A stretch of DNA of 64,000 bases, taken from contig NZ_JANFQP010000001.1 in the NCBI RefSeq assembly GCF_024436175.1, positions 1 to 64,000 on the forward strand. Reading direction: 5' to 3'. Numbering within the stretch: position 1 is the first letter of the stretch; each line of letters starts with the position of its first letter. Below are positions 1-64,000 of the stretch, one piece after another. The notes beneath the pieces are model-generated. The model was given only the letters and a program-made list of their open reading frames with translations, did no database searches and was not told where the DNA came from. A program made the translations under genes and the position numbers. This DNA is from Kaistella montana (lineage in GTDB: Bacteria; Bacteroidota; Bacteroidia; Flavobacteriales; Weeksellaceae).

Positions 1-92
1 AATGGACAGCAAGCCCATGCTAAGGCAAGCACTTTTCCTGCCCGCTTTTCCACATCCGACAACAACAGCAGTAAAATATCAAGAAAAAATTC

Positions 93-100
93 TACTTTTG
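93..100 (+). promoter_or_regulatory. Possible -7 promoter box for the first gene
   Basis: TACTTTTG matches the Bacteroidota -7 consensus TAnnTTTG about 108 bases before the preferred ATG. No clear TTTG -33 box is seen at the usual distance, so this is weak. Confidence 0.25.
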
Positions 101-208
101 AAGTGTACTGAAAATGGGGAGCTTACACACACACTTGAACTTCTATTGTTTTTATATGTCAGGATAATTTCTCATTTTTGTAGAAATGAATCATATAACG
201 CATTGAAT

Positions 209-1192
209 ATGAAATTTTTAGTTTCTTCCGGAGAACTCCAGAAAGCACTTGAAATCATCAGCGGGGCAGTAGCAGCATCTGCTGATGAATCGAAAAGGAT
301 GGCGCAAAAACTTGAAAAGGCTACCAACGGCTTTTTGCAGGATAACAGCCAGTATTTTATACCAACTGCCCAAATCGGTGGATATGCCGAGGATTTGAAG
401 CAAAGAAGCAGTGATTACTGCGACGCAGTGGAGCAGTTCCTCGGTGTGGGGATGTGGAATTCCTTCTGGTTCTCAGGGGAAAAGAATACTCTAGAAACGA
501 TTTGGAAAGCAGCGCAGCATCAGATACAGGAAATTGTCGGTGATCTGCTAATGGAAGTGTTTGTAAGGAATGAAGTCAAAAATTTTGACAGCATCGTGAG
601 CGCAATTCTTAAAAAACACCACTGGAAAGCCTTTGCTGGTTTCCATGCATTGTCGGTCACATCTCCTGAGTACCGTTTATCTGCGGTGAACATCCTTAAT
701 GCCCTTCTCAAAGGAATACAGGCACAATGGTCTGCATTTGAAAAACTGGAAGGCCAAAGGCCGTATCTCGACAGCCTCCTTTGTCTGCTGACGCACATGC
801 TGAATGTGGTGGGAGATTTTTTAGAATCCTTTAAAGAAGCTACGGACGGGGTAAGCACCGCAGGAGAGCCAAAAGGGGAGGACACAGATGCAGCGCAAAA
901 CAGTGGAGAATATCCTGCCTGGATCTTCAGTTCACGGAAGGCGTTTGAAAAATTTTCTGCCATTCACAGAGACTTTTGCAGTTCCATCTCTGATATCGCA
1001 TTCTTGTACCGAAAATTCTTTGAGGAGCGGTTAATCATTATTGGTATGAGCGGTTTCCAGGAATGGTACAACCATTGGACCGCACGCAAAAAAGAATATT
1101 GGAGCCAGTTTAAAACCATGAACCGACTGGCAGTGCCCAAACGTTTACAGCTGTACGAAATGACGCTGCAAAAATACCTCGATGCCGCCTGA
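209..1192 (+). CDS. Unrecognised helical protein with a DnaN-like first ~20 residues
   Basis: I do not recognise the family of this 327-residue protein. The frame is open from base 2, but the first 69 codons read like non-coding sequence, and a TAnnTTTG box lies at 93-100, so I start at the internal ATG. From there the first residues (MKFLVSSGELQKALEIISGA) closely resemble the start of the Bacteroidota DNA polymerase III beta clamp. The rest does not: it is a mostly helical chain with many aromatic residues and an acidic Gly/Glu/Asp-rich linker near residues 215-235. No signal peptide or membrane segment is seen. GC content is clearly higher than in the genes from 1.9 kb on, which suggests accessory DNA. 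A terminator hairpin follows 22 bases after the stop. Confidence 0.6.
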   Translation: MKFLVSSGELQKALEIISGAVAASADESKRMAQKLEKATNGFLQDNSQYFIPTAQIGGYAEDLKQRSSDYCDAVEQFLGVGMWNSFWFSGEKNTLETIWKAAQHQIQEIVGDLLMEVFVRNEVKNFDSIVSAILKKHHWKAFAGFHALSVTSPEYRLSAVNILNALLKGIQAQWSAFEKLEGQRPYLDSLLCLLTHMLNVVGDFLESFKEATDGVSTAGEPKGEDTDAAQNSGEYPAWIFSSRKAFEKFSAIHRDFCSSISDIAFLYRKFFEERLIIIGMSGFQEWYNHWTARKKEYWSQFKTMNRLAVPKRLQLYEMTLQKYLDAA

Positions 1193-1214
1193 CCATACTG
1201 TTAATAAATATACA

Positions 1215-1236
1215 AAACACCGCTTTTGCGGTGTTT
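1215..1236 (+). terminator. Hairpin terminator after the first gene
   Basis: A perfect 9-bp stem, AAACACCGC and GCGGTGTTT around a TTTT loop, lies 22 bases after the stop codon. The A and T flanks could let it act on both strands. Confidence 0.8.
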
Positions 1237-1426
1237 CCCTTTTGTTATGCCATAACCTACGGCATGGCCGGTGGCAACACTTAAAAAGGTAAAAGAACAT
1301 TACTGATGAGTAGTCTCCAGGTATTTTTAGGGGTCGGATATGGAGGCGGGGCAAGGGATGAAGAAGAGATTTCGGTAAGGATGGTAGGTAGATAAAGGGT
1401 ACATACTGAGTACATAGTAGCTATCT

Positions 1427-1495
1427 GGTGGCTGCAATACGGACAGAGGGGTGGTGCACACCTCGGTACGCTGCAGCCACCTCCCGGTCTGGTGG
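1427..1495. repeat. GC-rich inverted repeat with competing hairpin partner
   Basis: In the 428-base gap between the first two genes, GGTGGCTGCA (1427-1436) is perfectly complementary to TGCAGCCACC (1472-1481), enclosing a smaller GC-rich hairpin near 1446-1464. The CCACC end of the right arm can instead pair with GGTGG at 1491-1495, so two mutually exclusive folds exist. A short direct repeat GTACATA lies just upstream, near 1399-1416. It could be a structured RNA leader, a DNA cruciform for a recombinase or relaxase, or the edge of a mobile element; I cannot tell which. Nothing else coding is visible in this gap. Confidence 0.5.
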
Positions 1496-1536
1496 AAGAA
1501 GCAAGGCAGGGAAGTCCCGATTTAAGGAGGGTAATT

Positions 1537-1575
1537 AGTCCTGTTTGGGACGCTCAAAAGTCCTGTTTTGTCCTG
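1537..1575 (+). repeat. Clustered GTCCTG repeats upstream of the HTH gene
   Basis: AGTCCTGTTT occurs twice (1537-1546 and 1559-1568, 22 bases apart) and a third GTCCTG begins at 1570; the first copy also forms a GTCC...GGAC palindrome. The cluster ends about 46 bases before the start of a small helix-turn-helix protein and may be its operator. That role is inference from position only. Confidence 0.4.
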
Positions 1576-1621
1576 AATCCTTTGCATCGATCGCCGGATC
1601 TTTGTTAAAAATTTGTAAACG

Positions 1622-1819
1622 ATGAGAAAGATTGTTAAACCCGCAGATGTCGCACTCATTTTTGGAATCAGCCCAAGACAGGCTTCCCGGATTCTCGCCA
1701 CGCTAAGAAAAACTTTGGGAAAAGAAAAACACCACTGTGTAACCGTTACCGAATTCGTAACACACTTTGGGCTCCCGAGGAACGAAATGGAAGATGTTAT
1801 TTTTTATAATGACAATTGA
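1622..1819 (+). CDS. Small helix-turn-helix DNA-binding protein
   Basis: This 65-residue basic protein reads as one helix-turn-helix domain. ADVALIFGISPRQASRIL (residues about 8-25) has the layout of an HTH pair, with DVALIFG as the first helix, a GIS turn and RQASRILATLRK as the recognition helix. It lacks a partner domain, membrane segment or metal site, so a small transcription factor or an excisionase-like protein is most likely. Repeated GTCCTG elements lie just upstream. The gene is in the same GC-richer accessory stretch as its neighbour and directly precedes the dTDP-sugar genes. The DNA-binding role is inferred from the motif; the target is unknown. Confidence 0.6.
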   Translation: MRKIVKPADVALIFGISPRQASRILATLRKTLGKEKHHCVTVTEFVTHFGLPRNEMEDVIFYNDN

Positions 1820-1866
1820 GCCGGCGCAAATTGCACCACAGGAAGAAAAACCTTCTGAAAATTGCA

Positions 1867-1874
1867 TATATTTG
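1867..1874 (+). promoter_or_regulatory. -7 promoter box for rfbC
   Basis: TATATTTG matches the Bacteroidota -7 consensus TAnnTTTG and ends 24 bases before the rfbC ATG. It marks the return to ordinary AT-rich chromosomal sequence. Confidence 0.6.
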
Positions 1875-1898
1875 CAAAAGTGAAAAACGATATGATCA

Positions 1899-2444
1899 AT
1901 GAAAATAAAACCGACCCCACTCCAAGACTGCTACATAATAGAACCCACAATTTTCGAAGACGAAAGAGGGTATTTCTATGAAAAATTCAATGAGCAAAAA
2001 TTTGAAGAGCTTACCGGAATGAATGGCCATTTTGTGCAGGACAATATTTCCAAATCTTCTTATGGAGTTTTGCGAGGTATTCATTTGCAAAAAGGCGAAC
2101 ATGCACAGGCAAAATTGGTTTCTTGTCTCGAAGGGAAAGTTTTCGATGTTGCGGTAGATTTGCGAGAAGATTCCCCAACTTTCGGACAATGGTTCGGGGT
2201 GGAATTGACTCCGGAAAATAAATTGCAGCTCTATGTTCCTAGAGGTTTCGGTCATGGTTTTTCCGTATTGAGTGAAACTGCAATTTTTTCTTATAAATGC
2301 GATAATTTCTACCATAAAGAATCGGAAGGAAGTGTTATCTGGAACGATAAAGACCTCAATATCGACTGGAAATTACCAGCAGATAAGGTGCTTCTTTCTG
2401 AAAAAGACAGCCAATTGCCTACTTTCGCGGAGAAGAATTTTTGA
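1899..2444 (+). CDS. rfbC: dTDP-4-dehydrorhamnose 3,5-epimerase
   Basis: This cytoplasmic enzyme epimerises C3 and C5 of dTDP-4-dehydro-6-deoxyglucose on the way to dTDP-L-rhamnose for surface polysaccharides. The 181-residue length is normal. The family motifs are visible: EDERGYFYE near residue 20, FVQDNISKSSYGVLRGIHLQ (residues 46-65) with the catalytic His of RGIH, the DLREDSPTFGQW block and YVPRGFGHGFSVLSE. It opens a plus-strand rfb cluster with its own promoter. The usual neighbours rfbB and rfbA come only after a repeat-embedded foreign-looking gene, and rfbD, which would complete the pathway, is not in the window. Confidence 0.95.
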   Translation: MKIKPTPLQDCYIIEPTIFEDERGYFYEKFNEQKFEELTGMNGHFVQDNISKSSYGVLRGIHLQKGEHAQAKLVSCLEGKVFDVAVDLREDSPTFGQWFGVELTPENKLQLYVPRGFGHGFSVLSETAIFSYKCDNFYHKESEGSVIWNDKDLNIDWKLPADKVLLSEKDSQLPTFAEKNF

Positions 2445-2449
2445 GGAAA

Positions 2450-2479
2450 GGTTAGAAAGTTAAGAGGTTAAATAGTTAG
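2450..2479 (+). repeat. Left arm of a 30-bp inverted repeat
   Basis: This segment just after rfbC is the reverse complement, with one mismatch in 30, of the segment at 2614-2643. It consists of GGTTAGAAAGTTAAGAGG-type units. The arms are 134 bases apart and could fold into a long hairpin in a read-through transcript. Confidence 0.85.
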
Positions 2480-2613
2480 AAAGCATATTTGTTTTAAGAA
2501 AATTAACTGAAAACCAATTTAGTGAGTAGCCAAACTCGACTAACCCTATTAGACCTAACCAAGCCGCCTAACTTAACCTACACAACCTTTTTTCCAAATA
2601 TTGCACCAACCCT

Positions 2614-2643
2614 CTAACTACTTAACCTCTTAACTTTCTAACC
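2614..2643 (+). repeat. Right arm of the inverted repeat, TTAACC-type units
   Basis: This arm continues as imperfect 8-9-base units (CTAACTACT, TAACCTCT, TAACTTTC, TAACCTTC) up to about 2653, six bases before the four-helix-bundle start codon. The strand bias is strong, with pyrimidine-rich sequence on the plus strand. Confidence 0.85.
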
Positions 2644-2659
2644 TTCTAACCCCAAAAGA

Positions 2660-3013
2660 ATGACCTCCCACAAAGACTTACAGGTTTATCAAGAATCTTT
2701 GCTGTTGGTGAAAGATGTTTATTCCTTAGTGGCTCTTTTTCCAAAGGATGAGCTTTTCGGATTAACTTCGCAAATGAAAAGATGTGCGATTTCAATCCCA
2801 TCCAATATCGCAGAAGGCGGCGGAAGAAAGGGTGGTGCTGAATTTATGAGATTTTTGTATATTTCTTTGGGTTCTTTAAGCGAATTAGAAACTCAATTAG
2901 ATATCGCCGTAATGCTTAATTTTTGTGAAAAAAGAGAAGATATAATCAAAAGAATATTCTACATTAAAAACATGCTGTCAAAACTTATCATAAGTCTAAA
3001 CAAAACCAAATAA
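2660..3013 (+). CDS. Four-helix-bundle protein (S23/IVP family)
   Basis: The 117-residue protein carries the hallmark signature of the family first found in 23S rRNA intervening sequences: [20 protein letters not shown], then [20 protein letters not shown], with four amphipathic helices over the whole length. Members form pentameric bundles and are distantly related to the Avd accessory proteins of diversity-generating retroelements; their cellular role is unsettled. No rRNA, reverse transcriptase or variable repeat is nearby. The gene is bracketed by TTAACC-like repeats on both sides and separates rfbC from rfbB, so it looks like an inserted cassette. The family call is firm; mobility is inference. 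Confidence 0.9.
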
Positions 3014-3020
3014 ACATTAT

Positions 3021-3072
3021 AACCTCTTAACCACTTAACCTTCTAACCCCTTAACCTTTTAACTTTTTTACC
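3021..3072 (+). repeat. Second TTAACC-type repeat tract after the four-helix gene
   Basis: At least five imperfect units of the TTAACC(T/C)TC kind follow the four-helix gene and run to within 8 bases of the rfbB start codon. They are in the same orientation as the tract before the gene and inverted relative to the tract after rfbC. Confidence 0.8.
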
Positions 3073-3079
3073 ATAAAAA

Positions 3080-4174
3080 ATGAAAAATATCATCATCACC
3101 GGAGGTGCCGGATTTATCGGTTCCCACGTCGTAAGAGAATTTGTTAAAAATAATACGGACAAGAAAATCATCAACCTTGATGCATTAACCTACGCCGGAA
3201 ATCTTGAGAACCTAAAAGACATCGAAAACGAACCCAACTACGTTTTCGAAAAAGCAGATATTACCAAAGTAGACGAACTTCGTAAAGTATTTGAGAAACA
3301 CCAACCCGATGCAGTTGTTCATTTAGCTGCAGAAAGCCACGTGGACCGAAGCATCACCGATCCTAATGCATTTATTAACACCAATGTTGTAGGAACTGCC
3401 AATTTATTGAATCTCTGTAAAGAATTCTGGACCTTAAATCCCGAACATTCCCACGGAAATTTCCCGGACGGACCACGCGGGAATTTGTTCTACCATGTTT
3501 CTACCGATGAGGTTTATGGGAGTTTAGGTGAAACAGGATTTTTCTTAGAAACTACCGCTTACGATCCACAATCGCCCTATTCTGCAAGTAAAGCCGCTTC
3601 CGATCACTTGGTTCGAGCTTATGGAAACACTTACGGAATGCCGTTTATGGTGTCCAATTGCTCCAATAACTACGGTCCCAATCACTTCCCGGAAAAGCTG
3701 ATTCCGCTTTGTATTTCGAATATCATTAATGAAAAACCGCTTCCAATTTACGGTGACGGAAAATATACCAGAGACTGGCTTTTCGTTATCGACCATGCTA
3801 AAGCGATTCACCAATTGTTTTTTGAAGCAAAAACCGGGGAAACCTACAATATCGGAGGTTTCAACGAATGGCAAAACATCGATTTAGTAAAAGAACTCAT
3901 CAAACAGATGGATGAAAAACTAGGAAAACCAGCGGGCTACTCCGAAAAACTGATTACCTATGTGAAAGACCGTCCAGGCCACGATAAGCGTTACGCCATT
4001 GATGCTACCAAAATCAATAAAGACTTGGGCTGGAAACCATCCGTAACTTTCGAACAAGGATTAAGCAAAACCATTGACTGGTTCCTCGAAAATAAAGAAT
4101 GGCTGGAGAATGTGACGAGTGGTTCTTATCAGGATTATTATAATGAGCAATATGCAGAACGCAGCAAACAATAA
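3080..4174 (+). CDS. rfbB: dTDP-glucose 4,6-dehydratase
   Basis: This NAD-dependent extended short-chain dehydrogenase converts dTDP-glucose to dTDP-4-dehydro-6-deoxyglucose, the common precursor of many deoxysugars. The Rossmann motif GGAGFIGSHV is at residues 8-17, VHLAAESHVDRSI near 85, the catalytic triad region HVSTDEVYGSLGE near 140, and YSASKAASDHLVRAYG with the YxxxK pair near 170. The 364-residue length is normal. The gene starts right after a TTAACC repeat tract and lies 62 bases before rfbA. It was probably once contiguous with rfbC. Confidence 0.96.
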   Translation: MKNIIITGGAGFIGSHVVREFVKNNTDKKIINLDALTYAGNLENLKDIENEPNYVFEKADITKVDELRKVFEKHQPDAVVHLAAESHVDRSITDPNAFINTNVVGTANLLNLCKEFWTLNPEHSHGNFPDGPRGNLFYHVSTDEVYGSLGETGFFLETTAYDPQSPYSASKAASDHLVRAYGNTYGMPFMVSNCSNNYGPNHFPEKLIPLCISNIINEKPLPIYGDGKYTRDWLFVIDHAKAIHQLFFEAKTGETYNIGGFNEWQNIDLVKELIKQMDEKLGKPAGYSEKLITYVKDRPGHDKRYAIDATKINKDLGWKPSVTFEQGLSKTIDWFLENKEWLENVTSGSYQDYYNEQYAERSKQ

Positions 4175-4236
4175 GCATTTAATATTAGATTAAATCCGGC
4201 TTAAAGCATTTTGCCTATAGCCTAAAGCATAAAAAA

Positions 4237-5094
4237 ATGAAAGGAATTATACTCGCCGGAGGATCCGGTACCCGACTTTATCCATTGACGATTGCGGTAA
4301 GTAAGCAGTTGATGCCGGTTTACGACAAGCCGATGATTTATTATCCGCTTTCCACATTGTTGCTTGCGGGGATTAAGGATATATTGATTATCACCACACC
4401 TCATGATCAGGAAGGATTCATTAAGCTTTTAGGCGATGGATCTGCGATTGGTTGTAATATTCAGTACAAAGTGCAGCCTTCACCGGATGGTTTAGCGCAG
4501 GCTTTTATTTTGGGAGAAGAATTTATCGGTAATGATTCTGTGGCACTCGTTTTGGGCGATAATATATTTTATGGCGCCGGATTGCCGAAATTATTGGAGA
4601 GTAAAACTAATGTTAAAGGCGGATGTGTCTTTGCGTATCAGGTTACCGATCCGGAAAGATATGGCGTTGTGGAATTTGATGAAAACTTAAAAGCTATCTC
4701 TATTGAGGAAAAACCAGCAGATCCGAAATCTAATTTTGCCGTTCCTGGTTTGTATTTTTATGATAATTCAGTGGTTGAAATTGCGAAAAACCTTAAACCA
4801 TCTCCTCGCGGTGAACTTGAAATCACGGATGTGAATAAGATTTATCTTGAAAAAGGACAGTTGGAAGTAGGCGTGATGTCTCGCGGAACCGCTTGGCTGG
4901 ACACCGGAACTTTCGATTCTTTACACGAAGCGTCTGAATTTGTGAAAGTTTTGGAGAAAAGACAAGGTTTCAAAATTTCTTGTATCGAAGAAATTGCATA
5001 TATAAAAGGTTTCATCAATAAAGAGCAACTTTTGGAATCTGCGAAGAAATATGGTAAAAGCGGTTATGGCGATTATTTGAAAGGAATCGTATAA
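4237..5094 (+). CDS. rfbA: Glucose-1-phosphate thymidylyltransferase
   Basis: This enzyme couples dTTP and glucose-1-phosphate to give dTDP-glucose, the first step of the pathway. The nucleotidyltransferase signature [18 protein letters not shown] opens the protein, followed by [17 protein letters not shown] with the catalytic lysine. GDNIFYG (about 108-114) and the [19 protein letters not shown] block are also present. The 285 residues are full length. It ends the rfb group and is closed by a strong hairpin terminator. With rfbB and rfbC it supplies three of the four dTDP-rhamnose enzymes. Confidence 0.96.
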
Positions 5095-5117
5095 ACCATT
5101 TTAAATGAAATATTTAG

Positions 5118-5150
5118 AAAGACTTTAAGCGCAACCTTAAAGTCTTTTTT
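5118..5150 (+). terminator. Terminator of the rfb cluster
   Basis: A perfect 12-bp stem (AAAGACTTTAAG and CTTAAAGTCTTT) around a 6-base loop is followed by a T run, 23 bases after rfbA. Confidence 0.88.
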
Positions 5151-5156
5151 TATTCC

Positions 5157-5164
5157 TAAATTTG
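5157..5164 (+). promoter_or_regulatory. -7 promoter box for rimO
   Basis: TAAATTTG matches the TAnnTTTG consensus and follows immediately after the rfb terminator, 44 bases before the rimO ATG. Confidence 0.65.
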
Positions 5165-5208
5165 CACCCTGAAATATTAATCTGTTTTTTCTATTAAAAT
5201 ATACATCC

Positions 5209-6510
5209 ATGCGTACAAAATCCGTCGGCAAAAAGAAAATCAATATCGTCACTTTAGGCTGCTCCAAAAATGTTTATGACTCCGAAGTTCTGATGGGACA
5301 GTTGCAAGCCAACGGAAAAGAGGTTGTACACGAAGATCGCGGCGATATCGTGGTGATCAATACTTGCGGTTTCATCGATAATGCCAAAGAAGAATCCATC
5401 AACACGATTTTGGAATATGTAGAAGCCAAAAATCGTGGCGAAGTAGAGAAAGTTTTCGTTACCGGTTGCCTTTCTGAAAGGTATAAGCCGGATTTGGTCC
5501 GCGAAATTCCCGATGTAGACCAGTATTTCGGAACCAGAGATTTGCCGATTTTGCTCAAACATCTGGGTGCAGATTATAAACATGAGTTGGTGGGTGAAAG
5601 AATGACGACCACGCCAAAACACTACGCCTATTTGAAAATCGCGGAAGGTTGCGACCGGCCGTGTTCTTTCTGCGCAATCCCTTTGATGAGAGGTAAAAAT
5701 ATTTCCACCCCGATTGAAAATTTGGTGATTGAAGCAGAAAAATTGGCAAAAAAAGGAGTGAAAGAACTCATCCTTATTGCACAGGATTTAACGTATTACG
5801 GGCTTGATCTTTACAAAAAAAGAGCTTTAGGCGATTTGCTTTTGCGTTTGGTAAAAGTAGAAGGAATTGAGTGGATTCGTTTGCATTACGCGTTTCCAAC
5901 AGGGTTTCCGGAGGATGTTTTAGAAATCATTAAAAACGAACCTAAAGTTTGTAACTATATTGATATTCCTTTGCAGCACATCAACTCCGATATTTTGAAG
6001 GCGATGAAACGAGGAACAACGCATGAAAAAACCAATGCTTTATTGGATAAATTCCGTGAGAAAGTTCCGGATATGGCGATTAGAACGACTTTAATTGTAG
6101 GCTTTCCGGGAGAAACGGAAGAGAAATTCCAGGAAATGAAAGAGTGGGTTCGAACTCAGCGTTTCGACCGACTTGGCTGTTTTACCTATTCTCACGAAGA
6201 AAATACGACTGCTTTTGTTTTGGAAGATGATGTTCCACAAGAAGTGAAGGAAGCCCGTGTAGAAGAGATTATGGAGTTACAATCGCAGATTTCATGGGAG
6301 AAAAATCAAGAGAAAATTGGGAAGACGTTCCGATGTATCTTTGATAGAAAAGAAGGAAATTACTTCGTGGGAAGAACCGAATTTGATTCTCCGGACGTTG
6401 ATAATACCGTTTTGGTACCCGCAGAAAACACTTATTTATCGATCGGAGAATTTGCAGATATCAAGATTACTTCAGCTGAAGAGTTTGATTTGTACGGTGA
6501 ACTCGTTTAA
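5209..6510 (+). CDS. rimO: Ribosomal protein S12 methylthiotransferase
   Basis: RimO is a radical-SAM enzyme that adds a methylthio group to an aspartate of ribosomal protein S12. The N-terminal cluster ligands are C18 (GCSKN), C53 (NTCGF) and C87 (TGCLSE). The radical-SAM motif CxxxCxxC is C148, C152 and C155 (CDRPCSFC). A C-terminal TRAM domain with FRCIFDRKEGNYFVGRTEFD follows. Length (433) and the SPDVDN element favour RimO over the tRNA enzyme MiaB. It is monocistronic, with its own promoter and a following hairpin. Confidence 0.93.
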   Translation: MRTKSVGKKKINIVTLGCSKNVYDSEVLMGQLQANGKEVVHEDRGDIVVINTCGFIDNAKEESINTILEYVEAKNRGEVEKVFVTGCLSERYKPDLVREIPDVDQYFGTRDLPILLKHLGADYKHELVGERMTTTPKHYAYLKIAEGCDRPCSFCAIPLMRGKNISTPIENLVIEAEKLAKKGVKELILIAQDLTYYGLDLYKKRALGDLLLRLVKVEGIEWIRLHYAFPTGFPEDVLEIIKNEPKVCNYIDIPLQHINSDILKAMKRGTTHEKTNALLDKFREKVPDMAIRTTLIVGFPGETEEKFQEMKEWVRTQRFDRLGCFTYSHEENTTAFVLEDDVPQEVKEARVEEIMELQSQISWEKNQEKIGKTFRCIFDRKEGNYFVGRTEFDSPDVDNTVLVPAENTYLSIGEFADIKITSAEEFDLYGELV

Positions 6511-6529
6511 AATCAGAATTATAAAGAAT

Positions 6530-6559
6530 AAAAAACCAGTGAATTTCATTGGTTTTTTT
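6530..6559 (+). terminator. Terminator of rimO
   Basis: AAAAAACCAGTG pairs with CATTGGTTTTTT (one G-U pair) around an AATTT loop, 19 bases after the stop. Confidence 0.7.
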
Positions 6560-6995
6560 GTTTTCATGAGAATTGCACTTTAAATTTTTGTTAAAATTTA
6601 GATAAAAATACAACTTAGATACTTTGTCTGCTAAAAGTGGGAAGAGCAGAATCACCACCAATAAAAGGCTCAGAAGGATTTTGTTGCTCTTTTTATTGAA
6701 TTATCACCCTTTTTGTTTTGTTAATGGTTTGATGATGTTTTAAAGAAGTTATCGCAGATTTTCAAAAAAGTACATATTTGTTAAAGTGTTGATTATTAAT
6801 TGAATGAATGGTTAGGAAAACCGAAACTATGCAATGAATTGTTAATTACGTTAACTTTTGAACCTTGTTTTTAACACTTTTTAACAAATCTTCTCGATTC
6901 CCATAAATAGGGCAATTGGAAGAGTCTTTAACATAAAATTAAGAATTTATTAACAGAGTTTAACAGTTTGGTTGTGGTGAAAAATGATTTCGGGA
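6560..6995. other. Long AT-rich non-coding gap
   Basis: I see no credible gene here. The stretch is rich in GTTAA/TTAAC words (including GTTAAC near 6849-6854). No CRISPR, tRNA or DnaA-box cluster is visible. Most of it is unexplained apart from the promoter at its downstream end. Confidence 0.5.
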
Positions 6996-7003
6996 TAAAT
7001 TTG
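6996..7003 (+). promoter_or_regulatory. -7 promoter box for the RlpA-like gene
   Basis: TAAATTTG ends 30 bases before the ATG; TTTG/GTTG elements 22-29 bases upstream could serve as the -33 box. Confidence 0.6.
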
Positions 7004-7033
7004 CAGAGTCAAAACCAATTAAAATAATTCAAA

Positions 7034-7405
7034 ATGATGAAAAGAGCGATTCTCGTAATCATAATGATGATTTCAACACTTGGTATTTATTCTTTCAACA
7101 AGTATAATGCCAATGATGCCAAAACAAGTTTTGCATCGTTCTACCACGATAAGTTTAATGGTAGAAAAACAGCAAGCGGAGAGATTTTCAGTAACAAGAA
7201 ACTTACCGCAGCGCACAGAACGCTTCCTTTCGGTACCGTAATTGAGGTTACGAATCTGAGAACAGGGAAAAGTGTAGAAGTGAGAATCAACGACCGCGGT
7301 CCGTTCCACTCCTCCAGAGCGTTGGATTTATCCAAAGCAGCGTTCGATTCAATTGGAAATACCGCCAGAGGCACGATGCCAGTTGAATACGAAATTGTCG
7401 ATTAA
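7034..7405 (+). CDS. RlpA-like secreted double-psi beta-barrel protein
   Basis: This 123-residue exported protein has a short hydrophobic signal segment (residues 3-21) and then a single double-psi beta-barrel of the RlpA/lytic transglycosylase family. The typical words are ASFYHDKFNGRKTASGE, LTAAHRTLPFGT and VRINDRGPFHSSRALDLS, including the ND-RGP catalytic-type aspartate. RlpA proteins cut or bind denuded peptidoglycan strands at septa. It lacks the SPOR domain of E. coli RlpA, as many short Bacteroidota members do. Monocistronic, with a strong terminator shared with the convergent ferritin-like gene. Confidence 0.88.
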   Translation: MMKRAILVIIMMISTLGIYSFNKYNANDAKTSFASFYHDKFNGRKTASGEIFSNKKLTAAHRTLPFGTVIEVTNLRTGKSVEVRINDRGPFHSSRALDLSKAAFDSIGNTARGTMPVEYEIVD

Positions 7406-7424
7406 GATCCACTAAGGAAAACAA

Positions 7425-7457
7425 AAAAAGCCGTCCCAATTTTTGGGACGGCTTTTT
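7425..7457. terminator. Bidirectional terminator between convergent genes
   Basis: A 15-bp perfect stem (AAAAAGCCGTCCCAA / TTGGGACGGCTTTTT) with a TTT loop is flanked by A and T runs, so it can end both the RlpA-like transcript and the facing ferritin-like gene. Confidence 0.92.
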
Positions 7458-7468
7458 ATTTTAGACTT

Positions 7469-8158
7469 TTATTTCGCATCTAAATTAATTTCTGATACTG
7501 CGAGTTCTGTTAGATCTACATCACAGTTTTTTTCTTCGTTAAGCGTGGCCACAAGTAATTCCATTGCTTCCGGCTCGTCAAGATGTTTAGCATATGTAGC
7601 TAAGGTTCCGTAAGACGCAATTTCGTAGTGTTCTACCTTTTGCGCTGCAGCAATAATAGCGGCATCCCGAACCGCACCTGGTTCTGTTTCTTCTAAAATG
7701 CCTTCAGCCTCTTTCAGCAAACCGTCCATCGCATCACATTTTTCAGCTTTTGCTTTCTCGCCTAGCGCTTTAAACACATCCTCAAGCCTTGCAACATGGT
7801 TCTGGGTTTCTTCCAAATGTTTATTGATTGCTTGAGTAAGTTTTTTTGAAGTAGCGTTCTTAGCCATCTTTGGAAGGTTTTTTACCAATGCTTTTTCAGC
7901 CCAATAAATATCCTTTAAACCATCCATTAAGAATTCTCTTAAGTTTTCAGCAGCATCACTTGCAGGCTTTACTTTATTGGTTGCTTTGGTAGAAGTTTTT
8001 GCGGATTTAGCTTTGGAACTTGTGCTTTTTTTCGTACTTGCAGCTGTTTTCGTAGATGATGCTTTTGTAGAAGCAGCTTTTCCGGTAGTGGATTTTGCAG
8101 CGGAACTTTTAGCAGCCGTTGACTTGGAGGAGCCGGCTTTTGTCGTAGTCTTTGCCAT
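7469..8158 (-). CDS. YciE/DUF892 ferritin-like protein with histone H1-like tail
   Basis: The C-terminal ~160 residues are a YciE/YciF-type ferritin-like four-helix domain: LREFLMDGLKDIYWAEKAL, then HLEETQNHVARLEDVF with an ExxxH-type ligand pair, and KVEHYEIASYGTLATYA. The first ~66 residues are an extended tail made almost only of Lys, Ala, Ser and Thr (KSTAAKSSAAKS repeats), like bacterial histone H1-like proteins. YciE-type proteins are linked to stress and metal binding; the tail suggests DNA association, as in Dps. That function is inference. The gene converges with the RlpA-like gene and shares its terminator. I found no exact TAnnTTTG box upstream. Confidence 0.88.
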   Translation of the reverse strand: MAKTTTKAGSSKSTAAKSSAAKSTTGKAASTKASSTKTAASTKKSTSSKAKSAKTSTKATNKVKPASDAAENLREFLMDGLKDIYWAEKALVKNLPKMAKNATSKKLTQAINKHLEETQNHVARLEDVFKALGEKAKAEKCDAMDGLLKEAEGILEETEPGAVRDAAIIAAAQKVEHYEIASYGTLATYAKHLDEPEAMELLVATLNEEKNCDVDLTELAVSEINLDAK

Positions 8159-8398
8159 AATGTTTAATTTTTTAATATTAATATGTTGTGAATTGGTTTT
8201 CTGGTTTTAACAAAATCTATACCAGTAAGATTGAGTCGGATGTACTGTTTTTTCAAGTTTGGGAGCTTTCTGTGCTTTTTATTAGAGTTGCTCTCGTAGT
8301 TAAACCTCTTTTCTTAGATTGGTTTTGAGATGTCCTTTAAATCTTTCTTTGTTTCCGAATTCAGTACATAGTCGACACAAAATATGTCCATTAAGATT

Positions 8399-9163
8399 TT
8401 AAAATTCTAATTCCACCAAAACAGGACAATGATCCGAATGAACAGCTTCTTTTAAAATAACCGCTCGAGAAAGCTTTTCTTTTAGGGTATAGGAAACAAA
8501 ATTGTAGTCTAATCTCCAACCTTTGTTTCGCTCCCGAGAATTTTGTCGATAGCTCCACCAGGAATAATTATCGGGCTGATCATTAAAAAACCGGAAACTG
8601 TCGATCAGTTCACATTCGTTGATGAATTTCGTCATCCATTCTCTTTCCATCGGTAAGAATCCGGAAGTGTTTTTCAAACCTTCAGGATTATGAATGTCAA
8701 TCGCTTGATGACAAATATTAAAATCGCCTGAAATGATGAGGTTTGGGATGGTTTTTCTTAATTCATTAATATACACCAAGAAGTCTTCGCAAAACTGCAT
8801 TTTGAAGCCTAATCTTTCGATATTGGAAGCAGAAGGAACGTACACCGAAAAGACAGAGAAACCTTCGAAATCAGCTCTCATTACTCTTCCTTCGCTGTCG
8901 TAACGCTCGATGCCGCAACCATATTCTACATGAAGAGGTTCAATTTTAGAGGCGATTCCTACGCCGGAATACCCTTTTCGCTGCGCAGAATGCCAATAAC
9001 TTTTGTAGCCGATTTTTTCTAAACTTTCGATATCGATTTGGTCGTTTCCGGCTTTGCTTTCTTGGATGCAAATAACGTCTGGATCAGCGATTTTCAGCCA
9101 GCCGAGGAAATCTTTGGTGAAAGCAGCACGAATTCCGTTCACGTTGTATGATATAATTCTCAT
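8399..9163 (-). CDS. xth: Exodeoxyribonuclease III
   Basis: This AP endonuclease/3'-exonuclease acts in base-excision repair. Family motifs are complete: SYNVNGIRAAF at the start, IQESKA with the metal-binding Glu, the SGDFNICH block with catalytic Asp and Asn, and SDHCPVLVELEF at the end. Length 254 is normal. A -7 box lies 20 bases upstream, and porX upstream is closed by its own terminator, so the gene is independently transcribed. Confidence 0.95.
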   Translation of the reverse strand: MRIISYNVNGIRAAFTKDFLGWLKIADPDVICIQESKAGNDQIDIESLEKIGYKSYWHSAQRKGYSGVGIASKIEPLHVEYGCGIERYDSEGRVMRADFEGFSVFSVYVPSASNIERLGFKMQFCEDFLVYINELRKTIPNLIISGDFNICHQAIDIHNPEGLKNTSGFLPMEREWMTKFINECELIDSFRFFNDQPDNYSWWSYRQNSRERNKGWRLDYNFVSYTLKEKLSRAVILKEAVHSDHCPVLVELEF

Positions 9164-9183
9164 TGAATCTTTTTAAATTTTTC

Positions 9184-9191
9184 CAAAATTA
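9184..9191 (-). promoter_or_regulatory. -7 promoter box for xth
   Basis: Read on the minus strand this is TAATTTTG, an exact TAnnTTTG match, ending 20 bases before the xth start. Confidence 0.6.
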
Positions 9192-9227
9192 CAAAAGCGA
9201 TTTTGATTCGACCGAAATCTATCCCAC

Positions 9228-9262
9228 AAAAAAGGCGGAAAAAACATTACGTTTCTTCCGCC
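9228..9262 (-). terminator. Terminator of porX
   Basis: On the minus strand GGCGGAA pairs with TTCCGCC, extended by GTTT/AAAC across a one-base mismatch, followed by a T run. It lies 35 bases after the porX stop. Confidence 0.8.
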
Positions 9263-9297
9263 CATTGGAACCCAAATTAAATAAACTATGAAAAAAA

Positions 9298-10839
9298 CTA
9301 TTTGGGCTCCATAATGCTGATCGGGATAATCACTTCTTCCAATGAAATTCCGCCGTGTTGGTAGGTTTCTTTGTAATAATTCACAAAGTGGTTGTAATTT
9401 TTCGGATATGCTAAAAAAGTATTGTTCTTGGCGAAAATATATTTTGAACTTAGATTTCCTTTTGGTAAAAATAGTTTTTCAGGGTTTGAAATCGCCCAAA
9501 CATCACTGTTTTCGTAGGTTAAACTTCTTCCGGTTTTGTATCGTATGTTGGTTGAAGTTTCGCGGTCGCCGACCACTTTGCTTGGTTTTTTTACATAAAT
9601 TGTCCCATGATCGGTAGTAATAACCAGTTTGAAACCATTATCAGCAGCTTGTTTGATGATTTTAAGCAGCGATGAATTTTCGAACCAGTTATACGTTAAT
9701 GATCGGAAAGTTTTATCATCCCGAATCAATTGGTTGACGATGACGTTATCGGTTTTCGCGTGGGAAAGGATATCGATAAAGTTGTATACAATCACCAATA
9801 AATCGTTGTTTTTGTGTTGGTTGAAATCTTCCAATACCTTTTTCTCGAAATCTGCATTCAAAATTTTTAGGTATTTCATCGATTTTCCAGATAATCCGAG
9901 GCGTTTCATTTGATCTTCCAGGAAATCTCTTTCGTGCTCGTTTTTGTTGCCTTCTTCATTGTCATTAAACCAATATTGTGGAAATCTTTTCTCGATTTCT
10001 GAAGGTAAAAGTCCGGCGAAGAAAGAGTTTCTCGCATATTGAGTTGCCGTCGGAAGGATACTGAAATAGTAATCCTCCGAGGTTTTGTTGTAAAATTTGG
10101 TAAACAAAGGTTCGATGACTTTCCATTGATCGTAACGCAAATTATCGATCATGAGGAGCAGCACTTTATCGTTTTCCACCTCATTTTTCACTTTTTCTTT
10201 GAAAAGCGTGTGGCTCATCATTGGTTTTTCGTTGGTATGAAGCCAATCTTCATAGTTGTTTTCAATGAATTTAGAAAACTGAATGTTTGCTTCTTCTTTT
10301 TGAGATTGGAGCAGATCTGAAAATTCATTATCAAATACTTTATCGAATTTGATTTCCCAATTCAGGATTTTCTTGTAATATTCTGCCCAATCCTGATATG
10401 TTTTCAGGTAAGAAAGTTCCATCGAAAGGTTGCGGAATTCCTGCTGATATTCTTGAATGGTTTGCTGTTCCACCAAAGATTCTTCCTGAAGATTTTTCTT
10501 TAAAGACAATAAAACCTGGTTGGGATTTACCGGTTTCAGGATATAATCGGCGATTTGGGAACCGATGGCTTGTTCCATGATTCGTTCTTCTTCGTTTTTG
10601 GTCACCATCACGATTTTAATCGCTGAATCAATATTTTTAATCATCGGAATGGCTTCCAAACCGGAGATTCCGGGCATATTCTCGTCGAGTAAAGCTAATT
10701 GAAAGTTTTCTTTTTCGATCATTTCCAACGCTTCATTCACGTTGTTTACGGAGGTTACTTGGTAACCTTTGTTTTCTAAAAATACAATATGAGGTTTCAG
10801 TAAATCTACTTCATCATCAATCCATATCAATTTTGCCAT
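9298..10839 (-). CDS. porX: T9SS response regulator/PglZ phosphodiesterase
   Basis: PorX is the response-regulator component that controls type IX secretion with the sensor PorY in Bacteroidota. The N-terminal receiver domain has the acidic pair in IDDEVD (residues 7-12), the phospho-acceptor region LLDENMPGISG (about residue 52) and the ILKPVN lysine. A coiled linker leads to an alkaline-phosphatase-like PglZ domain with LLLMIDNLRYDQW and VITTDHGT metal-site motifs. Length 513 is typical. It has its own promoter and terminator. A T9SS-sorted protein lies near the end of this window. Confidence 0.94.
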   Translation of the reverse strand: MAKLIWIDDEVDLLKPHIVFLENKGYQVTSVNNVNEALEMIEKENFQLALLDENMPGISGLEAIPMIKNIDSAIKIVMVTKNEEERIMEQAIGSQIADYILKPVNPNQVLLSLKKNLQEESLVEQQTIQEYQQEFRNLSMELSYLKTYQDWAEYYKKILNWEIKFDKVFDNEFSDLLQSQKEEANIQFSKFIENNYEDWLHTNEKPMMSHTLFKEKVKNEVENDKVLLLMIDNLRYDQWKVIEPLFTKFYNKTSEDYYFSILPTATQYARNSFFAGLLPSEIEKRFPQYWFNDNEEGNKNEHERDFLEDQMKRLGLSGKSMKYLKILNADFEKKVLEDFNQHKNNDLLVIVYNFIDILSHAKTDNVIVNQLIRDDKTFRSLTYNWFENSSLLKIIKQAADNGFKLVITTDHGTIYVKKPSKVVGDRETSTNIRYKTGRSLTYENSDVWAISNPEKLFLPKGNLSSKYIFAKNNTFLAYPKNYNHFVNYYKETYQHGGISLEEVIIPISIMEPK

Positions 10840-10899
10840 ACAATAAATTTAAATTTTAAAAGATGCAGTTTCCTTATACTTAACTGCTTTTCAGAAGTC

Positions 10900-10907
10900 C
10901 AAAAATA
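10900..10907 (-). promoter_or_regulatory. -7 promoter box for porX
   Basis: Minus-strand TATTTTTG, an exact TAnnTTTG match, 60 bases upstream of the porX ATG. Confidence 0.55.
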
Positions 10908-11019
10908 CAACCAAAGATTGCCAATTTTGTTTTAAGTACAAGTTAAAGTTCCGTTAAATTTAAATCTCAAATGACCGAAAATTAATGGGTTTTACAATTT
11001 CTTTAAGCATAGAAATCCT

Positions 11020-11027
11020 TAAATTTG
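11020..11027 (+). promoter_or_regulatory. -7 promoter box for the HD-domain gene
   Basis: TAAATTTG ends 25 bases before the ATG. Confidence 0.6.
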
Positions 11028-11052
11028 TACGCAATCATTCAATTTTCACTTC

Positions 11053-12267
11053 ATGACCAACAAATTCAAAATCATCAACGATCCGGTACACGGTTTCATC
11101 AAAATTCCTCATGAAATCTTGTTCGATGTCATTGAGCATCGTTATTTTCAACGTTTGCGGCGTATTTCCCAAACCGGATTATTGAATCTTATCTTTCCTG
11201 GAGCTACCCACACGAGGTTTCATCATGCATTGGGTGCGATGCATTTGATGTTTACGGCTTTGGAAACTTTGAAATTGAAAGGAGTTGAGATTTCCAAAGA
11301 AGAAGAAAAATCGGCGATGTTGGCTATTTTGCTTCATGATGTTGGTCACGGCCCGTTTTCTCACGCGTTGGAAAATATGTTGATGGACGATTGGCATCAC
11401 GAAAAACTGTCGCTATTGCTGATGAGTAAAATGAATGAAGAGTTTGGTGGTGCTTTATCCATGGCGATGGAAATGTTTCAGGGGAAATATCATCGGAAGT
11501 TTTTTAATCAACTGATTTCTTCCCAATTGGATGTGGATCGGTTGGATTATTTGAAACGCGACAGCTTCTACACCGGCGTTTCTGAAGGAAATGTAAACAC
11601 GCAGCGAATTATTTCGATGATGAATGTTTCGGATGATGAATTGGTGATTGATGCGAAAGGAATTTACTCCATCGAAAATTATTTAACGGCGAGAATGTTC
11701 ATGTATTGGCAGGTTTATTACCACAAAACTTCGGCTTTGGCGGAGCATCTTTTGGTGAAAATTTTGGATCGTGCGAAATTCTTAATTTCTGAAGGAAAAG
11801 ATTTGCCCGCTTCTGAAAATTTGAAATATTTTTTAACCAGAAACCAGTTCGAAACCGCTTCGGATGAGGATATCCGAAGATTTACGGAGTTGGATGATAA
11901 TGATGTGATTCAGGCGATGAAATTCTGGTCCAAGAATGAAGATTTCGTACTTTCTTACCTTTGTAAAAGCGTGATTCAAAGGAATTTTCTGAAAACTAAG
12001 ATCTCTTCGAAGCCGTTTGATGCTGCGTTTATTAATGAAAAAATTGAAAAAACCAATGCTGTTTTTGGGATTGATAATGGAGATCAGCTTGTAGATCAAA
12101 TCTCCCGAAGTCTTTTGCCTTATAATACCGAAAAGCAACCGATTTATTTATTATTGAAAAATGGTGAAAAAATCACGCTTGAAAATTCGGAAAACCAAAT
12201 TCTTTCTTCTTACATCAACCAGCCAAATACGAAGTATATTCTGTCTTTTCCGAGAGAAATATTGTAA
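11053..12267 (+). CDS. HD-domain phosphohydrolase, SAMHD1/dNTPase-like
   Basis: The 404-residue protein begins with KIINDPVHGFIKIP, the usual opening of this HD family. The metal-binding set is RFHHALGAMHL (first His), LLHDVGHGPFSHALE (the HD pair plus following His) and a later SSQLDVDRLDYLKRD Asp. Relatives include SAMHD1-like dNTP triphosphohydrolases; the physiological substrate of the Bacteroidota branch is not established. It is transcribed from its own promoter just upstream of the lipid A genes, a common neighbour in this group. Confidence 0.88.
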   Translation: MTNKFKIINDPVHGFIKIPHEILFDVIEHRYFQRLRRISQTGLLNLIFPGATHTRFHHALGAMHLMFTALETLKLKGVEISKEEEKSAMLAILLHDVGHGPFSHALENMLMDDWHHEKLSLLLMSKMNEEFGGALSMAMEMFQGKYHRKFFNQLISSQLDVDRLDYLKRDSFYTGVSEGNVNTQRIISMMNVSDDELVIDAKGIYSIENYLTARMFMYWQVYYHKTSALAEHLLVKILDRAKFLISEGKDLPASENLKYFLTRNQFETASDEDIRRFTELDDNDVIQAMKFWSKNEDFVLSYLCKSVIQRNFLKTKISSKPFDAAFINEKIEKTNAVFGIDNGDQLVDQISRSLLPYNTEKQPIYLLLKNGEKITLENSENQILSSYINQPNTKYILSFPREIL

Positions 12268-12295
12268 ATTACTGTTGTGTAATAGGTTGACTTTT

Positions 12296-12334
12296 ATCAA
12301 GATATCGTTTCAAAGCTATTCTTGATGAAACGAT
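12296..12334. repeat. Interleaved inverted repeats upstream of lpxD
   Basis: Two complementary pairs are interlocked: ATCAAGA (12296-12302) with TCTTGAT (12320-12326), and ATCGTTTCA (12304-12312) with TGAAACGAT (12326-12334). They can form either hairpin or a pseudoknot in RNA, or a compound binding site in DNA. There is no adjoining T run, so it is not a standard terminator of the HD gene. Confidence 0.5.
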
Positions 12335-12394
12335 CAATTGAAAATTTTATTACAGTTTTTTCTATTTTTTCAAATCAAAATTTTCAAAAAAGTA

Positions 12395-12422
12395 TTGCGT
12401 AATTCATAATTTCTTATCTTTG
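12395..12422 (+). promoter_or_regulatory. lpxD promoter ending 6 bases before the start codon
   Basis: TTG (12395-12397), a 17-base spacer and TATCTTTG (12415-12422) form a good Bacteroidota promoter. Its -7 box overlaps an alternative TTG start codon, so the real start is the ATG at 12429 and the mRNA is predicted to be leaderless or nearly so. Confidence 0.7.
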
Positions 12423-12428
12423 CAGGAT

Positions 12429-13460
12429 ATGGAATTTACAGCATCGCAGATTGCAGCTTTTATCAACGGGAAAATTATTGGCGACGAAAACACCACTATT
12501 ACAGGGGTTTCGCCGATAGAAAGCGGTGAACATAATCACCTGTCTTTTATTGCCCAGGAAAGATTTGCAGATCATATCTACAACACAAAATGCTCCGTTC
12601 TCATTGTTTCAGAAAAATTATTAACCAAAGACTCTTATCCTGTTACCATTATCGCTGTAGAAGATGCTTATCTTTCTTTTCAGGTGCTAATGAATCTTTA
12701 TATGGAGATGCAGGGCCGCAAAACCGGTATTGAACAAGGTGCGGTGTTCCACGAAACCTCTGTAGTAGGCGAGAATGTGTATGTAGGAGCTTTTACTTGT
12801 GTTTCTGAAAAAGTGAAAATAGGTGACGGAAGCCAGATTTATCCTCATGTTTATATCGGGAAAAATGTAAAAATCGGAAAGAATTGTATTTTGTACAGTG
12901 GCGTTCGGGTTTACGATTATTGCGTCATTGGTGACAATTGCGTGGTTCATTCCAATACCGTAATAGGTTCGGATGGATTTGGATTTCAGCCGACCAAGGA
13001 TGGTTACCAGAAAATTCCGCAACTTGGGAATGTAGTTTTGGAAGATAACGTGGAAATTGGCTCCAATTGCAGTATCGATCGCGGAACCATCGGTTCTACG
13101 GTAATTGGCAAGGGAACCAAGATTGATAATTTGATCCAAATTGCCCACAACGTAAAAATTGGGGAGAATAATGTGATTGCAGCACAAGCAGGAATTGCAG
13201 GATCTACCGTGATTGGCGACTGGAACCAAATCGGTGGTCAGGTTGGAATTGTAGGACATATCAACATTGGAAATCAGGTAAAAATTCAGGCACAAAGTGG
13301 AGTGAATTCCAATACCAAAGATGGCGAAATTCTTTATGGTTCACCTGCGATCAATGCCGGCGAATACAGAAGGAATTATGTTCATTTCCGCAACTTTACC
13401 GAGATTGTAAAACGCATCAATAACTTAGAAAACAACTCAAAAGATAACCCTAATGAGTGA
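12429..13460 (+). CDS. lpxD: UDP-3-O-acylglucosamine N-acyltransferase (lipid A)
   Basis: LpxD adds the second hydroxyacyl chain to UDP-3-O-acyl-glucosamine in lipid A synthesis. The N-terminal uridine-binding domain ([18 protein letters not shown]) is followed by a left-handed beta-helix of hexapeptide repeats. It has the canonical [20 protein letters not shown] segment and the catalytic His in [10 protein letters not shown] start at the ATG because an in-frame TTG three codons earlier lies inside the promoter. The gene overlaps lpxC-fabZ by 8 bases, and lpxA follows, so the three are translated as one operon. Confidence 0.95.
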
Positions 13461-14850
13461 TAAACAAAAAACTTTAAAAGAAGAAGTTTCTCTTTCAGGG
13501 ATCGGACTTCATACCGGAAGAGAAGTTGTTCTTACTCTTAAACCTGCAAAAGAAAATACCGGATTTGTGTTCGTAAGAACCGATTTGGAAGGTCACCCGC
13601 AAGTGGAAGCTGATGTTAATTATGTCACTACTACCGAAAGAGGGACTACCCTAGAAAAACTTGGTGTAAGAATTCATACTTGTGAGCATGTTCTGGCAGC
13701 TTTAGTAGGTTGTGATATCGACAACGCTATTCTCGAAATGAACAGTGCTGAACCGCCCATTTTAGACGGATCGTCTAAATTTTTTGTGGAAGCTATCGAA
13801 AAGGCAGGAATCGTAGAGCAAAACTTTGACCGCGAATATCTCGTTGTGAAAGAAGTTCTCAATTATATCGATGCTGCTACAGGATCTGAAATCACGATTA
13901 TCCCTTCCGATACTTACGAAGTGACTACCATGGTCGATTTTGGAACTAAGGTTTTGGGAACCCAAAATGCCACTTTAAAAGATATTTCTGAATTTAAAGA
14001 AGAAATTTCTTCTGCCCGTACTTTTAGTTTCCTTCATGAGTTGGAAATGCTATTGGATGCAGGCTTGATCAAAGGTGGAGATATATCGAATGCGATTGTG
14101 TATGTGGATAAAGAATTGACTGCGGATACTGCAGATAAACTTAAAAAAGCTTTCGGAAAAGACGATGTTTCGATTCGTCCGAATGGAATTTTAGATAATC
14201 TTACTTTAAATTATCCCAATGAAGCTGCACGTCATAAATTACTTGATGTGATTGGTGATTTGGCTTTGGTAGGAGTGAAAATTAAAGGAAAAGTGATCGC
14301 CAACAAACCGGGACATTTTGTAAATACTCAGTTTGCCAAGAAGCTTAACCGTCAATGGAAACTTCAGAAAAAGAAAAACGTTCCGGATATCGACATCAAC
14401 AAAGAACCGGTATTTGATATTAACGGAATCATGAGATTGATGCCGCATCGTCCACCGTTTTTGTTGATTGATAAAATTTTGGAACTTTCAGATTCTCATG
14501 TCGTTGGATTGAAAAATGTGACGATGAACGAACCGTTTTTCGTAGGACATTTCCCAAAAGAGCCTGTAATGCCTGGAGTTTTGCAGGTAGAAGCTTTAGC
14601 ACAAACCGGTGGAATTTTGGTTTTGGCGAGTGTGCCGGATCCGGAAAATTATTCTACCTATTTTATCAAAATCGATAAAGTAAAATTCAAGAAAAAAGTA
14701 GTTCCTGGCGATACCATGATATTTAAAATAGAACTCATCTCTCCGATTAGAAGAGGGATTGTTCATATGCAAGGTTATGGTTATGTAGGCGATAGTGTAG
14801 TAGTAGAAGCGGAACTGATGGCACAAGTTGCAAAAAATAAACCGGACTAA
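13453..14850 (+). CDS. lpxC/fabZ: Fused LpxC deacetylase / FabZ dehydratase
   Basis: One 465-residue chain joins two enzymes, as is usual in Bacteroidota. Residues ~1-305 are the zinc deacetylase LpxC, the committed step of lipid A synthesis: [15 protein letters not shown] zinc region [24 protein letters not shown] and [17 protein letters not shown]. Residues ~315-465 are FabZ, the 3-hydroxyacyl-ACP dehydratase: [14 protein letters not shown] with the catalytic His and [20 protein letters not shown]. The fusion places enzymes competing for the same hydroxyacyl-ACP pool in fixed ratio. The stop codon is followed directly by the lpxA ATG. Confidence 0.96.
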
Positions 14851-15639
14851 ATGGTACATCAATTAGCTGCCGTAGATAAACGGGCAAAAATTAATAAAAA
14901 CGTAATTGTAGAGCCTTTCACCACCATCGCAGGTGATGTGGAGATTGGTGAAGGAACTTGGATTGGTCCTAATGTGACCATCATGGACGGAGCTAGAATC
15001 GGCAAAAACTGCCGCATTTTCCCTGGAACTGTGATCTCTGCAATTCCCCAGGATTTGAAATTTGATGGTGAAGATACTCAGGTGATTATCGGCGACGGAA
15101 CCACTATCCGCGAATCGGTTACTATCAATCGCGGTACGAAAGCTTTAGGTTATACCAAGATCGGAAACGATTGTCTGATTATGGCCACTTCGCACATCGC
15201 TCACGATTGCATCATCGGAAATGGCGTAATCATCGTCAATGGTTGTGGAATCGCTGGACATGTAGAAATCGGTGATTTTACCGTAATGGGAGGACTTTCC
15301 GCAGTGCACCAGTTCGGAAAAATTGGTAAACATGTGATGATTTCCGGAGGAACTTTGGTAAGAAAAGATATTCCACCTTACGTAAAAGTAGCGCGAGAAC
15401 CTATGACTTATGCAGGAATTAATTCCGTAGGATTAAGAAGAAGAGGTTTTACGAATGAGAAAATATTTGAAATCCAGAAAATTTATAGGGCTATCTTCCA
15501 AATGAAAATGAATGTTTCCCAAGCTTCAAGTTACATTGAAAAAGAAATGCTTCCTACCGCCGAACGCGATGAAATTTTAGAGTTTATTAAAAATTCTCCG
15601 CGCGGTATTGTGAAAGGTTACGGAACCGGAAAAGAATAA
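14851..15639 (+). CDS. lpxA: UDP-N-acetylglucosamine acyltransferase
   Basis: LpxA catalyses the first, reversible O-acylation of UDP-GlcNAc in lipid A synthesis. Hexapeptide repeats fill residues 1-190. The active-site word MATSHIAHDCIIGNGVI holds the catalytic His, and IAGHVEIGDFTVMGGLSAVHQF and a helical C-terminal domain (LRRRGFTNEKIFEIQKIYR) are typical. Length 262 is normal. The ATG abuts the preceding stop codon, which indicates translational coupling; efp follows after 35 bases. Confidence 0.96.
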   Translation: MVHQLAAVDKRAKINKNVIVEPFTTIAGDVEIGEGTWIGPNVTIMDGARIGKNCRIFPGTVISAIPQDLKFDGEDTQVIIGDGTTIRESVTINRGTKALGYTKIGNDCLIMATSHIAHDCIIGNGVIIVNGCGIAGHVEIGDFTVMGGLSAVHQFGKIGKHVMISGGTLVRKDIPPYVKVAREPMTYAGINSVGLRRRGFTNEKIFEIQKIYRAIFQMKMNVSQASSYIEKEMLPTAERDEILEFIKNSPRGIVKGYGTGKE

Positions 15640-15674
15640 AGAATCAAAATAATAAATATATTCAAACTAATTAA

Positions 15675-16238
15675 ATGGCAACAAGCAACGATATCAAAAA
15701 AGGAATGTGTATCGAGTATAGCAACGATATCTTCAAAATTATTGAATTTCTTCACGTAAAACCAGGAAAAGGACCGGCTTTCGTTAGAACCAAAATGAAA
15801 TCGGTGACTAATGGAAAAGTTCTTGATAATACTTTTTCTGCAGGACATAAAATTGACGAAGTAAAGGTGATTACCAGAAAATTCCAATATCTTTATGACG
15901 ATGAAAACGGGTACCACTTTATGAATAACGACGATTTTTCTCAGTTGTATCTTGATAAAGAAATGATCGAAAACGCTCAATTTATGAAAGCGGGTGAAGA
16001 AGTAACTATTATCCTTAAAGATATTGACGAAACTCCACTTTCTGCTGAGATTCCACCAACAGTATATTTAGATGTAATCGAAGCAGATCCAGGTGTAAAA
16101 GGAAATACCGCAACCAATGCTTTGAAAAATGCGATCGTAGAAACCGGAGCGAGAGTGATGGTTCCTTTGTTCATCGAAGCTGGCGACAAAATTAAAGTCA
16201 ATACCGAAGACGGAACTTACTTGGAAAGAGTAAAATAA
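15675..16238 (+). CDS. efp: Elongation factor P
   Basis: EF-P binds between the P and E sites and rescues ribosomes stalled at polyproline. It has the KOW-like domain with HVKPGKGPAFVRTK, where the tip lysine K32 is the modifiable residue, and two OB-type domains ending with KVNTEDGTYLERVK. The 187-residue length is standard. It sits at the 3' end of the lpx operon without an intervening terminator or obvious promoter, so it is probably cotranscribed. Confidence 0.95.
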   Translation: MATSNDIKKGMCIEYSNDIFKIIEFLHVKPGKGPAFVRTKMKSVTNGKVLDNTFSAGHKIDEVKVITRKFQYLYDDENGYHFMNNDDFSQLYLDKEMIENAQFMKAGEEVTIILKDIDETPLSAEIPPTVYLDVIEADPGVKGNTATNALKNAIVETGARVMVPLFIEAGDKIKVNTEDGTYLERVK

Positions 16239-16313
16239 TTCCAATTTATTTATTGAAATTCAGGGGGATTGTTGAACCCAACTTTCCTCCATTATTTCGC
16301 ATTTATCAGAAAA

Positions 16314-17216
16314 ATGACTTTCAAAAAACCTCAGACCCTCCAATCCATCGCTGAAATTATCGGAGCCCAAATGATTGGCGACGCAAATTTTCCGGTTTTG
16401 GGAACCAACGAAATTCACATGGTCAAAAATGGAGAAATCGTTTTTGTAAACCATCCGAAATATTACGACAAAGCCCTGAATTCCGACGCTACGATTATTC
16501 TTATCGATAAAGAAGTCGCTTGTCCGGAAGGAAAAGCTTTGCTGATTTCAGAAGATCCTTTCAGAGATTTTAATAAAATCAACACTCATTTTACCCGAAT
16601 TTATAATTTCACCGAGGAACTTCACGATTTGGAAGTGGGAGAGGGAACTTTCGTGCATCCAACTGCTGTGATCGGCAACGAAGTGAAGATTGGTAAAAAT
16701 TGCCATATTTTCCCGAATGTAGTAATCGGCGACAGAACCGTAATTGGAGATAATGTGATTATCCAGAGCGGAACTGTTTTGGGCGGCGACGCATTTTATT
16801 ACAGAAAACTGAACGGAAATTTCGATCGCTTGATTTCTGTGGGAAATGTCGTTATTGAAAACAATGTAGAAATCGGGAACAATTGTACCATCGACCGCGG
16901 CGTTACGGATTCTACCATCATTGGCGAAGGTTCTATTTTAGATAATTTAATACAAATCGGCCACGATACCATCATCGGAAAAAAAGTGCTTATTGCTTCT
17001 CTTGCTGCGATTGCAGGTTGTTGTGTCATCGAAGATGAGGTAACGGTTTGGGGACAAGTGGGAATGGCTTCTGGAAACCGTGTGGGAAAAGGAGCAGTTC
17101 TTTTAGGCAAAACCGGCGTCAATAAAGACTTGGAAGGCGGGAAAACCTATTTCGGACAGTTGGCGGAAGAATTTAGAGAATATTTAAGAAAAGAGGTGAA
17201 ATTGAAAAATCTTTAG
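16314..17216 (+). CDS. Second LpxD-like hexapeptide acyltransferase
   Basis: This 300-residue protein has the LpxD fold: an N-terminal domain (TLQSIAEIIGAQMIGD) and a beta-helix with VHPTAVIGNEVKIGKNC-type hexapeptides and the potential catalytic His in NLIQIGHDTIIG. In place of the LpxD word IGSDGFGF it has LGGDAFYY, and the C-terminal helix differs. It may act on another sugar nucleotide or acyl chain. I start at the ATG; an upstream in-frame TTG would add 15 residues without family character. It follows efp and probably belongs to the same operon. Annotation as lpxD would be a paralogue transfer. Confidence 0.82.
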   Translation: MTFKKPQTLQSIAEIIGAQMIGDANFPVLGTNEIHMVKNGEIVFVNHPKYYDKALNSDATIILIDKEVACPEGKALLISEDPFRDFNKINTHFTRIYNFTEELHDLEVGEGTFVHPTAVIGNEVKIGKNCHIFPNVVIGDRTVIGDNVIIQSGTVLGGDAFYYRKLNGNFDRLISVGNVVIENNVEIGNNCTIDRGVTDSTIIGEGSILDNLIQIGHDTIIGKKVLIASLAAIAGCCVIEDEVTVWGQVGMASGNRVGKGAVLLGKTGVNKDLEGGKTYFGQLAEEFREYLRKEVKLKNL

Positions 17217-17391
17217 GATAAAAAAACTCAAGGAATTCTTTGCAGATAGGGCTGATTTATTTCCATTGATCGAGAAGATTAATTATAATAGATTGAATTA
17301 ATATGATCTTTATGCTCTTCTAAAAAAAATATGATCAGTAAATTTTTACCATTTTTCTTTGAAAATGCCCCGATTTCCGGACTAGAATAAT

Positions 17392-17399
17392 TAAATTTG
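17392..17399 (+). promoter_or_regulatory. -7 promoter box for sucD
   Basis: TAAATTTG, an exact consensus match, ends 41 bases before the sucD ATG. Confidence 0.6.
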
Positions 17400-17440
17400 T
17401 AGTGAATTAAATTATAAAGAACAAATTTAAAAAATATAAA

Positions 17441-18313
17441 ATGTCAGTATTAGTAAACAAAGATTCTAAAGTAATCGTACAAGGATTTACCGGAAACGAA
17501 GGAACTTTCCATGCAAGTCAAATGATTGAATACGGAACCAACGTTGTAGGTGGGGTAACTCCAGGAAAAGGAGGAACTGAGCACTTAGGAAAACCGGTGT
17601 TCAATACCGTTGCAGAAACCGTAGAAAAAGCGGGTGCTAATGTATCTATCATTTTCGTTCCGCCGGCATTTGCTGCTGATGCGATTATGGAAGCTGCTGA
17701 AGCAGGTATCAAAGTAATCGTTTGTATTACTGAAGGTATTCCTGTAGAAGATATGGTAAAAGTAAAATCTTACATTGCTGACAGAGATTGCCGATTGATC
17801 GGGCCAAACTGCCCAGGAATCATCACTTCTGACGAAGCTAAAATCGGTATTATGCCAGGTTTTGTTTTCAAAAAAGGAAGAGTAGGAATCGTTTCAAAAT
17901 CCGGAACTTTAACTTACGAAGCAGCTGATCAAGTAGTGAAAGCTGGTTACGGAGTTTCTACAGCAATCGGAATCGGTGGTGACCCAATCATCGGAACTAC
18001 AACTAAAGAAGCTTTGGAATTGTTCATCAACGATTCAGAAACCGATGCTGTTGTAATGATCGGTGAAATCGGAGGTTCATTGGAAGCTGAGGCTGCAAGA
18101 TGGTATAAAGAAAGCGGTTCTAAAAAACCGGTTGTTGGTTTCATCGCAGGACAAACTGCTCCTAAAGGAAGAACAATGGGTCACGCAGGTGCAATCGTAG
18201 GTGGTGCTGAAGATACTGCACAAGCGAAAATGGAAATCATGAGAGAAAACGGTATCAACGTGGTAGATTCACCAGCTGAAATTGGTTCTACAGTTGCTAA
18301 AGTTTTAGGATAA
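17441..18313 (+). CDS. sucD: Succinyl-CoA ligase, alpha subunit
   Basis: The alpha subunit of the TCA-cycle succinyl-CoA synthetase carries the CoA-binding Rossmann domain ([20 protein letters not shown] near residues 14-33) and the phosphorylated histidine in GHAGAIVGG near residue 245. [20 protein letters not shown] is the family signature. Length 290 is normal. The beta-subunit gene sucC is not adjacent, which is usual in Flavobacteriia. The gene has its own promoter and terminator. Confidence 0.96.
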
Positions 18314-18334
18314 GATTGATATAACTTTAATATT

Positions 18335-18367
18335 AAAACGTTCCGTAATATTTGCGGAACGTTTTTT
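18335..18367 (+). terminator. Terminator of sucD
   Basis: An 11-bp perfect stem (AAAACGTTCCG / CGGAACGTTTT) and T run, 21 bases after the stop. Confidence 0.88.
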
Positions 18368-18451
18368 TATAATTTGTTAATAAATAACAGAGAAATAATA
18401 ATTTGAGTAGGACTTTGCCCTATTTTCCAGTAATTTTCATTTAATAAATAA

Positions 18452-18485
18452 AAAAATCCCATCAAATTTTATTGATGGGATTTTT
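18452..18485 (-). terminator. Terminator of the ABC exporter operon
   Basis: A 14-bp perfect stem (AAAAATCCCATCAA / TTGATGGGATTTTT) lies just past the permease stop and is flanked by A and T runs, so it may also act on the plus strand. Confidence 0.88.
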
Positions 18486-18509
18486 ATTTTGTTTAAAATT
18501 GAATTCAAT

Positions 18510-19826
18510 CTAGCTTCTAATCCATTTCCAAAGTTCTTTTGCTGTGGCTTTATTTCCGTACATTAAAATTCCTACTCGATAGATTTTTGCTGCCACGAAA
18601 ATCATTAACAAAGTTGAAATAATCAGCAATGCCATTGAAAGTGCAATTTGCCAAGCCGGAACACCAAACGGAATTCTCGCAATCATCGCAACAGGCGATG
18701 TAAACGGAATGATTGAAAGCCAAAAACCAAGCGGACCTTCCGGATTGTTCATAATTGTGAAACTTCCGTACATTCCCAACATCAGCGGAATAATTGCAAA
18801 AAGAGTGAATTGTTGCGTTTCAGTTTCGTTGTCTACAGCTGATCCAATTGCTGCGTACATTGAGCTGTAGAAAATATATCCCATCAAGAAAAATACAATG
18901 AATACGAAGATGATCAACGGGAAATTCATATCTAAAAGGATGTGTGAAACCTGTGTAGCAGTTTCTGCGATGTCGAATTTCTGCATCATTTCTGCAGATT
19001 GTTCACCGCCAGGAATTTGTTTTTGCATTGCTTGAAAGCCCGTGTTCAGGAAGATTGCTCCCATAACCGACATCGTAATCCAAATTACAAATTGAGTGAG
19101 CGCTACCAAAGTTACGCCCAATATTTTCCCCATCATCAACTCAAAAGGCTTCACCGAAGAGATGATAATTTCGACCACACGGTTGTTTTTTTCTTCCAAA
19201 ACGCTTCGCATTACGCGAACGCCGTAGATGATGATAAACATGAAAACAGCATACATCAAAATCATACTGAGACCAGATTTTACACCGAAATCAAGGTCAG
19301 AATCAGCTTTGTTATTGTCCACCACATTTTGGGTGTTTAGATCAAAATTTTTATCAAGGTTTACAAGTTGGTCTTCCGAGAGACCGAGGGTTTTGATTTT
19401 TTCTTTTTTAATGACTTTAGAAAGGTCAGCAGAAACGCTTGATTTGGTTTCGAAACCGATTTTTTTATTGATGAGTAATTTGGTGCTTTTCTCCAACTCG
19501 TCGAAATCGTTGTTTTTCAATTCTGGGATGATCAAAAGCCCTTCGATGCCCGTCATTTCCTTTAAAGTCGAAGTGAGCGCTCGTTCATTTTCCTTGGGAA
19601 CAAAAACATATTTTATGGTGTTATCGCTCTTCAGATTTCCCACGAAAAGTCCGCTTTTATCAACTACATTGAAGGTGCTGGAACTTTCATTTGCCTTAAA
19701 CATAAACGCAATTAAAGCTCCGAAACCAATCATTAAAATCGGCGCAAGAAGCGTGAGAATGATGAAAGATTTTTTCTTCACTTGCGTGAGATATTCTCTT
19801 TTCGTGATTAAAAATATATTTTTCAT
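18510..19826 (-). CDS. ABC-2 type exporter permease (NatB-like)
   Basis: A 438-residue inner-membrane permease. A first membrane helix near residues 20-42 is followed by a large extracytoplasmic loop (to about residue 180) and five to six further helices, for example MILMYAVFMFIIIYGVRV and LIIFVFIVFFLMGYIFYSS. The EKNNRVVEIIISSVKPFELMMGKILGV word is characteristic of the NatB/ABC2 family of sodium or drug exporters. The substrate cannot be read from sequence. It follows its ATPase by 53 bases. Confidence 0.9.
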   Translation of the reverse strand: MKNIFLITKREYLTQVKKKSFIILTLLAPILMIGFGALIAFMFKANESSSTFNVVDKSGLFVGNLKSDNTIKYVFVPKENERALTSTLKEMTGIEGLLIIPELKNNDFDELEKSTKLLINKKIGFETKSSVSADLSKVIKKEKIKTLGLSEDQLVNLDKNFDLNTQNVVDNNKADSDLDFGVKSGLSMILMYAVFMFIIIYGVRVMRSVLEEKNNRVVEIIISSVKPFELMMGKILGVTLVALTQFVIWITMSVMGAIFLNTGFQAMQKQIPGGEQSAEMMQKFDIAETATQVSHILLDMNFPLIIFVFIVFFLMGYIFYSSMYAAIGSAVDNETETQQFTLFAIIPLMLGMYGSFTIMNNPEGPLGFWLSIIPFTSPVAMIARIPFGVPAWQIALSMALLIISTLLMIFVAAKIYRVGILMYGNKATAKELWKWIRS

Positions 19827-19879
19827 GGAATTTTTTCAGTTTTTATTGATGTGAATTTTGTTAATGAAATCGCTACAAC

Positions 19880-20785
19880 TTATTTCGCAACTGCATTGAT
19901 GAAAACTTCATTCATGCTTGGGATTTTTTCATCAAACGAACGGATTTTTCCGATTTTCATCAGTTCATTCAGCAATAAATTTTGGTCGTTATCATTTTTC
20001 AATTCGAAAGAAACGAGCTGGTTTTGAGTATCGAATTCGTTGATGTGAAATTTTTTTCTAAAGTTTTCAAATTTTTCCAAATCTACTTCTGAAAGCGTGA
20101 TTCCGAAGATATTTTTTTTGAATTTTTCTCTCACATCGAATACTTTTCCGTCCAGAACTTTTTTTGATTGATTGATCAAAGCAACATAATCGCACATTTC
20201 TTCCACACTTTCCATTCGGTGTGTGGAGAGGATGATTGTGGTTCCGTTGTTTTTCAAATTCAGGATTTGATCTTTAATTAAATTGGCGTTCACGGGATCG
20301 AAACCAGAAAAAGGTTCATCCAAAATCAGCAGTTTCGGGCGATGCAAAACGGTGACTACAAACTGTATTTTCTGCGCCATTCCTTTGGAAAGTTCGCTGA
20401 GTTTTTTCTTCCACCACTGATCTATTTCTAGCTGCTCGAACCAATATTTTGCCTGACTTAATGCTTCATTTTTGCTCATTCCTTTCAGCTCGCCGAAGTA
20501 TAAAATCTGGTCTCCGACGGACATGTTTTTGTACAAACCGCGTTCTTCAGGCATATAACCGATTTGTTTGATGTGCTCCGGATTGAGTTTTTGTTGATTG
20601 ATGAAGACTTCTCCCGAATCAGCTTGAGTAATTTGATTAATGATTCGGATGAATGTCGTTTTTCCTGCGCCATTGGGTCCTAAAAGTCCATAAATACTGG
20701 CTTCGGGAACATTGATTGAGAAGTTGTCGAGCGCGAGTTTTTTACCGGCGTTGTAGGTTTTGGTGACGTTTTCTGCTTTCAGCAT
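19880..20785 (-). CDS. ABC transporter ATP-binding protein (NatA-like)
   Basis: This 301-residue ATPase pairs with the downstream ABC-2 permease. Walker A is GPNGAGKT near residue 38, the signature is LSKGMAQKIQF, and Walker B plus the catalytic Glu are LLILDEPFSGFDP, followed by the STHRMESVEEMCD switch histidine. The C-terminal ~85 residues form the extra domain usual in NatA-type ATPases. It is first in a two-gene minus-strand operon; no exact consensus promoter was seen upstream. Confidence 0.92.
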   Translation of the reverse strand: MLKAENVTKTYNAGKKLALDNFSINVPEASIYGLLGPNGAGKTTFIRIINQITQADSGEVFINQQKLNPEHIKQIGYMPEERGLYKNMSVGDQILYFGELKGMSKNEALSQAKYWFEQLEIDQWWKKKLSELSKGMAQKIQFVVTVLHRPKLLILDEPFSGFDPVNANLIKDQILNLKNNGTTIILSTHRMESVEEMCDYVALINQSKKVLDGKVFDVREKFKKNIFGITLSEVDLEKFENFRKKFHINEFDTQNQLVSFELKNDNDQNLLLNELMKIGKIRSFDEKIPSMNEVFINAVAK

Positions 20786-20897
20786 GAAGATGATTATTTG
20801 AAAGGATTAGTATAAAAATACTTTGGAAAGTTACGGAATTTTGGGAGAAAATTCGGATAAGGTTTCTGGGATTTCCTTTTTTGGGTAGGTAAGGTGT

Positions 20898-20928
20898 CAA
20901 AAAAAATAGCGTTCCGTAGGAACGCTAT
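20898..20928 (-). terminator. Terminator of dusB
   Basis: On the minus strand ATAGCGTTCC pairs perfectly with GGAACGCTAT around a three-base loop, followed by a T run. Confidence 0.88.
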
Positions 20929-20985
20929 ATATCAGTGGGATTTTATTGATCTACACAGATTTGATTCTTACGGAATCTGAGAAAA

Positions 20986-21981
20986 TTAATTTGAAAATTG
21001 ATGTTCGCGATAAAAATCAGCAGCTTCGGCAATCACCTGATCCATTTCTTCTAAAGTGAAAACTTCGAGGAATTTTCTCCGGAAATCTTTAAAATGCGGA
21101 ATTCCACGGAAATAATTGCTGTAATGTTGGCGCATTTCGATGAGTCCTAGTCTTTCGCCTTTCCATTCCATGCTCCATTCTGCATGCTGGCGAACGGCTA
21201 ATAAACGATCCGTAATCGTAGGTTCAGGTAATTTTTCTCCAGTTTGGAAAAAATGTTTGATTTCATTAAAAATCCAAGGGTAACCAATCGCTCCACGGCC
21301 GATCATGATACCGTCGCAATCATATTTTTGCTTGTATTCCAGAGCTTTTTCGGGAGAATCTACATCGCCGTTTCCGAAAATTGGAATTTCGATATTCGGG
21401 TTATTTTTGACTTTAGAAATATAATCCCAATCGGCTTCGCCTTTGTACATTTGAGATCGTGTTCTGGCGTGAATAGTTAGCGCTTTGATTCCTGCATCTT
21501 GCAGTCTTTCAGCGACTTCCATGATGTTAATCGTTTCGGTGTCCCAACCTAAACGGGTTTTTACGGTAACCGGCAAATGTGTAGAGTTTACGACCGCTTT
21601 GGTGAGGCGAACCATTAAATCAATATCTTTTAAAACGCCGGCTCCGGCTCCTTTGCAAACGACTTTTTTCACTGGACAACCGAAATTGATGTCGACCAAA
21701 TCGGGGTTAACGGTTTCTACGATTTTCGCGGACATCGCCATTGCTTCTTCATCGCCACCAAAAATTTGAATTCCGACCGGTCTTTCGTAATCGAAAATGT
21801 CGAGTTTTTTGCGGCTTTTCATGGCATCACGAATTAAACCTTCGGATGAAATAAATTCGGAATACATCATATCGGCGCCGTGCATTTTGCAAAGTCTGCG
21901 AAAAGGAGGGTCCGAAACGTCCTCCATTGGGGCAAGAAGGAGTGGGAACTCAGGAAGTTCTATATTTCCGATTTTTATCAT
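20986..21981 (-). CDS. dusB: tRNA-dihydrouridine synthase
   Basis: An FMN-dependent TIM-barrel enzyme that reduces uridines in the tRNA D-loop. PLLLAPMEDVSDPPFRRL opens the barrel. NFGCPVKKVVCKGAGAGVLK contains the catalytic Cys, and VKTRLGWD, IHARTRSQMYKGEADWDYI and GNGDVDSPEKA, then GIMIGRGAIGYPWIF, bind FMN. Length 331 fits DusB. It is monocistronic. Its -7 box ends only 4 bases before the ATG, so the transcript should be leaderless. Confidence 0.95.
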   Translation of the reverse strand: MIKIGNIELPEFPLLLAPMEDVSDPPFRRLCKMHGADMMYSEFISSEGLIRDAMKSRKKLDIFDYERPVGIQIFGGDEEAMAMSAKIVETVNPDLVDINFGCPVKKVVCKGAGAGVLKDIDLMVRLTKAVVNSTHLPVTVKTRLGWDTETINIMEVAERLQDAGIKALTIHARTRSQMYKGEADWDYISKVKNNPNIEIPIFGNGDVDSPEKALEYKQKYDCDGIMIGRGAIGYPWIFNEIKHFFQTGEKLPEPTITDRLLAVRQHAEWSMEWKGERLGLIEMRQHYSNYFRGIPHFKDFRRKFLEVFTLEEMDQVIAEAADFYREHQFSN

Positions 21982-21985
21982 GGTG

Positions 21986-21993
21986 CAAAAATA
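21986..21993 (-). promoter_or_regulatory. dusB -7 box 4 bases before the ATG
   Basis: Minus-strand TATTTTTG, an exact consensus match, is followed by CACC and then the ATG. Confidence 0.6.
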
Positions 21994-22162
21994 CTATTTT
22001 TTTGAATGATAGAGGAATTGGTTTTTTTTAATGAATTTGATTTTGTTGTTTAATGTTTTATTTTGATTGTTTCTAAGGTGTTTTTGAATATTATTTATTT
22101 TTTTATAAAAATGTATCTATTTTATTAAAATATTAGTAATTTTATTATCTAAAAACAACACT

Positions 22163-22564
22163 ATGAGAAAATTTTTATTGACATTGTTTCTTTTGGGGAT
22201 TTCTTTTGTTCAGGCTCAACTGACAGTTACAACCAATCTACGCGAAGATGGGGTTTGGAACAAGGACAAGATGATTTGGGATATTACGTCTACGGAAGAA
22301 GGTCTCACGGTTTTTAATTTTGATAAAAATCTGTCCAGTTTCCGTCATATTACCAATAGTATGACTTCTGTTTATACTATTAAAGATTGGGATTATGATG
22401 AAAAAGAAGTGCTTTACGAAATGCAGGTGCAAAGTGATGCTGGGAACGATTATGATTTTTTGATTGATGGGATTAATGAAGTTGTGATTTTCTTTTATCA
22501 TGACAAGGATGGAAACTATCGAATGGTAAGACATGTTATTAAAGATACTAATTTTCAAGAATAG
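22163..22564 (+). CDS. Small secreted protein of unknown function
   Basis: I do not recognise this 133-residue protein. It begins with a clear signal peptide (MRKFLLTLFLLGISFVQAQ, cut after AQ). The mature part is acidic and aromatic, and appears beta-rich, with repeated Trp/Tyr/Phe words such as VYTIKDWDYDEKE and FFYHDKDGNYR. There is no Cys, lipobox or sorting domain, so a soluble periplasmic protein is likely. It stands alone, with a terminator 20 bases after the stop and a very AT-rich upstream region without an exact promoter match. Confidence 0.75.
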   Translation: MRKFLLTLFLLGISFVQAQLTVTTNLREDGVWNKDKMIWDITSTEEGLTVFNFDKNLSSFRHITNSMTSVYTIKDWDYDEKEVLYEMQVQSDAGNDYDFLIDGINEVVIFFYHDKDGNYRMVRHVIKDTNFQE

Positions 22565-22583
22565 TATTTTTGAGTTTCATAAA

Positions 22584-22616
22584 AAAAAAACAGATCCGAA
22601 AAAGATCTGTTTTTTT
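22584..22616. terminator. Terminator between convergent genes
   Basis: ACAGATC and GATCTGT pair around CGAAAAA, extended by A6/T6 flanks on both sides, between the plus-strand secreted protein and the minus-strand membrane-protein operon. Confidence 0.85.
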
Positions 22617-22632
22617 ATGTTATAACCAAGCT

Positions 22633-22836
22633 TCAATCAAAATCATGATGCGTGTCGTCTTTTGAGTTTTTAAGAACGAACCACATTCCGATGGTTAATC
22701 CGATTACGCCGGCTACAGCCGTCATCAAAGCGCGTTCTAACTTGTCTGGAAGATCATTTCCGATATAATTCATTAAGAAAAGAATCAGGAAAGTGATGAC
22801 AGCGATTACAGCGAATTTTTTACTTTTTATATTCAT
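22633..22836 (-). CDS. Small two-helix membrane protein
   Basis: A 67-residue protein of unknown function with two predicted membrane helices (FAVIAVITFLILFLMNYI and ALMTAVAGVIGLTIGMWFVL) joined by a charged loop and ending with an acidic, His-containing tail. Its ATG overlaps the stop of the DUF3575 gene (TAATG), so the two are translationally coupled. It is the last gene of a three-gene minus-strand operon headed by a thioredoxin-like protein. The coupling supports it as a real gene. Confidence 0.7.
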   Translation of the reverse strand: MNIKSKKFAVIAVITFLILFLMNYIGNDLPDKLERALMTAVAGVIGLTIGMWFVLKNSKDDTHHDFD

Positions 22837-23465
22837 TATCTTATTTTATATGAAATCATAATTCCACCTCTGTACGGAAGCCATTCTCCGCTTCTGTTGT
22901 ATTCTCTGGTCGGATCGGTATCGTAACGAACGCCTAATTCTTTATGATAGCCTTTGTAATAACTTTGTATTGAACCACCACCGACGTATAAATCCATATT
23001 CCAATTTTCGCTCAATTCAAACTGATAACCGACGGTTGCTCCAATGAGGAAAGAGAAACCGTTTTGGTACAAATCTGAAGTTGTATAAATCGGCGATTCT
23101 GGAGTATACTGGTAATCACTGTTGCTCCAGTAATTATATTTTTGAATAATAAAGCGAGAAAAAGAGATGTTTCCAGCAACATACCAATGTTTAAAAGCTT
23201 CGTTAAAATAATATCTTCCGTCAAAACCGAGCATATAAACTTGTGCATATTTTCCGGCAAAAGATTTCCACGGAGAAATGAAAACGTCGCCTTGAAGCGT
23301 CCATTTTTTGTTCAATTGATATTCAACACCCGCGTTCAACATTCCAATCGGAAGGAAAAGCGCATTGGCTTTCACGTAAAGTTTTTTGGTTGTGAGAGAA
23401 TCTTGCGATTGAGCAGTAGAAAGCGCTGCAAATGAAATTGCGATTGCCAATAAAAGTTTTTTCAA
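22836..23465 (-). CDS. DUF3575-type outer-membrane beta-barrel protein
   Basis: The 209-residue protein has a signal peptide (MKKLLLAIAISFAALSTAQ). Alternating beta-strand words follow, such as LYVKANALFLPIGMLNAGVE, WTLQGDVFISPW and FLIGATVGYQFEL, and it ends on an amphipathic strand (GGIMISYKIR). This matches the DUF3575 family of small predicted outer-membrane barrels of Bacteroidota, function unknown. It lies 7 bases after the thioredoxin-like gene and overlaps the next small membrane gene by one base. Confidence 0.8.
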   Translation of the reverse strand: MKKLLLAIAISFAALSTAQSQDSLTTKKLYVKANALFLPIGMLNAGVEYQLNKKWTLQGDVFISPWKSFAGKYAQVYMLGFDGRYYFNEAFKHWYVAGNISFSRFIIQKYNYWSNSDYQYTPESPIYTTSDLYQNGFSFLIGATVGYQFELSENWNMDLYVGGGSIQSYYKGYHKELGVRYDTDPTREYNRSGEWLPYRGGIMISYKIR

Positions 23466-23472
23466 AACAGAT

Positions 23473-24645
23473 TTATTTTAAAGTTTCTAAAAGTTGAGTT
23501 GCGAGTGTGGCGTCTTTGCCTTGAGCATTGGCGATTTTTTTCGAGATTTCGGCATAAGCTTTTGCCTGATCTTTATTGCCTGTTTTCGAATAAATTTTTG
23601 CCAAAATATAAGTGTTTTCAGGAGTTTCAGATTTCATTACCGATTTTTCTGCCCACTCTTCAGCTTTCTTTAGTGAAGAAGGCTTGGTGATGTGCTCACT
23701 GAAAATCCAAGCTGCTTTTAGAAGTTCCTCGGATTCGAAGTTTTCTGCGTTTTGATAGTATGATAAAGCTGCTTTTTCGTATTCAGCAAATTTCCCGTAA
23801 TTGGGATAAAGTATGACTTTCATTCGGTTCAAAGCAGTTTCAGCTTCGGTTTTTCCGACCAATGGAATTGCGTTTTTGTAGAATTCTTCATCATTAATTG
23901 TTCCGGTTTTTTGATCCAAAGCATTTTCTAGAATTTTAGAAATTTTGATGTTGGTATCAAATTGATTGTAAATATCTTCCGACATCAAAGTAGTGATTTC
24001 CTGTTTTTTAGCAACAAAAATCTGATAATTGGGGTCGCTTGGAGATTTAATGAAATAAAGCAACATTCCAACTTCGTCTTTCGTCAAAGCTTGATTGCCT
24101 TTCACTTTGAAATATCTTTCCGAAGCTTTTTTTGCCAATTCGTAATCGCTTTGTGCGTACAAACTCATCATATTGAGTAAAAATTCAGGATCACTTTCTC
24201 CTTTTTCAAATAATTCTTTGTTGGAAGAATTTCTGTATTTCGGTTGGTTGGCTTCTTTTGCGATGGTCAGAAAATCCTGCTCTCCCATGTAACCGTAGTT
24301 TTTCATCACCACTTCACCTTCACCATTCAGAAAAAGAAAAGTAGGATAGGAACGAACCCCGTATTTCATTGCGATTTCTCGACCTTCCCCTTTTTCCATA
24401 TCAAATCTTGCGTTGATGAAATTGGCGTTGTAATATTCTGTAACCGAAGGCAGCGGGAAAATATTTTTCTCCATCATTTTGCAAGGTCCGCACCAAGAGG
24501 CATATGCATCGATGAAAACCAATTTTTTTTCAGCTTTTGCTTTAGCTAAGATCTCTTTGAAACTTGTGTTCTGAAAATAGATGCTTTGCTGGGCAAAAAC
24601 AGTGATGGAAAAAGAAATAAGAATTAAAAAAAACAGTTTTTTCAT
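23473..24645 (-). CDS. Exported thioredoxin-fold protein with helical C-terminal region
   Basis: After a signal peptide (residues 1-19, ...VFAQ) comes a thioredoxin fold with the redox motif CGPC at residues 52-55 (DAYASWCGPCKMMEKNIFP) and the cis-proline segment VRSYPTFLFLNGEG. Residues ~150-390 are all-helical, with TPR-like words at the end (TYILAKIYSKTGNKDQAKAY). It probably acts on disulfides of periplasmic proteins. A near-consensus -7 box (minus-strand TATATTCG at 24666-24673) may drive the three-gene operon. Confidence 0.88.
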   Translation of the reverse strand: MKKLFFLILISFSITVFAQQSIYFQNTSFKEILAKAKAEKKLVFIDAYASWCGPCKMMEKNIFPLPSVTEYYNANFINARFDMEKGEGREIAMKYGVRSYPTFLFLNGEGEVVMKNYGYMGEQDFLTIAKEANQPKYRNSSNKELFEKGESDPEFLLNMMSLYAQSDYELAKKASERYFKVKGNQALTKDEVGMLLYFIKSPSDPNYQIFVAKKQEITTLMSEDIYNQFDTNIKISKILENALDQKTGTINDEEFYKNAIPLVGKTEAETALNRMKVILYPNYGKFAEYEKAALSYYQNAENFESEELLKAAWIFSEHITKPSSLKKAEEWAEKSVMKSETPENTYILAKIYSKTGNKDQAKAYAEISKKIANAQGKDATLATQLLETLK

Positions 24646-24772
24646 AGAAGCTGAGAAATTTGATGCGAATATAATTATAAATAAATAACAAGGAAAAAAT
24701 ATTTAAAAACAACTTAATTATGTTTAATAAATGAATTTTTGGCTTAAATATTGATGGCCTTTTAAAAAATAA

Positions 24773-24874
24773 ATGTCACATGAAAAAGAGCATGAAACAA
24801 TTCAAGATCCGGTATTTGCGAATGCTTTCGAAAGTGAAAGATCAAGTTTTTGTAAATGGAGTCATTTAAATTAA
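24773..24874 (+). CDS. Candidate 33-residue small protein
   Basis: A short reading frame with ATG lies alone between the thioredoxin-like gene and glnS, on the opposite strand to both. It would encode a charged peptide starting MSHEKEHETIQDPVFANAFE and containing one Cys and one Trp near the end (CKWSHLN). Its stop codon touches a strong terminator hairpin. No consensus promoter is visible (TAAATATTG upstream is only partial). It may be a real small gene or chance in a 270-base gap. Confidence 0.3.
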   Translation: MSHEKEHETIQDPVFANAFESERSSFCKWSHLN

Positions 24875-24908
24875 AAACCCTTTCGGTGCAATTTCCGAAA
24901 GGGTTTTT
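24873..24908. terminator. Terminator of glnS
   Basis: A 14-bp perfect stem (AAAAACCCTTTCGG / CCGAAAGGGTTTTT) lies 7 bases beyond the glnS stop. T runs on both strands would also allow it to end the candidate small plus-strand gene. Confidence 0.9.
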
Positions 24909-24914
24909 TGGTTT

Positions 24915-26588
24915 TTATTCTGGTTTGTAGCCGTCTTTCAAAGTGACCGTTCTGTTGAAAACCAGTTTTTCGTTTGTAGAATCGGGATCTTTGGTGAAGT
25001 AGCCAATTCTTTGGAACTGATAAGGTTTTCCTACTTCAGCGTCTTTCAAGCTTGGTTCGGCAAATCCTTGAACGATTTTTAAACTTTCAGGATTGATGAA
25101 TTCCAAGAAATCAGTTTCTTTCTCTGCATCTGGTTGCGGAGTGGTGAAAAGTCGGTCGTAGATTCTTACTTCTACCGGTAAAGCATGGTTTGCGGAAACC
25201 CAATGAAGCGTTCCTTTTACTTTTCTTAAACTTTCTTCGGTGCCACTTCCTGATTTGCTTTTCGGGTCGTAAGTTGCATAAATGGTCGTGATTTCGCCAT
25301 TTTCCTCCTTTTCAACACGTTCTGCTTTGATGATGTAAGCGGATTTTAAACGAACCTCGCCACCTAATTTTAATCGGAAAAATTTGTTACCGGCTTCTTC
25401 CTTGAAATCTTCTCTTTCGATATACAATTCTCTGGAGAAAGGAATTTCACGGATTCCAGCGTTTTCATCTTCCGGATTATTTTCGGTTTCTAGCCATTCT
25501 TCAGCGTTTTCAGGATAGTTTTCAATCACCAATTTCACGGGATCAATTACCGACATCACGCGGGTTGAAACTTTATTTAAATCTTCTCTTACGAAGAATT
25601 CGAGCAATTGAATATCAATCAAATTCTCTCTTTTTGCAACACCAACTCTTTCGATGAAATTTCGAATTGATTTAGGCGTAAATCCTAATCTTCTCATTCC
25701 TGAAATGGTAGGCATTCGCGGATCATCCCATCCTGTTACCACATTTTCGGCAACCAAACGTTGTAGCTTTCTTTTGGAAGTGATCATGTAAGAAACATTC
25801 ATTCGCGCAAATTCTCTTTGCTTGTTTCTCACTTTGGATTCATCATAAACTTGATCCAAATACCAATCGTAAAGTGGACGGTGGTTTTCGAATTCTAAAG
25901 AACAAAGCGAGTGTGAAATTTGCTCGATATAATCGGATTCCCCATGTGCCCAATCGTACATCGGATAGATTTTCCATTTGTCTCCGGTTCTGTGGTGCGG
26001 TCTTTTCAAAATTCGGTACATCACAGGATCGCGCATGTTCATGTTTGGCGATTTCATGTCGATTTTTGCTCTTAAAGACATACTTCCTTCCTCGAATTCG
26101 CCGTTTTTCATTCTTTCAAAAAGATCCAAAGATTCTTCTACCGGTCGATTTCGGAAAGGGGATTCGATGCCATCTTCGAAAGGGTTTTTTCTTTGTGCGG
26201 TGATTTCTTCCGAAGATTGTTCATCTACGTAAGCTTTTCCGTCTTTGATCATCTGAACCGCCCATGCGTAAAGTTGATCGAAATAATCAGAAGCATAAAG
26301 TTCTTTATCGTACTTGAAACCAAGCCATTCCACATCTTTTTTAATGGAATCTACGAATTCTTGCTCTTCTTTTTCAGGGTTGGTGTCATCAAAACGCAAA
26401 TTTACCGGTGCGCCGTATTTTTCGCCCAAACCAAAATTGATGCAAATCGCTTTAGTGTGACCTACATGCAGATAACCATTTGGCTCCGGCGGAAAGCGGA
26501 AACGCAGTTGGTCTTTGGAGAAACCGTTGGCTAAATCGTCTTCTATAATTTGCTCAATAAAATTGAGGGATTTTTTTTCTTCTTCCAT
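24915..26588 (-). CDS. glnS: Glutamine-tRNA ligase
   Basis: A class I aminoacyl-tRNA synthetase charging tRNA-Gln. The HIGH-type motif is PEPNGYLHVGHTKA near residue 32, the KMSKS-equivalent is MITSKRKLQRLV near 265, and DDTNPEKEEQEFVDSIKKDV and MYDWAHGESDYIEQISHSLC are family words. The C-terminal anticodon-binding beta-barrels run to LVFNRTVTLKDGYKPE. Length 557 is standard. Presence of glnS means glutaminyl-tRNA is made directly. Its own promoter and terminator frame it. Confidence 0.96.
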   Translation of the reverse strand: MEEEKKSLNFIEQIIEDDLANGFSKDQLRFRFPPEPNGYLHVGHTKAICINFGLGEKYGAPVNLRFDDTNPEKEEQEFVDSIKKDVEWLGFKYDKELYASDYFDQLYAWAVQMIKDGKAYVDEQSSEEITAQRKNPFEDGIESPFRNRPVEESLDLFERMKNGEFEEGSMSLRAKIDMKSPNMNMRDPVMYRILKRPHHRTGDKWKIYPMYDWAHGESDYIEQISHSLCSLEFENHRPLYDWYLDQVYDESKVRNKQREFARMNVSYMITSKRKLQRLVAENVVTGWDDPRMPTISGMRRLGFTPKSIRNFIERVGVAKRENLIDIQLLEFFVREDLNKVSTRVMSVIDPVKLVIENYPENAEEWLETENNPEDENAGIREIPFSRELYIEREDFKEEAGNKFFRLKLGGEVRLKSAYIIKAERVEKEENGEITTIYATYDPKSKSGSGTEESLRKVKGTLHWVSANHALPVEVRIYDRLFTTPQPDAEKETDFLEFINPESLKIVQGFAEPSLKDAEVGKPYQFQRIGYFTKDPDSTNEKLVFNRTVTLKDGYKPE

Positions 26589-26606
26589 TGTCTATTCTTG
26601 TATCGG

Positions 26607-26614
26607 CAAATTTA
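26607..26614 (-). promoter_or_regulatory. -7 promoter box for glnS
   Basis: Minus-strand TAAATTTG, 18 bases before the glnS ATG. Confidence 0.6.
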
Positions 26615-26694
26615 CGGATTCTTCGCAAAAGATAAATACTAAATGAGTTGCTCATTTTGAACTTCAATATAAATCTTGAAAATCGGTACTGTTT

Positions 26695-27702
26695 TTAAGT
26701 TTTTTCTATCGAAAGTTGGTCACCAACTAAACGAAGTGGAGAGGGAAAATTGTTAGTAAATAAACCACCTGTTCCCAATCCTTGTGGAATTTTTGGATTT
26801 TTGGTGAAAGTATATTGTGCGATGGCATTTAAGCCGATATTACTTTCCAATGCGGAGGTGATCCACCAACCGATTTGCAACTTTTCTGCTAATGAAATCC
26901 ACTCGTCGGAACCTGAAAATCCACCTATTAGTGAAGGTTTCAGGATGATGTATTGCGGTTTTATTTTTTCTAAAAGTTCTTCTTTTGCATTGAAATCGAG
27001 AATTCCGATTAATTCTTCATCCAAAGCAATCGGTGTTGGAGTTGTTTTGCAAAGCATTTCCATCTCTGCTAAATTTCCAGCTTTTATCGGTTGTTCGATG
27101 GAGTGAATTTCCAAATCTGCTAATTCTTTTAAAATCGTTTTCGCTTCATCGAAACTGAAACCGCCATTGGCATCAACGCGCAATTCAAGTTCATCTTTCG
27201 AAAAATTTTTGCGAAGTTGGGCAATAATTTTTTTCTCAGAATTCCAATCGACACCAATTTTTAGTTTGATGCAATTGAAACCATCTTTTAGTTTTTCTTC
27301 GATTTGTTGTTGCATGAAATCTGCATCGCCCATCCAAATTAATCCATTGATTTTGATGGAAGATTTTCCAGCGGTAAAATCACTTGGAAAGTAAATTTCA
27401 TTTCCATTTTTAAGGTTCAGTATTGCTTGTTCATAACCGAACCAAATCGAAGGAAAATGAAGTAATTCTTCTTTTATAAAATCTGGATTTTCATCAATGT
27501 TTTTACACAACCAACGAAGTTTTTCTTCGTATTCAGGAACGTCATCATAACTTAATCCTCTGAAAACGGCGCATTCTCCGACTCCGGTTTGGTTATTTTC
27601 CGAAATTTTCAAAAAATAAGTTTCTTTGGTATGCAAAACGCCGCGGGAAGTTCCTCCCGGGCGCTTGAAATTGAGAATGTATTGATGATATTCTGCTGTC
27701 AT
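26695..27702 (-). CDS. menC: o-Succinylbenzoate synthase
   Basis: An enolase-superfamily enzyme of menaquinone synthesis that dehydrates SHCHC to o-succinylbenzoate. Visible are the catalytic KxK (CIKLKIGVDW), the metal ligands in LRVDANGGF and SIEQPI, the third acidic position in IALDEELIG, and IILKPSLIGG with the second catalytic Lys. Length 335 fits. Menaquinone is the expected quinol for this phylum and would feed the quinol-dependent NO reductase elsewhere in the window. It starts 3 bases after fbp stops, so they are cotranscribed. Confidence 0.88.
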   Translation of the reverse strand: MTAEYHQYILNFKRPGGTSRGVLHTKETYFLKISENNQTGVGECAVFRGLSYDDVPEYEEKLRWLCKNIDENPDFIKEELLHFPSIWFGYEQAILNLKNGNEIYFPSDFTAGKSSIKINGLIWMGDADFMQQQIEEKLKDGFNCIKLKIGVDWNSEKKIIAQLRKNFSKDELELRVDANGGFSFDEAKTILKELADLEIHSIEQPIKAGNLAEMEMLCKTTPTPIALDEELIGILDFNAKEELLEKIKPQYIILKPSLIGGFSGSDEWISLAEKLQIGWWITSALESNIGLNAIAQYTFTKNPKIPQGLGTGGLFTNNFPSPLRLVGDQLSIEKT

Positions 27703-27705
27703 TTA

Positions 27706-28713
27706 TTATGCTTCTTTCATGAATTCTTCTGCTTTTTCCACCATTTTAGTGCTTCCGCAGAAAAAAGGAACTCTTTGGTGTAATTCCGTTGGCTGAATTT
27801 CCAAAATTCTTCTGAAACCATCGCTGCATTTTCCACCTGCTTGTTCTGCCAAAAACGCCATCGGATTGCATTCATACAGCAAACGAAGTTTTCCGTTGGG
27901 AGATTGGGAAGTTGATGGATAAATATAAATTCCGCCTTTAATCATATTTCGGTGAAAATCAGAAACCAAACTTCCGATGTATCGCGATGTATAAGGACGA
28001 TCGCCTTCTTCAAGCTGACAATATTTAATGTAATTCTTTACTCCTTGTGGAAATTTAATGTAATTTCCTTCGTTAATGGAATAAATTTTACCAGTTTCCG
28101 AGAATTTCATATTCGGATGGGAAAGGTAATAAGTTCCTAAACTCGGATCCAAAGTGAAACCATTTACTCCGTTTCCGGTGGTGTAAACAATCATTGTGGA
28201 AGAACCGTAAACAACATAACCAGCCGCGATTTGGTTCACTCCTTTTTGTAGAAAATCTTCGAGAGAAACGGGAGTTCCGGGTTCGGTAACCCTTCTGTAA
28301 ATTGAAAAAATAGTTCCTACAGAAACATTCACATCAATGTTGGAAGAACCGTCGAGAGGATCAATCAGCACTACATATTTGCTCAAATGTGCATTCGAAC
28401 TGGCGCGAATTTCAATGAAATCGTCACTTTCTTCGGAGGCAATTCCGCAGACAACTTCCCGCTGAGAAAGCGCTTCGATAAAGATTTCGTTGGCCAAAAC
28501 ATCTAATTTTTGTTGTTCTTCTCCTTGGATATTTTCATTGCCCGCTTTGCCGATGATATTGGCAATTCCGGCTTTGTTTACCTCGCGATTTACAACTTTC
28601 GAGGCGAGTCGGATTGCACTTAAAAGTCGAGAAAGTTCACCGGTTGAGTATTGGAAATCTTCCTGTTTATCAATTATAAATTCACCAAGGGTTTGAAAAT
28701 TCTGTTCTGACAT
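27706..28713 (-). CDS. fbp: Class 1 fructose-1,6-bisphosphatase
   Basis: The gluconeogenic phosphatase converting fructose-1,6-bisphosphate to fructose-6-phosphate. The metal site is complete: GIASEESDD, then the [20 protein letters not shown] signature. The substrate-binding block near [20 protein letters not shown] and the [21 protein letters not shown] ending are also present. Length 335 is normal. It leads a two-gene operon with menC. Upstream, a 7/8 match to the -7 consensus (minus-strand GAAATTTG) is the best promoter candidate. Confidence 0.95.
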
Positions 28714-28893
28714 TATTTGGGTTTTTGCATTTTCACAAATTTCGGAATTTTCTTTTAATTAAATGTGTTTTAATTGTTTTAAAAAGCTGATTTTTGCTTT
28801 CTTTTTTCCATTTTTTAATGATAATTGAGCGCAGAATTTGAAAAAGAGCTTCTTCCAAATTAAAGCAAGTTTTTTTATCTCGCGTTAAATTAA

Positions 28894-28901
28894 TAATTTT
28901 G
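28894..28901 (+). promoter_or_regulatory. -7 promoter box for aspartate kinase
   Basis: TAATTTTG matches TAnnTTTG, 65 bases before the ATG, in the divergent region shared with fbp. Confidence 0.5.
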
Positions 28902-28966
28902 ATAAATATTAATTTTTAGTTAATGTAAGTTTTTCGAGTATAAATTATTGATTATTAAATATTTAA

Positions 28967-30205
28967 ATGAAAATTTTTAAGTTTGGTGGAGCATCAGTGA
29001 AAGATGCGGAAGGAGTGAAAAATGTAGCATTTGTTCTGGAATCTCAGGGTTTTGAGAATTGTTTGCTTGTGGTTTCGGCAATGGGAAAAACAACCAACGC
29101 TTTGGAAAAAGTGGTTGAAAATTATTTTGCTAAACAGGATTACCAAACGGAAATTGAAAAAGTAAAACAATCGCATTTGGAAATTTCCAACGGACTTTTT
29201 AAAGAAAATCATCCCGTTTTTGCTGAAATTTCTTTGTTTTTTGATGATATTGAATCTTTCTTGAGAAGAAATAAATCGCCGAATTATAATTTCGTGTACG
29301 ATCAAGTTGTAAGTTGTGGTGAAATGATTTCCTCGAAGATTTTGAGCGAATATTTGAATGATATTCAGTTTAAAAATACTTGGCTTGATGCGCGCGATTA
29401 CCTAAAAACTGATAGCAACTACCGAGAAGGAAACATCAATTGGGAAGAAACCCAGAAAAATATTTCAACGTTGGATGTTAGTAAATCGTTTGTAACTCAA
29501 GGGTTTATTGGTTCTGAAGCGAATAATTTTACGGTCACTTTAGGAAGAGAAGGTTCCGATTATTCAGCCGCGATATTTGCGTACTGCCTCAATGCGGAAG
29601 CAATGACGATTTGGAAAGACGTTCCCGGAGTGATGACCGGCGATCCGCGAAAATTTGATAACGTAAATCTTTTATCAAATATTTCTTACGAAGAAGCGAT
29701 TGAAATGGCGTATTACGGAGCATCAGTAATTCACCCAAAGACTTTGCAACCGCTGAAACAAAAGAATATTCCTTTTTATGTAAAATCATTTTTGGAACCA
29801 AAAAGACCGGGGACCAAAGTTGGAAATGCTTCTGAAAATCAACAAGAAGAATCTTATATTTTAAAGGAAAATCAGCATTTGATGCGCATTGCGACGCGAG
29901 ATTTTTCGTTTATTGCAGAAGAACATTTAAGCCAGATTTTTGCACAATTGGCTAAATTTAAAATCAAAATTTCGTTGATGCAGAATTCCGCGATCTCTCT
30001 TGCGCTTTGCCTTGAGGACAAATATGGAAATATCGACGAGCTGAACCATGAATTGCAGACAATTTTCAGTACCGAACTTACGAAAAATGTATCGCTGTTT
30101 ACAGTGAGAAACGCTAAATTAGAGGATCTAAATAAATTTTACGAGAAGAAAAATATCTTGCTTGAGCAGATTTCTAAAAAAACAATACAAGTTGTATTTA
30201 ACTGA
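28967..30205 (+). CDS. lysC: Aspartate kinase
   Basis: The first enzyme of the aspartate family pathway (Lys, Thr, Met, diaminopimelate), phosphorylating aspartate. The kinase signature MKIFKFGGASVKDAEGVKN opens the protein; VTQGFIGSEANNFTVTLGREGSDYSAAIFAYCL binds ATP and substrate (short words FTVTLGREGSDYS and IWKDVPGVMTGDPR are diagnostic). The C-terminal ~130 residues hold diverged ACT repeats, probably for feedback control. Length 412 is normal for a monofunctional enzyme. The next gene starts 6 bases downstream. Confidence 0.93.
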   Translation: MKIFKFGGASVKDAEGVKNVAFVLESQGFENCLLVVSAMGKTTNALEKVVENYFAKQDYQTEIEKVKQSHLEISNGLFKENHPVFAEISLFFDDIESFLRRNKSPNYNFVYDQVVSCGEMISSKILSEYLNDIQFKNTWLDARDYLKTDSNYREGNINWEETQKNISTLDVSKSFVTQGFIGSEANNFTVTLGREGSDYSAAIFAYCLNAEAMTIWKDVPGVMTGDPRKFDNVNLLSNISYEEAIEMAYYGASVIHPKTLQPLKQKNIPFYVKSFLEPKRPGTKVGNASENQQEESYILKENQHLMRIATRDFSFIAEEHLSQIFAQLAKFKIKISLMQNSAISLALCLEDKYGNIDELNHELQTIFSTELTKNVSLFTVRNAKLEDLNKFYEKKNILLEQISKKTIQVVFN

Positions 30206-30211
30206 TAACCA

Positions 30212-32050
30212 ATGAGTCTTATTTCTAAAAATGATTTAATTAAAGTGTCGGGTCTGAACCGTCTAGGATTTCTGAAAAATCCTGTTGCAGCGGCAGTCAT
30301 GTACTTCACGAAAATTAATGAAGTGAACAAATTATATGATGTTCTGAAAGACAAAACCGGAAAAGATTTTTTCGATTCTTTCGTGCGAGAAAGAAATCTA
30401 AAATATATTGTTTTCGAAGAAGATCTTGCTAAAATCCCTAAAACAGGACCTTTTATTTTAGTTTCTAACCATCCGTTGGGTGCAATTGATGGAATTTTGA
30501 TGACGAAAATTCTCAGTGAAATTCGACCGGATTTTAAAGTGATGGGAAATTTTCTCCTTGAAAAAATAAAACCCATGGAACCTTACGTGATTTCCGTAAA
30601 TCCCTTTGAAAACCGAAAAGAAATCCGAAACAGCGCTTCCGGAATGCGGGAAACCTTGAAGCATCTTGAAAACGGAGGTTGTGTAGGAATTTTTCCTGCG
30701 GGGGAAGTTTCAAATAAAAACAATGAATTCGGAGAAATACACGATAAACAATGGGAAAAACCTGCGTTGAAATTAATTAAAATGGCGAAAGTTCCTGTAA
30801 TTCCGATGTATTTTCATGCGAAAAACAGTCGGCTTTTTTATCAAGTTTCCAAAATTCATCCGGAATTGCAAACATTGATGCTCCCTGCAGAAATGATGCA
30901 TAAAAGAGAAAAACCGATCCGAATAAGAATCGGAAAACAGATATCAGTAAAAGTTCTCGAAGATCATGATTCGGTGGAGGAAATGGGAGAGTTCCTGCGC
31001 AAGAAAATCTACATGCTGAAATCGTATTACGACAAAAGAAAATCTATCGCCGAACAGCTGAAACTTTCTAATTTAAAACTCAATTTTCCTTTATTGAAAG
31101 AAGAAAATGTAGTACAAAATATCATCGATGAAACGCCACAGGAAGATTTGATAAAAGACATTGAGTCGCTTTACAAAAAAGATAAAATGCTGTTCCGAAA
31201 CGGCAATTATGAAGTGTTTTTTGCAACCTATTCGGAGATTCCTTCCATCATGCGCGAAATTGGAAGACAACGCGAGCTTACCTTCCGAAAAATTGGAGAA
31301 GGAAGCAATTTGCCTTTTGATTTGGACCATTATGACGAACATTATCATCATCTTTTTCTTTGGGATAATGTTGCGCAGCGATTGGTCGGTGCTTATCGGA
31401 TGGCGTTGGGAAGCGAAGTGATGAAAGTCCACGGCATCGATGGGTTTTACACCAGTTCTTTATTCGAATTTGATCCGGAATTGAGACCTTTTTTCCGAAA
31501 AGTAATTGAAATGGGAAGGGCTTATATTTCTGCGGAATATCAGCAAAAACCTTTGCCACTTTTCCTTTTGTGGAGAGGGATTGTACATGTTTGCCTGAGA
31601 AATCCTGAACACAAATTCTTGATGGGCGGAGTGAGTATTTCGGATAAATTTTCGGAGTTTTCTAAATCATTGATGATTGAATTTATGAGGTCGCATTACT
31701 ACGATTCTGCCGTTGCACAATACATCCATCCGAAAAAAGAATTTAAAATAAAACTGAAAGATCGCGATAAACATTTGTTTTTCGATGAGGTAGAATCGGA
31801 TTTAAACAAACTTGATAAAATTATTGACGATTTGGAGCCGGAAATGCGTTTGCCAGTTTTGATTAAAAAATATATCAAACAAAACGCAAAAGTGATCTCT
31901 TTCAATGTAGATCCTAGTTTTAATGATGCAATTGATGGATTAATGTACATCAGAATCAGCGAACTTCCGGAGAGTACAATCAAACCTGTACTCGATGAAA
32001 TGAGTGAGCAAATACAGAAAGAAGAAAATAATTCCACTGAAAATCAATAA
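30212..32050 (+). CDS. Two-domain PlsC-type / GNAT-type acyltransferase (OlsF/GlsF-like)
   Basis: This 612-residue protein fuses two acyltransferase domains. Residues ~70-260 are PlsC-like: FILVSNHPLGAIDG has the NHxxxxD catalytic pair, and GIFPAGEVS the third motif. Residues ~330-600 are of the GNAT/OlsB-like type: RELTFRKIGEGSNLPFDLDHYDEHYHHLFLWD, split here as RELTFRKIGEGS and DEHYHHLFLWD, then IEMGRAYISAEYQ. This layout matches bifunctional synthases of ornithine or glycine lipids in Bacteroidota, where one chain is N-linked and the other ester-linked. The amino-acid headgroup cannot be read from sequence. It is coupled closely to aspartate kinase. Confidence 0.82.
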   Translation: MSLISKNDLIKVSGLNRLGFLKNPVAAAVMYFTKINEVNKLYDVLKDKTGKDFFDSFVRERNLKYIVFEEDLAKIPKTGPFILVSNHPLGAIDGILMTKILSEIRPDFKVMGNFLLEKIKPMEPYVISVNPFENRKEIRNSASGMRETLKHLENGGCVGIFPAGEVSNKNNEFGEIHDKQWEKPALKLIKMAKVPVIPMYFHAKNSRLFYQVSKIHPELQTLMLPAEMMHKREKPIRIRIGKQISVKVLEDHDSVEEMGEFLRKKIYMLKSYYDKRKSIAEQLKLSNLKLNFPLLKEENVVQNIIDETPQEDLIKDIESLYKKDKMLFRNGNYEVFFATYSEIPSIMREIGRQRELTFRKIGEGSNLPFDLDHYDEHYHHLFLWDNVAQRLVGAYRMALGSEVMKVHGIDGFYTSSLFEFDPELRPFFRKVIEMGRAYISAEYQQKPLPLFLLWRGIVHVCLRNPEHKFLMGGVSISDKFSEFSKSLMIEFMRSHYYDSAVAQYIHPKKEFKIKLKDRDKHLFFDEVESDLNKLDKIIDDLEPEMRLPVLIKKYIKQNAKVISFNVDPSFNDAIDGLMYIRISELPESTIKPVLDEMSEQIQKEENNSTENQ

Positions 32051-32085
32051 ATTTCGATTTAATTGCAATATTTTTCACAAAATCA

Positions 32086-32117
32086 TTTGCATCATAACGG
32101 AAAAGGTTATACTTTTG
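32086..32117 (+). promoter_or_regulatory. Promoter of tRNA-Phe
   Basis: TTTG (32086-32089), a 20-base spacer and TACTTTTG (32110-32117) match both Bacteroidota promoter boxes and end 19 bases before the tRNA. Confidence 0.75.
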
Positions 32118-32136
32118 CACCACTCAATAACGGAAC

Positions 32137-32209
32137 GGTTTCTTAGCTCAGTTGGTAGAGCAATGGATTGAAAATCCATGTGTCCCTGGTTCGATTCCTG
32201 GAGAAACCA
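32137..32209 (+). tRNA. tRNA-Phe (anticodon GAA)
   Basis: A 73-base cloverleaf: the GGTTTCT acceptor strand pairs with AGAAACC, the D-arm is GCTC...GAGC, and the anticodon stem ATGGA/TCCAT encloses TTGAAAA with anticodon GAA. The T-loop is TTCGATT. The discriminator is A and the CCA tail is not encoded (the genome continues CAA). The T-arm strands are CCTGG and CCTGG, which leaves a U-U mismatch at the middle pair. Confidence 0.95.
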
Positions 32210-32225
32210 CAAAAAATTGATATTC

Positions 32226-32255
32226 AACCACTTACAGAAATGTAGGTGGTTTTTT
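32226..32255 (+). terminator. Terminator of tRNA-Phe
   Basis: AACCACTTACA pairs with TGTAGGTGGTT (one G-U) around GAAA, followed by a T run. Confidence 0.8.
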
Positions 32256-32320
32256 ATTTCTCAATATTTAATTTTTAGGAAAGATTAATGGCCTTAAAAT
32301 AAACATGAATTAAATCATAT

Positions 32321-32353
32321 TTAAATAAAAGAGTTTTTTGTCTTTTATTTAAA
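32321..32353. promoter_or_regulatory. 13-bp perfect inverted repeat upstream of the Rrf2 gene
   Basis: TTTAAATAAAAGA and TCTTTTATTTAAA are perfect inverted arms with a 7-base spacer. They cover the expected -33 region of the regulator promoter, so a dimeric repressor bound here would block it. Autoregulation by the encoded Rrf2 protein is inference. Confidence 0.5.
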
Positions 32354-32362
32354 AAATAATTT

Positions 32363-32370
32363 TACATTTG
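32363..32370 (+). promoter_or_regulatory. -7 promoter box for the Rrf2 regulator
   Basis: TACATTTG ends 20 bases before the ATG and lies 9 bases after the inverted repeat. Confidence 0.65.
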
Positions 32371-32390
32371 TATCAGAAAAAGAAAGAGAT

Positions 32391-32822
32391 ATGTTTTCTA
32401 AAACTTGCGAATATGCTTTAAGAGCTTTGATTTATATCACCCAACAAACAAAAGATGGGGGAAAGATAGGAATCAAAGACATTGCAGTGGGAATTGATTC
32501 GCCTGAATATTTTATCGCTAAAATATTACAAGATCTTAGTCGCAAAGGTTTTGTGCAATCAGCAAAAGGACCAACCGGTGGATTTTATTTAGATGAAACC
32601 AGCCTTAATCGTTCTTTGGCAGAAATCGTAAAGGAAATGGATGGTGACAAAATTTTCACGGGTTGTGCTTTAGGGCTGAAAGAATGCTCAGAAACCCATC
32701 CGTGTCCCGTTCACCATGAATTTAAAAGTATCAGAAATAACTTGTATAGGATGTTGCAGAATAATAAAGTAGGGGATTTTGTGGATCGATTAGATGCTCA
32801 TGAAGCTTTTTTAAAAAAATAA
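32391..32822 (+). CDS. Rrf2-family regulator, NsrR-like
   Basis: A 143-residue winged-helix regulator. The N-terminal MFSKTCEYALRALIYI and the LQDLSRKGFVQSAKGPTGGF wing are typical. Cysteines C92, C99 and C105 (TGCALGLKECSETHPC) sit where NsrR, IscR and RsrR bind an iron-sulphur cluster, here with spacing CX6CX5C. Its place at the head of nitrite and NO reductase genes suggests NO sensing through the cluster, as in NsrR. The cluster and ligand are inferred, not shown. A perfect palindrome in its own promoter is the likely operator. Confidence 0.85.
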   Translation: MFSKTCEYALRALIYITQQTKDGGKIGIKDIAVGIDSPEYFIAKILQDLSRKGFVQSAKGPTGGFYLDETSLNRSLAEIVKEMDGDKIFTGCALGLKECSETHPCPVHHEFKSIRNNLYRMLQNNKVGDFVDRLDAHEAFLKK

Positions 32823-32880
32823 ATCAAAGAATTCTATTTTTTTATTCTAATAAAATATAAAAAGGTATTAATATATTAAA

Positions 32881-33324
32881 ATGAAATATCAAATTAAATA
32901 TCCATTGGTTTTCGCTATCAGTTTTTTCTGGTTCGGATTACTATTAGCGATTAGTTTCATAGAAACACCGATGAAATTTCAGGTTCCCGGCATCACGCTG
33001 CCTGTTGCTTTGCAATTAGGAAAAACAATGTTCAGGATTTCCACCTGTATTCAATTGGTTTTGATGGTTTTGGTCTTTTTGAATTTATTCTTAGATCAAT
33101 CGAAACTCACTAAAACTATTTTATCTACAAGTATTTTGCTCGCTTTGATTTTGATTTTAGAGAAATTTTGGATGTTGCCAATTTTGGATGAAAGAGCAAA
33201 CATTTTAGCGTTAGGAAAAGGTCTTCCACCAACTCCGCTGCACGATTATTTTATCTACGCAGAATCTTTTAAAGCCATTTTGCTCCTTTTATTAGGTTTT
33301 TCACAACTAAAGAAAATTTTATAA
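32881..33324 (+). CDS. Four-helix membrane protein next to nirK
   Basis: I do not recognise a named family with certainty. The 147-residue protein has four predicted membrane helices (near residues 8-26, 48-68, 78-98 and 122-142), with a conserved-looking ETPMKF motif after the first helix and [13 protein letters not shown] between the third and fourth. It lies between the Rrf2 regulator and nirK, 11 bases before the latter, so it is cotranscribed with nirK and may help in quinol oxidation, copper handling or assembly. An AT-rich palindrome (TTTTATT CT AATAAAA, 32840-32855) lies just upstream. Confidence 0.65.
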
Positions 33325-33335
33325 ATACCCATACT

Positions 33336-34370
33336 ATGAAAAAGTATTTTTTAACCCTCGCTACTTTGCTTACAGTTATTACTTTAAATTCATGTAAGAA
33401 AAGTTCAACAGAGTCTAATTCTGCCGATACCGAAAAAATTTCAGTTTCTGGCAATGCGGAAGAAATTAAACTTACCTCGCCACCATTTGTACCTGCAGCA
33501 ATTGGGGATAGAGCCGCCAAAAAAGTAATCGTTCGTTTGGAAACAATAGAAAAAACCGGCGAATTGGCAGATGGAACACAATATAACTTCTGGACTTTCG
33601 GAGGTTCTGTTCCGGGAAGTTTCATTCGCGCAAGAGTTGGCGATGAAGTTGAATTTCATTTAAAAAACAACGAAAATTCAACGTTCCCACATAATATTGA
33701 TCTTCATGCAGTAAATGGTCCTGGAGGTGGAGCAGAAGCTACTTTCGTAGCACCAGGAAAAGAAGCCGTTTTCAATTTCAAAGCTCTAAATCCTGGTTTG
33801 TATGTTTACCATTGTGCTACAGCGCCGGTTGGAATGCATATCGCCAACGGAATGTATGGGTTAATTTTAATTGAACCGGAAGGCGGATTACCAAAAGTAG
33901 ACAAAGAATTCTACATCATGCAAGGCGATTTCTATACTAAAGGAAAATTTGGAGACAAAGGAATGCAGGAATTTGATATGGATAAAGCCATTGCTGAAAA
34001 TCCGGAATATGTAGTATTCAACGGGAAAACAGGATCTTTATTAGGTGAAGGCGAACTTCAGGCTAAAGTTGGTGAAACCGTTCGTTTCTTTGTTGGAAAT
34101 GGTGGACCAAACCTTACTTCTTCATTCCACGTAATTGGTGAGATTTTCGATAGAGTTTATATTGAAGGCGGAAGCACAATCAATGAAAATGTGCAAACCA
34201 CTGTAATTCCTCCTGGAGGAGCTGCGATTGTAGAGTTTAAAGCGACTGTTCCGGGAGAATATGTCATCGTAGATCATGCTCTTTTCCGAGCATTCAACAA
34301 AGGAGCTTTGGGTAAAATAAAAATTACAGGAGCCGATAACCCGAAAGTTTACAAATCGAATAAGCAATAA
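33336..34370 (+). CDS. nirK: Copper-containing nitrite reductase, lipoprotein form
   Basis: Reduces nitrite to nitric oxide outside the cytoplasm. A lipoprotein signal ends at C20 (LNSC). Both cupredoxin domains are complete. Type 1 copper ligands are H119, C160, H168 and M173; type 2 ligands are H124, H159 and H314; the catalytic Asp and His are D122 (HNIDLH) and H265 (SFHVIG). All essential residues are present, so it should be active. Length 344 is in the normal range. Instead of a Tat or plain Sec signal it is lipid-anchored, as in other Bacteroidota. The following genes supply a NirV-like protein, copper protein SCO and cytochrome c. Confidence 0.95.
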
Positions 34371-34428
34371 ATCCATAGTTTTTTTAATGTTTTTGGTTCT
34401 GCTTGGGGATTTTAATTCTATTTTAAAA

Positions 34429-35253
34429 ATGAAATATTTCGCGTACATATTAGGTTTTACTTTACTTTTTTCTTGTAGTAAAAAGCAAATTACGGTTGAA
34501 AATACCACCGCAAAACCTCATTTGACATTCATTTCCTGCCAAAAAAAAATGGTGAGAGTTGAAGGTGGAAAATATCGCCCATTTGTAGGTGAAGAAAGCG
34601 ATAGTTTAACCTCTGTGAAATCTTTTTTGATAGATGAAACCGCTGTTACGAATGCGGAATATCTTAAATTTTTGAAGAAAAATCCCCAATGGACCAAAAG
34701 CAAAGTTTTGAAACTATTTGCTGACAGTACTTACCTTCATTCTTGGAAAAGCGATTATGAAATTCCAGCAGATGTAAGTTTGGATGCGCCTGTAACCAAT
34801 ATATCTTGGTACGCCGCAAAAGCCTACGCAGAAAGTGTTGGGAAAAGATTGCCAACTGTGGATGAATGGGAATTTGCCGCAAGAGCTAGCGAAAAACTAA
34901 AAGACGCGACCGAAAACCCAGAATTCACTTCCGAAATTCTGAATCTTTATCAACAGAAATATGGATACAAAAAACCGGTGAAACAGCACGCAGCTAATGC
35001 TTGGGGGATTTATGATCTCTATGGAACAATCTGGGAATGGACGGAAGATTTCAATTCGGTGATGATGACCGGAGAATCTCGAAAAGACAATACGGTGAAC
35101 GAAACGTTGTTTTGCGCAGGTGCTTCAGTGACTTCCTCGGATCTAAGAAATTATGCCGCATTTATAAGATTTGCAATGCGAGGAAGCATGAAAGCCAACT
35201 ACACCGTCAATAACCTCGGTTTCCGATGTGCAAAGGATTTAGTTGAAAATTAA
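34429..35253 (+). CDS. nirV: NirV-like formylglycine-generating-enzyme-family lipoprotein
   Basis: A 274-residue protein of the FGE/SUMF1 fold, with VRVEGGKYRPFVGE, FLIDETAVTNAEYLKFLK, VTNISWYAAKAYAESVGKRL, PTVDEWEFAARA, WGIYDLYGTIWEWTEDF and NNLGFRCAKD. NirV proteins of this family accompany nirK in many denitrifiers, but their role is unproven. I start at the second in-frame ATG because it gives a clean lipoprotein signal ending at C16 (LLFSC). The paired copper-binding cysteines of true FGE are not obvious near the C-terminus, so sulfatase activation is unlikely. Confidence 0.82.
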   Translation: MKYFAYILGFTLLFSCSKKQITVENTTAKPHLTFISCQKKMVRVEGGKYRPFVGEESDSLTSVKSFLIDETAVTNAEYLKFLKKNPQWTKSKVLKLFADSTYLHSWKSDYEIPADVSLDAPVTNISWYAAKAYAESVGKRLPTVDEWEFAARASEKLKDATENPEFTSEILNLYQQKYGYKKPVKQHAANAWGIYDLYGTIWEWTEDFNSVMMTGESRKDNTVNETLFCAGASVTSSDLRNYAAFIRFAMRGSMKANYTVNNLGFRCAKDLVEN

Positions 35254-35287
35254 AGATCTGACAAAGGAAAACCCAATAAATAATACT

Positions 35288-35866
35288 ATGAAAAATATTT
35301 TAAAAACCCTTGTTTTTGCATCCCTTTCGCTTCTTGTTTTGGGAAGTTGTAAAAAACAAGAAAACGAAAATATAGATCCTGCTTCTATTTTTAATTTAAG
35401 TTCAAAATGGGAGACGCCCGACGGAACCAAAATTCAATTGGAAGATCTTAAAGGGAAAGTACTCACGATGGTTATGGTTTACACTTCTTGTAAAACGGCT
35501 TGCCCAAAATTAACAGCCGATATGAAAGTCATAGAAGCAAAAGTAGGACACAAAAATCCTGAAGATCTACGCTATGTTTTAATCTCAATCGATCCTAAAA
35601 ATGACACTCCTGAGAAAATGCGAGAATTCATTAAAAACTATCATTTAGAAGGCAAACAATGGCTATTTATTCGAAGCAATGAAGACAATACAAGAGAATT
35701 GGCCAATGTTTTAGCCGTAAAATACAAACAAATTTCCCCAATGGAATTTTCACATTCCAATATCATCAGTGTTTTTTCAAAAGACGGAGTTTTGGCTCAT
35801 CAAAAAGAAGGAATCAGCGTTGATATCGAAGGAACAGTAAACGCAATTAAAAATCAACTCAAATAA
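35288..35866 (+). CDS. SCO1/SenC-family copper protein, lipoprotein
   Basis: A thioredoxin-fold copper chaperone. The CxxxC copper motif is C68 and C72 (TSCKTACP) and the third ligand is the His in FSHSN. The start is the internal ATG that gives a lipoprotein signal ending at C21 (VLGSC); an upstream in-frame ATG would add a non-signal leader overlapping the previous gene. SCO proteins normally load copper into cytochrome oxidase. Here the neighbours are NirK and a cytochrome c, so delivery of copper to NirK is a reasonable inference. 192 residues, normal length. Confidence 0.9.
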   Translation: MKNILKTLVFASLSLLVLGSCKKQENENIDPASIFNLSSKWETPDGTKIQLEDLKGKVLTMVMVYTSCKTACPKLTADMKVIEAKVGHKNPEDLRYVLISIDPKNDTPEKMREFIKNYHLEGKQWLFIRSNEDNTRELANVLAVKYKQISPMEFSHSNIISVFSKDGVLAHQKEGISVDIEGTVNAIKNQLK

Positions 35867-35891
35867 TTATTCATCATTAAAATTAATCAAA

Positions 35892-36314
35892 ATGAAAAAG
35901 CTTTTTTTAACATCAGCCTTAGCAGTTTTAACAATAATGTCTTGCTCCAAAAAAGAAGAAGCGACACAAGAATCTGCAAACCAACCAGAATCTAACGTAA
36001 TGTTGGAAGAAAAACCGACAGAAGCTCCTGCAGCAACTCCCGCAGCTGCAGCATTAAGCCCTGAAGAACAAGGAAAACAGTTGGTAGAAGGTACTGATTG
36101 TCTTTCATGCCATAAAGTTGACGCAAAATTAGTTGGTCCGGCTTATCAGGATGTTGCTGCAAAATATACCGACGCAGATATTGATAAACTCGCAACAAAA
36201 ATCATCGATGGTGGAAAAGGTGTTTGGGGCGATATCCCAATGACGCCACATGCGGGATTAAGTCCTGATAATGCAAAATTAATGGTAAAATATATTCTTT
36301 CTTTGAAAAAATAA
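35892..36314 (+). CDS. Mono-haem cytochrome c, lipoprotein
   Basis: A 140-residue class I cytochrome c: lipobox cysteine C18, an Ala/Pro/Glu-rich linker (residues 20-58), the haem motif C70-x-x-C73-H74 (CLSCH) and the axial Met M117 in WGDIPMTPH. The fold resembles cytochrome c551/c552, a common electron donor to NirK. Its position 25 bases after the SCO gene and downstream of nirK supports that role. Confidence 0.92.
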   Translation: MKKLFLTSALAVLTIMSCSKKEEATQESANQPESNVMLEEKPTEAPAATPAAAALSPEEQGKQLVEGTDCLSCHKVDAKLVGPAYQDVAAKYTDADIDKLATKIIDGGKGVWGDIPMTPHAGLSPDNAKLMVKYILSLKK

Positions 36315-36329
36315 GTTGCTGGATTTCAA

Positions 36330-36341
36330 TTATTTAAATAA
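36330..36341. promoter_or_regulatory. Palindrome over the ric promoter
   Basis: TTATTTAAATAA is a perfect 12-bp palindrome that overlaps the -7 box of ric. It shares the 12-mer TATTTAAATAAA with the left arm of the inverted repeat at the Rrf2 regulator promoter. Confidence 0.45.
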
Positions 36342-36346
36342 ATTTG
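36339..36346 (+). promoter_or_regulatory. -7 promoter box for ric-norB
   Basis: TAAATTTG ends 14 bases before the ric ATG, giving the ric-norB pair a promoter separate from nirK. Confidence 0.6.
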
Positions 36347-36360
36347 TATATAAAATAGTC

Positions 36361-37083
36361 ATGAATACAAGAACAGACCTCATAGGAGAAATGGTTGCAG
36401 AAGATTTTAGAACGGCAGCTGTTTTTAAAAAATATGGAATCGATTTTTGCTGCAAAGGCGGTAGAACCATCGCTGATGCATGTGAGAAAAAAAATATTGA
36501 TCAAGAAAAAATCATTTCTGAATTAGAAAGTCTTCCTAAAACCGATGCTTCCGGAATTGATTTTAACAATTTCCCCATCGACTTGCTTGCTGATTATGTA
36601 GAGAAAACGCATCATCGTTATGTGGAAGAAAAAACACCAATACTTCAGCAATTTCTAGATAAACTTTGCAAAGTTCACGGAGATCGTCATCCGGAATTGT
36701 TTGAAATTAACGCTATTTTCAACGAATCTGCCCGAGATTTAGCAGCACACATGAAGAAAGAAGAATTGGTGCTATTTCCATTTATTAAGCAAATGGTAAA
36801 AGCTAAAATTTCTGGTGAAGATGTTTTGCAGCCTCATTTTGGAACCGTAGAAAATCCTGTAAATATGATGATGCACGAGCATACTACAGAAGGAGAACGA
36901 TTTGAAAAAATCGCGCAATTAACCAATAATTATATTCCTCCAGCAGATGCTTGCAACACTTACCGCGTAACTTTTGCCATGCTTCAAGATTTTGAGAACG
37001 ATCTTCATAAACATATTCATTTAGAAAATAATATTCTTTTCCCAAAATCCATCCAACTGGAAAAAGAATTTGCTGCAGTTTAA
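36361..37083 (+). CDS. ric: Iron-sulphur cluster repair di-iron protein
   Basis: Ric (ScdA/YtfE) is a di-iron protein that repairs iron-sulphur clusters damaged by NO or peroxide. The N-terminal ScdA domain has the signature cysteine pair C30-C31 (YGIDFCCKGG). The hemerythrin-like domain has the ligand histidines in THHRYVEE, DRHPE, AAHMKKEE, MMHEHTTEGERFE and HKHIHLENNILFPK. I use the ATG that follows the -7 box; an upstream in-frame TTG precedes the promoter. It is cotranscribed with the NO reductase 18 bases downstream, fitting NO defence. Confidence 0.94.
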   Translation: MNTRTDLIGEMVAEDFRTAAVFKKYGIDFCCKGGRTIADACEKKNIDQEKIISELESLPKTDASGIDFNNFPIDLLADYVEKTHHRYVEEKTPILQQFLDKLCKVHGDRHPELFEINAIFNESARDLAAHMKKEELVLFPFIKQMVKAKISGEDVLQPHFGTVENPVNMMMHEHTTEGERFEKIAQLTNNYIPPADACNTYRVTFAMLQDFENDLHKHIHLENNILFPKSIQLEKEFAAV

Positions 37084-37101
37084 ATTTTTAATCTCAAAAA
37101 T

Positions 37102-39345
37102 ATGACACCAAAAAAACTATGGACTTGGTTGGCTTTCGTAATGATCGCTTCTTTTGCGGTTCTTATATTTTACGGAGCTGATATTTACCGTAAAGTTCCG
37201 CCCATTGCAGAAAAAGTGATGACTACAGACGGACAAGTTTTGTACACAGCTCAGAACGTAAAAGATGGGCAAAATGTATGGCAATCCATCGGTGGACAAA
37301 CCGTGGGAAGTATTTGGGGACATGGTGCTTACATTGCTCCCGATTGGAATGCGGATTATCTGCATCGTGAGGCTTTGCTTCTTTTAGATGAATTGGCAAA
37401 AAAAGACGGGAAAATCTACAAAGAACTTCCCGATGAAGACCAAGCAAAGTATCATATTTTACTGAAGAAAGAACTTCGCACCAATACTTTTGATGAGCAA
37501 ACCAACACGATTACATTTTCTCCGGAAAGAGCAAAAGTGCAAAAGGAATTAGCGGTTTATTATACTAAACTATTCATGAATGATCCCTCGATGGCAAAAC
37601 TGCGGGATGCTTATGCAATTCCTGTAAATTCCATCAAGGATAAAGATCGTATGAATGATATGAATGCTTTCTTTTCTTGGAGCACTTGGGTTTGTATTAC
37701 CCAGCGTCCGGGAGATGATGTTACTTACACCAATAACTGGCCCCATGATCCATTGGTAGGAAATACCCCTTCGAGTTCTCTGCACTTGTGGTCTGGTTTC
37801 AGTATCTTAATGCTATTGGGCTGTGTTGGATTATTGGTGTTTTATCATGCTAGAAACAAAGAAGAAGAAATAAGCGAAGAGCTTCCACTAGAAGATCCGC
37901 TTAGGAATATGAAGCCAACTCCATCTATGAGAGCTACTTTGAAATATATTTGGGTAGTGGCATTGCTTATTCTTGTACAAATGTTAGCAGGGGTTGTTAC
38001 TGCTCATTACGGGGTAGAAGGAAGTGCATTTTACGGAATTCCTTTAGACCAAATTTTGCCTCAATCCGTTTCCCGAAGTTGGCATGTTCAGTTGGCAATT
38101 TTCTGGATCGCAACTTCTTGGTTAGCAACCGGGCTTTATATTGCACCTGCTGTATCGGGATATGAACCAAAATATCAGAAATTAGGAGTGAATGTTCTGT
38201 TCGGAGCGCTTCTTGTCGTGGTTTTTGGCTCATTGACGGGTCAATGGTTGGGCGTGATGCAAAAACTAGGTTTGGTTGATAATTTCCTTTGGGGACATCA
38301 AGGTTATGAATATATTGAGCTGGGAAGAGTTTGGCAAATTTTATTATTGGTTGGCTTAATTCTTTGGTTGATATTGATGCTAAGAGCTTTGATGCCTGCC
38401 TTGAAAAAGAAAGATGAAAACCGTCACATGCTCACTTTATTTGTTATCGCATCTGTTGCTATCGCAATGTTCTATGCAGCTGGATTAATGTATGGGCGAC
38501 AAACTCACTTGGCAATTGCCGAATACTGGAGATGGTGGGTGGTTCACCTTTGGGTAGAAGGTTTCTTTGAAGTTTTCGCCACCGTGGTAGCTGCGTTCTT
38601 GTTTACCAGATTAGGTCTGTTGAGAATAAAATCTGCTACAAATTCCGTATTGTTCTCCACGATAATCTTTTTAGCAGGCGGAATTTTAGGAACTTTCCAT
38701 CACTTATATTTTAGTGCAACTCCAACTGCTGTTTTGGCTTTGGGAGCAACATTTAGCGCATTAGAAATCGTTCCTTTAGTACTGATTGGGTATGAAGCGT
38801 ATCATAACTATCAATTAACCAAAACCACGAAATGGATTTCTGCTTACAAATGGCCAATTTACTGCTTTATTGCGATGTGTTTCTGGAATTTCTTAGGAGC
38901 CGGAATCTTCGGATTTGCCATTAATCCACCAATTGCTTTGTATTATATTCAAGGTTTAAATACCACTGCAGTCCACGGTCACGCCGCACTATTTGGAGTA
39001 TATGGAATTCTTGGAATCGGGTTGATGCTATTTATTTTAAGAGGTTTGTATCCAGATCGTCAGTGGAATGATAAATTGATTGGTTGGGCCTTTTGGCTTA
39101 CGAATATTGGTTTGTTTGTAATGACAACGATAAGCTTACTTCCGATAGGAATTATGCAAGCAGTTGCTTCTATTCAGGAAGGATATTGGTATGCACGTTC
39201 TGCCGAATTTATGCAAACGGATGTGATGAATTTTTTAAGATGGATGCGCGTTCCGGGAGATACTCTTCTGGCTTTGGGTGAGCTTCTTTTAGTGATTTTC
39301 ATCATCGGACTACAATTTGGTTGGTCTCAGAAAGAAAAACGCTAA
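37102..39345 (+). CDS. norB: Quinol-dependent nitric oxide reductase (qNor)
   Basis: A single-subunit inner-membrane NO reductase that makes nitrous oxide from NO with quinol electrons. The ~200-residue N-terminal periplasmic domain after the first helix (WQSIGGQTVGSIWGHGAYIAPDW) replaces the NorC cytochrome. The haem-copper-oxidase-like core has haem and FeB histidines in SWHVQLAIFWIA, WWVVHLWVEGFFEVF, FHHLYFS and VHGHAALFGVYG. No CxxCH is present, which fits qNor. Length 747 is typical. Expression with ric suggests detoxification as much as respiration. Confidence 0.95.
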   Translation: MTPKKLWTWLAFVMIASFAVLIFYGADIYRKVPPIAEKVMTTDGQVLYTAQNVKDGQNVWQSIGGQTVGSIWGHGAYIAPDWNADYLHREALLLLDELAKKDGKIYKELPDEDQAKYHILLKKELRTNTFDEQTNTITFSPERAKVQKELAVYYTKLFMNDPSMAKLRDAYAIPVNSIKDKDRMNDMNAFFSWSTWVCITQRPGDDVTYTNNWPHDPLVGNTPSSSLHLWSGFSILMLLGCVGLLVFYHARNKEEEISEELPLEDPLRNMKPTPSMRATLKYIWVVALLILVQMLAGVVTAHYGVEGSAFYGIPLDQILPQSVSRSWHVQLAIFWIATSWLATGLYIAPAVSGYEPKYQKLGVNVLFGALLVVVFGSLTGQWLGVMQKLGLVDNFLWGHQGYEYIELGRVWQILLLVGLILWLILMLRALMPALKKKDENRHMLTLFVIASVAIAMFYAAGLMYGRQTHLAIAEYWRWWVVHLWVEGFFEVFATVVAAFLFTRLGLLRIKSATNSVLFSTIIFLAGGILGTFHHLYFSATPTAVLALGATFSALEIVPLVLIGYEAYHNYQLTKTTKWISAYKWPIYCFIAMCFWNFLGAGIFGFAINPPIALYYIQGLNTTAVHGHAALFGVYGILGIGLMLFILRGLYPDRQWNDKLIGWAFWLTNIGLFVMTTISLLPIGIMQAVASIQEGYWYARSAEFMQTDVMNFLRWMRVPGDTLLALGELLLVIFIIGLQFGWSQKEKR

Positions 39346-39364
39346 AATTCAACATTATTTAAAG

Positions 39365-39402
39365 AAAAAGGATTGGAGTTTTATAAATTCCAATCCTTTT
39401 TT
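39365..39402 (+). terminator. Terminator of the NO island
   Basis: GGATTGGA and TCCAATCC pair, extended by A5/T5 flanks, 20 bases after norB. It faces the minus-strand MutS2-like gene and may serve both. Confidence 0.85.
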
Positions 39403-39417
39403 ATTGTGTTTTATGGT

Positions 39418-41568
39418 TTAAATTCTTTCCAGTTCCTCCGCAGAAATTTGGGTTTTGAACATTCCGTAATTCACAGTCACTTTTTGGTTTTTATCGATTT
39501 TCTCAATAGTTCCAACGCTTGTGCTACCTGAGATTCGAACACGCTGACCAACTTTCAGCCACACAGCACGTTCTTTTAGTCTTTTGTCCTCCAGTTTTTC
39601 GTGGGTTTCAGCGATTTTTTCCTGAACATTTTCCTTTTTCAGTTGCTGTGTGATTTTCCGTTTCACCACCTGAAGTTTCTTGGTTTCATTTTTGTCAGAA
39701 CCCAATTTTCGGAATTTTTCTTGTTCCAAAATTTTCACAAAATCTTTCACCACATCTTTCCGAGATTTCCCTTTTACATAAGAATCGATGAAGCCTTCAA
39801 TCTTGTTCCCAAATTGTAATTTTCGGTGTTCATCTTCGTATAATTTCTGGAAATTAAAGAGTTTCTGTTGCAGTTGCTCGTTGAGTTTTTCCAGATTTTC
39901 TTTCTTATTTTGGGTCGATTCTTTTTGTTCGGTAAGATTGCTTTTCAGTTTTTCGACTTCAAATTTTTCTTGCTGAAGTTTTACAATCGTTTTATCGAGA
40001 TTTACAATGTCATGTTCCACCTTTTTCTTCGCTGAATTAATGATGAATGCAGGGATTTTGTTCTTTTTTGCTACCTCAAAAGTGAAAGAACTTCCGGCTT
40101 GTCCAACTTCTAATTTATACAAAGGTTCCAGCGTGTTTTCATCAAAAAGCATTGCCGCATTTTGCGCATTCGGAAGCTGTTCCACAACGAGTTTGATGTT
40201 GGTATAATGCGTTGTGATAATCGCAAAAGATTTTTTATTGTAGAAAAATTCTAGGAAACTTTCCGCCAAAGCGCCGCCGAGTTCAGGATCAGAACCTGTT
40301 CCGAATTCATCGATGAGTAAAAGGGTATTTTCATCGGCTTCGCGAATGATCCCGGCCATTTTTTTTAGTCGAGAAGAGTAGGTGGAAAGATGGTTTTCAA
40401 TGGACTGATTATCACCAATATCGGTCATAATTTTATCAAAGAAAAACATTTCCGATTTCGGATGAACAGGAACCAAAATCCCACTTTGAATCATCAGTTG
40501 AAGCAATCCGACCGTTTTTAGCGTGATCGATTTTCCTCCTGCATTCGGACCAGAAATACAAAGAATTCTGTTGTGTTCCGTTAAAGTAAAAGTTTGCGGG
40601 AAAATCTGTTTTTTTTCTTCGCGGTTTCTAATCAACAAAAGCGGATGATAAGCATTAACCAAACGAAGTGTTTTGTGAGGATTGATTTTCGGTAAAATTC
40701 CACCGATTTTTTCAGCAAATTTCGCTTTTGCTCGCGTGAGATCCAAATCGAAAATATACTCTTGATACGACGAAAGCTGAGGTTGAAATTCCGCGATTTC
40801 GGCGGTGAGTTTTCGTAGAATTTTATCAACTTCTTTCTTTTCTTCTTCGATGTCTTCGCGCAGTTTAAACTGATGTTTTACCACCGATTCAGGCTGAATA
40901 TAAGTGATGGAACCTGTTTTTGAAAGTCCTAAAACTCTGCCTAAAACTCTTTTTTTGTAAGCCGATTTCACCGCCAAAACTCTTTGATCATCAATAATAC
41001 TTTCTCGGATATCATCTAAAAAATCAGTTGATGAAAGCGATGCAAGTGTTCTGTTGAAATTTTCCTGAATGGCTTTCCTCGCATGCGAAATTTCAGCTCT
41101 TAAGGTTTTGAGGATCGGCGAAGCTTCACTTTTCACTTCTCCAAAACGGTTGAAAACTTTGTCAATTTTTTCGATAATTTCTTTCCGGAAATCCAGATCT
41201 TTCACATCATCATTCAATGTTGCGAAAACTTCATCGTAAGCCGGATAAAATTTTTGAAGTTTACCGATTTGTTCGGTTAAACTTTTTATTTTGATGAAAG
41301 CACTGTTTTCTAGCCGAAAATTCTCGATCAGCATCAGTTTCAGTTCGCTTTCGATATCGTCGTATTCGTTGAACGGAATCGCATTATCGCTTTCGAAACT
41401 CGATAAAAATTCGGATACTTTTTTTAATGAAGTTTTTGCTTCATCGATCGAAAATGGCCGCAATTCTGAAATTTTTGTGGCGATCTTATGGGAAAAAGCA
41501 AAGGGCGAAATTTCCGCAAGCAAATCCGGAAATTCTAGTTCTTCTAATTGGTCTTTTGTAATTTGCAC
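39418..41568 (-). CDS. mutS2: MutS2-like ATPase lacking the Smr domain
   Basis: A 716-residue MutS-family ATPase. The lever/clamp region is followed by Walker A in GPNAGGKSITLKTVGLL, STYSSRLKKMAGII, Walker B LLLIDEFGTGSDPELGGAL and ITTHYTNIK. A long coiled coil (about 515-640) leads to a KOW-like end (GQRVRISGSTSVGTIEKIDK). Canonical MutS2 (~780 residues) ends in an Smr nuclease domain; none is present here. It may split collided ribosomes or bind branched DNA without cutting. The start codon is GTG, with a -7 box ending only 4 bases upstream. Confidence 0.9.
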   Translation of the reverse strand: MQITKDQLEELEFPDLLAEISPFAFSHKIATKISELRPFSIDEAKTSLKKVSEFLSSFESDNAIPFNEYDDIESELKLMLIENFRLENSAFIKIKSLTEQIGKLQKFYPAYDEVFATLNDDVKDLDFRKEIIEKIDKVFNRFGEVKSEASPILKTLRAEISHARKAIQENFNRTLASLSSTDFLDDIRESIIDDQRVLAVKSAYKKRVLGRVLGLSKTGSITYIQPESVVKHQFKLREDIEEEKKEVDKILRKLTAEIAEFQPQLSSYQEYIFDLDLTRAKAKFAEKIGGILPKINPHKTLRLVNAYHPLLLIRNREEKKQIFPQTFTLTEHNRILCISGPNAGGKSITLKTVGLLQLMIQSGILVPVHPKSEMFFFDKIMTDIGDNQSIENHLSTYSSRLKKMAGIIREADENTLLLIDEFGTGSDPELGGALAESFLEFFYNKKSFAIITTHYTNIKLVVEQLPNAQNAAMLFDENTLEPLYKLEVGQAGSSFTFEVAKKNKIPAFIINSAKKKVEHDIVNLDKTIVKLQQEKFEVEKLKSNLTEQKESTQNKKENLEKLNEQLQQKLFNFQKLYEDEHRKLQFGNKIEGFIDSYVKGKSRKDVVKDFVKILEQEKFRKLGSDKNETKKLQVVKRKITQQLKKENVQEKIAETHEKLEDKRLKERAVWLKVGQRVRISGSTSVGTIEKIDKNQKVTVNYGMFKTQISAEELERI

Positions 41569-41572
41569 AGCA

Positions 41573-41580
41573 CAAATTTA
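41573..41580 (-). promoter_or_regulatory. mutS2 -7 box 4 bases before a GTG start
   Basis: Minus-strand TAAATTTG, exact consensus, followed by TGCT and the GTG start, so the mRNA should be leaderless. Confidence 0.6.
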
Positions 41581-41618
41581 GTGATAATTTGATAATCTGA
41601 TCTGCCCCGTTTTTTTTG

Positions 41619-41626
41619 TATTTTTG
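41619..41626 (+). promoter_or_regulatory. -7 promoter box for ung
   Basis: TATTTTTG, exact consensus, 30 bases before the ung ATG, in a divergent region with mutS2. Confidence 0.6.
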
Positions 41627-41656
41627 AATCTTAAATTCAAATAAAATTGTCATTCA

Positions 41657-42298
41657 ATGAATTGGGAAACCGTTTTAGAACCCTTCAAAAACTCCGATTA
41701 TTTCAGGATTCTTTGGGAAAAAGTGAATCAAGAATATGCTTCAGAAAAATGTTTCCCGCCGAAAGATCAAATTTTCCGCGCTTTTGATTTGACGCCTTTT
41801 GATGAAATTAAAGTTGTAATTATCGGGCAAGATCCTTATCATAATGATTTCCAAGCAAATGGATTGGCTTTTTCGGTTTCTGAAAATGTAAAAGCACCGC
41901 CTTCTCTTAAAAATATTTTCACCGAACTCAAAGATGATTTAGGAATTCTAAGAACGAAAACTGAACTTGACGATTGGGCTGAACAAGGCGTTTTGCTGCT
42001 GAATGCCACACTTTCGGTGAAGGCTCATTCGCCCAATTCTCACAAAGATCTGGGTTGGGAATCATTTACCAATGAAGTGATTAAAGAAATTTCAGCGAAA
42101 AAGGAAAATGTAGTTTTTGTTTTGTGGGGAAATTTTGCGCAAAAAAAGGAGGAACTGATCGATTCCTCCAAACATTTTATCGTAAAATCTGCACATCCAT
42201 CGCCGTTTTCGGTGTATCGAGGTTTTTTTGGGAGTAAACCTTTTTCTAAAATTAATGAATATTTAAAAAGCAAAAATTTAAAACCTATTTCGTGGTAG
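41657..42298 (+). CDS. ung: Uracil-DNA glycosylase
   Basis: Removes uracil from DNA in base-excision repair. The catalytic GQDPYHNDFQANGLAFSV segment has the water-activating Asp, VLLLNATLSVKAHSPNSH is the uracil pocket, and SAHPSPFSVYRGFFGSKPFS is the DNA-intercalation loop. Length 213 is normal. Its 3' end overlaps the end of the facing lipoprotein gene by 14 bases, and no terminator separates them. Confidence 0.96.
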   Translation: MNWETVLEPFKNSDYFRILWEKVNQEYASEKCFPPKDQIFRAFDLTPFDEIKVVIIGQDPYHNDFQANGLAFSVSENVKAPPSLKNIFTELKDDLGILRTKTELDDWAEQGVLLLNATLSVKAHSPNSHKDLGWESFTNEVIKEISAKKENVVFVLWGNFAQKKEELIDSSKHFIVKSAHPSPFSVYRGFFGSKPFSKINEYLKSKNLKPISW

Positions 42299-42908
42299 TT
42301 CCGTTTGTGTTTTCGGAATTTTCTTTGCTAAATTTTAAACCAATTTTGTAACTTCCTTTCAATGCTTTGAAGCCTTTGTCAGAAGTTGTTTCCGGGCTTA
42401 ATTCTACCAATGAAACAGAAAATCCGTTGAAGACTTGGGTTTTGCGGTAATTTTTATTGGCGTCATTGATGGTGCTCAATTTTAAGGTAACAGGTCGTGT
42501 ATAAAGTCCCATTAATTCGACTTCTGCGGTAGCAACTCCGGCCCAAATACAGTTTACATCTTTCGGACAACGGCTGTCTTCGGTGATCTGTTTGAAAGTA
42601 ACATTGGTTTCGTATTCTTTCAGAAACTTATTTTCACCTTCTTTAAAATAAATCACATTTGAAGTGTTTTGTTGTTCTTTTTTGGCAGTTTCCAACGCCT
42701 CTTTATCAGGAGGTAATCCTACGGACATCTCTGGTTCGCCGGTTTTTGTTGGTTTTGGTATTTCAGGTTTTGGTTGTGAAGTTGCTTCTGTTTTTACTTC
42801 GGTTTTCACTTCCGTTTTGGGAATGTTTTGGTTTTCTGCCGGTTTTGGCTTTTGACAAGCGGTGAAAGTTAGAAATCCGATCGCGATAAATAATTGTTTG
42901 TGTATCAT
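42285..42908 (-). CDS. Lipoprotein of unknown function
   Basis: A 207-residue lipoprotein. The signal runs to a lipobox at FTAC, followed by a Lys/Pro/Glu-rich spacer (PKTEVKTEVKTEATSQPKPE). The folded domain has the motif TFKQITEDSRCPKDVNCIWAG with two cysteines that could form a disulfide, and beta-strand words to the end; this domain occurs in other Bacteroidota lipoproteins but I cannot name a function. I prefer the ATG 24 bases inside the longest frame because it begins the signal directly. The 3' end overlaps ung tail to tail. Confidence 0.75.
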   Translation of the reverse strand: MIHKQLFIAIGFLTFTACQKPKPAENQNIPKTEVKTEVKTEATSQPKPEIPKPTKTGEPEMSVGLPPDKEALETAKKEQQNTSNVIYFKEGENKFLKEYETNVTFKQITEDSRCPKDVNCIWAGVATAEVELMGLYTRPVTLKLSTINDANKNYRKTQVFNGFSVSLVELSPETTSDKGFKALKGSYKIGLKFSKENSENTNGTTTK

Positions 42909-42912
42909 TGGA

Positions 42913-43404
42913 TTACGATTTAAAAATATCAATTAAAACTACCAAAAACATTGCGAAACCTACAATGAAATTAAAACCGGTTCCGTAGAGAAATCCGATA
43001 AAGGCTCCTTTGGTGGAGTTCCACGCCTTTTTTTTGTCGTTCGCGTCGTGTAATAATTCGCCCACAAAAACACCCAAAAACATTCCGATTAAAAATCCGA
43101 AAGGAAGTGGAATGAAGAACATTCCAACTAAAGTTCCAATTACAGAGCCAATGCTTCCCCAACGCGTTCCGCCGTATTTTCGGTTCGTTCTCGCAGGAAT
43201 CACATAGTTGAGCACGATGGAAAGAAGCGTGAGGCAAACGAAAATCCAAATATAAACCATTGAAAGTGACGATTCTGTCCCGAATTTATAAATCAATAAT
43301 CCGCAAAGACTGAGCAATAATCCCGGTAAAACGGGCAAAAATGTTCCCAGAATTCCTGCAATGAGCAGTACGATGCTTACTAAAGGAATGAGCGTGTCGT
43401 TCAT
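42913..43404 (-). CDS. DUF456 family membrane protein
   Basis: A 163-residue membrane protein with about four hydrophobic stretches and glycine-rich helices. GILGTFLPVLPGLLLSLCG near residue 18, KYGGTRWGSIGSVIGTLVGM and FLGVFVGELLHDANDKKKAW are the DUF456 hallmarks. The function of the family is unknown. It starts just upstream of the lipoprotein gene (4-base gap) and is probably cotranscribed with it. Confidence 0.85.
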   Translation of the reverse strand: MNDTLIPLVSIVLLIAGILGTFLPVLPGLLLSLCGLLIYKFGTESSLSMVYIWIFVCLTLLSIVLNYVIPARTNRKYGGTRWGSIGSVIGTLVGMFFIPLPFGFLIGMFLGVFVGELLHDANDKKKAWNSTKGAFIGFLYGTGFNFIVGFAMFLVVLIDIFKS

Positions 43405-43460
43405 GTGTAATAAATTTTGTTAAAAATAAGCATTAATCCTATAAACACAATCAGATTTCT

Positions 43461-43468
43461 TATTTTTG
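43461..43468 (+). promoter_or_regulatory. MscS-like gene -7 box 5 bases before the ATG
   Basis: TATTTTTG, exact consensus, then five bases and the ATG, so the mRNA is predicted to be leaderless. A longer in-frame start would place the promoter inside the gene. Confidence 0.6.
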
Positions 43469-43473
43469 CTGTA

Positions 43474-44733
43474 ATGAAAGATGAGTTGAAAGATACCAAA
43501 GATTTTTTGCAAAGAATTAGTGATTATATCCACTATTCTGTGAGAGACAGTTTGCCGGATAGCTGGGTTTTGTTGGTGCAAATTATATTGAAATTTCTGT
43601 TTTTAGTGGCGCTGGTTTATGTTGCCGATTTTATCGTGAAATTTCTTTTGAATCAAATTTTCAAAATATTTTTTAATAAAGATAAATATCCGGTTTTCAA
43701 ATCGATTTATCAATCGAGAATTACCAATTCTATTTCTCATGTTTTTGCGCTACTCATCGGAAGTTTCGCGCTGTTTTCAATTTTTTACAGGCATCCCAAA
43801 AGCTTTACCTTTCTGGAAAGAATGGTTTATTTGGCGATGGTTTTTGTAGTTGTGGGAATGTTATACCGAGGTTTGAATGCATTTAGAAATTACTTCATCA
43901 TCCAACAAGATTATTATAAAATTATGGCGCTGAACGCCGTTTCCCAAACTGTGAAAATTTTCGGAACTTTTGTTTCAGCAATCATTGCAATTTGTGTGAT
44001 TTTCGGGATTAGCGGAACTACAATTGTTGGAAGTTTAGGAGCGATTACTGCGGTGCTCGTTTTGGTTTTCCGGGATACGATTTTGGGTTTTGTGACGGGA
44101 CTTCACGTTGCGACTTCTAAAAACTTGAAAGTTGGCGACTGGATCGGGATTCCGAAGTATAATTTGGAAGGAAATATTCAGGATATTAATCTTTTAACGA
44201 CTAAAATTCAAAATTTCGATAAAACCATTTCCACGATTCCGACTTACGATTTGTTGACCACCGAGATCAAAAATATTCAGGTGATGACAGAAAGCAATAC
44301 CCGAAGAATCAAGCGTTCTATTATTTTCAATATCAATTCTTTCAAGTTTTTAAATGAAGAAATTCTTGAAAAATTATCGAAAGTAAATTTAATTAAAGAT
44401 TATCTGGAATTCAAAAAATCGGAAATGTCCGAGCAAAGAAGTCATATCGACAATCCGGAATTGCTCATCAATGGGAAACAACTCACTAATATTGGTGTTT
44501 TCCGCGAATATGTTTTTAATTATCTAAAAAATAATCCGCACATCGATCAGGAAGGAACCATCCTCGTGCGACAACTCGAAAATACGCCACAAGGTCTTCC
44601 GCTGGAGATTTATTGTTTCACCAACGATTCTGAATGGGGAAATTATGAAGACATTCAGGCCGATATTTTCGATCATTTGCTGGTCGCTTCCAAAGAGTTT
44701 GATTTAGAAGTGATTCAGTTTGCTAAAATTTAA
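43474..44733 (+). CDS. MscS-family mechanosensitive channel
   Basis: A 419-residue inner-membrane channel. Four hydrophobic segments lie near residues 30-55, 80-105, 120-140 and 155-175. The pore-lining helix is [20 protein letters not shown], rich in Gly/Ala as in MscS TM3, followed by the beta-domain ([20 protein letters not shown]) and an alpha/beta C-terminal domain. Such channels release solutes on hypo-osmotic shock. The start is set by the adjacent promoter. It heads a plus-strand operon of six genes; pdxJ follows after 5 bases. Confidence 0.88.
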
Positions 44734-44738
44734 AATTT

Positions 44739-45458
44739 ATGACAAAACTTAGTGTAAATATCAATAAAATTGCAACCATCCGAAATGCGCGTGGTGGCGA
44801 ATTTCCAAGTGTAACTGAAGCTGCAATAAAGCTTCAAGAGTTTGGTGCACAAGGAATTACGATTCATCCAAGACCAGATGAACGACACATTACCCGAAAA
44901 GATGTTTATGATTTGAAACCTTTGGTTCATACCGAATTTAATATTGAAGGAAATCCACATCGTCCGTTTATCGACATGGTTTTAGAGGTAAAACCAGAAC
45001 AAGTAACGTTGGTTCCCGATGCCGACGATGCAGTAACTTCTAACGCAGGTTGGGATTGCGAGAAAAATCTTGATTTCCTAAAATCAGTAATTTCTGAATT
45101 TAAAAATGCCGGAATTCGAACTTCTATTTTCCTAGATCCAAATCCTGAAATGGTGAAATTTGCCGCAGAAACCGGAACTGACAGAATAGAATTGTATACC
45201 GAAGCATACGCAAAAAACTATTTTCAAGATAAAGAATCTGCCATAAAACCATACTACGAAACAGCTCTAGAAGCTACAAAATACGGTTTAGGAATTAATG
45301 CAGGACACGATTTGAGTTTAGATAATGTAAAATATTTCGCGGAAAATATCCCGAATTTGTTGGAAGTTTCCATCGGTCATGCTTTAATTTCCGAAGCGTT
45401 GTATTTAGGTTTAGAAAACACGGTTCAAGCGTATTTGAAGCGCTTGGCGAAGTGGTAA
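44739..45458 (+). CDS. pdxJ: Pyridoxine 5'-phosphate synthase
   Basis: Condenses aminoacetone phosphate and deoxyxylulose 5-phosphate in DXP-dependent vitamin B6 synthesis. Motifs: [17 protein letters not shown] at the start, [13 protein letters not shown] with the catalytic His and Arg, [29 protein letters not shown] and [14 protein letters not shown], ending [18 protein letters not shown]. Length 239 is standard. It starts 5 bases after the channel gene and is translated from the same mRNA. Confidence 0.96.
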
Positions 45459-45501
45459 ATAACTTTTAAATATTTAATTAAAAAAAAATCAGCGAGAAGA
45501 A

Positions 45502-46281
45502 ATGAATATTTTACACTCAAAAATATATGGTGAAGACCAATCCGGAACACCGCTGCTGGTTTTCCACGGACTTTTCGGCATGCTCGATAACTGGGGAAGT
45601 TTCGGCAAAGAAATGGGCGAGTTTTTCCCGGTTCATTTAATTGATTTAAGAAATCACGGCAAAAGTTTTCACTCCGAAGAAATGTCACACGACGATTTGG
45701 CCCACGATATCGCACATTACATGGAGTTTCATCATTTGGAAACAGCCAATTTATTGGGGCATTCTCTCGGTGGAAAAGCGGTGATGCAATTTGCTATAAA
45801 ATATCCGCTAAAACTAGAAAAATTAATCGTTGTAGATATTTCTCCAAAAGCATATCCGCCTCATCATCAAGGAATTTTGAAAGCCCTAGAAAGTGTAGAT
45901 TTCGAAAAAGTAAACACGAGACAAGAAGTAGAAGAGGTGCTTCAGCAATATATTCCCGAAAAATCAGTCATTCAGTTTCTTGCCAAAAATCTTTATTGGA
46001 ATGACGATAAAAAATTGGCTTGGCGATTTAATTTGAAAACTTTATCCGAGAAATATGCTCAATTTGTGTCAAATGCGATTAAATTTGGCGTTTTTACCGG
46101 CAAAACTTTATTTATTTCCGGTGCAAAATCTCATTATATTTTGCCTCAAGATGAGTTTCTCATCAAGCAACAATTTCCAAATTCTTCGGTGGTGAAAGTC
46201 GAAAATGCAGGACATTGGGTTCAGGCAGAAAATCCGAAAGATTTTACAATTGTGGTGAAAGATTTTCTCCTTCAAAAATAG
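45502..46281 (+). CDS. Alpha/beta-fold hydrolase (YbfF/ABHD11-like)
   Basis: A 259-residue cytoplasmic serine hydrolase. The oxyanion-hole motif is LLVFHGLFGMLDNWGS, the nucleophile elbow is LLGHSLGGKAVM with the Ser, the acid is expected in FISGAKSHYI, and the His is in ENAGHWVQAENP. Closest in character to YbfF and ABHD11 esterases. It lies between pdxJ and an SDR gene in the operon; the substrate is unknown but the fatty acyl-CoA ligase downstream suggests an acyl ester. Confidence 0.87.
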   Translation: MNILHSKIYGEDQSGTPLLVFHGLFGMLDNWGSFGKEMGEFFPVHLIDLRNHGKSFHSEEMSHDDLAHDIAHYMEFHHLETANLLGHSLGGKAVMQFAIKYPLKLEKLIVVDISPKAYPPHHQGILKALESVDFEKVNTRQEVEEVLQQYIPEKSVIQFLAKNLYWNDDKKLAWRFNLKTLSEKYAQFVSNAIKFGVFTGKTLFISGAKSHYILPQDEFLIKQQFPNSSVVKVENAGHWVQAENPKDFTIVVKDFLLQK

Positions 46282-46300
46282 CAATGTTTAAAAAATATTC

Positions 46301-47308
46301 ATGATTTTAGTTACAGGTGCAACAGGAATTCTCGGAAGTGTAATCGTTTTAGAACTGCTGAAACGTGGCGAAAAAGTGCGCGCTACCAAAAGAAATTCTA
46401 GTAACATCGATGAAGTAAGAAAATCATTTCATTATTACACCGAAAATCCTGATGAATATTTTGAAAAAATAGAATGGATCGATGCCGATTTTGATGATAT
46501 TTTTAGTTTGCAAAATGCAGTTGATGGTGTTGAAGAAGTATATCATTGTGCTGCAAAAGTTGATTTTCATCCCTCTTCGCAGCGCGAAATGTATCACACC
46601 AATATTGAAGGAACTAAAAATCTTTTGTTTGCTTGCGCCGATTCTTCGGTGAAGAAATTCTGTTTTGTAAGTTCCATCGCGGTTCTTGATGGATTAAACG
46701 AAAGCCGCGAACTCGATGAAAATTCCGATTACAATTCCAAAATTCATCATTCGGCTTATGCGATTTCCAAACATTTTTCCGAAATGGAAGTTTGGCGCGC
46801 TTCGGCGGAAGGTTTAAATACCATTATTGTCAATCCTGGCGTGATTCTCGGAAGCGGAAATTGGGACAGAAGCAGCGGAAAATTGTTCGAAAACCTTTCA
46901 AAATCCTTTACTTTTTCAGGTGGAACTTCTTATGTTGATGTTCGTGATGTTGCCAAAATCGCTATTAGTTTAATGGAGAAAAATAGTTTTGGCGAACGAT
47001 TTATTCTGGTTTCCGAAACCAAATCTTTTCACGAAATGGGAACTTTAGTCAGAAAAAAAATGGGAAAATCGGCTCCTAAAATTATTCCTCAATTTTTGTT
47101 GAATTTCGCTCGTCTTTTAAATTTTCTTTTCGGATGGTTGGTTCCGGCGCTTCGAATTGTAAATAAAGTCAATGTAGATTCAGTTTCTACTACGACCCCA
47201 ATTTCTAATAAAAAAATCACTGAAAAACTAGATTTTCAGTTTATTCCTGTATCGGAAAGTGTAGATTTTCATTTTAAAAATTATGCTTCCGAAAATATTA
47301 AAAGTTAA
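46301..47308 (+). CDS. NAD-dependent epimerase/dehydratase (extended SDR)
   Basis: A 335-residue extended short-chain dehydrogenase. The cofactor motif is TGATGILGSVIVLELLKRG at the N-terminus, VYHCAAKVDFHPSS follows the Rossmann core, the catalytic Ser is in FVSSIAVLDG, and YAISKHFSE is the YxxxK motif; IIVNPGVILGSGNWDRSS is a substrate-loop word. It resembles 3-beta-hydroxysteroid or dihydroflavonol reductase-type proteins. Substrate unknown; the acyl-CoA ligase starts 3 bases later, so a lipid substrate is plausible. Confidence 0.88.
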   Translation: MILVTGATGILGSVIVLELLKRGEKVRATKRNSSNIDEVRKSFHYYTENPDEYFEKIEWIDADFDDIFSLQNAVDGVEEVYHCAAKVDFHPSSQREMYHTNIEGTKNLLFACADSSVKKFCFVSSIAVLDGLNESRELDENSDYNSKIHHSAYAISKHFSEMEVWRASAEGLNTIIVNPGVILGSGNWDRSSGKLFENLSKSFTFSGGTSYVDVRDVAKIAISLMEKNSFGERFILVSETKSFHEMGTLVRKKMGKSAPKIIPQFLLNFARLLNFLFGWLVPALRIVNKVNVDSVSTTTPISNKKITEKLDFQFIPVSESVDFHFKNYASENIKS

Positions 47309-47310
47309 TC

Positions 47311-49074
47311 ATGAATCTTGTAGAATTTCTAAATACCAATACCGAAAAATTCAATTCTAAACCAGCAATCGGCTTCAAAAAAGGTGATAAATGGAAGGAT
47401 TTGAGCTGGCGCGATTTCCGAAGAATGGTTTTCAAAACAGCCAATGCATTGAAAAATGCTGGAGTTTCTCCTAATGATAAAGTTGCGATTTATTCCGATA
47501 ATTCTGCGGAATGGATCGTTTTCGATTTGGCGATTCTTGCTTTGGGCGCGGTTACCGTTCCGATTTATTCTACAAGCAATGGCGAACAAGCGGAATATAT
47601 TATCAACGATTCTGGTTCGAAAATTATTTTGGTCGGAAATCAAGAGCAATACGATGCAGTTTTCGAGATTTTAAGTAAAAATGGATCACTTCAACAAATC
47701 ATTGTAGCTAAAAAATCGATTTGGATTAAAAAAGACCGAAGCATTTACTTAGAAGATTTCATTAAAAAAGAACCTGAAACTTTCGATATTGTTTCCAAAG
47801 AAGACGATGAATTGGCAACAATTATTTACACTTCTGGAACCACCGGAGTTCCGAAAGGAGTGATGCTTTCTCACGGAAATTTCCACAAATGTTTTCAGGC
47901 ACATTTCGATTTTTTTAAGTTTAAAAACTTTGAAAATGAAGTTTCTCTCGCATTTTTGCCGCTCACTCACGTTTTCGAAAGAAGTTGGACTTTGCTTTCC
48001 TTGTACGGTGGTGCTAAGGTTTGTTTTCTAGAAAATACAAAACTCATAGCACATGCTTTAACTGAAGTAAAACCAACGATGATGTGCGCTGTTCCGAGAT
48101 TTTACCAGAAAATTTATGCCGGCGTGAACGAAATGGTGGCAAATGGCTCCGAAACAAAAAAGAAAATTTTCAATTGGGCGATCAAAACCGGAAGCGAACT
48201 CGCGGAATTGAAACGATTGGAAAAAAATATTCCATTAGGTTTAAAATTAAAAAATAAAATTGCTAAAGTATTGGTTTTTAATAAAATCAAAAATAAAATG
48301 GGAGGTAAACTTTGGTTTATGCCTTGTGGTGGCGCTTCGGTTTCGCCGGAAGTTACCCGTTTTTTTGATGCTTTAGGCGCCCATATCACCGTTGGATACG
48401 GACTTACGGAAACTACTGCGACGCTCACCGCTTTTCCTTTTATTCAATATCAACATGGCAGCGCAGGAGTTTGTCTCGGTGATACACAGCTGAAAATTGG
48501 CGAAAACAGCGAAATTTTGGCGAAAGGAAGCGGGATTATGAAAGGTTATTACCAACAACCGGAAGAAACTGCCAAAGTTTTCACAGAAGATGGTTGGTTC
48601 AAAACTGGTGACGCCGGATTAATCGATGAGAAAGGAAATCTCACCATTACCGACCGAATCAAGGATTTAATGAAAACTTCCAATGGAAAATATGTGACTC
48701 CGCAACCGATAGAAAACCTGCTTTCTAACAACAATTATATCACTCAAGCTATGGTTGTTGCCGAAGGAAAACCTTACGTAACCGCTTTGATTATCCCAAA
48801 TTTTGATGCCTTGAAAGAGGTCGTTGAGAAAATGAATATTCCTTTCACCAATTGGCAAGAAATCGTCAATTCTGAAAAAATTAAAGAGTTTTATCGTCTA
48901 AAAATTGATGAAATTCAGAAAGGGCTTTCGGGTTTTGAAAAGGTGAAAAAATTTATTTTAATGCCTTCGGAATTTGAAATCGGAACCGGTGAAATTACGC
49001 CGACTTTAAAGGTGAAAAGAAATGTGGTGCTCAACAAATATGCTATATTGATCGACCAAATGTATTCATCATAA
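47311..49074 (+). CDS. Long-chain acyl-CoA ligase (AMP-binding)
   Basis: A 587-residue adenylate-forming enzyme that activates fatty acids with ATP and CoA. The AMP-binding motif is IIYTSGTTGVPKGVMLSHGN, followed by LAFLPLTHVFERSW, GYGLTETTATLTAFP, GWFKTGDAGLIDEKGNLTI and DRIKDLMKTSNGKYVTPQP with the hinge and catalytic Lys region. Typical FadD/long-chain family length. It is 3 bases after the SDR and 22 before mvaD in the same operon. Confidence 0.94.
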   Translation: MNLVEFLNTNTEKFNSKPAIGFKKGDKWKDLSWRDFRRMVFKTANALKNAGVSPNDKVAIYSDNSAEWIVFDLAILALGAVTVPIYSTSNGEQAEYIINDSGSKIILVGNQEQYDAVFEILSKNGSLQQIIVAKKSIWIKKDRSIYLEDFIKKEPETFDIVSKEDDELATIIYTSGTTGVPKGVMLSHGNFHKCFQAHFDFFKFKNFENEVSLAFLPLTHVFERSWTLLSLYGGAKVCFLENTKLIAHALTEVKPTMMCAVPRFYQKIYAGVNEMVANGSETKKKIFNWAIKTGSELAELKRLEKNIPLGLKLKNKIAKVLVFNKIKNKMGGKLWFMPCGGASVSPEVTRFFDALGAHITVGYGLTETTATLTAFPFIQYQHGSAGVCLGDTQLKIGENSEILAKGSGIMKGYYQQPEETAKVFTEDGWFKTGDAGLIDEKGNLTITDRIKDLMKTSNGKYVTPQPIENLLSNNNYITQAMVVAEGKPYVTALIIPNFDALKEVVEKMNIPFTNWQEIVNSEKIKEFYRLKIDEIQKGLSGFEKVKKFILMPSEFEIGTGEITPTLKVKRNVVLNKYAILIDQMYSS

Positions 49075-49095
49075 TTAAAATTTAGAAGCTTCAAA

Positions 49096-50148
49096 ATGAA
49101 CGAATTTTCAGTAAATAAACCATTCAATATTACGAATCAAAAAGTTTCGGCAAGTTGCCCTTCCAATATCGCTTTGATTAAATATTGGGGAAAATACGAC
49201 CCGCAAATTCCCGCAAATCCAAGTATTAGTTATACGCTGAATCATTGTAAAACCAATACGGAAATGGAGTTTCTGGCTGATGAAAAATTCAGTGTTCAAA
49301 CCTATTTGTCGGGAAATGAAGAACTAAAATTTGCCCAAAAAATTGAAAAATATTTTCAAAAAATCGAAGAATATTTACCTTGGATTTTGAAAGGAAAATA
49401 TATCATTAAAACGGAAAATACATTTCCTCACAGTTCAGGAATTGCGAGTTCGGCATCTGGTTTTGGCGCAATTGCCAAATGTTTAATGGCTTTGGATGAG
49501 CAATTTTCTGGGAAATTGGATGAAGATTTTAAGCTTAAAAAAGCGAGTTTTTTAGCAAGATTGGGCAGTGGAAGCGCTTGTAGAAGTCTGTATGACGGTT
49601 TGGTCGTTTGGGGAAAAACTGAAGAAGTTGCGGACAGTTCAGATTTGTTTGCGGTACAATATCCTAATGAAGAAATTCATCCAATTTTCAAAAGTTTTAA
49701 CGATTGGGTTTTGCTGATTCACGAAGGTGAAAAATCGGTGAGTTCCACTGTTGGACACGGTTTGATGAACACTAATCCTTATGCACAACGCAGATTTCAG
49801 GAAGCTCACGAGAATTTCAAAACGCTGAAAGGAATTTTGAAAAATGGTGATTTAGAAGCTTTTATAAAATTGGTTGAACACGAAGCGTTAACACTCCACG
49901 CGATGATGATGATGAGCGAACCGGCTTTTATTTTGATGAAAACTGGAACTTTGCAAGTAATCAACAAGATTTGGGAATTCAGAAAAGAAAATAATCTTCC
50001 TTTATTCTTTACTTTGGATGCGGGTGCGAATGTTCATCTCTTATTTCCTGAAAATACTGATTCCGAAAAAATACAAGAATTTATCGTAAAAGAACTTTTA
50101 CAATTTACCCAAAACAACGGTTTAGTAAAGGATGTGATGAGATTTTAA
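49096..50148 (+). CDS. mvaD: Diphosphomevalonate decarboxylase
   Basis: A GHMP-superfamily enzyme that makes isopentenyl diphosphate from mevalonate diphosphate, marking the mevalonate route typical of Flavobacteriia. SCPSNIALIKYWGKYDP and PANPSISYTLNH form the substrate loop, TFPHSSGIASSASGFGAIAK is the ATP motif, and RLGSGSACRSLYDGLVVWG and TLDAGANVHLLFP are family signatures, with the catalytic Asp in the last. Length 350 is normal. It ends the operon begun by the MscS-type channel. Confidence 0.94.
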   Translation: MNEFSVNKPFNITNQKVSASCPSNIALIKYWGKYDPQIPANPSISYTLNHCKTNTEMEFLADEKFSVQTYLSGNEELKFAQKIEKYFQKIEEYLPWILKGKYIIKTENTFPHSSGIASSASGFGAIAKCLMALDEQFSGKLDEDFKLKKASFLARLGSGSACRSLYDGLVVWGKTEEVADSSDLFAVQYPNEEIHPIFKSFNDWVLLIHEGEKSVSSTVGHGLMNTNPYAQRRFQEAHENFKTLKGILKNGDLEAFIKLVEHEALTLHAMMMMSEPAFILMKTGTLQVINKIWEFRKENNLPLFFTLDAGANVHLLFPENTDSEKIQEFIVKELLQFTQNNGLVKDVMRF

Positions 50149-50158
50149 AACCGGGAAA

Positions 50159-50353
50159 TTATTTTTTCTCGGTAAATTTGCTCAAAGTATGCATTACAAA
50201 AACAACCAAAATTCCGATAATTCCTGCGGAAATTGATAAAATGAATTTAGCATTTTCTTCGTGCCAAAAACCTAAGTCCCATTCCATTACATAAAGGTTG
50301 AAACCGATGAAAATTACGAATAGTGCTAAAAATATTTTATAAAAAAGATGCAT
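50159..50353 (-). CDS. Small two-helix membrane protein
   Basis: A 64-residue protein with two predicted membrane helices (FLALFVIFIGFNLYVMEW and FILSISAGIIGILVVFVMHTL) and a short basic tail. No family is recognised. It starts 11 bases after the marC stop on the same strand and faces mvaD only 10 bases away, with no terminator between. Cotranscription with marC supports it as a real gene. Confidence 0.65.
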   Translation of the reverse strand: MHLFYKIFLALFVIFIGFNLYVMEWDLGFWHEENAKFILSISAGIIGILVVFVMHTLSKFTEKK

Positions 50354-50364
50354 TTTTTGAATTT

Positions 50365-50961
50365 TTAAAATTTAACATAAGTGCTGAAAAGCTGTGCAAA
50401 ATTAGCAGTAAACAGCTTAATAGAAATCGCGAGTAGAACAATTCCGAAAACTTTTTGCAAAACCTGAAGCGTTCCGTCGCCGAGTTTTCTTTCGAGCCAG
50501 TTGGCTGATTTCAGCACCAAATATACGAAAATAGTGTTGAGGATGATGCCACAAATGATATTAATATCATGATATTCCGCACGCAGCGAAAGGGTAGTAG
50601 TAAGGGTTCCGGCGCCCGCAATCAGCGGAAACGCGATAGGAACGATTGATGCGGATTTGGCTTCCTGGTTTTTCTGAATTTCAATGCCGAGAATCATTTC
50701 CACTGCGATAATGAAAATAACGAAAGCACCAGCAATCGCAAATGAATTTACATCAACGCCGATGAATTTCAGGATTTTATTTCCAATGAAAAGAAAACAA
50801 ATCATAAGAACTCCTGAAACAATTGCTGCTTTTTCAGATTCAATATGACCGAATTTCTGTTTTAAACTTACAATAATCGGTATCGAACCCATAATGTCGA
50901 TTACGGCAAATAGCACCATTGTGGCGGTAAGTGTTTCTTTTAGGGAGAAAAATTCAAACAT
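50365..50961 (-). CDS. MarC family membrane protein
   Basis: A 198-residue integral membrane protein with six hydrophobic segments. The family words VIDIMGSIPIIVSLKQKF near residue 20 and PIAFPLIAGAGTLTTTLSLR, with IDxxGxxP-type and GPGTIT-like loops, mark the MarC/UPF0056 family. Transport function is not established. It lies 43 bases after batD with no terminator between, so read-through from the Bat genes is possible. Confidence 0.9.
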   Translation of the reverse strand: MFEFFSLKETLTATMVLFAVIDIMGSIPIIVSLKQKFGHIESEKAAIVSGVLMICFLFIGNKILKFIGVDVNSFAIAGAFVIFIIAVEMILGIEIQKNQEAKSASIVPIAFPLIAGAGTLTTTLSLRAEYHDINIICGIILNTIFVYLVLKSANWLERKLGDGTLQVLQKVFGIVLLAISIKLFTANFAQLFSTYVKF

Positions 50962-51004
50962 AAACAGGAATTATTAATTTCGTAAAAATATAAAAAATAA
51001 ATGA

Positions 51005-52741
51005 TTATTTTCTAATTTCAGTGTAGATGCTAATTATTCTTTTCAAAAGTTCCTCAATTTGCTCTTCTGAGTGATAAGGTGCATACTTTTCAATTTGGAT
51101 TTCTTCAGATAGTGCTCTGTATTGATCTGCTAACGGATGACCGTTATTTTCTTCCAAATATTTTCTAAACTCAGATTCTGTAGAGATTTCAAGCGAAGTT
51201 TTAACATCAGTTTTCATTTCCTCATAAGTTGAAAAGAATTTGATGAAATCTTTTTCTTTCGCTAATTTTTTCAAATATTCAATATGATCCTCGAATTGAT
51301 GGCTCATTTTTTCTCTTAGCAAAGCTTCGGTTTCGGCAATGGTGACGATTGGTTTTCGTTCTACTACTGGTTTTTCTTTGCTTGTTTTGATCTTCTTTTT
51401 TACCACCAAAAATAACGAAAATAGAGCTGCCATGAATGCCAAATTACCAGCTACAATTTTCCAGTTGATTTTGTTTTTATCTTTAATTTTTAAATTATGA
51501 GTTTGCAAAACCGGCGTATTTACTGTTTCCAGAACGGTGTTGGTGTAATCGTTTACCTTTTCCAAAGTGCTTTTGGATTCTACAATTTGTTCGTGAGTTT
51601 TTACATTCAGCAGAATTGATTTTGCTCCCAAATCGACATATTTTTTTGCGGAAGGATCAAAAAATGAAAAGTTTTCAAAATCTACAGAAATAGGTCCTGT
51701 TTTTTTAGGAATCACCACATAATCCACGATGATGTCACCCGAAAGCTGATCATTTTGTGGTGAAGTTTTTGAGGTGATTTTTGGAGGAAATGAAGTGTAG
51801 TTTTCAGAACTTACAATTTTTGGTAAATGTAAAGTACCGAAGTTTCCGGTTCCGCTTAGTTTCAACGAAATATTAACAGGTTTTTCCAATTCTGGAGTTT
51901 CCGTTGCATTTTTTTTGGCTACACTAATATCGAAATTTCCCACCGCATTTTTGTAATTTTCAGGCATTCCGGAAGGAAGTTTTTTCACATTCAAAGCCAC
52001 TCGGTTCGACGAAATTTTATGTTCTTTGGTAGGACTTGTTATTGTCGTGGTAACGGGATTTAGTTCCACTTTTCCAGATTCCGTAGGGAAAATCATGAAA
52101 ACGCCAAGAACTTGTGAAGCTGTTCCTGCGCTGGTTTCTATCTCAGATTTTGCGAAACTCACGGGTTTTATCCGAACATTTTTCTGATGCGGAAAATGTA
52201 TTTTACTTAGCTTTCTAAAATTATCGTAGTTGCGGCTATGAGCGCGAACAACTGCCACTGCAGGTTCGTTTTTGTAAACATCTTTATCCTGAATATCAAC
52301 GGTGAGATAAACATCATTTGCTGCAGCATTATCAGCTACCGACGATTTTTTTTCGCTATCGCGGACATTAATTTCAAAAGGTTCTGTTTTATAAATTTTC
52401 CCGTTGACAGTAACCAAAACGGAACCGAATCTCAATTTCCCCGGTTGCTTTGGACTCAGCGCCAACTGATAAACCATCTGGTTTAAAATGTCCCCTTTTT
52501 TAGCATCTAAAACTACCGTATTTTGCTCAGAAGCCGATCCAAGAATTTCGAATTTTGATAAATCGGGCATTCTCAATGGCGTTTCTTGTTGCATGTTTTC
52601 ACCTGCAATTTCAAGCAAAACAGTAAGGTTCAACCGTTGATTTACTTTAGCATCTTTTACTTCAGAAATGGCCAAAGTGACCTGGCCATAAGTTAATACG
52701 GTGCAAAATAAAAGTAATATGTGAAGTGTTTTTTCTTTCAT
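51005..52741 (-). CDS. batD: BatD-like protein
   Basis: A 578-residue Bat (Bacteroides aerotolerance) protein. It has a signal peptide (residues 1-19), several beta-sandwich domains (AKVNQRLNLTVLLEIAGENM; FGSVLVTVNGKIYKTEPFEI), one membrane helix near residue 425-445 (WKIVAGNLAFMAALFSLFLV) and a cytoplasmic helical C-terminus. Most of it is periplasmic. Bat proteins are linked to stress tolerance and to assembly of surface proteins with MoxR ATPases, but the mechanism is unresolved. Its ATG overlaps the batC stop by one base. Confidence 0.88.
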   Translation of the reverse strand: MKEKTLHILLLFCTVLTYGQVTLAISEVKDAKVNQRLNLTVLLEIAGENMQQETPLRMPDLSKFEILGSASEQNTVVLDAKKGDILNQMVYQLALSPKQPGKLRFGSVLVTVNGKIYKTEPFEINVRDSEKKSSVADNAAANDVYLTVDIQDKDVYKNEPAVAVVRAHSRNYDNFRKLSKIHFPHQKNVRIKPVSFAKSEIETSAGTASQVLGVFMIFPTESGKVELNPVTTTITSPTKEHKISSNRVALNVKKLPSGMPENYKNAVGNFDISVAKKNATETPELEKPVNISLKLSGTGNFGTLHLPKIVSSENYTSFPPKITSKTSPQNDQLSGDIIVDYVVIPKKTGPISVDFENFSFFDPSAKKYVDLGAKSILLNVKTHEQIVESKSTLEKVNDYTNTVLETVNTPVLQTHNLKIKDKNKINWKIVAGNLAFMAALFSLFLVVKKKIKTSKEKPVVERKPIVTIAETEALLREKMSHQFEDHIEYLKKLAKEKDFIKFFSTYEEMKTDVKTSLEISTESEFRKYLEENNGHPLADQYRALSEEIQIEKYAPYHSEEQIEELLKRIISIYTEIRK

Positions 52742-53481
52742 TACCAGTCCTTTTCGTTGCTTTGTGGCATCGAATAGGAATTTTTGTTGAGAATCCGTTT
52801 TGCAGTCTCTCTTTCTTTGTTTTCTACACGGTTAAGGATGGAGTTTTCTAAATCTTTCGGCAATTTGCCGTCGTTATCGTTATTGTTTTTATTAGGGTCG
52901 TTTCCTTCGCCTTCACCTTTGTTTTGTTGTCCGCTTCCGGCTTGGTTTTGTGGCGTGTTACCTTTATCTTGTCCGTTATTTTGGTCTTTATTTTGATCTT
53001 TTCCTCCACCTCCGGAGTTGTTTTTTTGCTTTTGCTGTTCTTTCTTTTCCTTTTCTTTCAGCATTGCTATTTCATAATTCTTGCGAATCGATTCGTTGTA
53101 AGGATCTTGTTTTAATGCTTTTTTGTAAAATTCGGCAGCTTTTTCGGAATTGTTGGTTTGCATATTTGCATTTCCTAAATTGTACAAAGCAGCAGCTTTA
53201 TCGGGAATTGTAATGGCAAGTTTCTCCGCTTTTTCATACTCCGCTTTGGCTTCTTCGTACATTTTTCTTTTATAAAGAGCATTTCCTAAATTGTAATGAG
53301 CAGTAAAATCTTTATCATTCAGTTTTACTGCTTCCAAATATTTAGAGGAAGAAGTTTCGTAATTTTTTTTATCAAAAGCATTATTTCCCTCGAAAACCAA
53401 AGTGTTATAATTTTCCTGAGCTTGAAAAAAAACACTGGTAATGAGAAGTATAAAAACCGAGAAAAGCAGATTCCTATTCAT
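52741..53481 (-). CDS. batC: BatC-like TPR protein
   Basis: A 246-residue exported TPR protein. After a signal peptide (ending VFFQAQ) come three to four TPR units (ALYKRKMYEEAKAEYEKA, ALYNLGNANMQTNNSEKA, AEFYKKALKQDPYNESI), then a low-complexity Gly/Asn/Gln/Lys/Asp tail (residues ~150-205) and a short C-terminal helix. I start at the ATG, not the in-frame TTG three codons earlier, because that TTG is part of a consensus -7 box. This internal promoter would express batC-batD separately from the upstream genes. Confidence 0.85.
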   Translation of the reverse strand: MNRNLLFSVFILLITSVFFQAQENYNTLVFEGNNAFDKKNYETSSSKYLEAVKLNDKDFTAHYNLGNALYKRKMYEEAKAEYEKAEKLAITIPDKAAALYNLGNANMQTNNSEKAAEFYKKALKQDPYNESIRKNYEIAMLKEKEKKEQQKQKNNSGGGGKDQNKDQNNGQDKGNTPQNQAGSGQQNKGEGEGNDPNKNNNDNDGKLPKDLENSILNRVENKERETAKRILNKNSYSMPQSNEKDW

Positions 53482-53487
53482 GTTCTG

Positions 53488-53495
53488 CAAAATTA
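53488..53495 (-). promoter_or_regulatory. Internal promoter, -7 box 6 bases before batC ATG
   Basis: Minus-strand TAATTTTG, an exact consensus match in the 89-base gap between batB and batC, followed by CAGAAC and the ATG. Confidence 0.55.
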
Positions 53496-53570
53496 TTCCA
53501 TTATATGTTAATATCTTAATCAGAAATTGTTAAAATTCGGTTAAATATGTTTGAAAATACTGATTATTAG

Positions 53571-54578
53571 TTAAATATTGAATTCTTTTTTAGGGTTAAA
53601 GAAGAAAATGAGCAGAAAGAAAAATATAGAAACTCCCAAAAAATACTGGTAATAATGAATTGCATTTTGAGATTTTACCACGCTTTCGGAAGAGGTGTTG
53701 CTTTTCTTTAATCCATCGATGATTTGCGAGGTTGCATTTTCTAAATTATTCCCATCTACATACGTTCCACCGGTTTCGGACGCGATATTTTTTAATGCAT
53801 TGCTTTGTCTTTTAGAAATTACGGTTTGCCCGGAAAGATCGGTTTTGTAGCCCATCAATTGTCCAAAAACATACTCTGGAATCGGAGCGCCTTCTTCGGA
53901 GCCAATTCCTACCGATATCACCGTGATTCCTTCTTTATTGGCAAGTCGTATTGCCGCTTTTTCGTTTCCTTCGTTATCTTCGCCATCGCTCAGTAATACT
54001 ACTTTTCTGGAACCTTTGGCAATGTTTTTAAACTTATCCGAAACCGTTTTTATTCCATTTAAAAAGTCGGTGCCTTGTATTTTCAAAATATTGGTTTCTA
54101 CGCCACCGATATACGTTTCAGCTGCGGTGAAATCAGTTGTTAATGGCATAATTGAAGTAGATTCTCCTGCGAAAACCACAATTCCTACTTTATCATTGGT
54201 GAGTTTTCCGATGGTGTTGACGATAATATTTTTGGCTTCATCGAGTCGGTTAGGTTCAATATCTTGCGCATTCATCGAGTTGGAAACATCGAGCAGAAAA
54301 ATCACATTGTTCATTTTCTGTTTTGTTTTAATTTCTTCGGAACCGCCCAATAAATCAACTATTGAAAGAATTAAAAACAAAGTTCCCAACAAATAAAATA
54401 GTGGCAAAAATTTCGAAAATCTTTTTTCTTTTTCAAATAATTCTTCTTGAAATCGCGATTCTGCAAATACTTCTTTTTTGCGTTTTTTCCACTTTAAATA
54501 TTGAAAAATAATGATTCCAAGCAGTGGCAAAAGCAACAGCAAAAGTAAATACCAGTAATTTCCTAAATACCAATTCAT
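53571..54578 (-). CDS. batB: VWA-domain membrane protein BatB
   Basis: A 335-residue protein with two N-terminal membrane helices (YLLLLLLLPLLGIIIFQYL and LPLFYLLGTLFLILSIVDLL), a von Willebrand A domain and a C-terminal helix (YYQYFLGVSIFFFLLIFFF). The MIDAS metal site is complete: FLLDVSNSMNAQD (DxSxS), the threonine in PLTTDFT and VVLLSDGEDNEGN (SDGED). VWA domains of Bat proteins likely face the periplasm and pair with BatA. It lies 36 bases after batA. Confidence 0.9.
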   Translation of the reverse strand: MNWYLGNYWYLLLLLLLPLLGIIIFQYLKWKKRKKEVFAESRFQEELFEKEKRFSKFLPLFYLLGTLFLILSIVDLLGGSEEIKTKQKMNNVIFLLDVSNSMNAQDIEPNRLDEAKNIIVNTIGKLTNDKVGIVVFAGESTSIMPLTTDFTAAETYIGGVETNILKIQGTDFLNGIKTVSDKFKNIAKGSRKVVLLSDGEDNEGNEKAAIRLANKEGITVISVGIGSEEGAPIPEYVFGQLMGYKTDLSGQTVISKRQSNALKNIASETGGTYVDGNNLENATSQIIDGLKKSNTSSESVVKSQNAIHYYQYFLGVSIFFFLLIFFFNPKKEFNI

Positions 54579-54614
54579 TTTATAGTTGAGCGAAATTATG
54601 CGCCAAAATATTAT

Positions 54615-55619
54615 TTAACTTAAAAATTTATAAAACACCCAACGCAACAATGCATCGAGGATTAAAGTTCCCAAAGCAATCCACAGAAAAATTCGGAAAT
54701 ATTCCTGATAATTATAGAGTTTGGTCGATTTCAGTTCCGTTTTTTCGAGTTGATTAATTTCGTTATAAACTTCTTCCAAGCTTTGATTAGAAGTTGCTCG
54801 GAAGTATTTTCCACCAGTGGTTTGCGCGATTTCCCGAAGAACAGGTTCGTCAATTTTTACTTCAGCTTCAGTGAAAACCAAATCTCCAAAAATATCAGTC
54901 GCGGTCGGCATCAGTGCATATCCGTTGGTCCCGATTCCGATGGTGTAAACTTTGATATCGTTGCTTTTTGCGAGTTGCGCGCCAACTTGTGCAGGCATTG
55001 CATTTTCAATCGTATTGACGCCATCAGTCATCAAAATAATGATTTTAGATTTGGCTTTGCTGTTTTTAAGGTGACTAACTGCTACCGAAAGTCCTTCTCC
55101 GATTGCCGTTCCTGGTTGTAATTCAAGGGAATTGAGGCTATTTAATTCTTCCAACAAAACTGCGTGATCGGAAGTCACAGGAACTTTGGTAAAAGCTTCG
55201 CCGGAATAGGCAACAAGTCCGATTCTGTCACCGGGTCTTTTGTCCACAAACCTTTTGGCAATGCTTTTGAGAGCGGTAAGTCGATCGGGTTCCAAATCTT
55301 TTGCAAGCATACTGAGCGAAACGTCCACGGAGAGCATGATGTCGATTCCTTTATTATCATCTTGATCCTGAGAAATTGTGAATGTCCGAGGACGTGCGAT
55401 GGCAATAATCATTGCCGAAAGAATGATATATTTTGAAATTTTCAGTAAAAATAAAACCCACAAAATCCCTTTGTTTTCCACCATGTTTTGGGTAGAAGGA
55501 ACGCGGATTCCTGGTTTTTTTTTCTTCCGAATATCTAAAATAATCAGCGGAATGAACAGCAAAAACAGCAACAAAAACCAAGGGCTGTAAAATTCGAAAT
55601 TGAGAAAATCAAGTGTCAT
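54615..55619 (-). CDS. batA: VWA-domain membrane protein BatA
   Basis: A 334-residue paralogue of BatB with the same layout: two N-terminal membrane helices, a VWA domain and a C-terminal helix (IFLWIALGTLILDALLRWV). The MIDAS motif is MLSVDVSLSMLAKDLEP, with VPVTSDHAVL and IILMTDGVNTIENA. Its start overlaps the preceding gene's stop by four bases (ATGA), so expression is coupled. BatA and BatB probably form a complex at the inner membrane. Confidence 0.9.
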   Translation of the reverse strand: MTLDFLNFEFYSPWFLLLFLLFIPLIILDIRKKKKPGIRVPSTQNMVENKGILWVLFLLKISKYIILSAMIIAIARPRTFTISQDQDDNKGIDIMLSVDVSLSMLAKDLEPDRLTALKSIAKRFVDKRPGDRIGLVAYSGEAFTKVPVTSDHAVLLEELNSLNSLELQPGTAIGEGLSVAVSHLKNSKAKSKIIILMTDGVNTIENAMPAQVGAQLAKSNDIKVYTIGIGTNGYALMPTATDIFGDLVFTEAEVKIDEPVLREIAQTTGGKYFRATSNQSLEEVYNEINQLEKTELKSTKLYNYQEYFRIFLWIALGTLILDALLRWVFYKFLS

Positions 55620-56548
55620 ACGCCGGTTCTTAGTTGTTCTGCTTCCAGATCTTTGGAGGATCTTTTCACAAAGTTTTTCATTTCTTCATAATCTTTTTCC
55701 ATCATCGCTTGATCGGGGAATGTTTTGGCAAATTTCACCAAATCTCCGCGAAGGAAGATGTGTTCCACGATTTTTTCATTCTCCGGAGAAATCGTGTTAT
55801 TGAGTTTCATCACATCAATCAAATCGTCTGTTAATAGTACATCCGCCGGGATTTTGTATTGTTTGGTGATGAATTTTCGGGAAATATCAATCAGTTCCAC
55901 ATAGAAAGATCGATAGTCGCCATTTTCAATGAATTTTTTCTTTTTTAAATTTTCTAAATCCTTCAATGTTTGGTTGGTCGTCACAATTGGAGAGGTTTTT
56001 CTGCGTTTTGCGTATTGCACCAATTGATAAATAACGAAAATTAAAGCGAGAAGAATTAAAACTCCTAAAATATACCATTTGTAAAGTTGCCAATAATCCT
56101 TCACCTCGAGTTTCACCTCTTTGTTTTTCATGATATCGTTGATCTGATCGCCTTTTTGAGCGGTATTGATCACGTCAACTTCATAAGGGATGGTATGAAA
56201 AACCTTCCCGCCGATTTTGAAATCTAGCGCTGGAATGGTGAATTTCCCTTCTTCAAAAACCTGAAATTCAATGATTCTTTCGTATACATCGGGCTGTTTG
56301 CTGATGCTGTCCTTAATTTCTTCAAAATGAAATGGCAACAATTCGTTTTTCGGCGCAGAAACCACATCTTTGCCTTGAAGATTGGAAATATTAACGCGGA
56401 AAACTCCGACTTCACCTAAAGCCAGCGTATTTTTGTCGAGTTTGGAACCTAAGGTTTGCGAAAATGCAAGAACACTTAGAAGGGTGAATAGGATAAAAAA
56501 TATTTTTTTCAAAATGATTTTCTGTTTATTTAAAGCCCCAAAAGGCAT
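55616..56548 (-). CDS. Bat-operon anchored accessory protein
   Basis: A 310-residue protein with a signal-like segment (KIFFILFTLLSVLAFSQ), a periplasmic beta-domain (EVGVFRVNISNLQGKDVVSA; IIEFQVFEEGKFTIPALDF), a membrane helix near residues 165-185 (WYILGVLILLALIFVIYQLV) and a cytoplasmic helical tail. This layout is usual for the gene between DUF58 and batA in Bacteroidota and is BatD-like in the periplasmic part. The ATG overlaps the DUF58 stop, but a TTG at residue 13 would begin exactly at the signal (KKIFFILF) and is an alternative start. Confidence 0.8.
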   Translation of the reverse strand: MPFGALNKQKIILKKIFFILFTLLSVLAFSQTLGSKLDKNTLALGEVGVFRVNISNLQGKDVVSAPKNELLPFHFEEIKDSISKQPDVYERIIEFQVFEEGKFTIPALDFKIGGKVFHTIPYEVDVINTAQKGDQINDIMKNKEVKLEVKDYWQLYKWYILGVLILLALIFVIYQLVQYAKRRKTSPIVTTNQTLKDLENLKKKKFIENGDYRSFYVELIDISRKFITKQYKIPADVLLTDDLIDVMKLNNTISPENEKIVEHIFLRGDLVKFAKTFPDQAMMEKDYEEMKNFVKRSSKDLEAEQLRTGV

Positions 56549-57411
56549 TATCTTTTTCTGAAATATTGATAAAGGAATTTAGAATAATCGTCGCCGGTAT
56601 TGATGTTCATGAAAGTCGCTGAAGAGTTTTCGAAGTCTTCTTCTAAATTTTTGATCCTTAATTTTTGTTTTTCGGCAAAATCGTAGCGCCATCTTGCATT
56701 GGAAGTGTTTGCCCAGACTTGTTTTCCGGTTTCGGAATCTATAAAAAGAGTGTAACCAACATCTGGAATTTCGTTGTCTTTTTCATCGAAAATGCGCATT
56801 CCTAAAAGCTGATGTTTTCGGGAAGCAACTCTGAGGATTTTCTGCTCAAAATCGTCCTGAAAATCAGAAAAAAGAAAAACCATCGATTTTTTCTTGAAAA
56901 CGCCCATCATATATTCCAAAGCGACATCAATTTTAGATGGCGCTGCAACATAATCTGCGGTGAGAATATTGCTGATAATTGCGAGAATGTGCTTCCTTCC
57001 TTTTTGTGGCGGAATCACTTTGTAAACTTTGTCTGCAAACAAAATCAGGCCAACTTTATCGTTGTTTCCCGCTGCGGAAAAGCCCAAACTTGCGGCGATT
57101 TCTGCTACAAATTCGCGTTTCAGTTGCGTTTTTGTACCATAATCCATTGAGGAAGAAATGTCTACCAAAAGCATCATCGTCAGTTCGCGTTCTTCTTCCA
57201 TCACTTTCACGAAAGGTTCGCGAAATCTTGCGGTTTTGTTCCAATCAATCCTGCGGATTTCGTCGCCAAATTGATACGGACGAACTTCCGAAAAAGTCAT
57301 TCCTTGCCCTTTGAAAGCGCTGTGATATTGGCCCATCAAAGTAGCTTCCGACTTTTTTTTGGTTCGGATTTCTATTTGTTTTACTTTCTTTATGATGTCT
57401 TTAATCTCCAT
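56548..57411 (-). CDS. DUF58 domain protein of the Bat operon
   Basis: A 287-residue cytoplasmic protein with a DUF58 core: GQYHSAFKGQGMTFSEVRPY, then YQFGDEIRRIDWNKTARF, followed by a VWA-like half with LLVDISSSMDYG and MVFLFSDFQDDFE. It probably works with the MoxR AAA+ ATPase of the same operon. Its stop overlaps the start of the next gene. It follows the inserted GNAT gene by 50 bases. Confidence 0.9.
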   Translation of the reverse strand: MEIKDIIKKVKQIEIRTKKKSEATLMGQYHSAFKGQGMTFSEVRPYQFGDEIRRIDWNKTARFREPFVKVMEEERELTMMLLVDISSSMDYGTKTQLKREFVAEIAASLGFSAAGNNDKVGLILFADKVYKVIPPQKGRKHILAIISNILTADYVAAPSKIDVALEYMMGVFKKKSMVFLFSDFQDDFEQKILRVASRKHQLLGMRIFDEKDNEIPDVGYTLFIDSETGKQVWANTSNARWRYDFAEKQKLRIKNLEEDFENSSATFMNINTGDDYSKFLYQYFRKR

Positions 57412-57461
57412 TTTTTGGCGACATTTTTTGATGAAATTTTAAAAAATAATTGATGTTTTTC

Positions 57462-57902
57462 TTAAAATTCCACACTTACATTAACCCATTCATCATCAAA
57501 TTTTGTAGGGTATTTTTTGTAAAATTCAATGGCGTTTTCATTCCAATTTAAAACTTGAAAAACCATTCCGGAATATCCACTGGCTTTTCCGTGTTCTAAA
57601 GTGGCGTCAAATAACAGTTTTCCGATGTTTTTCCCGCGCATTTTTTCGGTGACTACGAGATCTTCCAAATACAGTCTGCGCCCTTTCCAAGTGGAATATC
57701 GATCGTAATAAAGCGACATTCCGACGATTTCATCATCAATTTCCGCGACAAATGCTCCCCAAACCGGATTGTTTCCGAAACCGTCTTCTATAAATTGGTT
57801 TAAAGGTAAAACCACTTCGTCACCGGCTTTTTCGAAAACCGCAAGCTCGTGGATGAGCTTCATCATTGCTTCACAATCTTTCTTTTCTGCTTTTCTAATC
57901 AT
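57462..57902 (-). CDS. GNAT N-acetyltransferase inside the Bat operon
   Basis: A 146-residue acetyltransferase. IRKAEKKDCEAMMKLIHELA, then LYLEDLVVTEKMRGKNIGKL with the acetyl-CoA P-loop RGKNIGK, and QVLNWNENAIEFYKKYPTKF give the spermidine/spermine N-acetyltransferase (SSAT-like) subfamily. The substrate may be a polyamine or thialysine. It lies 5 bases after moxR and 50 before DUF58, so it is cotranscribed with Bat genes though not a standard member. Confidence 0.88.
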   Translation of the reverse strand: MIRKAEKKDCEAMMKLIHELAVFEKAGDEVVLPLNQFIEDGFGNNPVWGAFVAEIDDEIVGMSLYYDRYSTWKGRRLYLEDLVVTEKMRGKNIGKLLFDATLEHGKASGYSGMVFQVLNWNENAIEFYKKYPTKFDDEWVNVSVEF

Positions 57903-57907
57903 TATTT

Positions 57908-58912
57908 TTATGGCGCCTGGATTTTAGATAAAATTCTTTCTACAATTTCGTCGGCAGTGATTTCTTCAGCTTCCGCTTCGAAACTCAATCCAATTCGGTG
58001 ACGAAGAACATCTTTTGCAATTTCTTTCACATCTTCCGGAATCACGAATGCGCGATTTTTCAAAAATGCCATTGCTCTTCCTGCGATCGCCAAGTTGATT
58101 GATGCTCTCGGTGATGCACCGAAACTGATGTAATTTTTCAATTCTGACAAACCATATTTCTCTGGAAAACGAGTGGCAAATACCATATCGAGAATGTATT
58201 TTTCAATCTTTTCATCGAGATAGATTTGGTTGATCAGTTTTTTGGCTTCAACGATATTGTGCAATGAAATTACAGGCTTAATCTCGGGTTGATGAGCTGT
58301 AGCAATCATTTTCATGATTTTTCTTTCATCTTCGAAATCGGGGTAAGAAATCGTACATTTTAGCATAAAACGGTCGCTTTGCGCTTCTGGCAAAAGGTAA
58401 GTTCCTTCTTGATCGATTGGGTTTTGCGTAGCGAGAACCAAAAACGGCTTCGGAAGTTCCATGGTTTCATCGCCGATGGTTACCTGCTTTTCCTGCATTG
58501 CTTCCAATAAAGCCGATTGTACTTTCGATGGTGCACGGTTGATCTCATCCGCCAAAACAAAATTTGCGAAAATCGGACCTCGTTTGATCGTGAAATCATT
58601 GTCTTTTATATTGTACATCAATGTTCCCACAACATCGGCAGGAAGCAAATCTGGCGTAAACTGTATCCTCGAAAATTCTCCTTGAACCGCATCTGCCAAA
58701 GTTTTAATGGCCAAGGTTTTCGCCAATCCCGGAACACCTTCCAAAAGAACATGTCCGTTCCCTAGAAGACCGATCAGCAAACGATCTACCATGTATTCTT
58801 GTCCGATAATTGCTTTGTTGATTTCTTGTTTTAAAAGAGAAAAAAAGTAATTCTGTTCTCTTACTTTTTCCGTGAGTTGTCTGATATCTTCCGCCTGATG
58901 TAGTTCTGACAT
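57908..58912 (-). CDS. MoxR-family AAA+ ATPase
   Basis: A 334-residue AAA+ chaperone. Walker A is LEGVPGLAKTLAIKTLAD near residue 58, Walker B is FVLADEINRAPSKVQSALLE, and sensor 1 is LATQNPIDQEGTYLLPEAQSDRF; an arginine finger and lid domain follow (SFGASPRASINLAIAGRA). MoxR ATPases act with VWA proteins in complex assembly. It heads the Bat operon on the minus strand. No exact TAnnTTTG box is visible upstream. Confidence 0.94.
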   Translation of the reverse strand: MSELHQAEDIRQLTEKVREQNYFFSLLKQEINKAIIGQEYMVDRLLIGLLGNGHVLLEGVPGLAKTLAIKTLADAVQGEFSRIQFTPDLLPADVVGTLMYNIKDNDFTIKRGPIFANFVLADEINRAPSKVQSALLEAMQEKQVTIGDETMELPKPFLVLATQNPIDQEGTYLLPEAQSDRFMLKCTISYPDFEDERKIMKMIATAHQPEIKPVISLHNIVEAKKLINQIYLDEKIEKYILDMVFATRFPEKYGLSELKNYISFGASPRASINLAIAGRAMAFLKNRAFVIPEDVKEIAKDVLRHRIGLSFEAEAEEITADEIVERILSKIQAP

Positions 58913-59072
58913 AGCTTTTCTAAAATTTAAGGTGTAAATTTCTAATAATTACGGGGATCAATCAACACAATTGGTGCCAATTTTGAGTTAAAGTTTTGTT
59001 AAAACCATGGTTAGAAGGCAAAATCAGTTGCAGCTTTCGTGCTGTAGTTTTGTCTTGTTCAGTTTATTAACC

Positions 59073-59080
59073 TATTTTTG
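59073..59080 (+). promoter_or_regulatory. -7 promoter box for the DinB-like gene
   Basis: TATTTTTG, exact consensus, 20 bases before the ATG; TTG/TTTTG words 15-22 bases upstream could be the -33 box. Confidence 0.55.
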
Positions 59081-59100
59081 AGGCTTAAAATTAAGCATCA

Positions 59101-59571
59101 ATGAATTACCATTTTCAGGCACACCGCCAGGTTCGCAGAAATCTGCTGGAAATTCTGCAAAATACTTCTCATCAGGATTTAATGTTGATTCCCGATGGTT
59201 TTAATAATAATATTTACTGGAATATCGCGCATGTTGTTGCAACTCAACAGCTTTTGTGTTATTATCTCAGTGGAAATCCTTTCCGGATTGATAAATATTG
59301 GATTGAAACTTATAAAAAAGGAACGCTTCCGAACCTGAATGTGGAGCAATCTGAAGTGGATGATTTGGCATTTTTGCTTGCCGAAACTTCTAAGATTTTA
59401 ATGAAAGATTACGACGCCGATTTTTTCTCTGATTACACGCCTTATACCACAAGTTTTGGCTTGGATTTGAAGAATATTCAGGACGCAATCATCTTCAATA
59501 ATATGCATGAAAGTTTGCATTATGGTTATGCAATGGCACAGAAAAGAGCTATTATCGGCGAGAAATTTTGA
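59101..59571 (+). CDS. DinB-family putative metal-binding protein
   Basis: A 156-residue four-helix protein of the DinB/YfiT type. The expected metal ligands are three histidines, in WNIAHVVATQQLL near residue 41 and in the MHESLHYGYAMAQKR segment near residue 140. Relatives include thiol-dependent S-transferases that use bacillithiol or mycothiol, but most Bacteroidota members have no known reaction. Single gene with its own promoter; rlmB follows after 63 bases. Confidence 0.83.
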   Translation: MNYHFQAHRQVRRNLLEILQNTSHQDLMLIPDGFNNNIYWNIAHVVATQQLLCYYLSGNPFRIDKYWIETYKKGTLPNLNVEQSEVDDLAFLLAETSKILMKDYDADFFSDYTPYTTSFGLDLKNIQDAIIFNNMHESLHYGYAMAQKRAIIGEKF

Positions 59572-59634
59572 AAAATAAAATTAACAAAGAAATAATCATT
59601 CGAAAGATTGGCTATTTCTCATTCAATTAATACA

Positions 59635-60378
59635 ATGAAAGACGACTTTATATTTGGTTTGCGCCCGGTGATTGAAGCTATCGAGGCAGGAAAAACCATC
59701 GACAAAATATTTTTGCAAAACGCACTGCAAGGTGAGATTTATTTTGAACTAAAAAACTTGCTTTCCAAGCATAATATTCGACCGAATTATGTGCCGGTAG
59801 AAAAACTCAATCGCTTTACCAGAAAGAATCATCAAGGGGTCGTGGCTTTTATCTCGGATGTTCCGTTTGAAAGCATTGAAGATGTTTTGCCGCAACTTTT
59901 CGAAGAAGGAAAAACTCCTTTTTTATTGATGTTGGATCGTTTAACGGATGTGAGAAATTTCGGGGCGATTTGTAGAACTGCCGAATGTGTAGGAATTCAC
60001 GCGATTATTTTGCCTGAAAAAGGCGCTGCACCGATCAATTCTGATGCAATTAAAACTTCTGCTGGAGCGATTTATAATATCAGAATTTGCAAAGAAAAAA
60101 ATCTTGCTCATACAGTGGATTTCTTGCAGCAATCAGGCGTTCAGGTTTTTGCTGCGACTGAAAAAGCGGATAAATTGATTTATGATGTGGATTTTTCTCA
60201 ACCTTGTACAATCGTGATGGGAAATGAGGAAACCGGAATTTCAAAAGAGGTTTTGCATCATTCTGATGAAAAAATAAAACTTCCAATTGAAGGGAAAACC
60301 CAATCGTTGAACGTATCTGTAGCTTGCGGAGCAATTCTTTATGAAGCGGTTCGTCAGAAGATAAACAGCGCAGTTTAG
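59635..60378 (+). CDS. rlmB: 23S rRNA 2'-O-methyltransferase (TrmH/SpoU family)
   Basis: A 247-residue SPOUT methyltransferase. The N-terminal substrate-binding domain (FIFGLRPVIEAIEAGKTIDK) is followed by the knotted domain with the conserved motifs LDRLTDVRNFGAICRTAE, IVMGNEETGIS and LPIEGKTQSLNVSVACGAIL. It probably methylates G2251 of 23S rRNA. An in-frame TTG nine codons upstream was rejected because the ATG gives the family start. Confidence 0.92.
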   Translation: MKDDFIFGLRPVIEAIEAGKTIDKIFLQNALQGEIYFELKNLLSKHNIRPNYVPVEKLNRFTRKNHQGVVAFISDVPFESIEDVLPQLFEEGKTPFLLMLDRLTDVRNFGAICRTAECVGIHAIILPEKGAAPINSDAIKTSAGAIYNIRICKEKNLAHTVDFLQQSGVQVFAATEKADKLIYDVDFSQPCTIVMGNEETGISKEVLHHSDEKIKLPIEGKTQSLNVSVACGAILYEAVRQKINSAV

Positions 60379-60450
60379 ATTTTTATTTTCATCGATTAGC
60401 ATCAGTTTTGAATTGAAAAGATTTTTTACCTTTAAATTAAAAATTGAACG

Positions 60451-60900
60451 ATGCGGAAGAGTACGGCTTTGAAAAGTGATGTTCGGAATCACGTGAAAGA
60501 AATTATTCTCAATAAAATAGAAAAACTCGAAAAATTCATCGAGTTTACCTTGGATGCGAGTCGAGACATCAAAAAAACGCCAAAATACGATACGATTCGC
60601 GAGGAAATGCAGGAGGAAATTTACCAAATGCAAAAACAATTGGCAGCGCTGAGAGATTTACAAAGAAATATGACTAGAGTTTTGAATAAACCAACAGAAA
60701 AAATTCAGCTCGGATCGATGGTTTTTACCAATAAAGCTAGGTTTTATATTTCGGTTTCTTTGGGCGAATTTTTCTTTGAAGGTGACCGTTTTTATGCGAT
60801 TTCCGAAGAAAGTCCTATGGCGAAAATCATGTTTGGCAAGAAATCCGGAGACTCGTTTGTTCTCAATAATATCGCGCAAACGATAGAAAATGTAATATAA
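60451..60900 (+). CDS. Gre-like transcription elongation factor homologue
   Basis: A 149-residue protein with an N-terminal coiled coil and a GreA/GreB-type C-terminal domain. The latter shows GSMVFTNKARFYISVSLGEF, then ISEESPMAKIMFGKKSGDSF, equivalent to the Gre words for the S/P-L-G and GD(E) loops. The coiled coil carries acidic residues (KYDTIREEMQEE) where Gre factors hold the catalytic acidic pair. It may rescue backtracked RNA polymerase. As I recall, relatives are sometimes mislabelled as 3-oxoacyl-ACP synthase; nothing here supports that. Confidence 0.75.
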   Translation: MRKSTALKSDVRNHVKEIILNKIEKLEKFIEFTLDASRDIKKTPKYDTIREEMQEEIYQMQKQLAALRDLQRNMTRVLNKPTEKIQLGSMVFTNKARFYISVSLGEFFFEGDRFYAISEESPMAKIMFGKKSGDSFVLNNIAQTIENVI

Positions 60901-60925
60901 TTTTAAGCAAAAATTTCATCAGAGA

Positions 60926-61435
60926 ATGGAAAAATCAGAAATATTAAAAGAGATTGTCGAAGGCCGAAGAAGTATTTTTCCTAAAGATTATTTAGCAGAA
61001 AATATCGAACAAAATATTCTTGATGAGATTGTAAATTCCTCCAATTTTGCGCCCAATCACAAGCGAACAAAACCGTGGAGATTTAAAGTTTTTAAAGGAG
61101 AAGAAAAAGATTTTTTAGGACAACATCTCGCAGAGATTTATAAAAACACTACTGCACCTGAAGTTTTTCTTGAAAAAAAATATCTGGACATCATTGAAAA
61201 AGTGGCGAAAACGAATGTAATCATTACGATTTCAGTCAATTTCAGTGGTTTACTTCCGGAATGGGAAGAAATTGCGGCTACGGCAATGGCGGTTCAGAAT
61301 ATGTACCTTACTTCCACGGCGAATAAAGTGGGTTGCTATTGGAGCTCACCTGGAATGATCAAACATCTTGACGGATTTCTCGGTTTGGCGGAAAACCAAA
61401 AATGCTACGGATTATTTTATTTGGGTAAAATTTAA
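60926..61435 (+). CDS. Nitroreductase-family flavoprotein
   Basis: A 169-residue FMN-dependent oxidoreductase. IVEGRRSIFPKDYLAENI carries the usual RRS start motif, SSNFAPNHKRTKPWRFKVFK is the FMN-binding loop, and GCYWSSPGMIKHLDGFLGL is near the C-terminus. It is at the short end of the family (single-domain, dimeric). Substrate unknown. It follows the Gre-like gene by 25 bases and is probably cotranscribed with it. Confidence 0.9.
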   Translation: MEKSEILKEIVEGRRSIFPKDYLAENIEQNILDEIVNSSNFAPNHKRTKPWRFKVFKGEEKDFLGQHLAEIYKNTTAPEVFLEKKYLDIIEKVAKTNVIITISVNFSGLLPEWEEIAATAMAVQNMYLTSTANKVGCYWSSPGMIKHLDGFLGLAENQKCYGLFYLGKI

Positions 61436-61503
61436 GTAAAATGTAACTTTTTCCGGATGATTTAGACTGATTATGAAACAATTAATCAAGAAAAATCAAA
61501 AAA

Positions 61504-61800
61504 ATGGAAACTTACGGTTACAGCAATCCCGGATCTCAGCAAAACCAAAATTACAGCAACCAGAATTATCGTTCCGAAAAGAAACTCGCAGCCGGACTTC
61601 TGGGAATTTTATTAGGTGCATTTGGAGCCAATAAATTTTTCATGGGATACATTAATGAGGGAATTATTCAGATTGTTCTGAATATCGTAACTTGCGGAAT
61701 TGCAACCGCTATTCCTTTTATTGAAGGCATTATTTACCTCACGATGAGCGACGAACAATTCGACAAAACTTATATTCAAAATCGAAAAGCTTGGTTTTAA
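61504..61800 (+). CDS. TM2-domain membrane protein
   Basis: A 98-residue protein with an N-terminal Gln/Asn/Tyr-rich stretch (residues 5-27) and a TM2 domain: KKLAAGLLGILLGAFGANKF, then FMGYINEGIIQIVLNIVTCG and IPFIEGIIYLTMSDEQF. TM2 proteins have two helices with a DRF/EGxxY-type motif between; the role is unknown. Closed by a terminator shared with hemB. Confidence 0.88.
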   Translation: METYGYSNPGSQQNQNYSNQNYRSEKKLAAGLLGILLGAFGANKFFMGYINEGIIQIVLNIVTCGIATAIPFIEGIIYLTMSDEQFDKTYIQNRKAWF

Positions 61801-61807
61801 AAAACAA

Positions 61808-61840
61808 AAAAAATCTTTCAAACTGCTTGAAAGATTTTTT
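61808..61840. terminator. Bidirectional terminator between TM2 and hemB genes
   Basis: A 14-bp perfect stem (AAAAAATCTTTCAA / TTGAAAGATTTTTT) with ACTGC loop lies between the two convergent genes. Confidence 0.9.
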
Positions 61841-61858
61841 TTATTGAATGAAATTCGA

Positions 61859-62851
61859 TTATTGATTAAGTAAGATTGCTGCTTCTTTGGCTGCGTAAGT
61901 GAAAATCATATCGGCGCCGGCTCTTTTGATGCAAGTTAAACTTTCGATAATGGCTTGGTCATTATCCAACCAACCATTTTGTGCAGCGGCTTTCAGCATC
62001 GCATATTCGCCACTTACATTATAAACCGCAATGGGTAAATCGATGGTTTCGCGAACTTTGGCAACGATGTCGAGATAAGGCATTCCTGGTTTGATCATGA
62101 TGATATCCGCGCCTTCCGAAATGTCTTTCATCACTTCATCCAACGCTTCTCGGGAATTATGGAAATCCATTTGGTAGGTTTTTTTGTCTTTCGGAATGTC
62201 ATTATTTTCTTTCGGCGCCGAATCTAAAGCACTTCGGAATGGTCCGTAAAACGAACTTGCATATTTCGCAGCGTAACTTAAAATTCCTACATCGGTGAAG
62301 CCACCTTCTTCCAAACCGGTTCTAATTGCGGCAACGCGACCGTCCATCATATCACTTGGAGCCAAAATATCAGCGCCGGCTGCAGCTAGCGAAACCGACA
62401 TTTTCACCAAGGCTTCGTTGGTAGCATCATTATCAATTTTTCCATTGGCGATAATTCCGTCGTGGCCATAAATAGAGTAGGGATCTAAGGCTACATCGGG
62501 CATCACAACCATTCCCGGAACAGCGTCTTTAATGGCTTTAATGGCATTTTGCATCAATCCGTTTTCGTTCCAAGATTCGGTTCCTTTGTTATCTTTTAGG
62601 TTTTCGGAAACTTTCATGTAAAGATTTACACCTTTTACACCTAATGAATATAATTCCTGACATTCTTTTACGGTTAAATCCAAAGTTCTTCGGAAAATTC
62701 CGGGCATCGAGGAGATAGATTCTTGCTTATTTTCACCTTCCATTACGAAGATTGGCATAACCAAATCATTGGTGGTTAAAACGGTTTGTTGTACTAAAGC
62801 TCTGATAGAAGCATTGATGCGCAATCTTCTATTTCTGGAGTATATAATCAT
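61859..62851 (-). CDS. hemB: Porphobilinogen synthase
   Basis: Condenses two 5-aminolevulinates to porphobilinogen in haem synthesis, needed for the cytochrome c and NO reductase in this window. The Schiff-base lysines are in FYGPFRSALDSAPK-type and MIKPGMPYLDIV contexts; DMMDGRVAAIR is conserved. The metal segment reads DVALDPYSIYGHDG, without the cysteines of zinc-type enzymes, so a magnesium-type enzyme is likely. Length 330 is normal. Promoter at 62881. Confidence 0.96.
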   Translation of the reverse strand: MIIYSRNRRLRINASIRALVQQTVLTTNDLVMPIFVMEGENKQESISSMPGIFRRTLDLTVKECQELYSLGVKGVNLYMKVSENLKDNKGTESWNENGLMQNAIKAIKDAVPGMVVMPDVALDPYSIYGHDGIIANGKIDNDATNEALVKMSVSLAAAGADILAPSDMMDGRVAAIRTGLEEGGFTDVGILSYAAKYASSFYGPFRSALDSAPKENNDIPKDKKTYQMDFHNSREALDEVMKDISEGADIIMIKPGMPYLDIVAKVRETIDLPIAVYNVSGEYAMLKAAAQNGWLDNDQAIIESLTCIKRAGADMIFTYAAKEAAILLNQ

Positions 62852-62880
62852 TTTTGGAATGGTATTTGAGTTATGTCCTG

Positions 62881-62888
62881 CAAATTTA
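62881..62888 (-). promoter_or_regulatory. -7 promoter box for hemB
   Basis: Minus-strand TAAATTTG, exact consensus, 29 bases before the hemB ATG. Confidence 0.6.
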
Positions 62889-62933
62889 ATTATAGTTTTA
62901 TTAAAAAACTATGGTAAATAAATTTCAATTTCT

Positions 62934-62941
62934 TAGATTTG
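62934..62941 (+). promoter_or_regulatory. -7 promoter box for the T9SS-sorted protein
   Basis: TAGATTTG matches TAnnTTTG and lies 32 bases before the preferred GTG start. It falls inside the longer in-frame extension, which argues against the upstream ATG. Confidence 0.5.
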
Positions 62942-62973
62942 TAAGGATATCCATAAATATAAAGTTCTATAAG

Positions 62974-63330
62974 GTGAAAAAATTATTATTTTCTTTAATC
63001 TTTATAAGTAGTTTAACAATTTTTTCGAAAAAAATTTCTGCGCAAAGTTTTGCTAGAGAGCCGATTGCAACATCTCAGAAATCTGATGAAGGAGTGTTGG
63101 TTGCGTATCCTAATCCGGCCAAAGATTTTATTATTGTTAAATCAAGAGATAATGATTTAAAAATTAAATCGGTCACTTTTTATTCTATTTTAGGAATGCA
63201 AGTGGCAGAATATGCGGTAAATATGTATTCCGGTGAAATTCGGTTGGATAAACTGAAACCTGGAAAGTATCTGATGCGATACACGATGAGCGACAATACT
63301 CAAAAGGTGACTCAAATTGTAAAACAATAA
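62974..63330 (+). CDS. Minimal T9SS type A sorting-domain protein
   Basis: From a GTG start the 118-residue protein begins with a clean signal peptide (KKLLFSLIFISSLTIFSKK, ending SAQ). Only about 20 residues then precede a T9SS type A C-terminal domain: VAYPNPAKDFIIVKS, FYSILGMQVAEYAV, EIRLDKLKPGKYLMRY and a Lys-containing end (KVTQIVKQ). The longest frame would start at an ATG 63 bases upstream, but that leader lacks signal character and contains the promoter. If PorU removes the domain, almost nothing would remain as mature protein. Confidence 0.82.
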   Translation: MKKLLFSLIFISSLTIFSKKISAQSFAREPIATSQKSDEGVLVAYPNPAKDFIIVKSRDNDLKIKSVTFYSILGMQVAEYAVNMYSGEIRLDKLKPGKYLMRYTMSDNTQKVTQIVKQ

Positions 63331-63336
63331 ACTCTT

Positions 63337-63366
63337 AATCCTTGATTTTTTCAAGGATTTTTTTTT
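63337..63366 (+). terminator. Terminator after the T9SS-sorted protein
   Basis: AATCCTTGA and TCAAGGATT pair around a T5 loop, followed by a T run, 7 bases after the stop. Confidence 0.85.
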
Positions 63367-63418
63367 AAATAATGGTTTTTGAAGGGTTCGGCTAAGAGTT
63401 TACTGTAAAAAAAATCAG

Positions 63419-63426
63419 TAATTTTG
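63419..63426 (+). promoter_or_regulatory. NDH-2 gene -7 box 4 bases before the ATG
   Basis: TAATTTTG, exact consensus, followed by TCTC and the ATG, so the mRNA is predicted to be leaderless. Confidence 0.6.
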
Positions 63427-63430
63427 TCTC

Positions 63431-64000
63431 ATGGAAACCAGGGAGAAAATTATAGTTATCGGCGGTGGTTTTGCAGGTCTTCAGCTTGCTAAAACGCTAA
63501 ATAATAAACGAAAAAAAGTGATTGTTATCGATAAGGTAAACCATCACATGTTTCAACCTCTTTTTTACCAAGTTGCTTGCGGACGTATCGAACCGAGCAA
63601 TATTTCTTTCCCTTTTCGAAAAATTTTCCAGCGCTCCAGAAATATTCAGTATCGGATGATTGAGGTGCAGAAAATTCTCCCAGATCAAAATAAAATCATT
63701 ACTTCCGAAGCCGAATTTACTTACGACAAACTCGTTATTGCAACAGGTTGTAAAACCAATTTTTTCGGAAATTCCAAGATGGAAAGCCTCACTTTTGGGA
63801 TGAAAAACACTCAGGAAGCAATCGCAATTCGTAATCATATCTTGCTCACTTTTGAGAAATTAATTATTGAAAAAAAACGAAGCGACGATGGAAATTGGAA
63901 CATCGTTATCGTAGGAAGTGGACCGACAGGGGTGGAACTTGCAGGTGCTTTTGCAGAAATGAAAAAAGAAATTCTGCCAAGAGATTACCCGAACATGAAT
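63431..64000 (+). CDS. ndh: Type II NADH dehydrogenase, 5' part
   Basis: The reading frame runs off the window end, with 190 residues visible. It is an FAD- and NAD-dependent disulfide-reductase-fold oxidoreductase of the NDH-2 type, which passes NADH electrons to quinone at the membrane. The FAD motif is KIIVIGGGFAGLQLAKTL at the N-terminus, MFQPLFYQVACG follows, LVIATGCKTNFFG closes the first FAD domain, and the NADH motif IVIVGSGPTGVELAGAFAEM starts near residue 158. The start codon is set by the adjacent promoter box. Confidence 0.9.
   Translation, partial: METREKIIVIGGGFAGLQLAKTLNNKRKKVIVIDKVNHHMFQPLFYQVACGRIEPSNISFPFRKIFQRSRNIQYRMIEVQKILPDQNKIITSEAEFTYDKLVIATGCKTNFFGNSKMESLTFGMKNTQEAIAIRNHILLTFEKLIIEKKRSDDGNWNIVIVGSGPTGVELAGAFAEMKKEILPRDYPNMN

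Follow-up and report, generated by a model that had tools for sequence, protein, structure and literature searches.

An S23 four-helix gene with inverted octamer arrays between rfbC and rfbB: a probable intervening-sequence-type cassette in an mRNA operon

In this study, the window is the whole stretch of DNA analysed, 64 kb in length. An insert at about 2447-3075 of the window lies between rfbC and rfbB, and an IVP/S23 four-helix gene is the sole gene inside it. Since the insert has the anatomy of the rRNA intervening sequences (IVS), it was taken as an IVS-type insertion cassette living in an mRNA operon. This is probably what it is, with steps of pairing and movement that we infer.

The cassette would be a small semi-autonomous element in which a single IVP/S23 gene is combined with inverted arrays whose degenerate unit is 7-8 nt long. 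It would lodge, mostly in sense, in the gap between co-transcribed genes, and would therefore ride on the transcription of the host operon with no gene broken. Apart from its location in mRNA operons, it would be an element of the same kind as the intervening sequences of 23S rRNA. When the element is copied or kept, the substrate would be the paired arms in the form of a DNA or RNA hairpin. They would be acted on by an S23 pentamer or by a host enzyme that S23 guides, and RNase III could cut the paired transcript by analogy with rRNA.

The insert and its octamer arrays

The features of the locus are as follows.

1899..2444, plus strand: rfbC, dTDP-4-dehydrorhamnose 3,5-epimerase (ORF); upstream host gene, adjoining rfbB in most congeners
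2448..2480, minus strand: left arm, four YTAACYNN octamers in reverse sense; begins 3 nt past the rfbC stop codon
2481..2607, no strand: AT-rich spacer with decayed TAACC words; retained in genomes G009, G017 and G031
2608..2653, plus strand: right arm 1, YTAACYNN array in plus sense; a 33-nt part is 97% complementary to the left arm
2660..3013, plus strand: IVP/S23 four-helix gene, 117 aa; PF05635 and TIGR02436, nearest solved structure 2GSC
3020..3072, plus strand: right arm 2, YTAACYNN array in plus sense immediately 5' of the rfbB start; encloses the gene together with the left arm, to which it is 77% complementary
3080..4174, plus strand: rfbB, dTDP-glucose 4,6-dehydratase; downstream host gene, present in 34 other genomes at 86-98% identity
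4175..4236, no strand: rfbB-rfbA junction; empty in the window, AAAGCAT-type words only

In a profile search, the S23 gene product matched PF05635 (E 3.6e-33; 114.4 bits against a cut-off of 33.8) and TIGR02436 (3.7e-32; 110.8 bits against a cut-off of 24). The closest solved structure was 2GSC (3.9e-23). The first-pass annotation, which had a four-helix S23/IVP gene splitting rfbC from rfbB, was correct on this point.

All repeats of the insert belong to one degenerate period-8 array, YTAACYNN. Within the 64-kb window, 11 copies of the two-unit pattern YTAACYNNYTAACY were counted, every one at 2450-3064. The expectation in dinucleotide shuffles was 0.13, and none of 100 shuffles reached 11. 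A 30-bp inverted repeat with one mismatch had been described around the gene. The repeat is real and slightly longer (33 nt with one mismatch, 2448-2480 and 2613-2645), but it does not bracket the S23 gene. Both arms are upstream, so that bracketing by this repeat was rejected. Further TTAACC tracts, also described before and after the gene, were located at 2646-2653 and 3020-3072. The pair that does enclose the gene is the weaker one, formed by 2448-2477 with the array at 3013-3042 at 77%. The scores of the left arm against the two right arrays were 61 and 42, with a maximum of 30 in 300 shuffles. The RNA fold of the insert gave z = -4.1, with the 33-nt helix just 5' of the S23 start.

The order in the window copy is left arm, 127-bp spacer, right array, S23 gene and second right array, and the order is the same in G009 and G017. 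Since the best-pairing right array is 5' of the gene and a second right array is 3', the window copy looks rearranged or compound. It is not a clean two-armed cassette and may be a compound of two elements. No target-site duplication was recognised when the junctions were read; the arms span the interval from stop codon to start codon. The insert contains no transposase, and no transposition event or enzyme was found. These results count against the cassette reading.

Some other ORFs of the region were also observed. A 396-aa ORF at the start of the contig (2-1192) has no Pfam or NCBIfam match. Two short ORFs, at 1621-1820 of the window and at 19864-20067 of contig C2 of the same genome (L044), are alike by eye and encode putative small DNA-binding proteins. 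Both lie near array-rich spacers.

Occupancy of the rfb junctions in the genus

The comparison set consisted of 36 genomes of the genus, with the window genome as G000. In many congeners, rfbC and rfbB are only 9-15 bp apart, which is an empty junction. An S23 gene is present there only in the window genome and its three nearest relatives (G009, G017 and G031), whose rfbB is 97-98% identical. The insert is therefore an insertion relative to empty sites and not carried by all relatives, consistent with the first-pass view of a cassette, not a simple spacer. In G017 (C15:457571-457908, L111), the S23 gene at this junction is broken by a frame split and a stop, and the surrounding arrays persist.

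Empty sites were also found at the next junction. The occupancy of rfbB-rfbA in 35 genomes was 16 empty, 10 with S23, 8 with GxxExxY and 1 with another filling, and the gap was 4-7 bp in most of the empty genomes. On the flanking-protein tree, this occupancy needs 16 changes, compared with a mean of 16.3 for shuffled labels. Three states occur within the window's own four-genome clade. The change count at the shuffled level and the three states in one clade showed that the rfb gaps are filled and emptied often, and turnover at rfbB-rfbA is fast. The turnover could have proceeded by loss, exchange or insertion, and the data fit all three. The mobility proposed in the first-pass annotation is supported by this comparison of relatives, but no movement event was observed.

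The GxxExxY genes at rfbB-rfbA (TIGR04256) are those of G004, G011, G016, G017, G024, G029, G031 and G035 (loci L111, L112, L120, L130, L132, L134, L139 and L142). They have complementary flanks with the unit AATTCGTG, and GxxExxY arms at other loci are of the ACCACAGAGATACGG type. In the flank test of 28 GxxExxY loci, the own sum was 925 against 542 permuted. In G027 (L124), the rfbB-rfbA gap is filled by a 151-aa ORF that is neither S23 nor GxxExxY.

Arms of S23 genes at other loci

S23 genes elsewhere are bracketed by inverted arrays of short units. The unit varies with the S23 type, and the left and right arrays are complementary. The arms are TTGAGTAA/TTACTCAA at rfbB-rfbA, AATCAAGA/TCTTGATT at carA-carB, and TTAGAAG/CTTCTAA and TTGAGACT/AGTCTCAA at fadB-fadA, where the operon names carA-carB and fadB-fadA are our reading of the neighbouring proteins. 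The best arm period was 7 or 8 in 57 of 65 and 49 of 53 cassettes.

To measure complementarity, the left 150 bp were reverse-complemented and aligned locally to the right 150 bp. The median own score of 97 congeneric cassettes was 28, against 16 for crossed flanks, and the median for 85 other genes of the window genome as controls was 18. The left/right complementarity is thus specific to the cassette. Scores above the 99th percentile of the control genes were reached by 45 of the 97; about half stay at or below it, which counts against the cassette reading. For non-redundant congeneric S23 genes (<60% protein identity, n = 32), the own sum was 908, and 100,000 permutations had a mean of 537 and a largest value of 676. 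For 76 S23 loci from named genomes of many phyla (Bacteroidota, Cloacimonadota, Clostridia, Proteobacteria, Nitrospirae and candidate phyla), the own sum was 2309 against 1204 permuted, with a largest value of 1425. No permutation attained the observed value in either set.

The arms were compared between S23 types and between junctions. For the same S23 type at another junction, the mean cross score was 26.9, and 48% of the pairs scored 24 or more. For another S23 type at the same junction, the mean was 17.7, and 6% scored 24 or more. In the strict version, with neither neighbour homologous, the values were 22.5 and 17.5. The pairs are not independent, and the p-value of the less strict comparison is therefore descriptive only. 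A pure site effect, with the arms as a property of the locus, was rejected by these scores, the strict version included. Arms and S23 type are co-inherited, and the arm units go with the S23 type to a greater degree than with the site. For example, L089 and L094 have different neighbours, are 77% identical and have a cross score of 34, equal to their own score of 34. One S23 type carries the same arms elsewhere, and a single locus can hold other types with other arms; both findings again supported a cassette. For some S23 types (L190, L191), the arms were unrelated between loci, which counts against it. Near orthologues, with proteins 65-85% identical, gave no clear sign of coordinated arm change; own scores were close to cross scores, because the arms are still shared.

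Between co-directional genes, the sense to antisense ratios of S23 were 92:0, a number that includes orthologous copies, and 54:2. Two cyanobacterial S23 copies are antisense to both neighbours, and antisense copies count against the cassette reading. The S23 protein is under strong purifying selection: the median dN/dS was 0.074 in 69 pairs, with synonymous sites near saturation (median dS 1.2).

In at least 4 of 8 S23 loci read on cyanobacterial plasmids, the gene is flanked by inverted heptamers of the known STRR look, such as GGGAGTA, GGTGACA and GGGTGTA. The STRR of cyanobacteria are reportedly short repeats (Mazel 1990). On plasmids of Pseudanabaena galeata and Anabaena sp. 90 (L317 and L319, 995-1363), an S23 cassette lies between cas6 and cas4, and cas1d of type I-D is downstream of cas6-S23-cas4 in Anabaena sp. 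90. On pNe_5 of Nostoc edaphicum (L314, 995-1363), an S23 gene with inverted heptamers lies antisense between two ribonucleotide reductase genes. No match was found in the search for phage carriers of S23 cassettes.

The arrays also occur without S23. TAACC arrays are present at about 14 sites of the window genome, about 11 of them intergenic and without S23; such counts for the whole genome are based on searches by pattern, family and stretch. Since the S23-free sites lie within word mosaics, the repeats also have an existence of their own. In long intergenic regions of the polysaccharide locus (C2 of G000 at 19.2-20.2k, 23.0-23.6k, 26.2-26.7k, 53.4-55.1k and 59.8-60.1k; L044, L045), mosaics of many 7-8 nt word arrays were observed. 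The word drifts along the array with period 8 in phase, as in the series ACTCAATC ACTCAAAA ACTCAACC TTCTAACT TTCTAACC. The first-pass annotation had named intergenic repeats without four-helix genes as evidence against its cassette, and this was half borne out.

The S23-free sites fit an explanation in which STRR-type 7-8 nt arrays spread independently by slippage and template switching, and S23 tolerates the arrays or is captured by them. Template switching would also keep two nearby arrays complementary. The mosaics lie far from S23, with a changing word and a constant period, the arms have no wobble excess, and about 70 inverted heptamer pairs are known in Xanthomonas with no S23 link described (PMC4692102). 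However, complementary flanks are rare in control genes, different S23 types at one locus have different arms, one type has matching arms across loci, and the only array matches of G025 bracket a (broken) S23 gene. Repeats independent of S23 are therefore considered unlikely.

The wobble pairs of the arms bear on a role in RNA. G-U and A-C numbered 108 and 173 in the genus, and 92 and 137 outside it. G-U was not favoured over A-C; this gave no support to selection for sense-transcript pairing and counts against the cassette reading as well. Crossed pairs in the genus gave the same G-U/A-C ratio, so composition may explain the result. Pairing of the arms in the transcript is possible; arm-to-arm copying at the DNA level by template switching would equally preserve complementarity. 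The insert could instead be an RNA-processing or regulatory module, in which a stem cut by RNase III uncouples S23 and downstream expression and mobility is secondary or absent. The fold with its helix just 5' of the S23 start, the sense orientation, the position of the arms directly between stop and start codons and the cleavage of rRNA IVS by RNase III (PMC4990558) are consistent with such a module. The lack of preference for G-U, the antisense copies and the junctions without any insert in many congeners make it improbable.

Surface-sugar loci are often exchanged, the window locus is one of them, and the S23 type at rfbB-rfbA is identical in eight genomes, but an ordinary accessory gene that belongs to no element and was swapped along with O-antigen genes through homologous recombination is very improbable, since S23 genes are not restricted to such loci, similar cassettes are found in the carA-carB, fadB-fadA, cas6-cas4 and nrdB-nrdA operons, and one S23 type occurs in unrelated operons with the same arms.

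Comparison with known systems

The IVS-type cassette may be part of something wider. Tentatively, bacteria-wide minimal mobile elements could consist of one protein, S23 or GxxExxY, and type-specific inverted 7-8 nt arrays, with the protein recognising or maintaining its own arms. The rRNA IVS, STRR and Xanthomonas heptamers would be known fragments of these elements. The cassette links three things so far described apart, namely rRNA IVS, the heptamers of cyanobacteria and Xanthomonas, and the S23 orphan family. To our knowledge, the role of the S23 protein and the origin of the rRNA IVS have been questions since about 1990, and we know of no partner protein for the 7-nt repeats of cyanobacteria and Xanthomonas so far. 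A cassette of protein plus arms makes the nucleic acid bound, the preference of each type for its own unit and the route of movement testable. If true, it would account for a large part of the orphan genes annotated as 'four helix bundle protein' or 'GxxExxY protein' that are found within operons of bacteria.

The Coxiella burnetii 23S rRNA IVS contains an S23 ORF with tandem heptamers 5' of it; its terminal inverted repeat is 28 bp long and is interrupted by one mismatch and a bulge, and RNase III cuts within the stem (PMC4990558). The window insert likewise has an S23 ORF and an inverted repeat with one mismatch, 33 nt here and 28 bp there. Tandem short units beside the ORF (octamer arms of period 8 in the window), sporadic occurrence and sense orientation are also shared with rRNA IVS. 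The tie to rRNA intervening sequences is thus closer than the first-pass annotation had said, since the anatomy of the Coxiella IVS is the same, heptamers included (PMC4990558). Complementary termini enclosing the gene were found family-wide; in the window, only the weaker pair of 77% encloses it (score 42, shuffle maximum 30). Unlike in rRNA IVS, the best-pairing arms of the window copy are both 5' of the ORF, and the strong purifying selection on the congeneric S23 protein is a further difference. The insert is located between the protein genes rfbC and rfbB, not in rRNA helices 9/25/45, and is therefore described as IVS-like and not as an rRNA IVS.

The heptamers of Xanthomonas and Nostoc are GGGAATC and GGGGA(C/T)T, with 70-75 convergent inverted pairs in Xanthomonas (PMC4692102). 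Like the arrays reported here, they are degenerate tandem units between aligned ORFs, near stop or start codons and often in inverted pairs. The S23-free TAACC arrays of the window genome resemble STRR and the Xanthomonas heptamers in their independent occurrence (PMC4692102). Unlike the Xanthomonas heptamers, the present arrays are linked with genes for S23 and GxxExxY and come in many unit sequences; the Xanthomonas and Nostoc paper makes no mention of 23S or four-helix genes (PMC4692102).

PF05635 has been likened to Avd (PMC10053308), the accessory protein of diversity-generating retroelements, which is a four-helix family related to S23. One S23 type of the studied loci matches the Avd model NF033474 weakly (9.3e-8, below cut-off). 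No reverse transcriptase was found at the window locus, and RVT_1 is absent from 20 of the 36 genomes. The window genome is among these 20 and differs in this from diversity-generating retroelements. A resident reverse transcriptase as a requirement was rejected by this absence.

GxxExxY shares the rfbB-rfbA junction and complementary flanks with S23 but is an unrelated protein family. We know of no rRNA home for it. In the full-text literature searched, which did not cover subscription papers, four papers give the S23 family by accession or model name; no link of the family to inverted heptamer arrays outside rRNA was found, and nothing on octanucleotide repeats or IVS together with mobile elements. 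Taken singly, the S23 family, the rRNA IVS and the heptamers were already known, and joining them would be a wide and testable generalisation.
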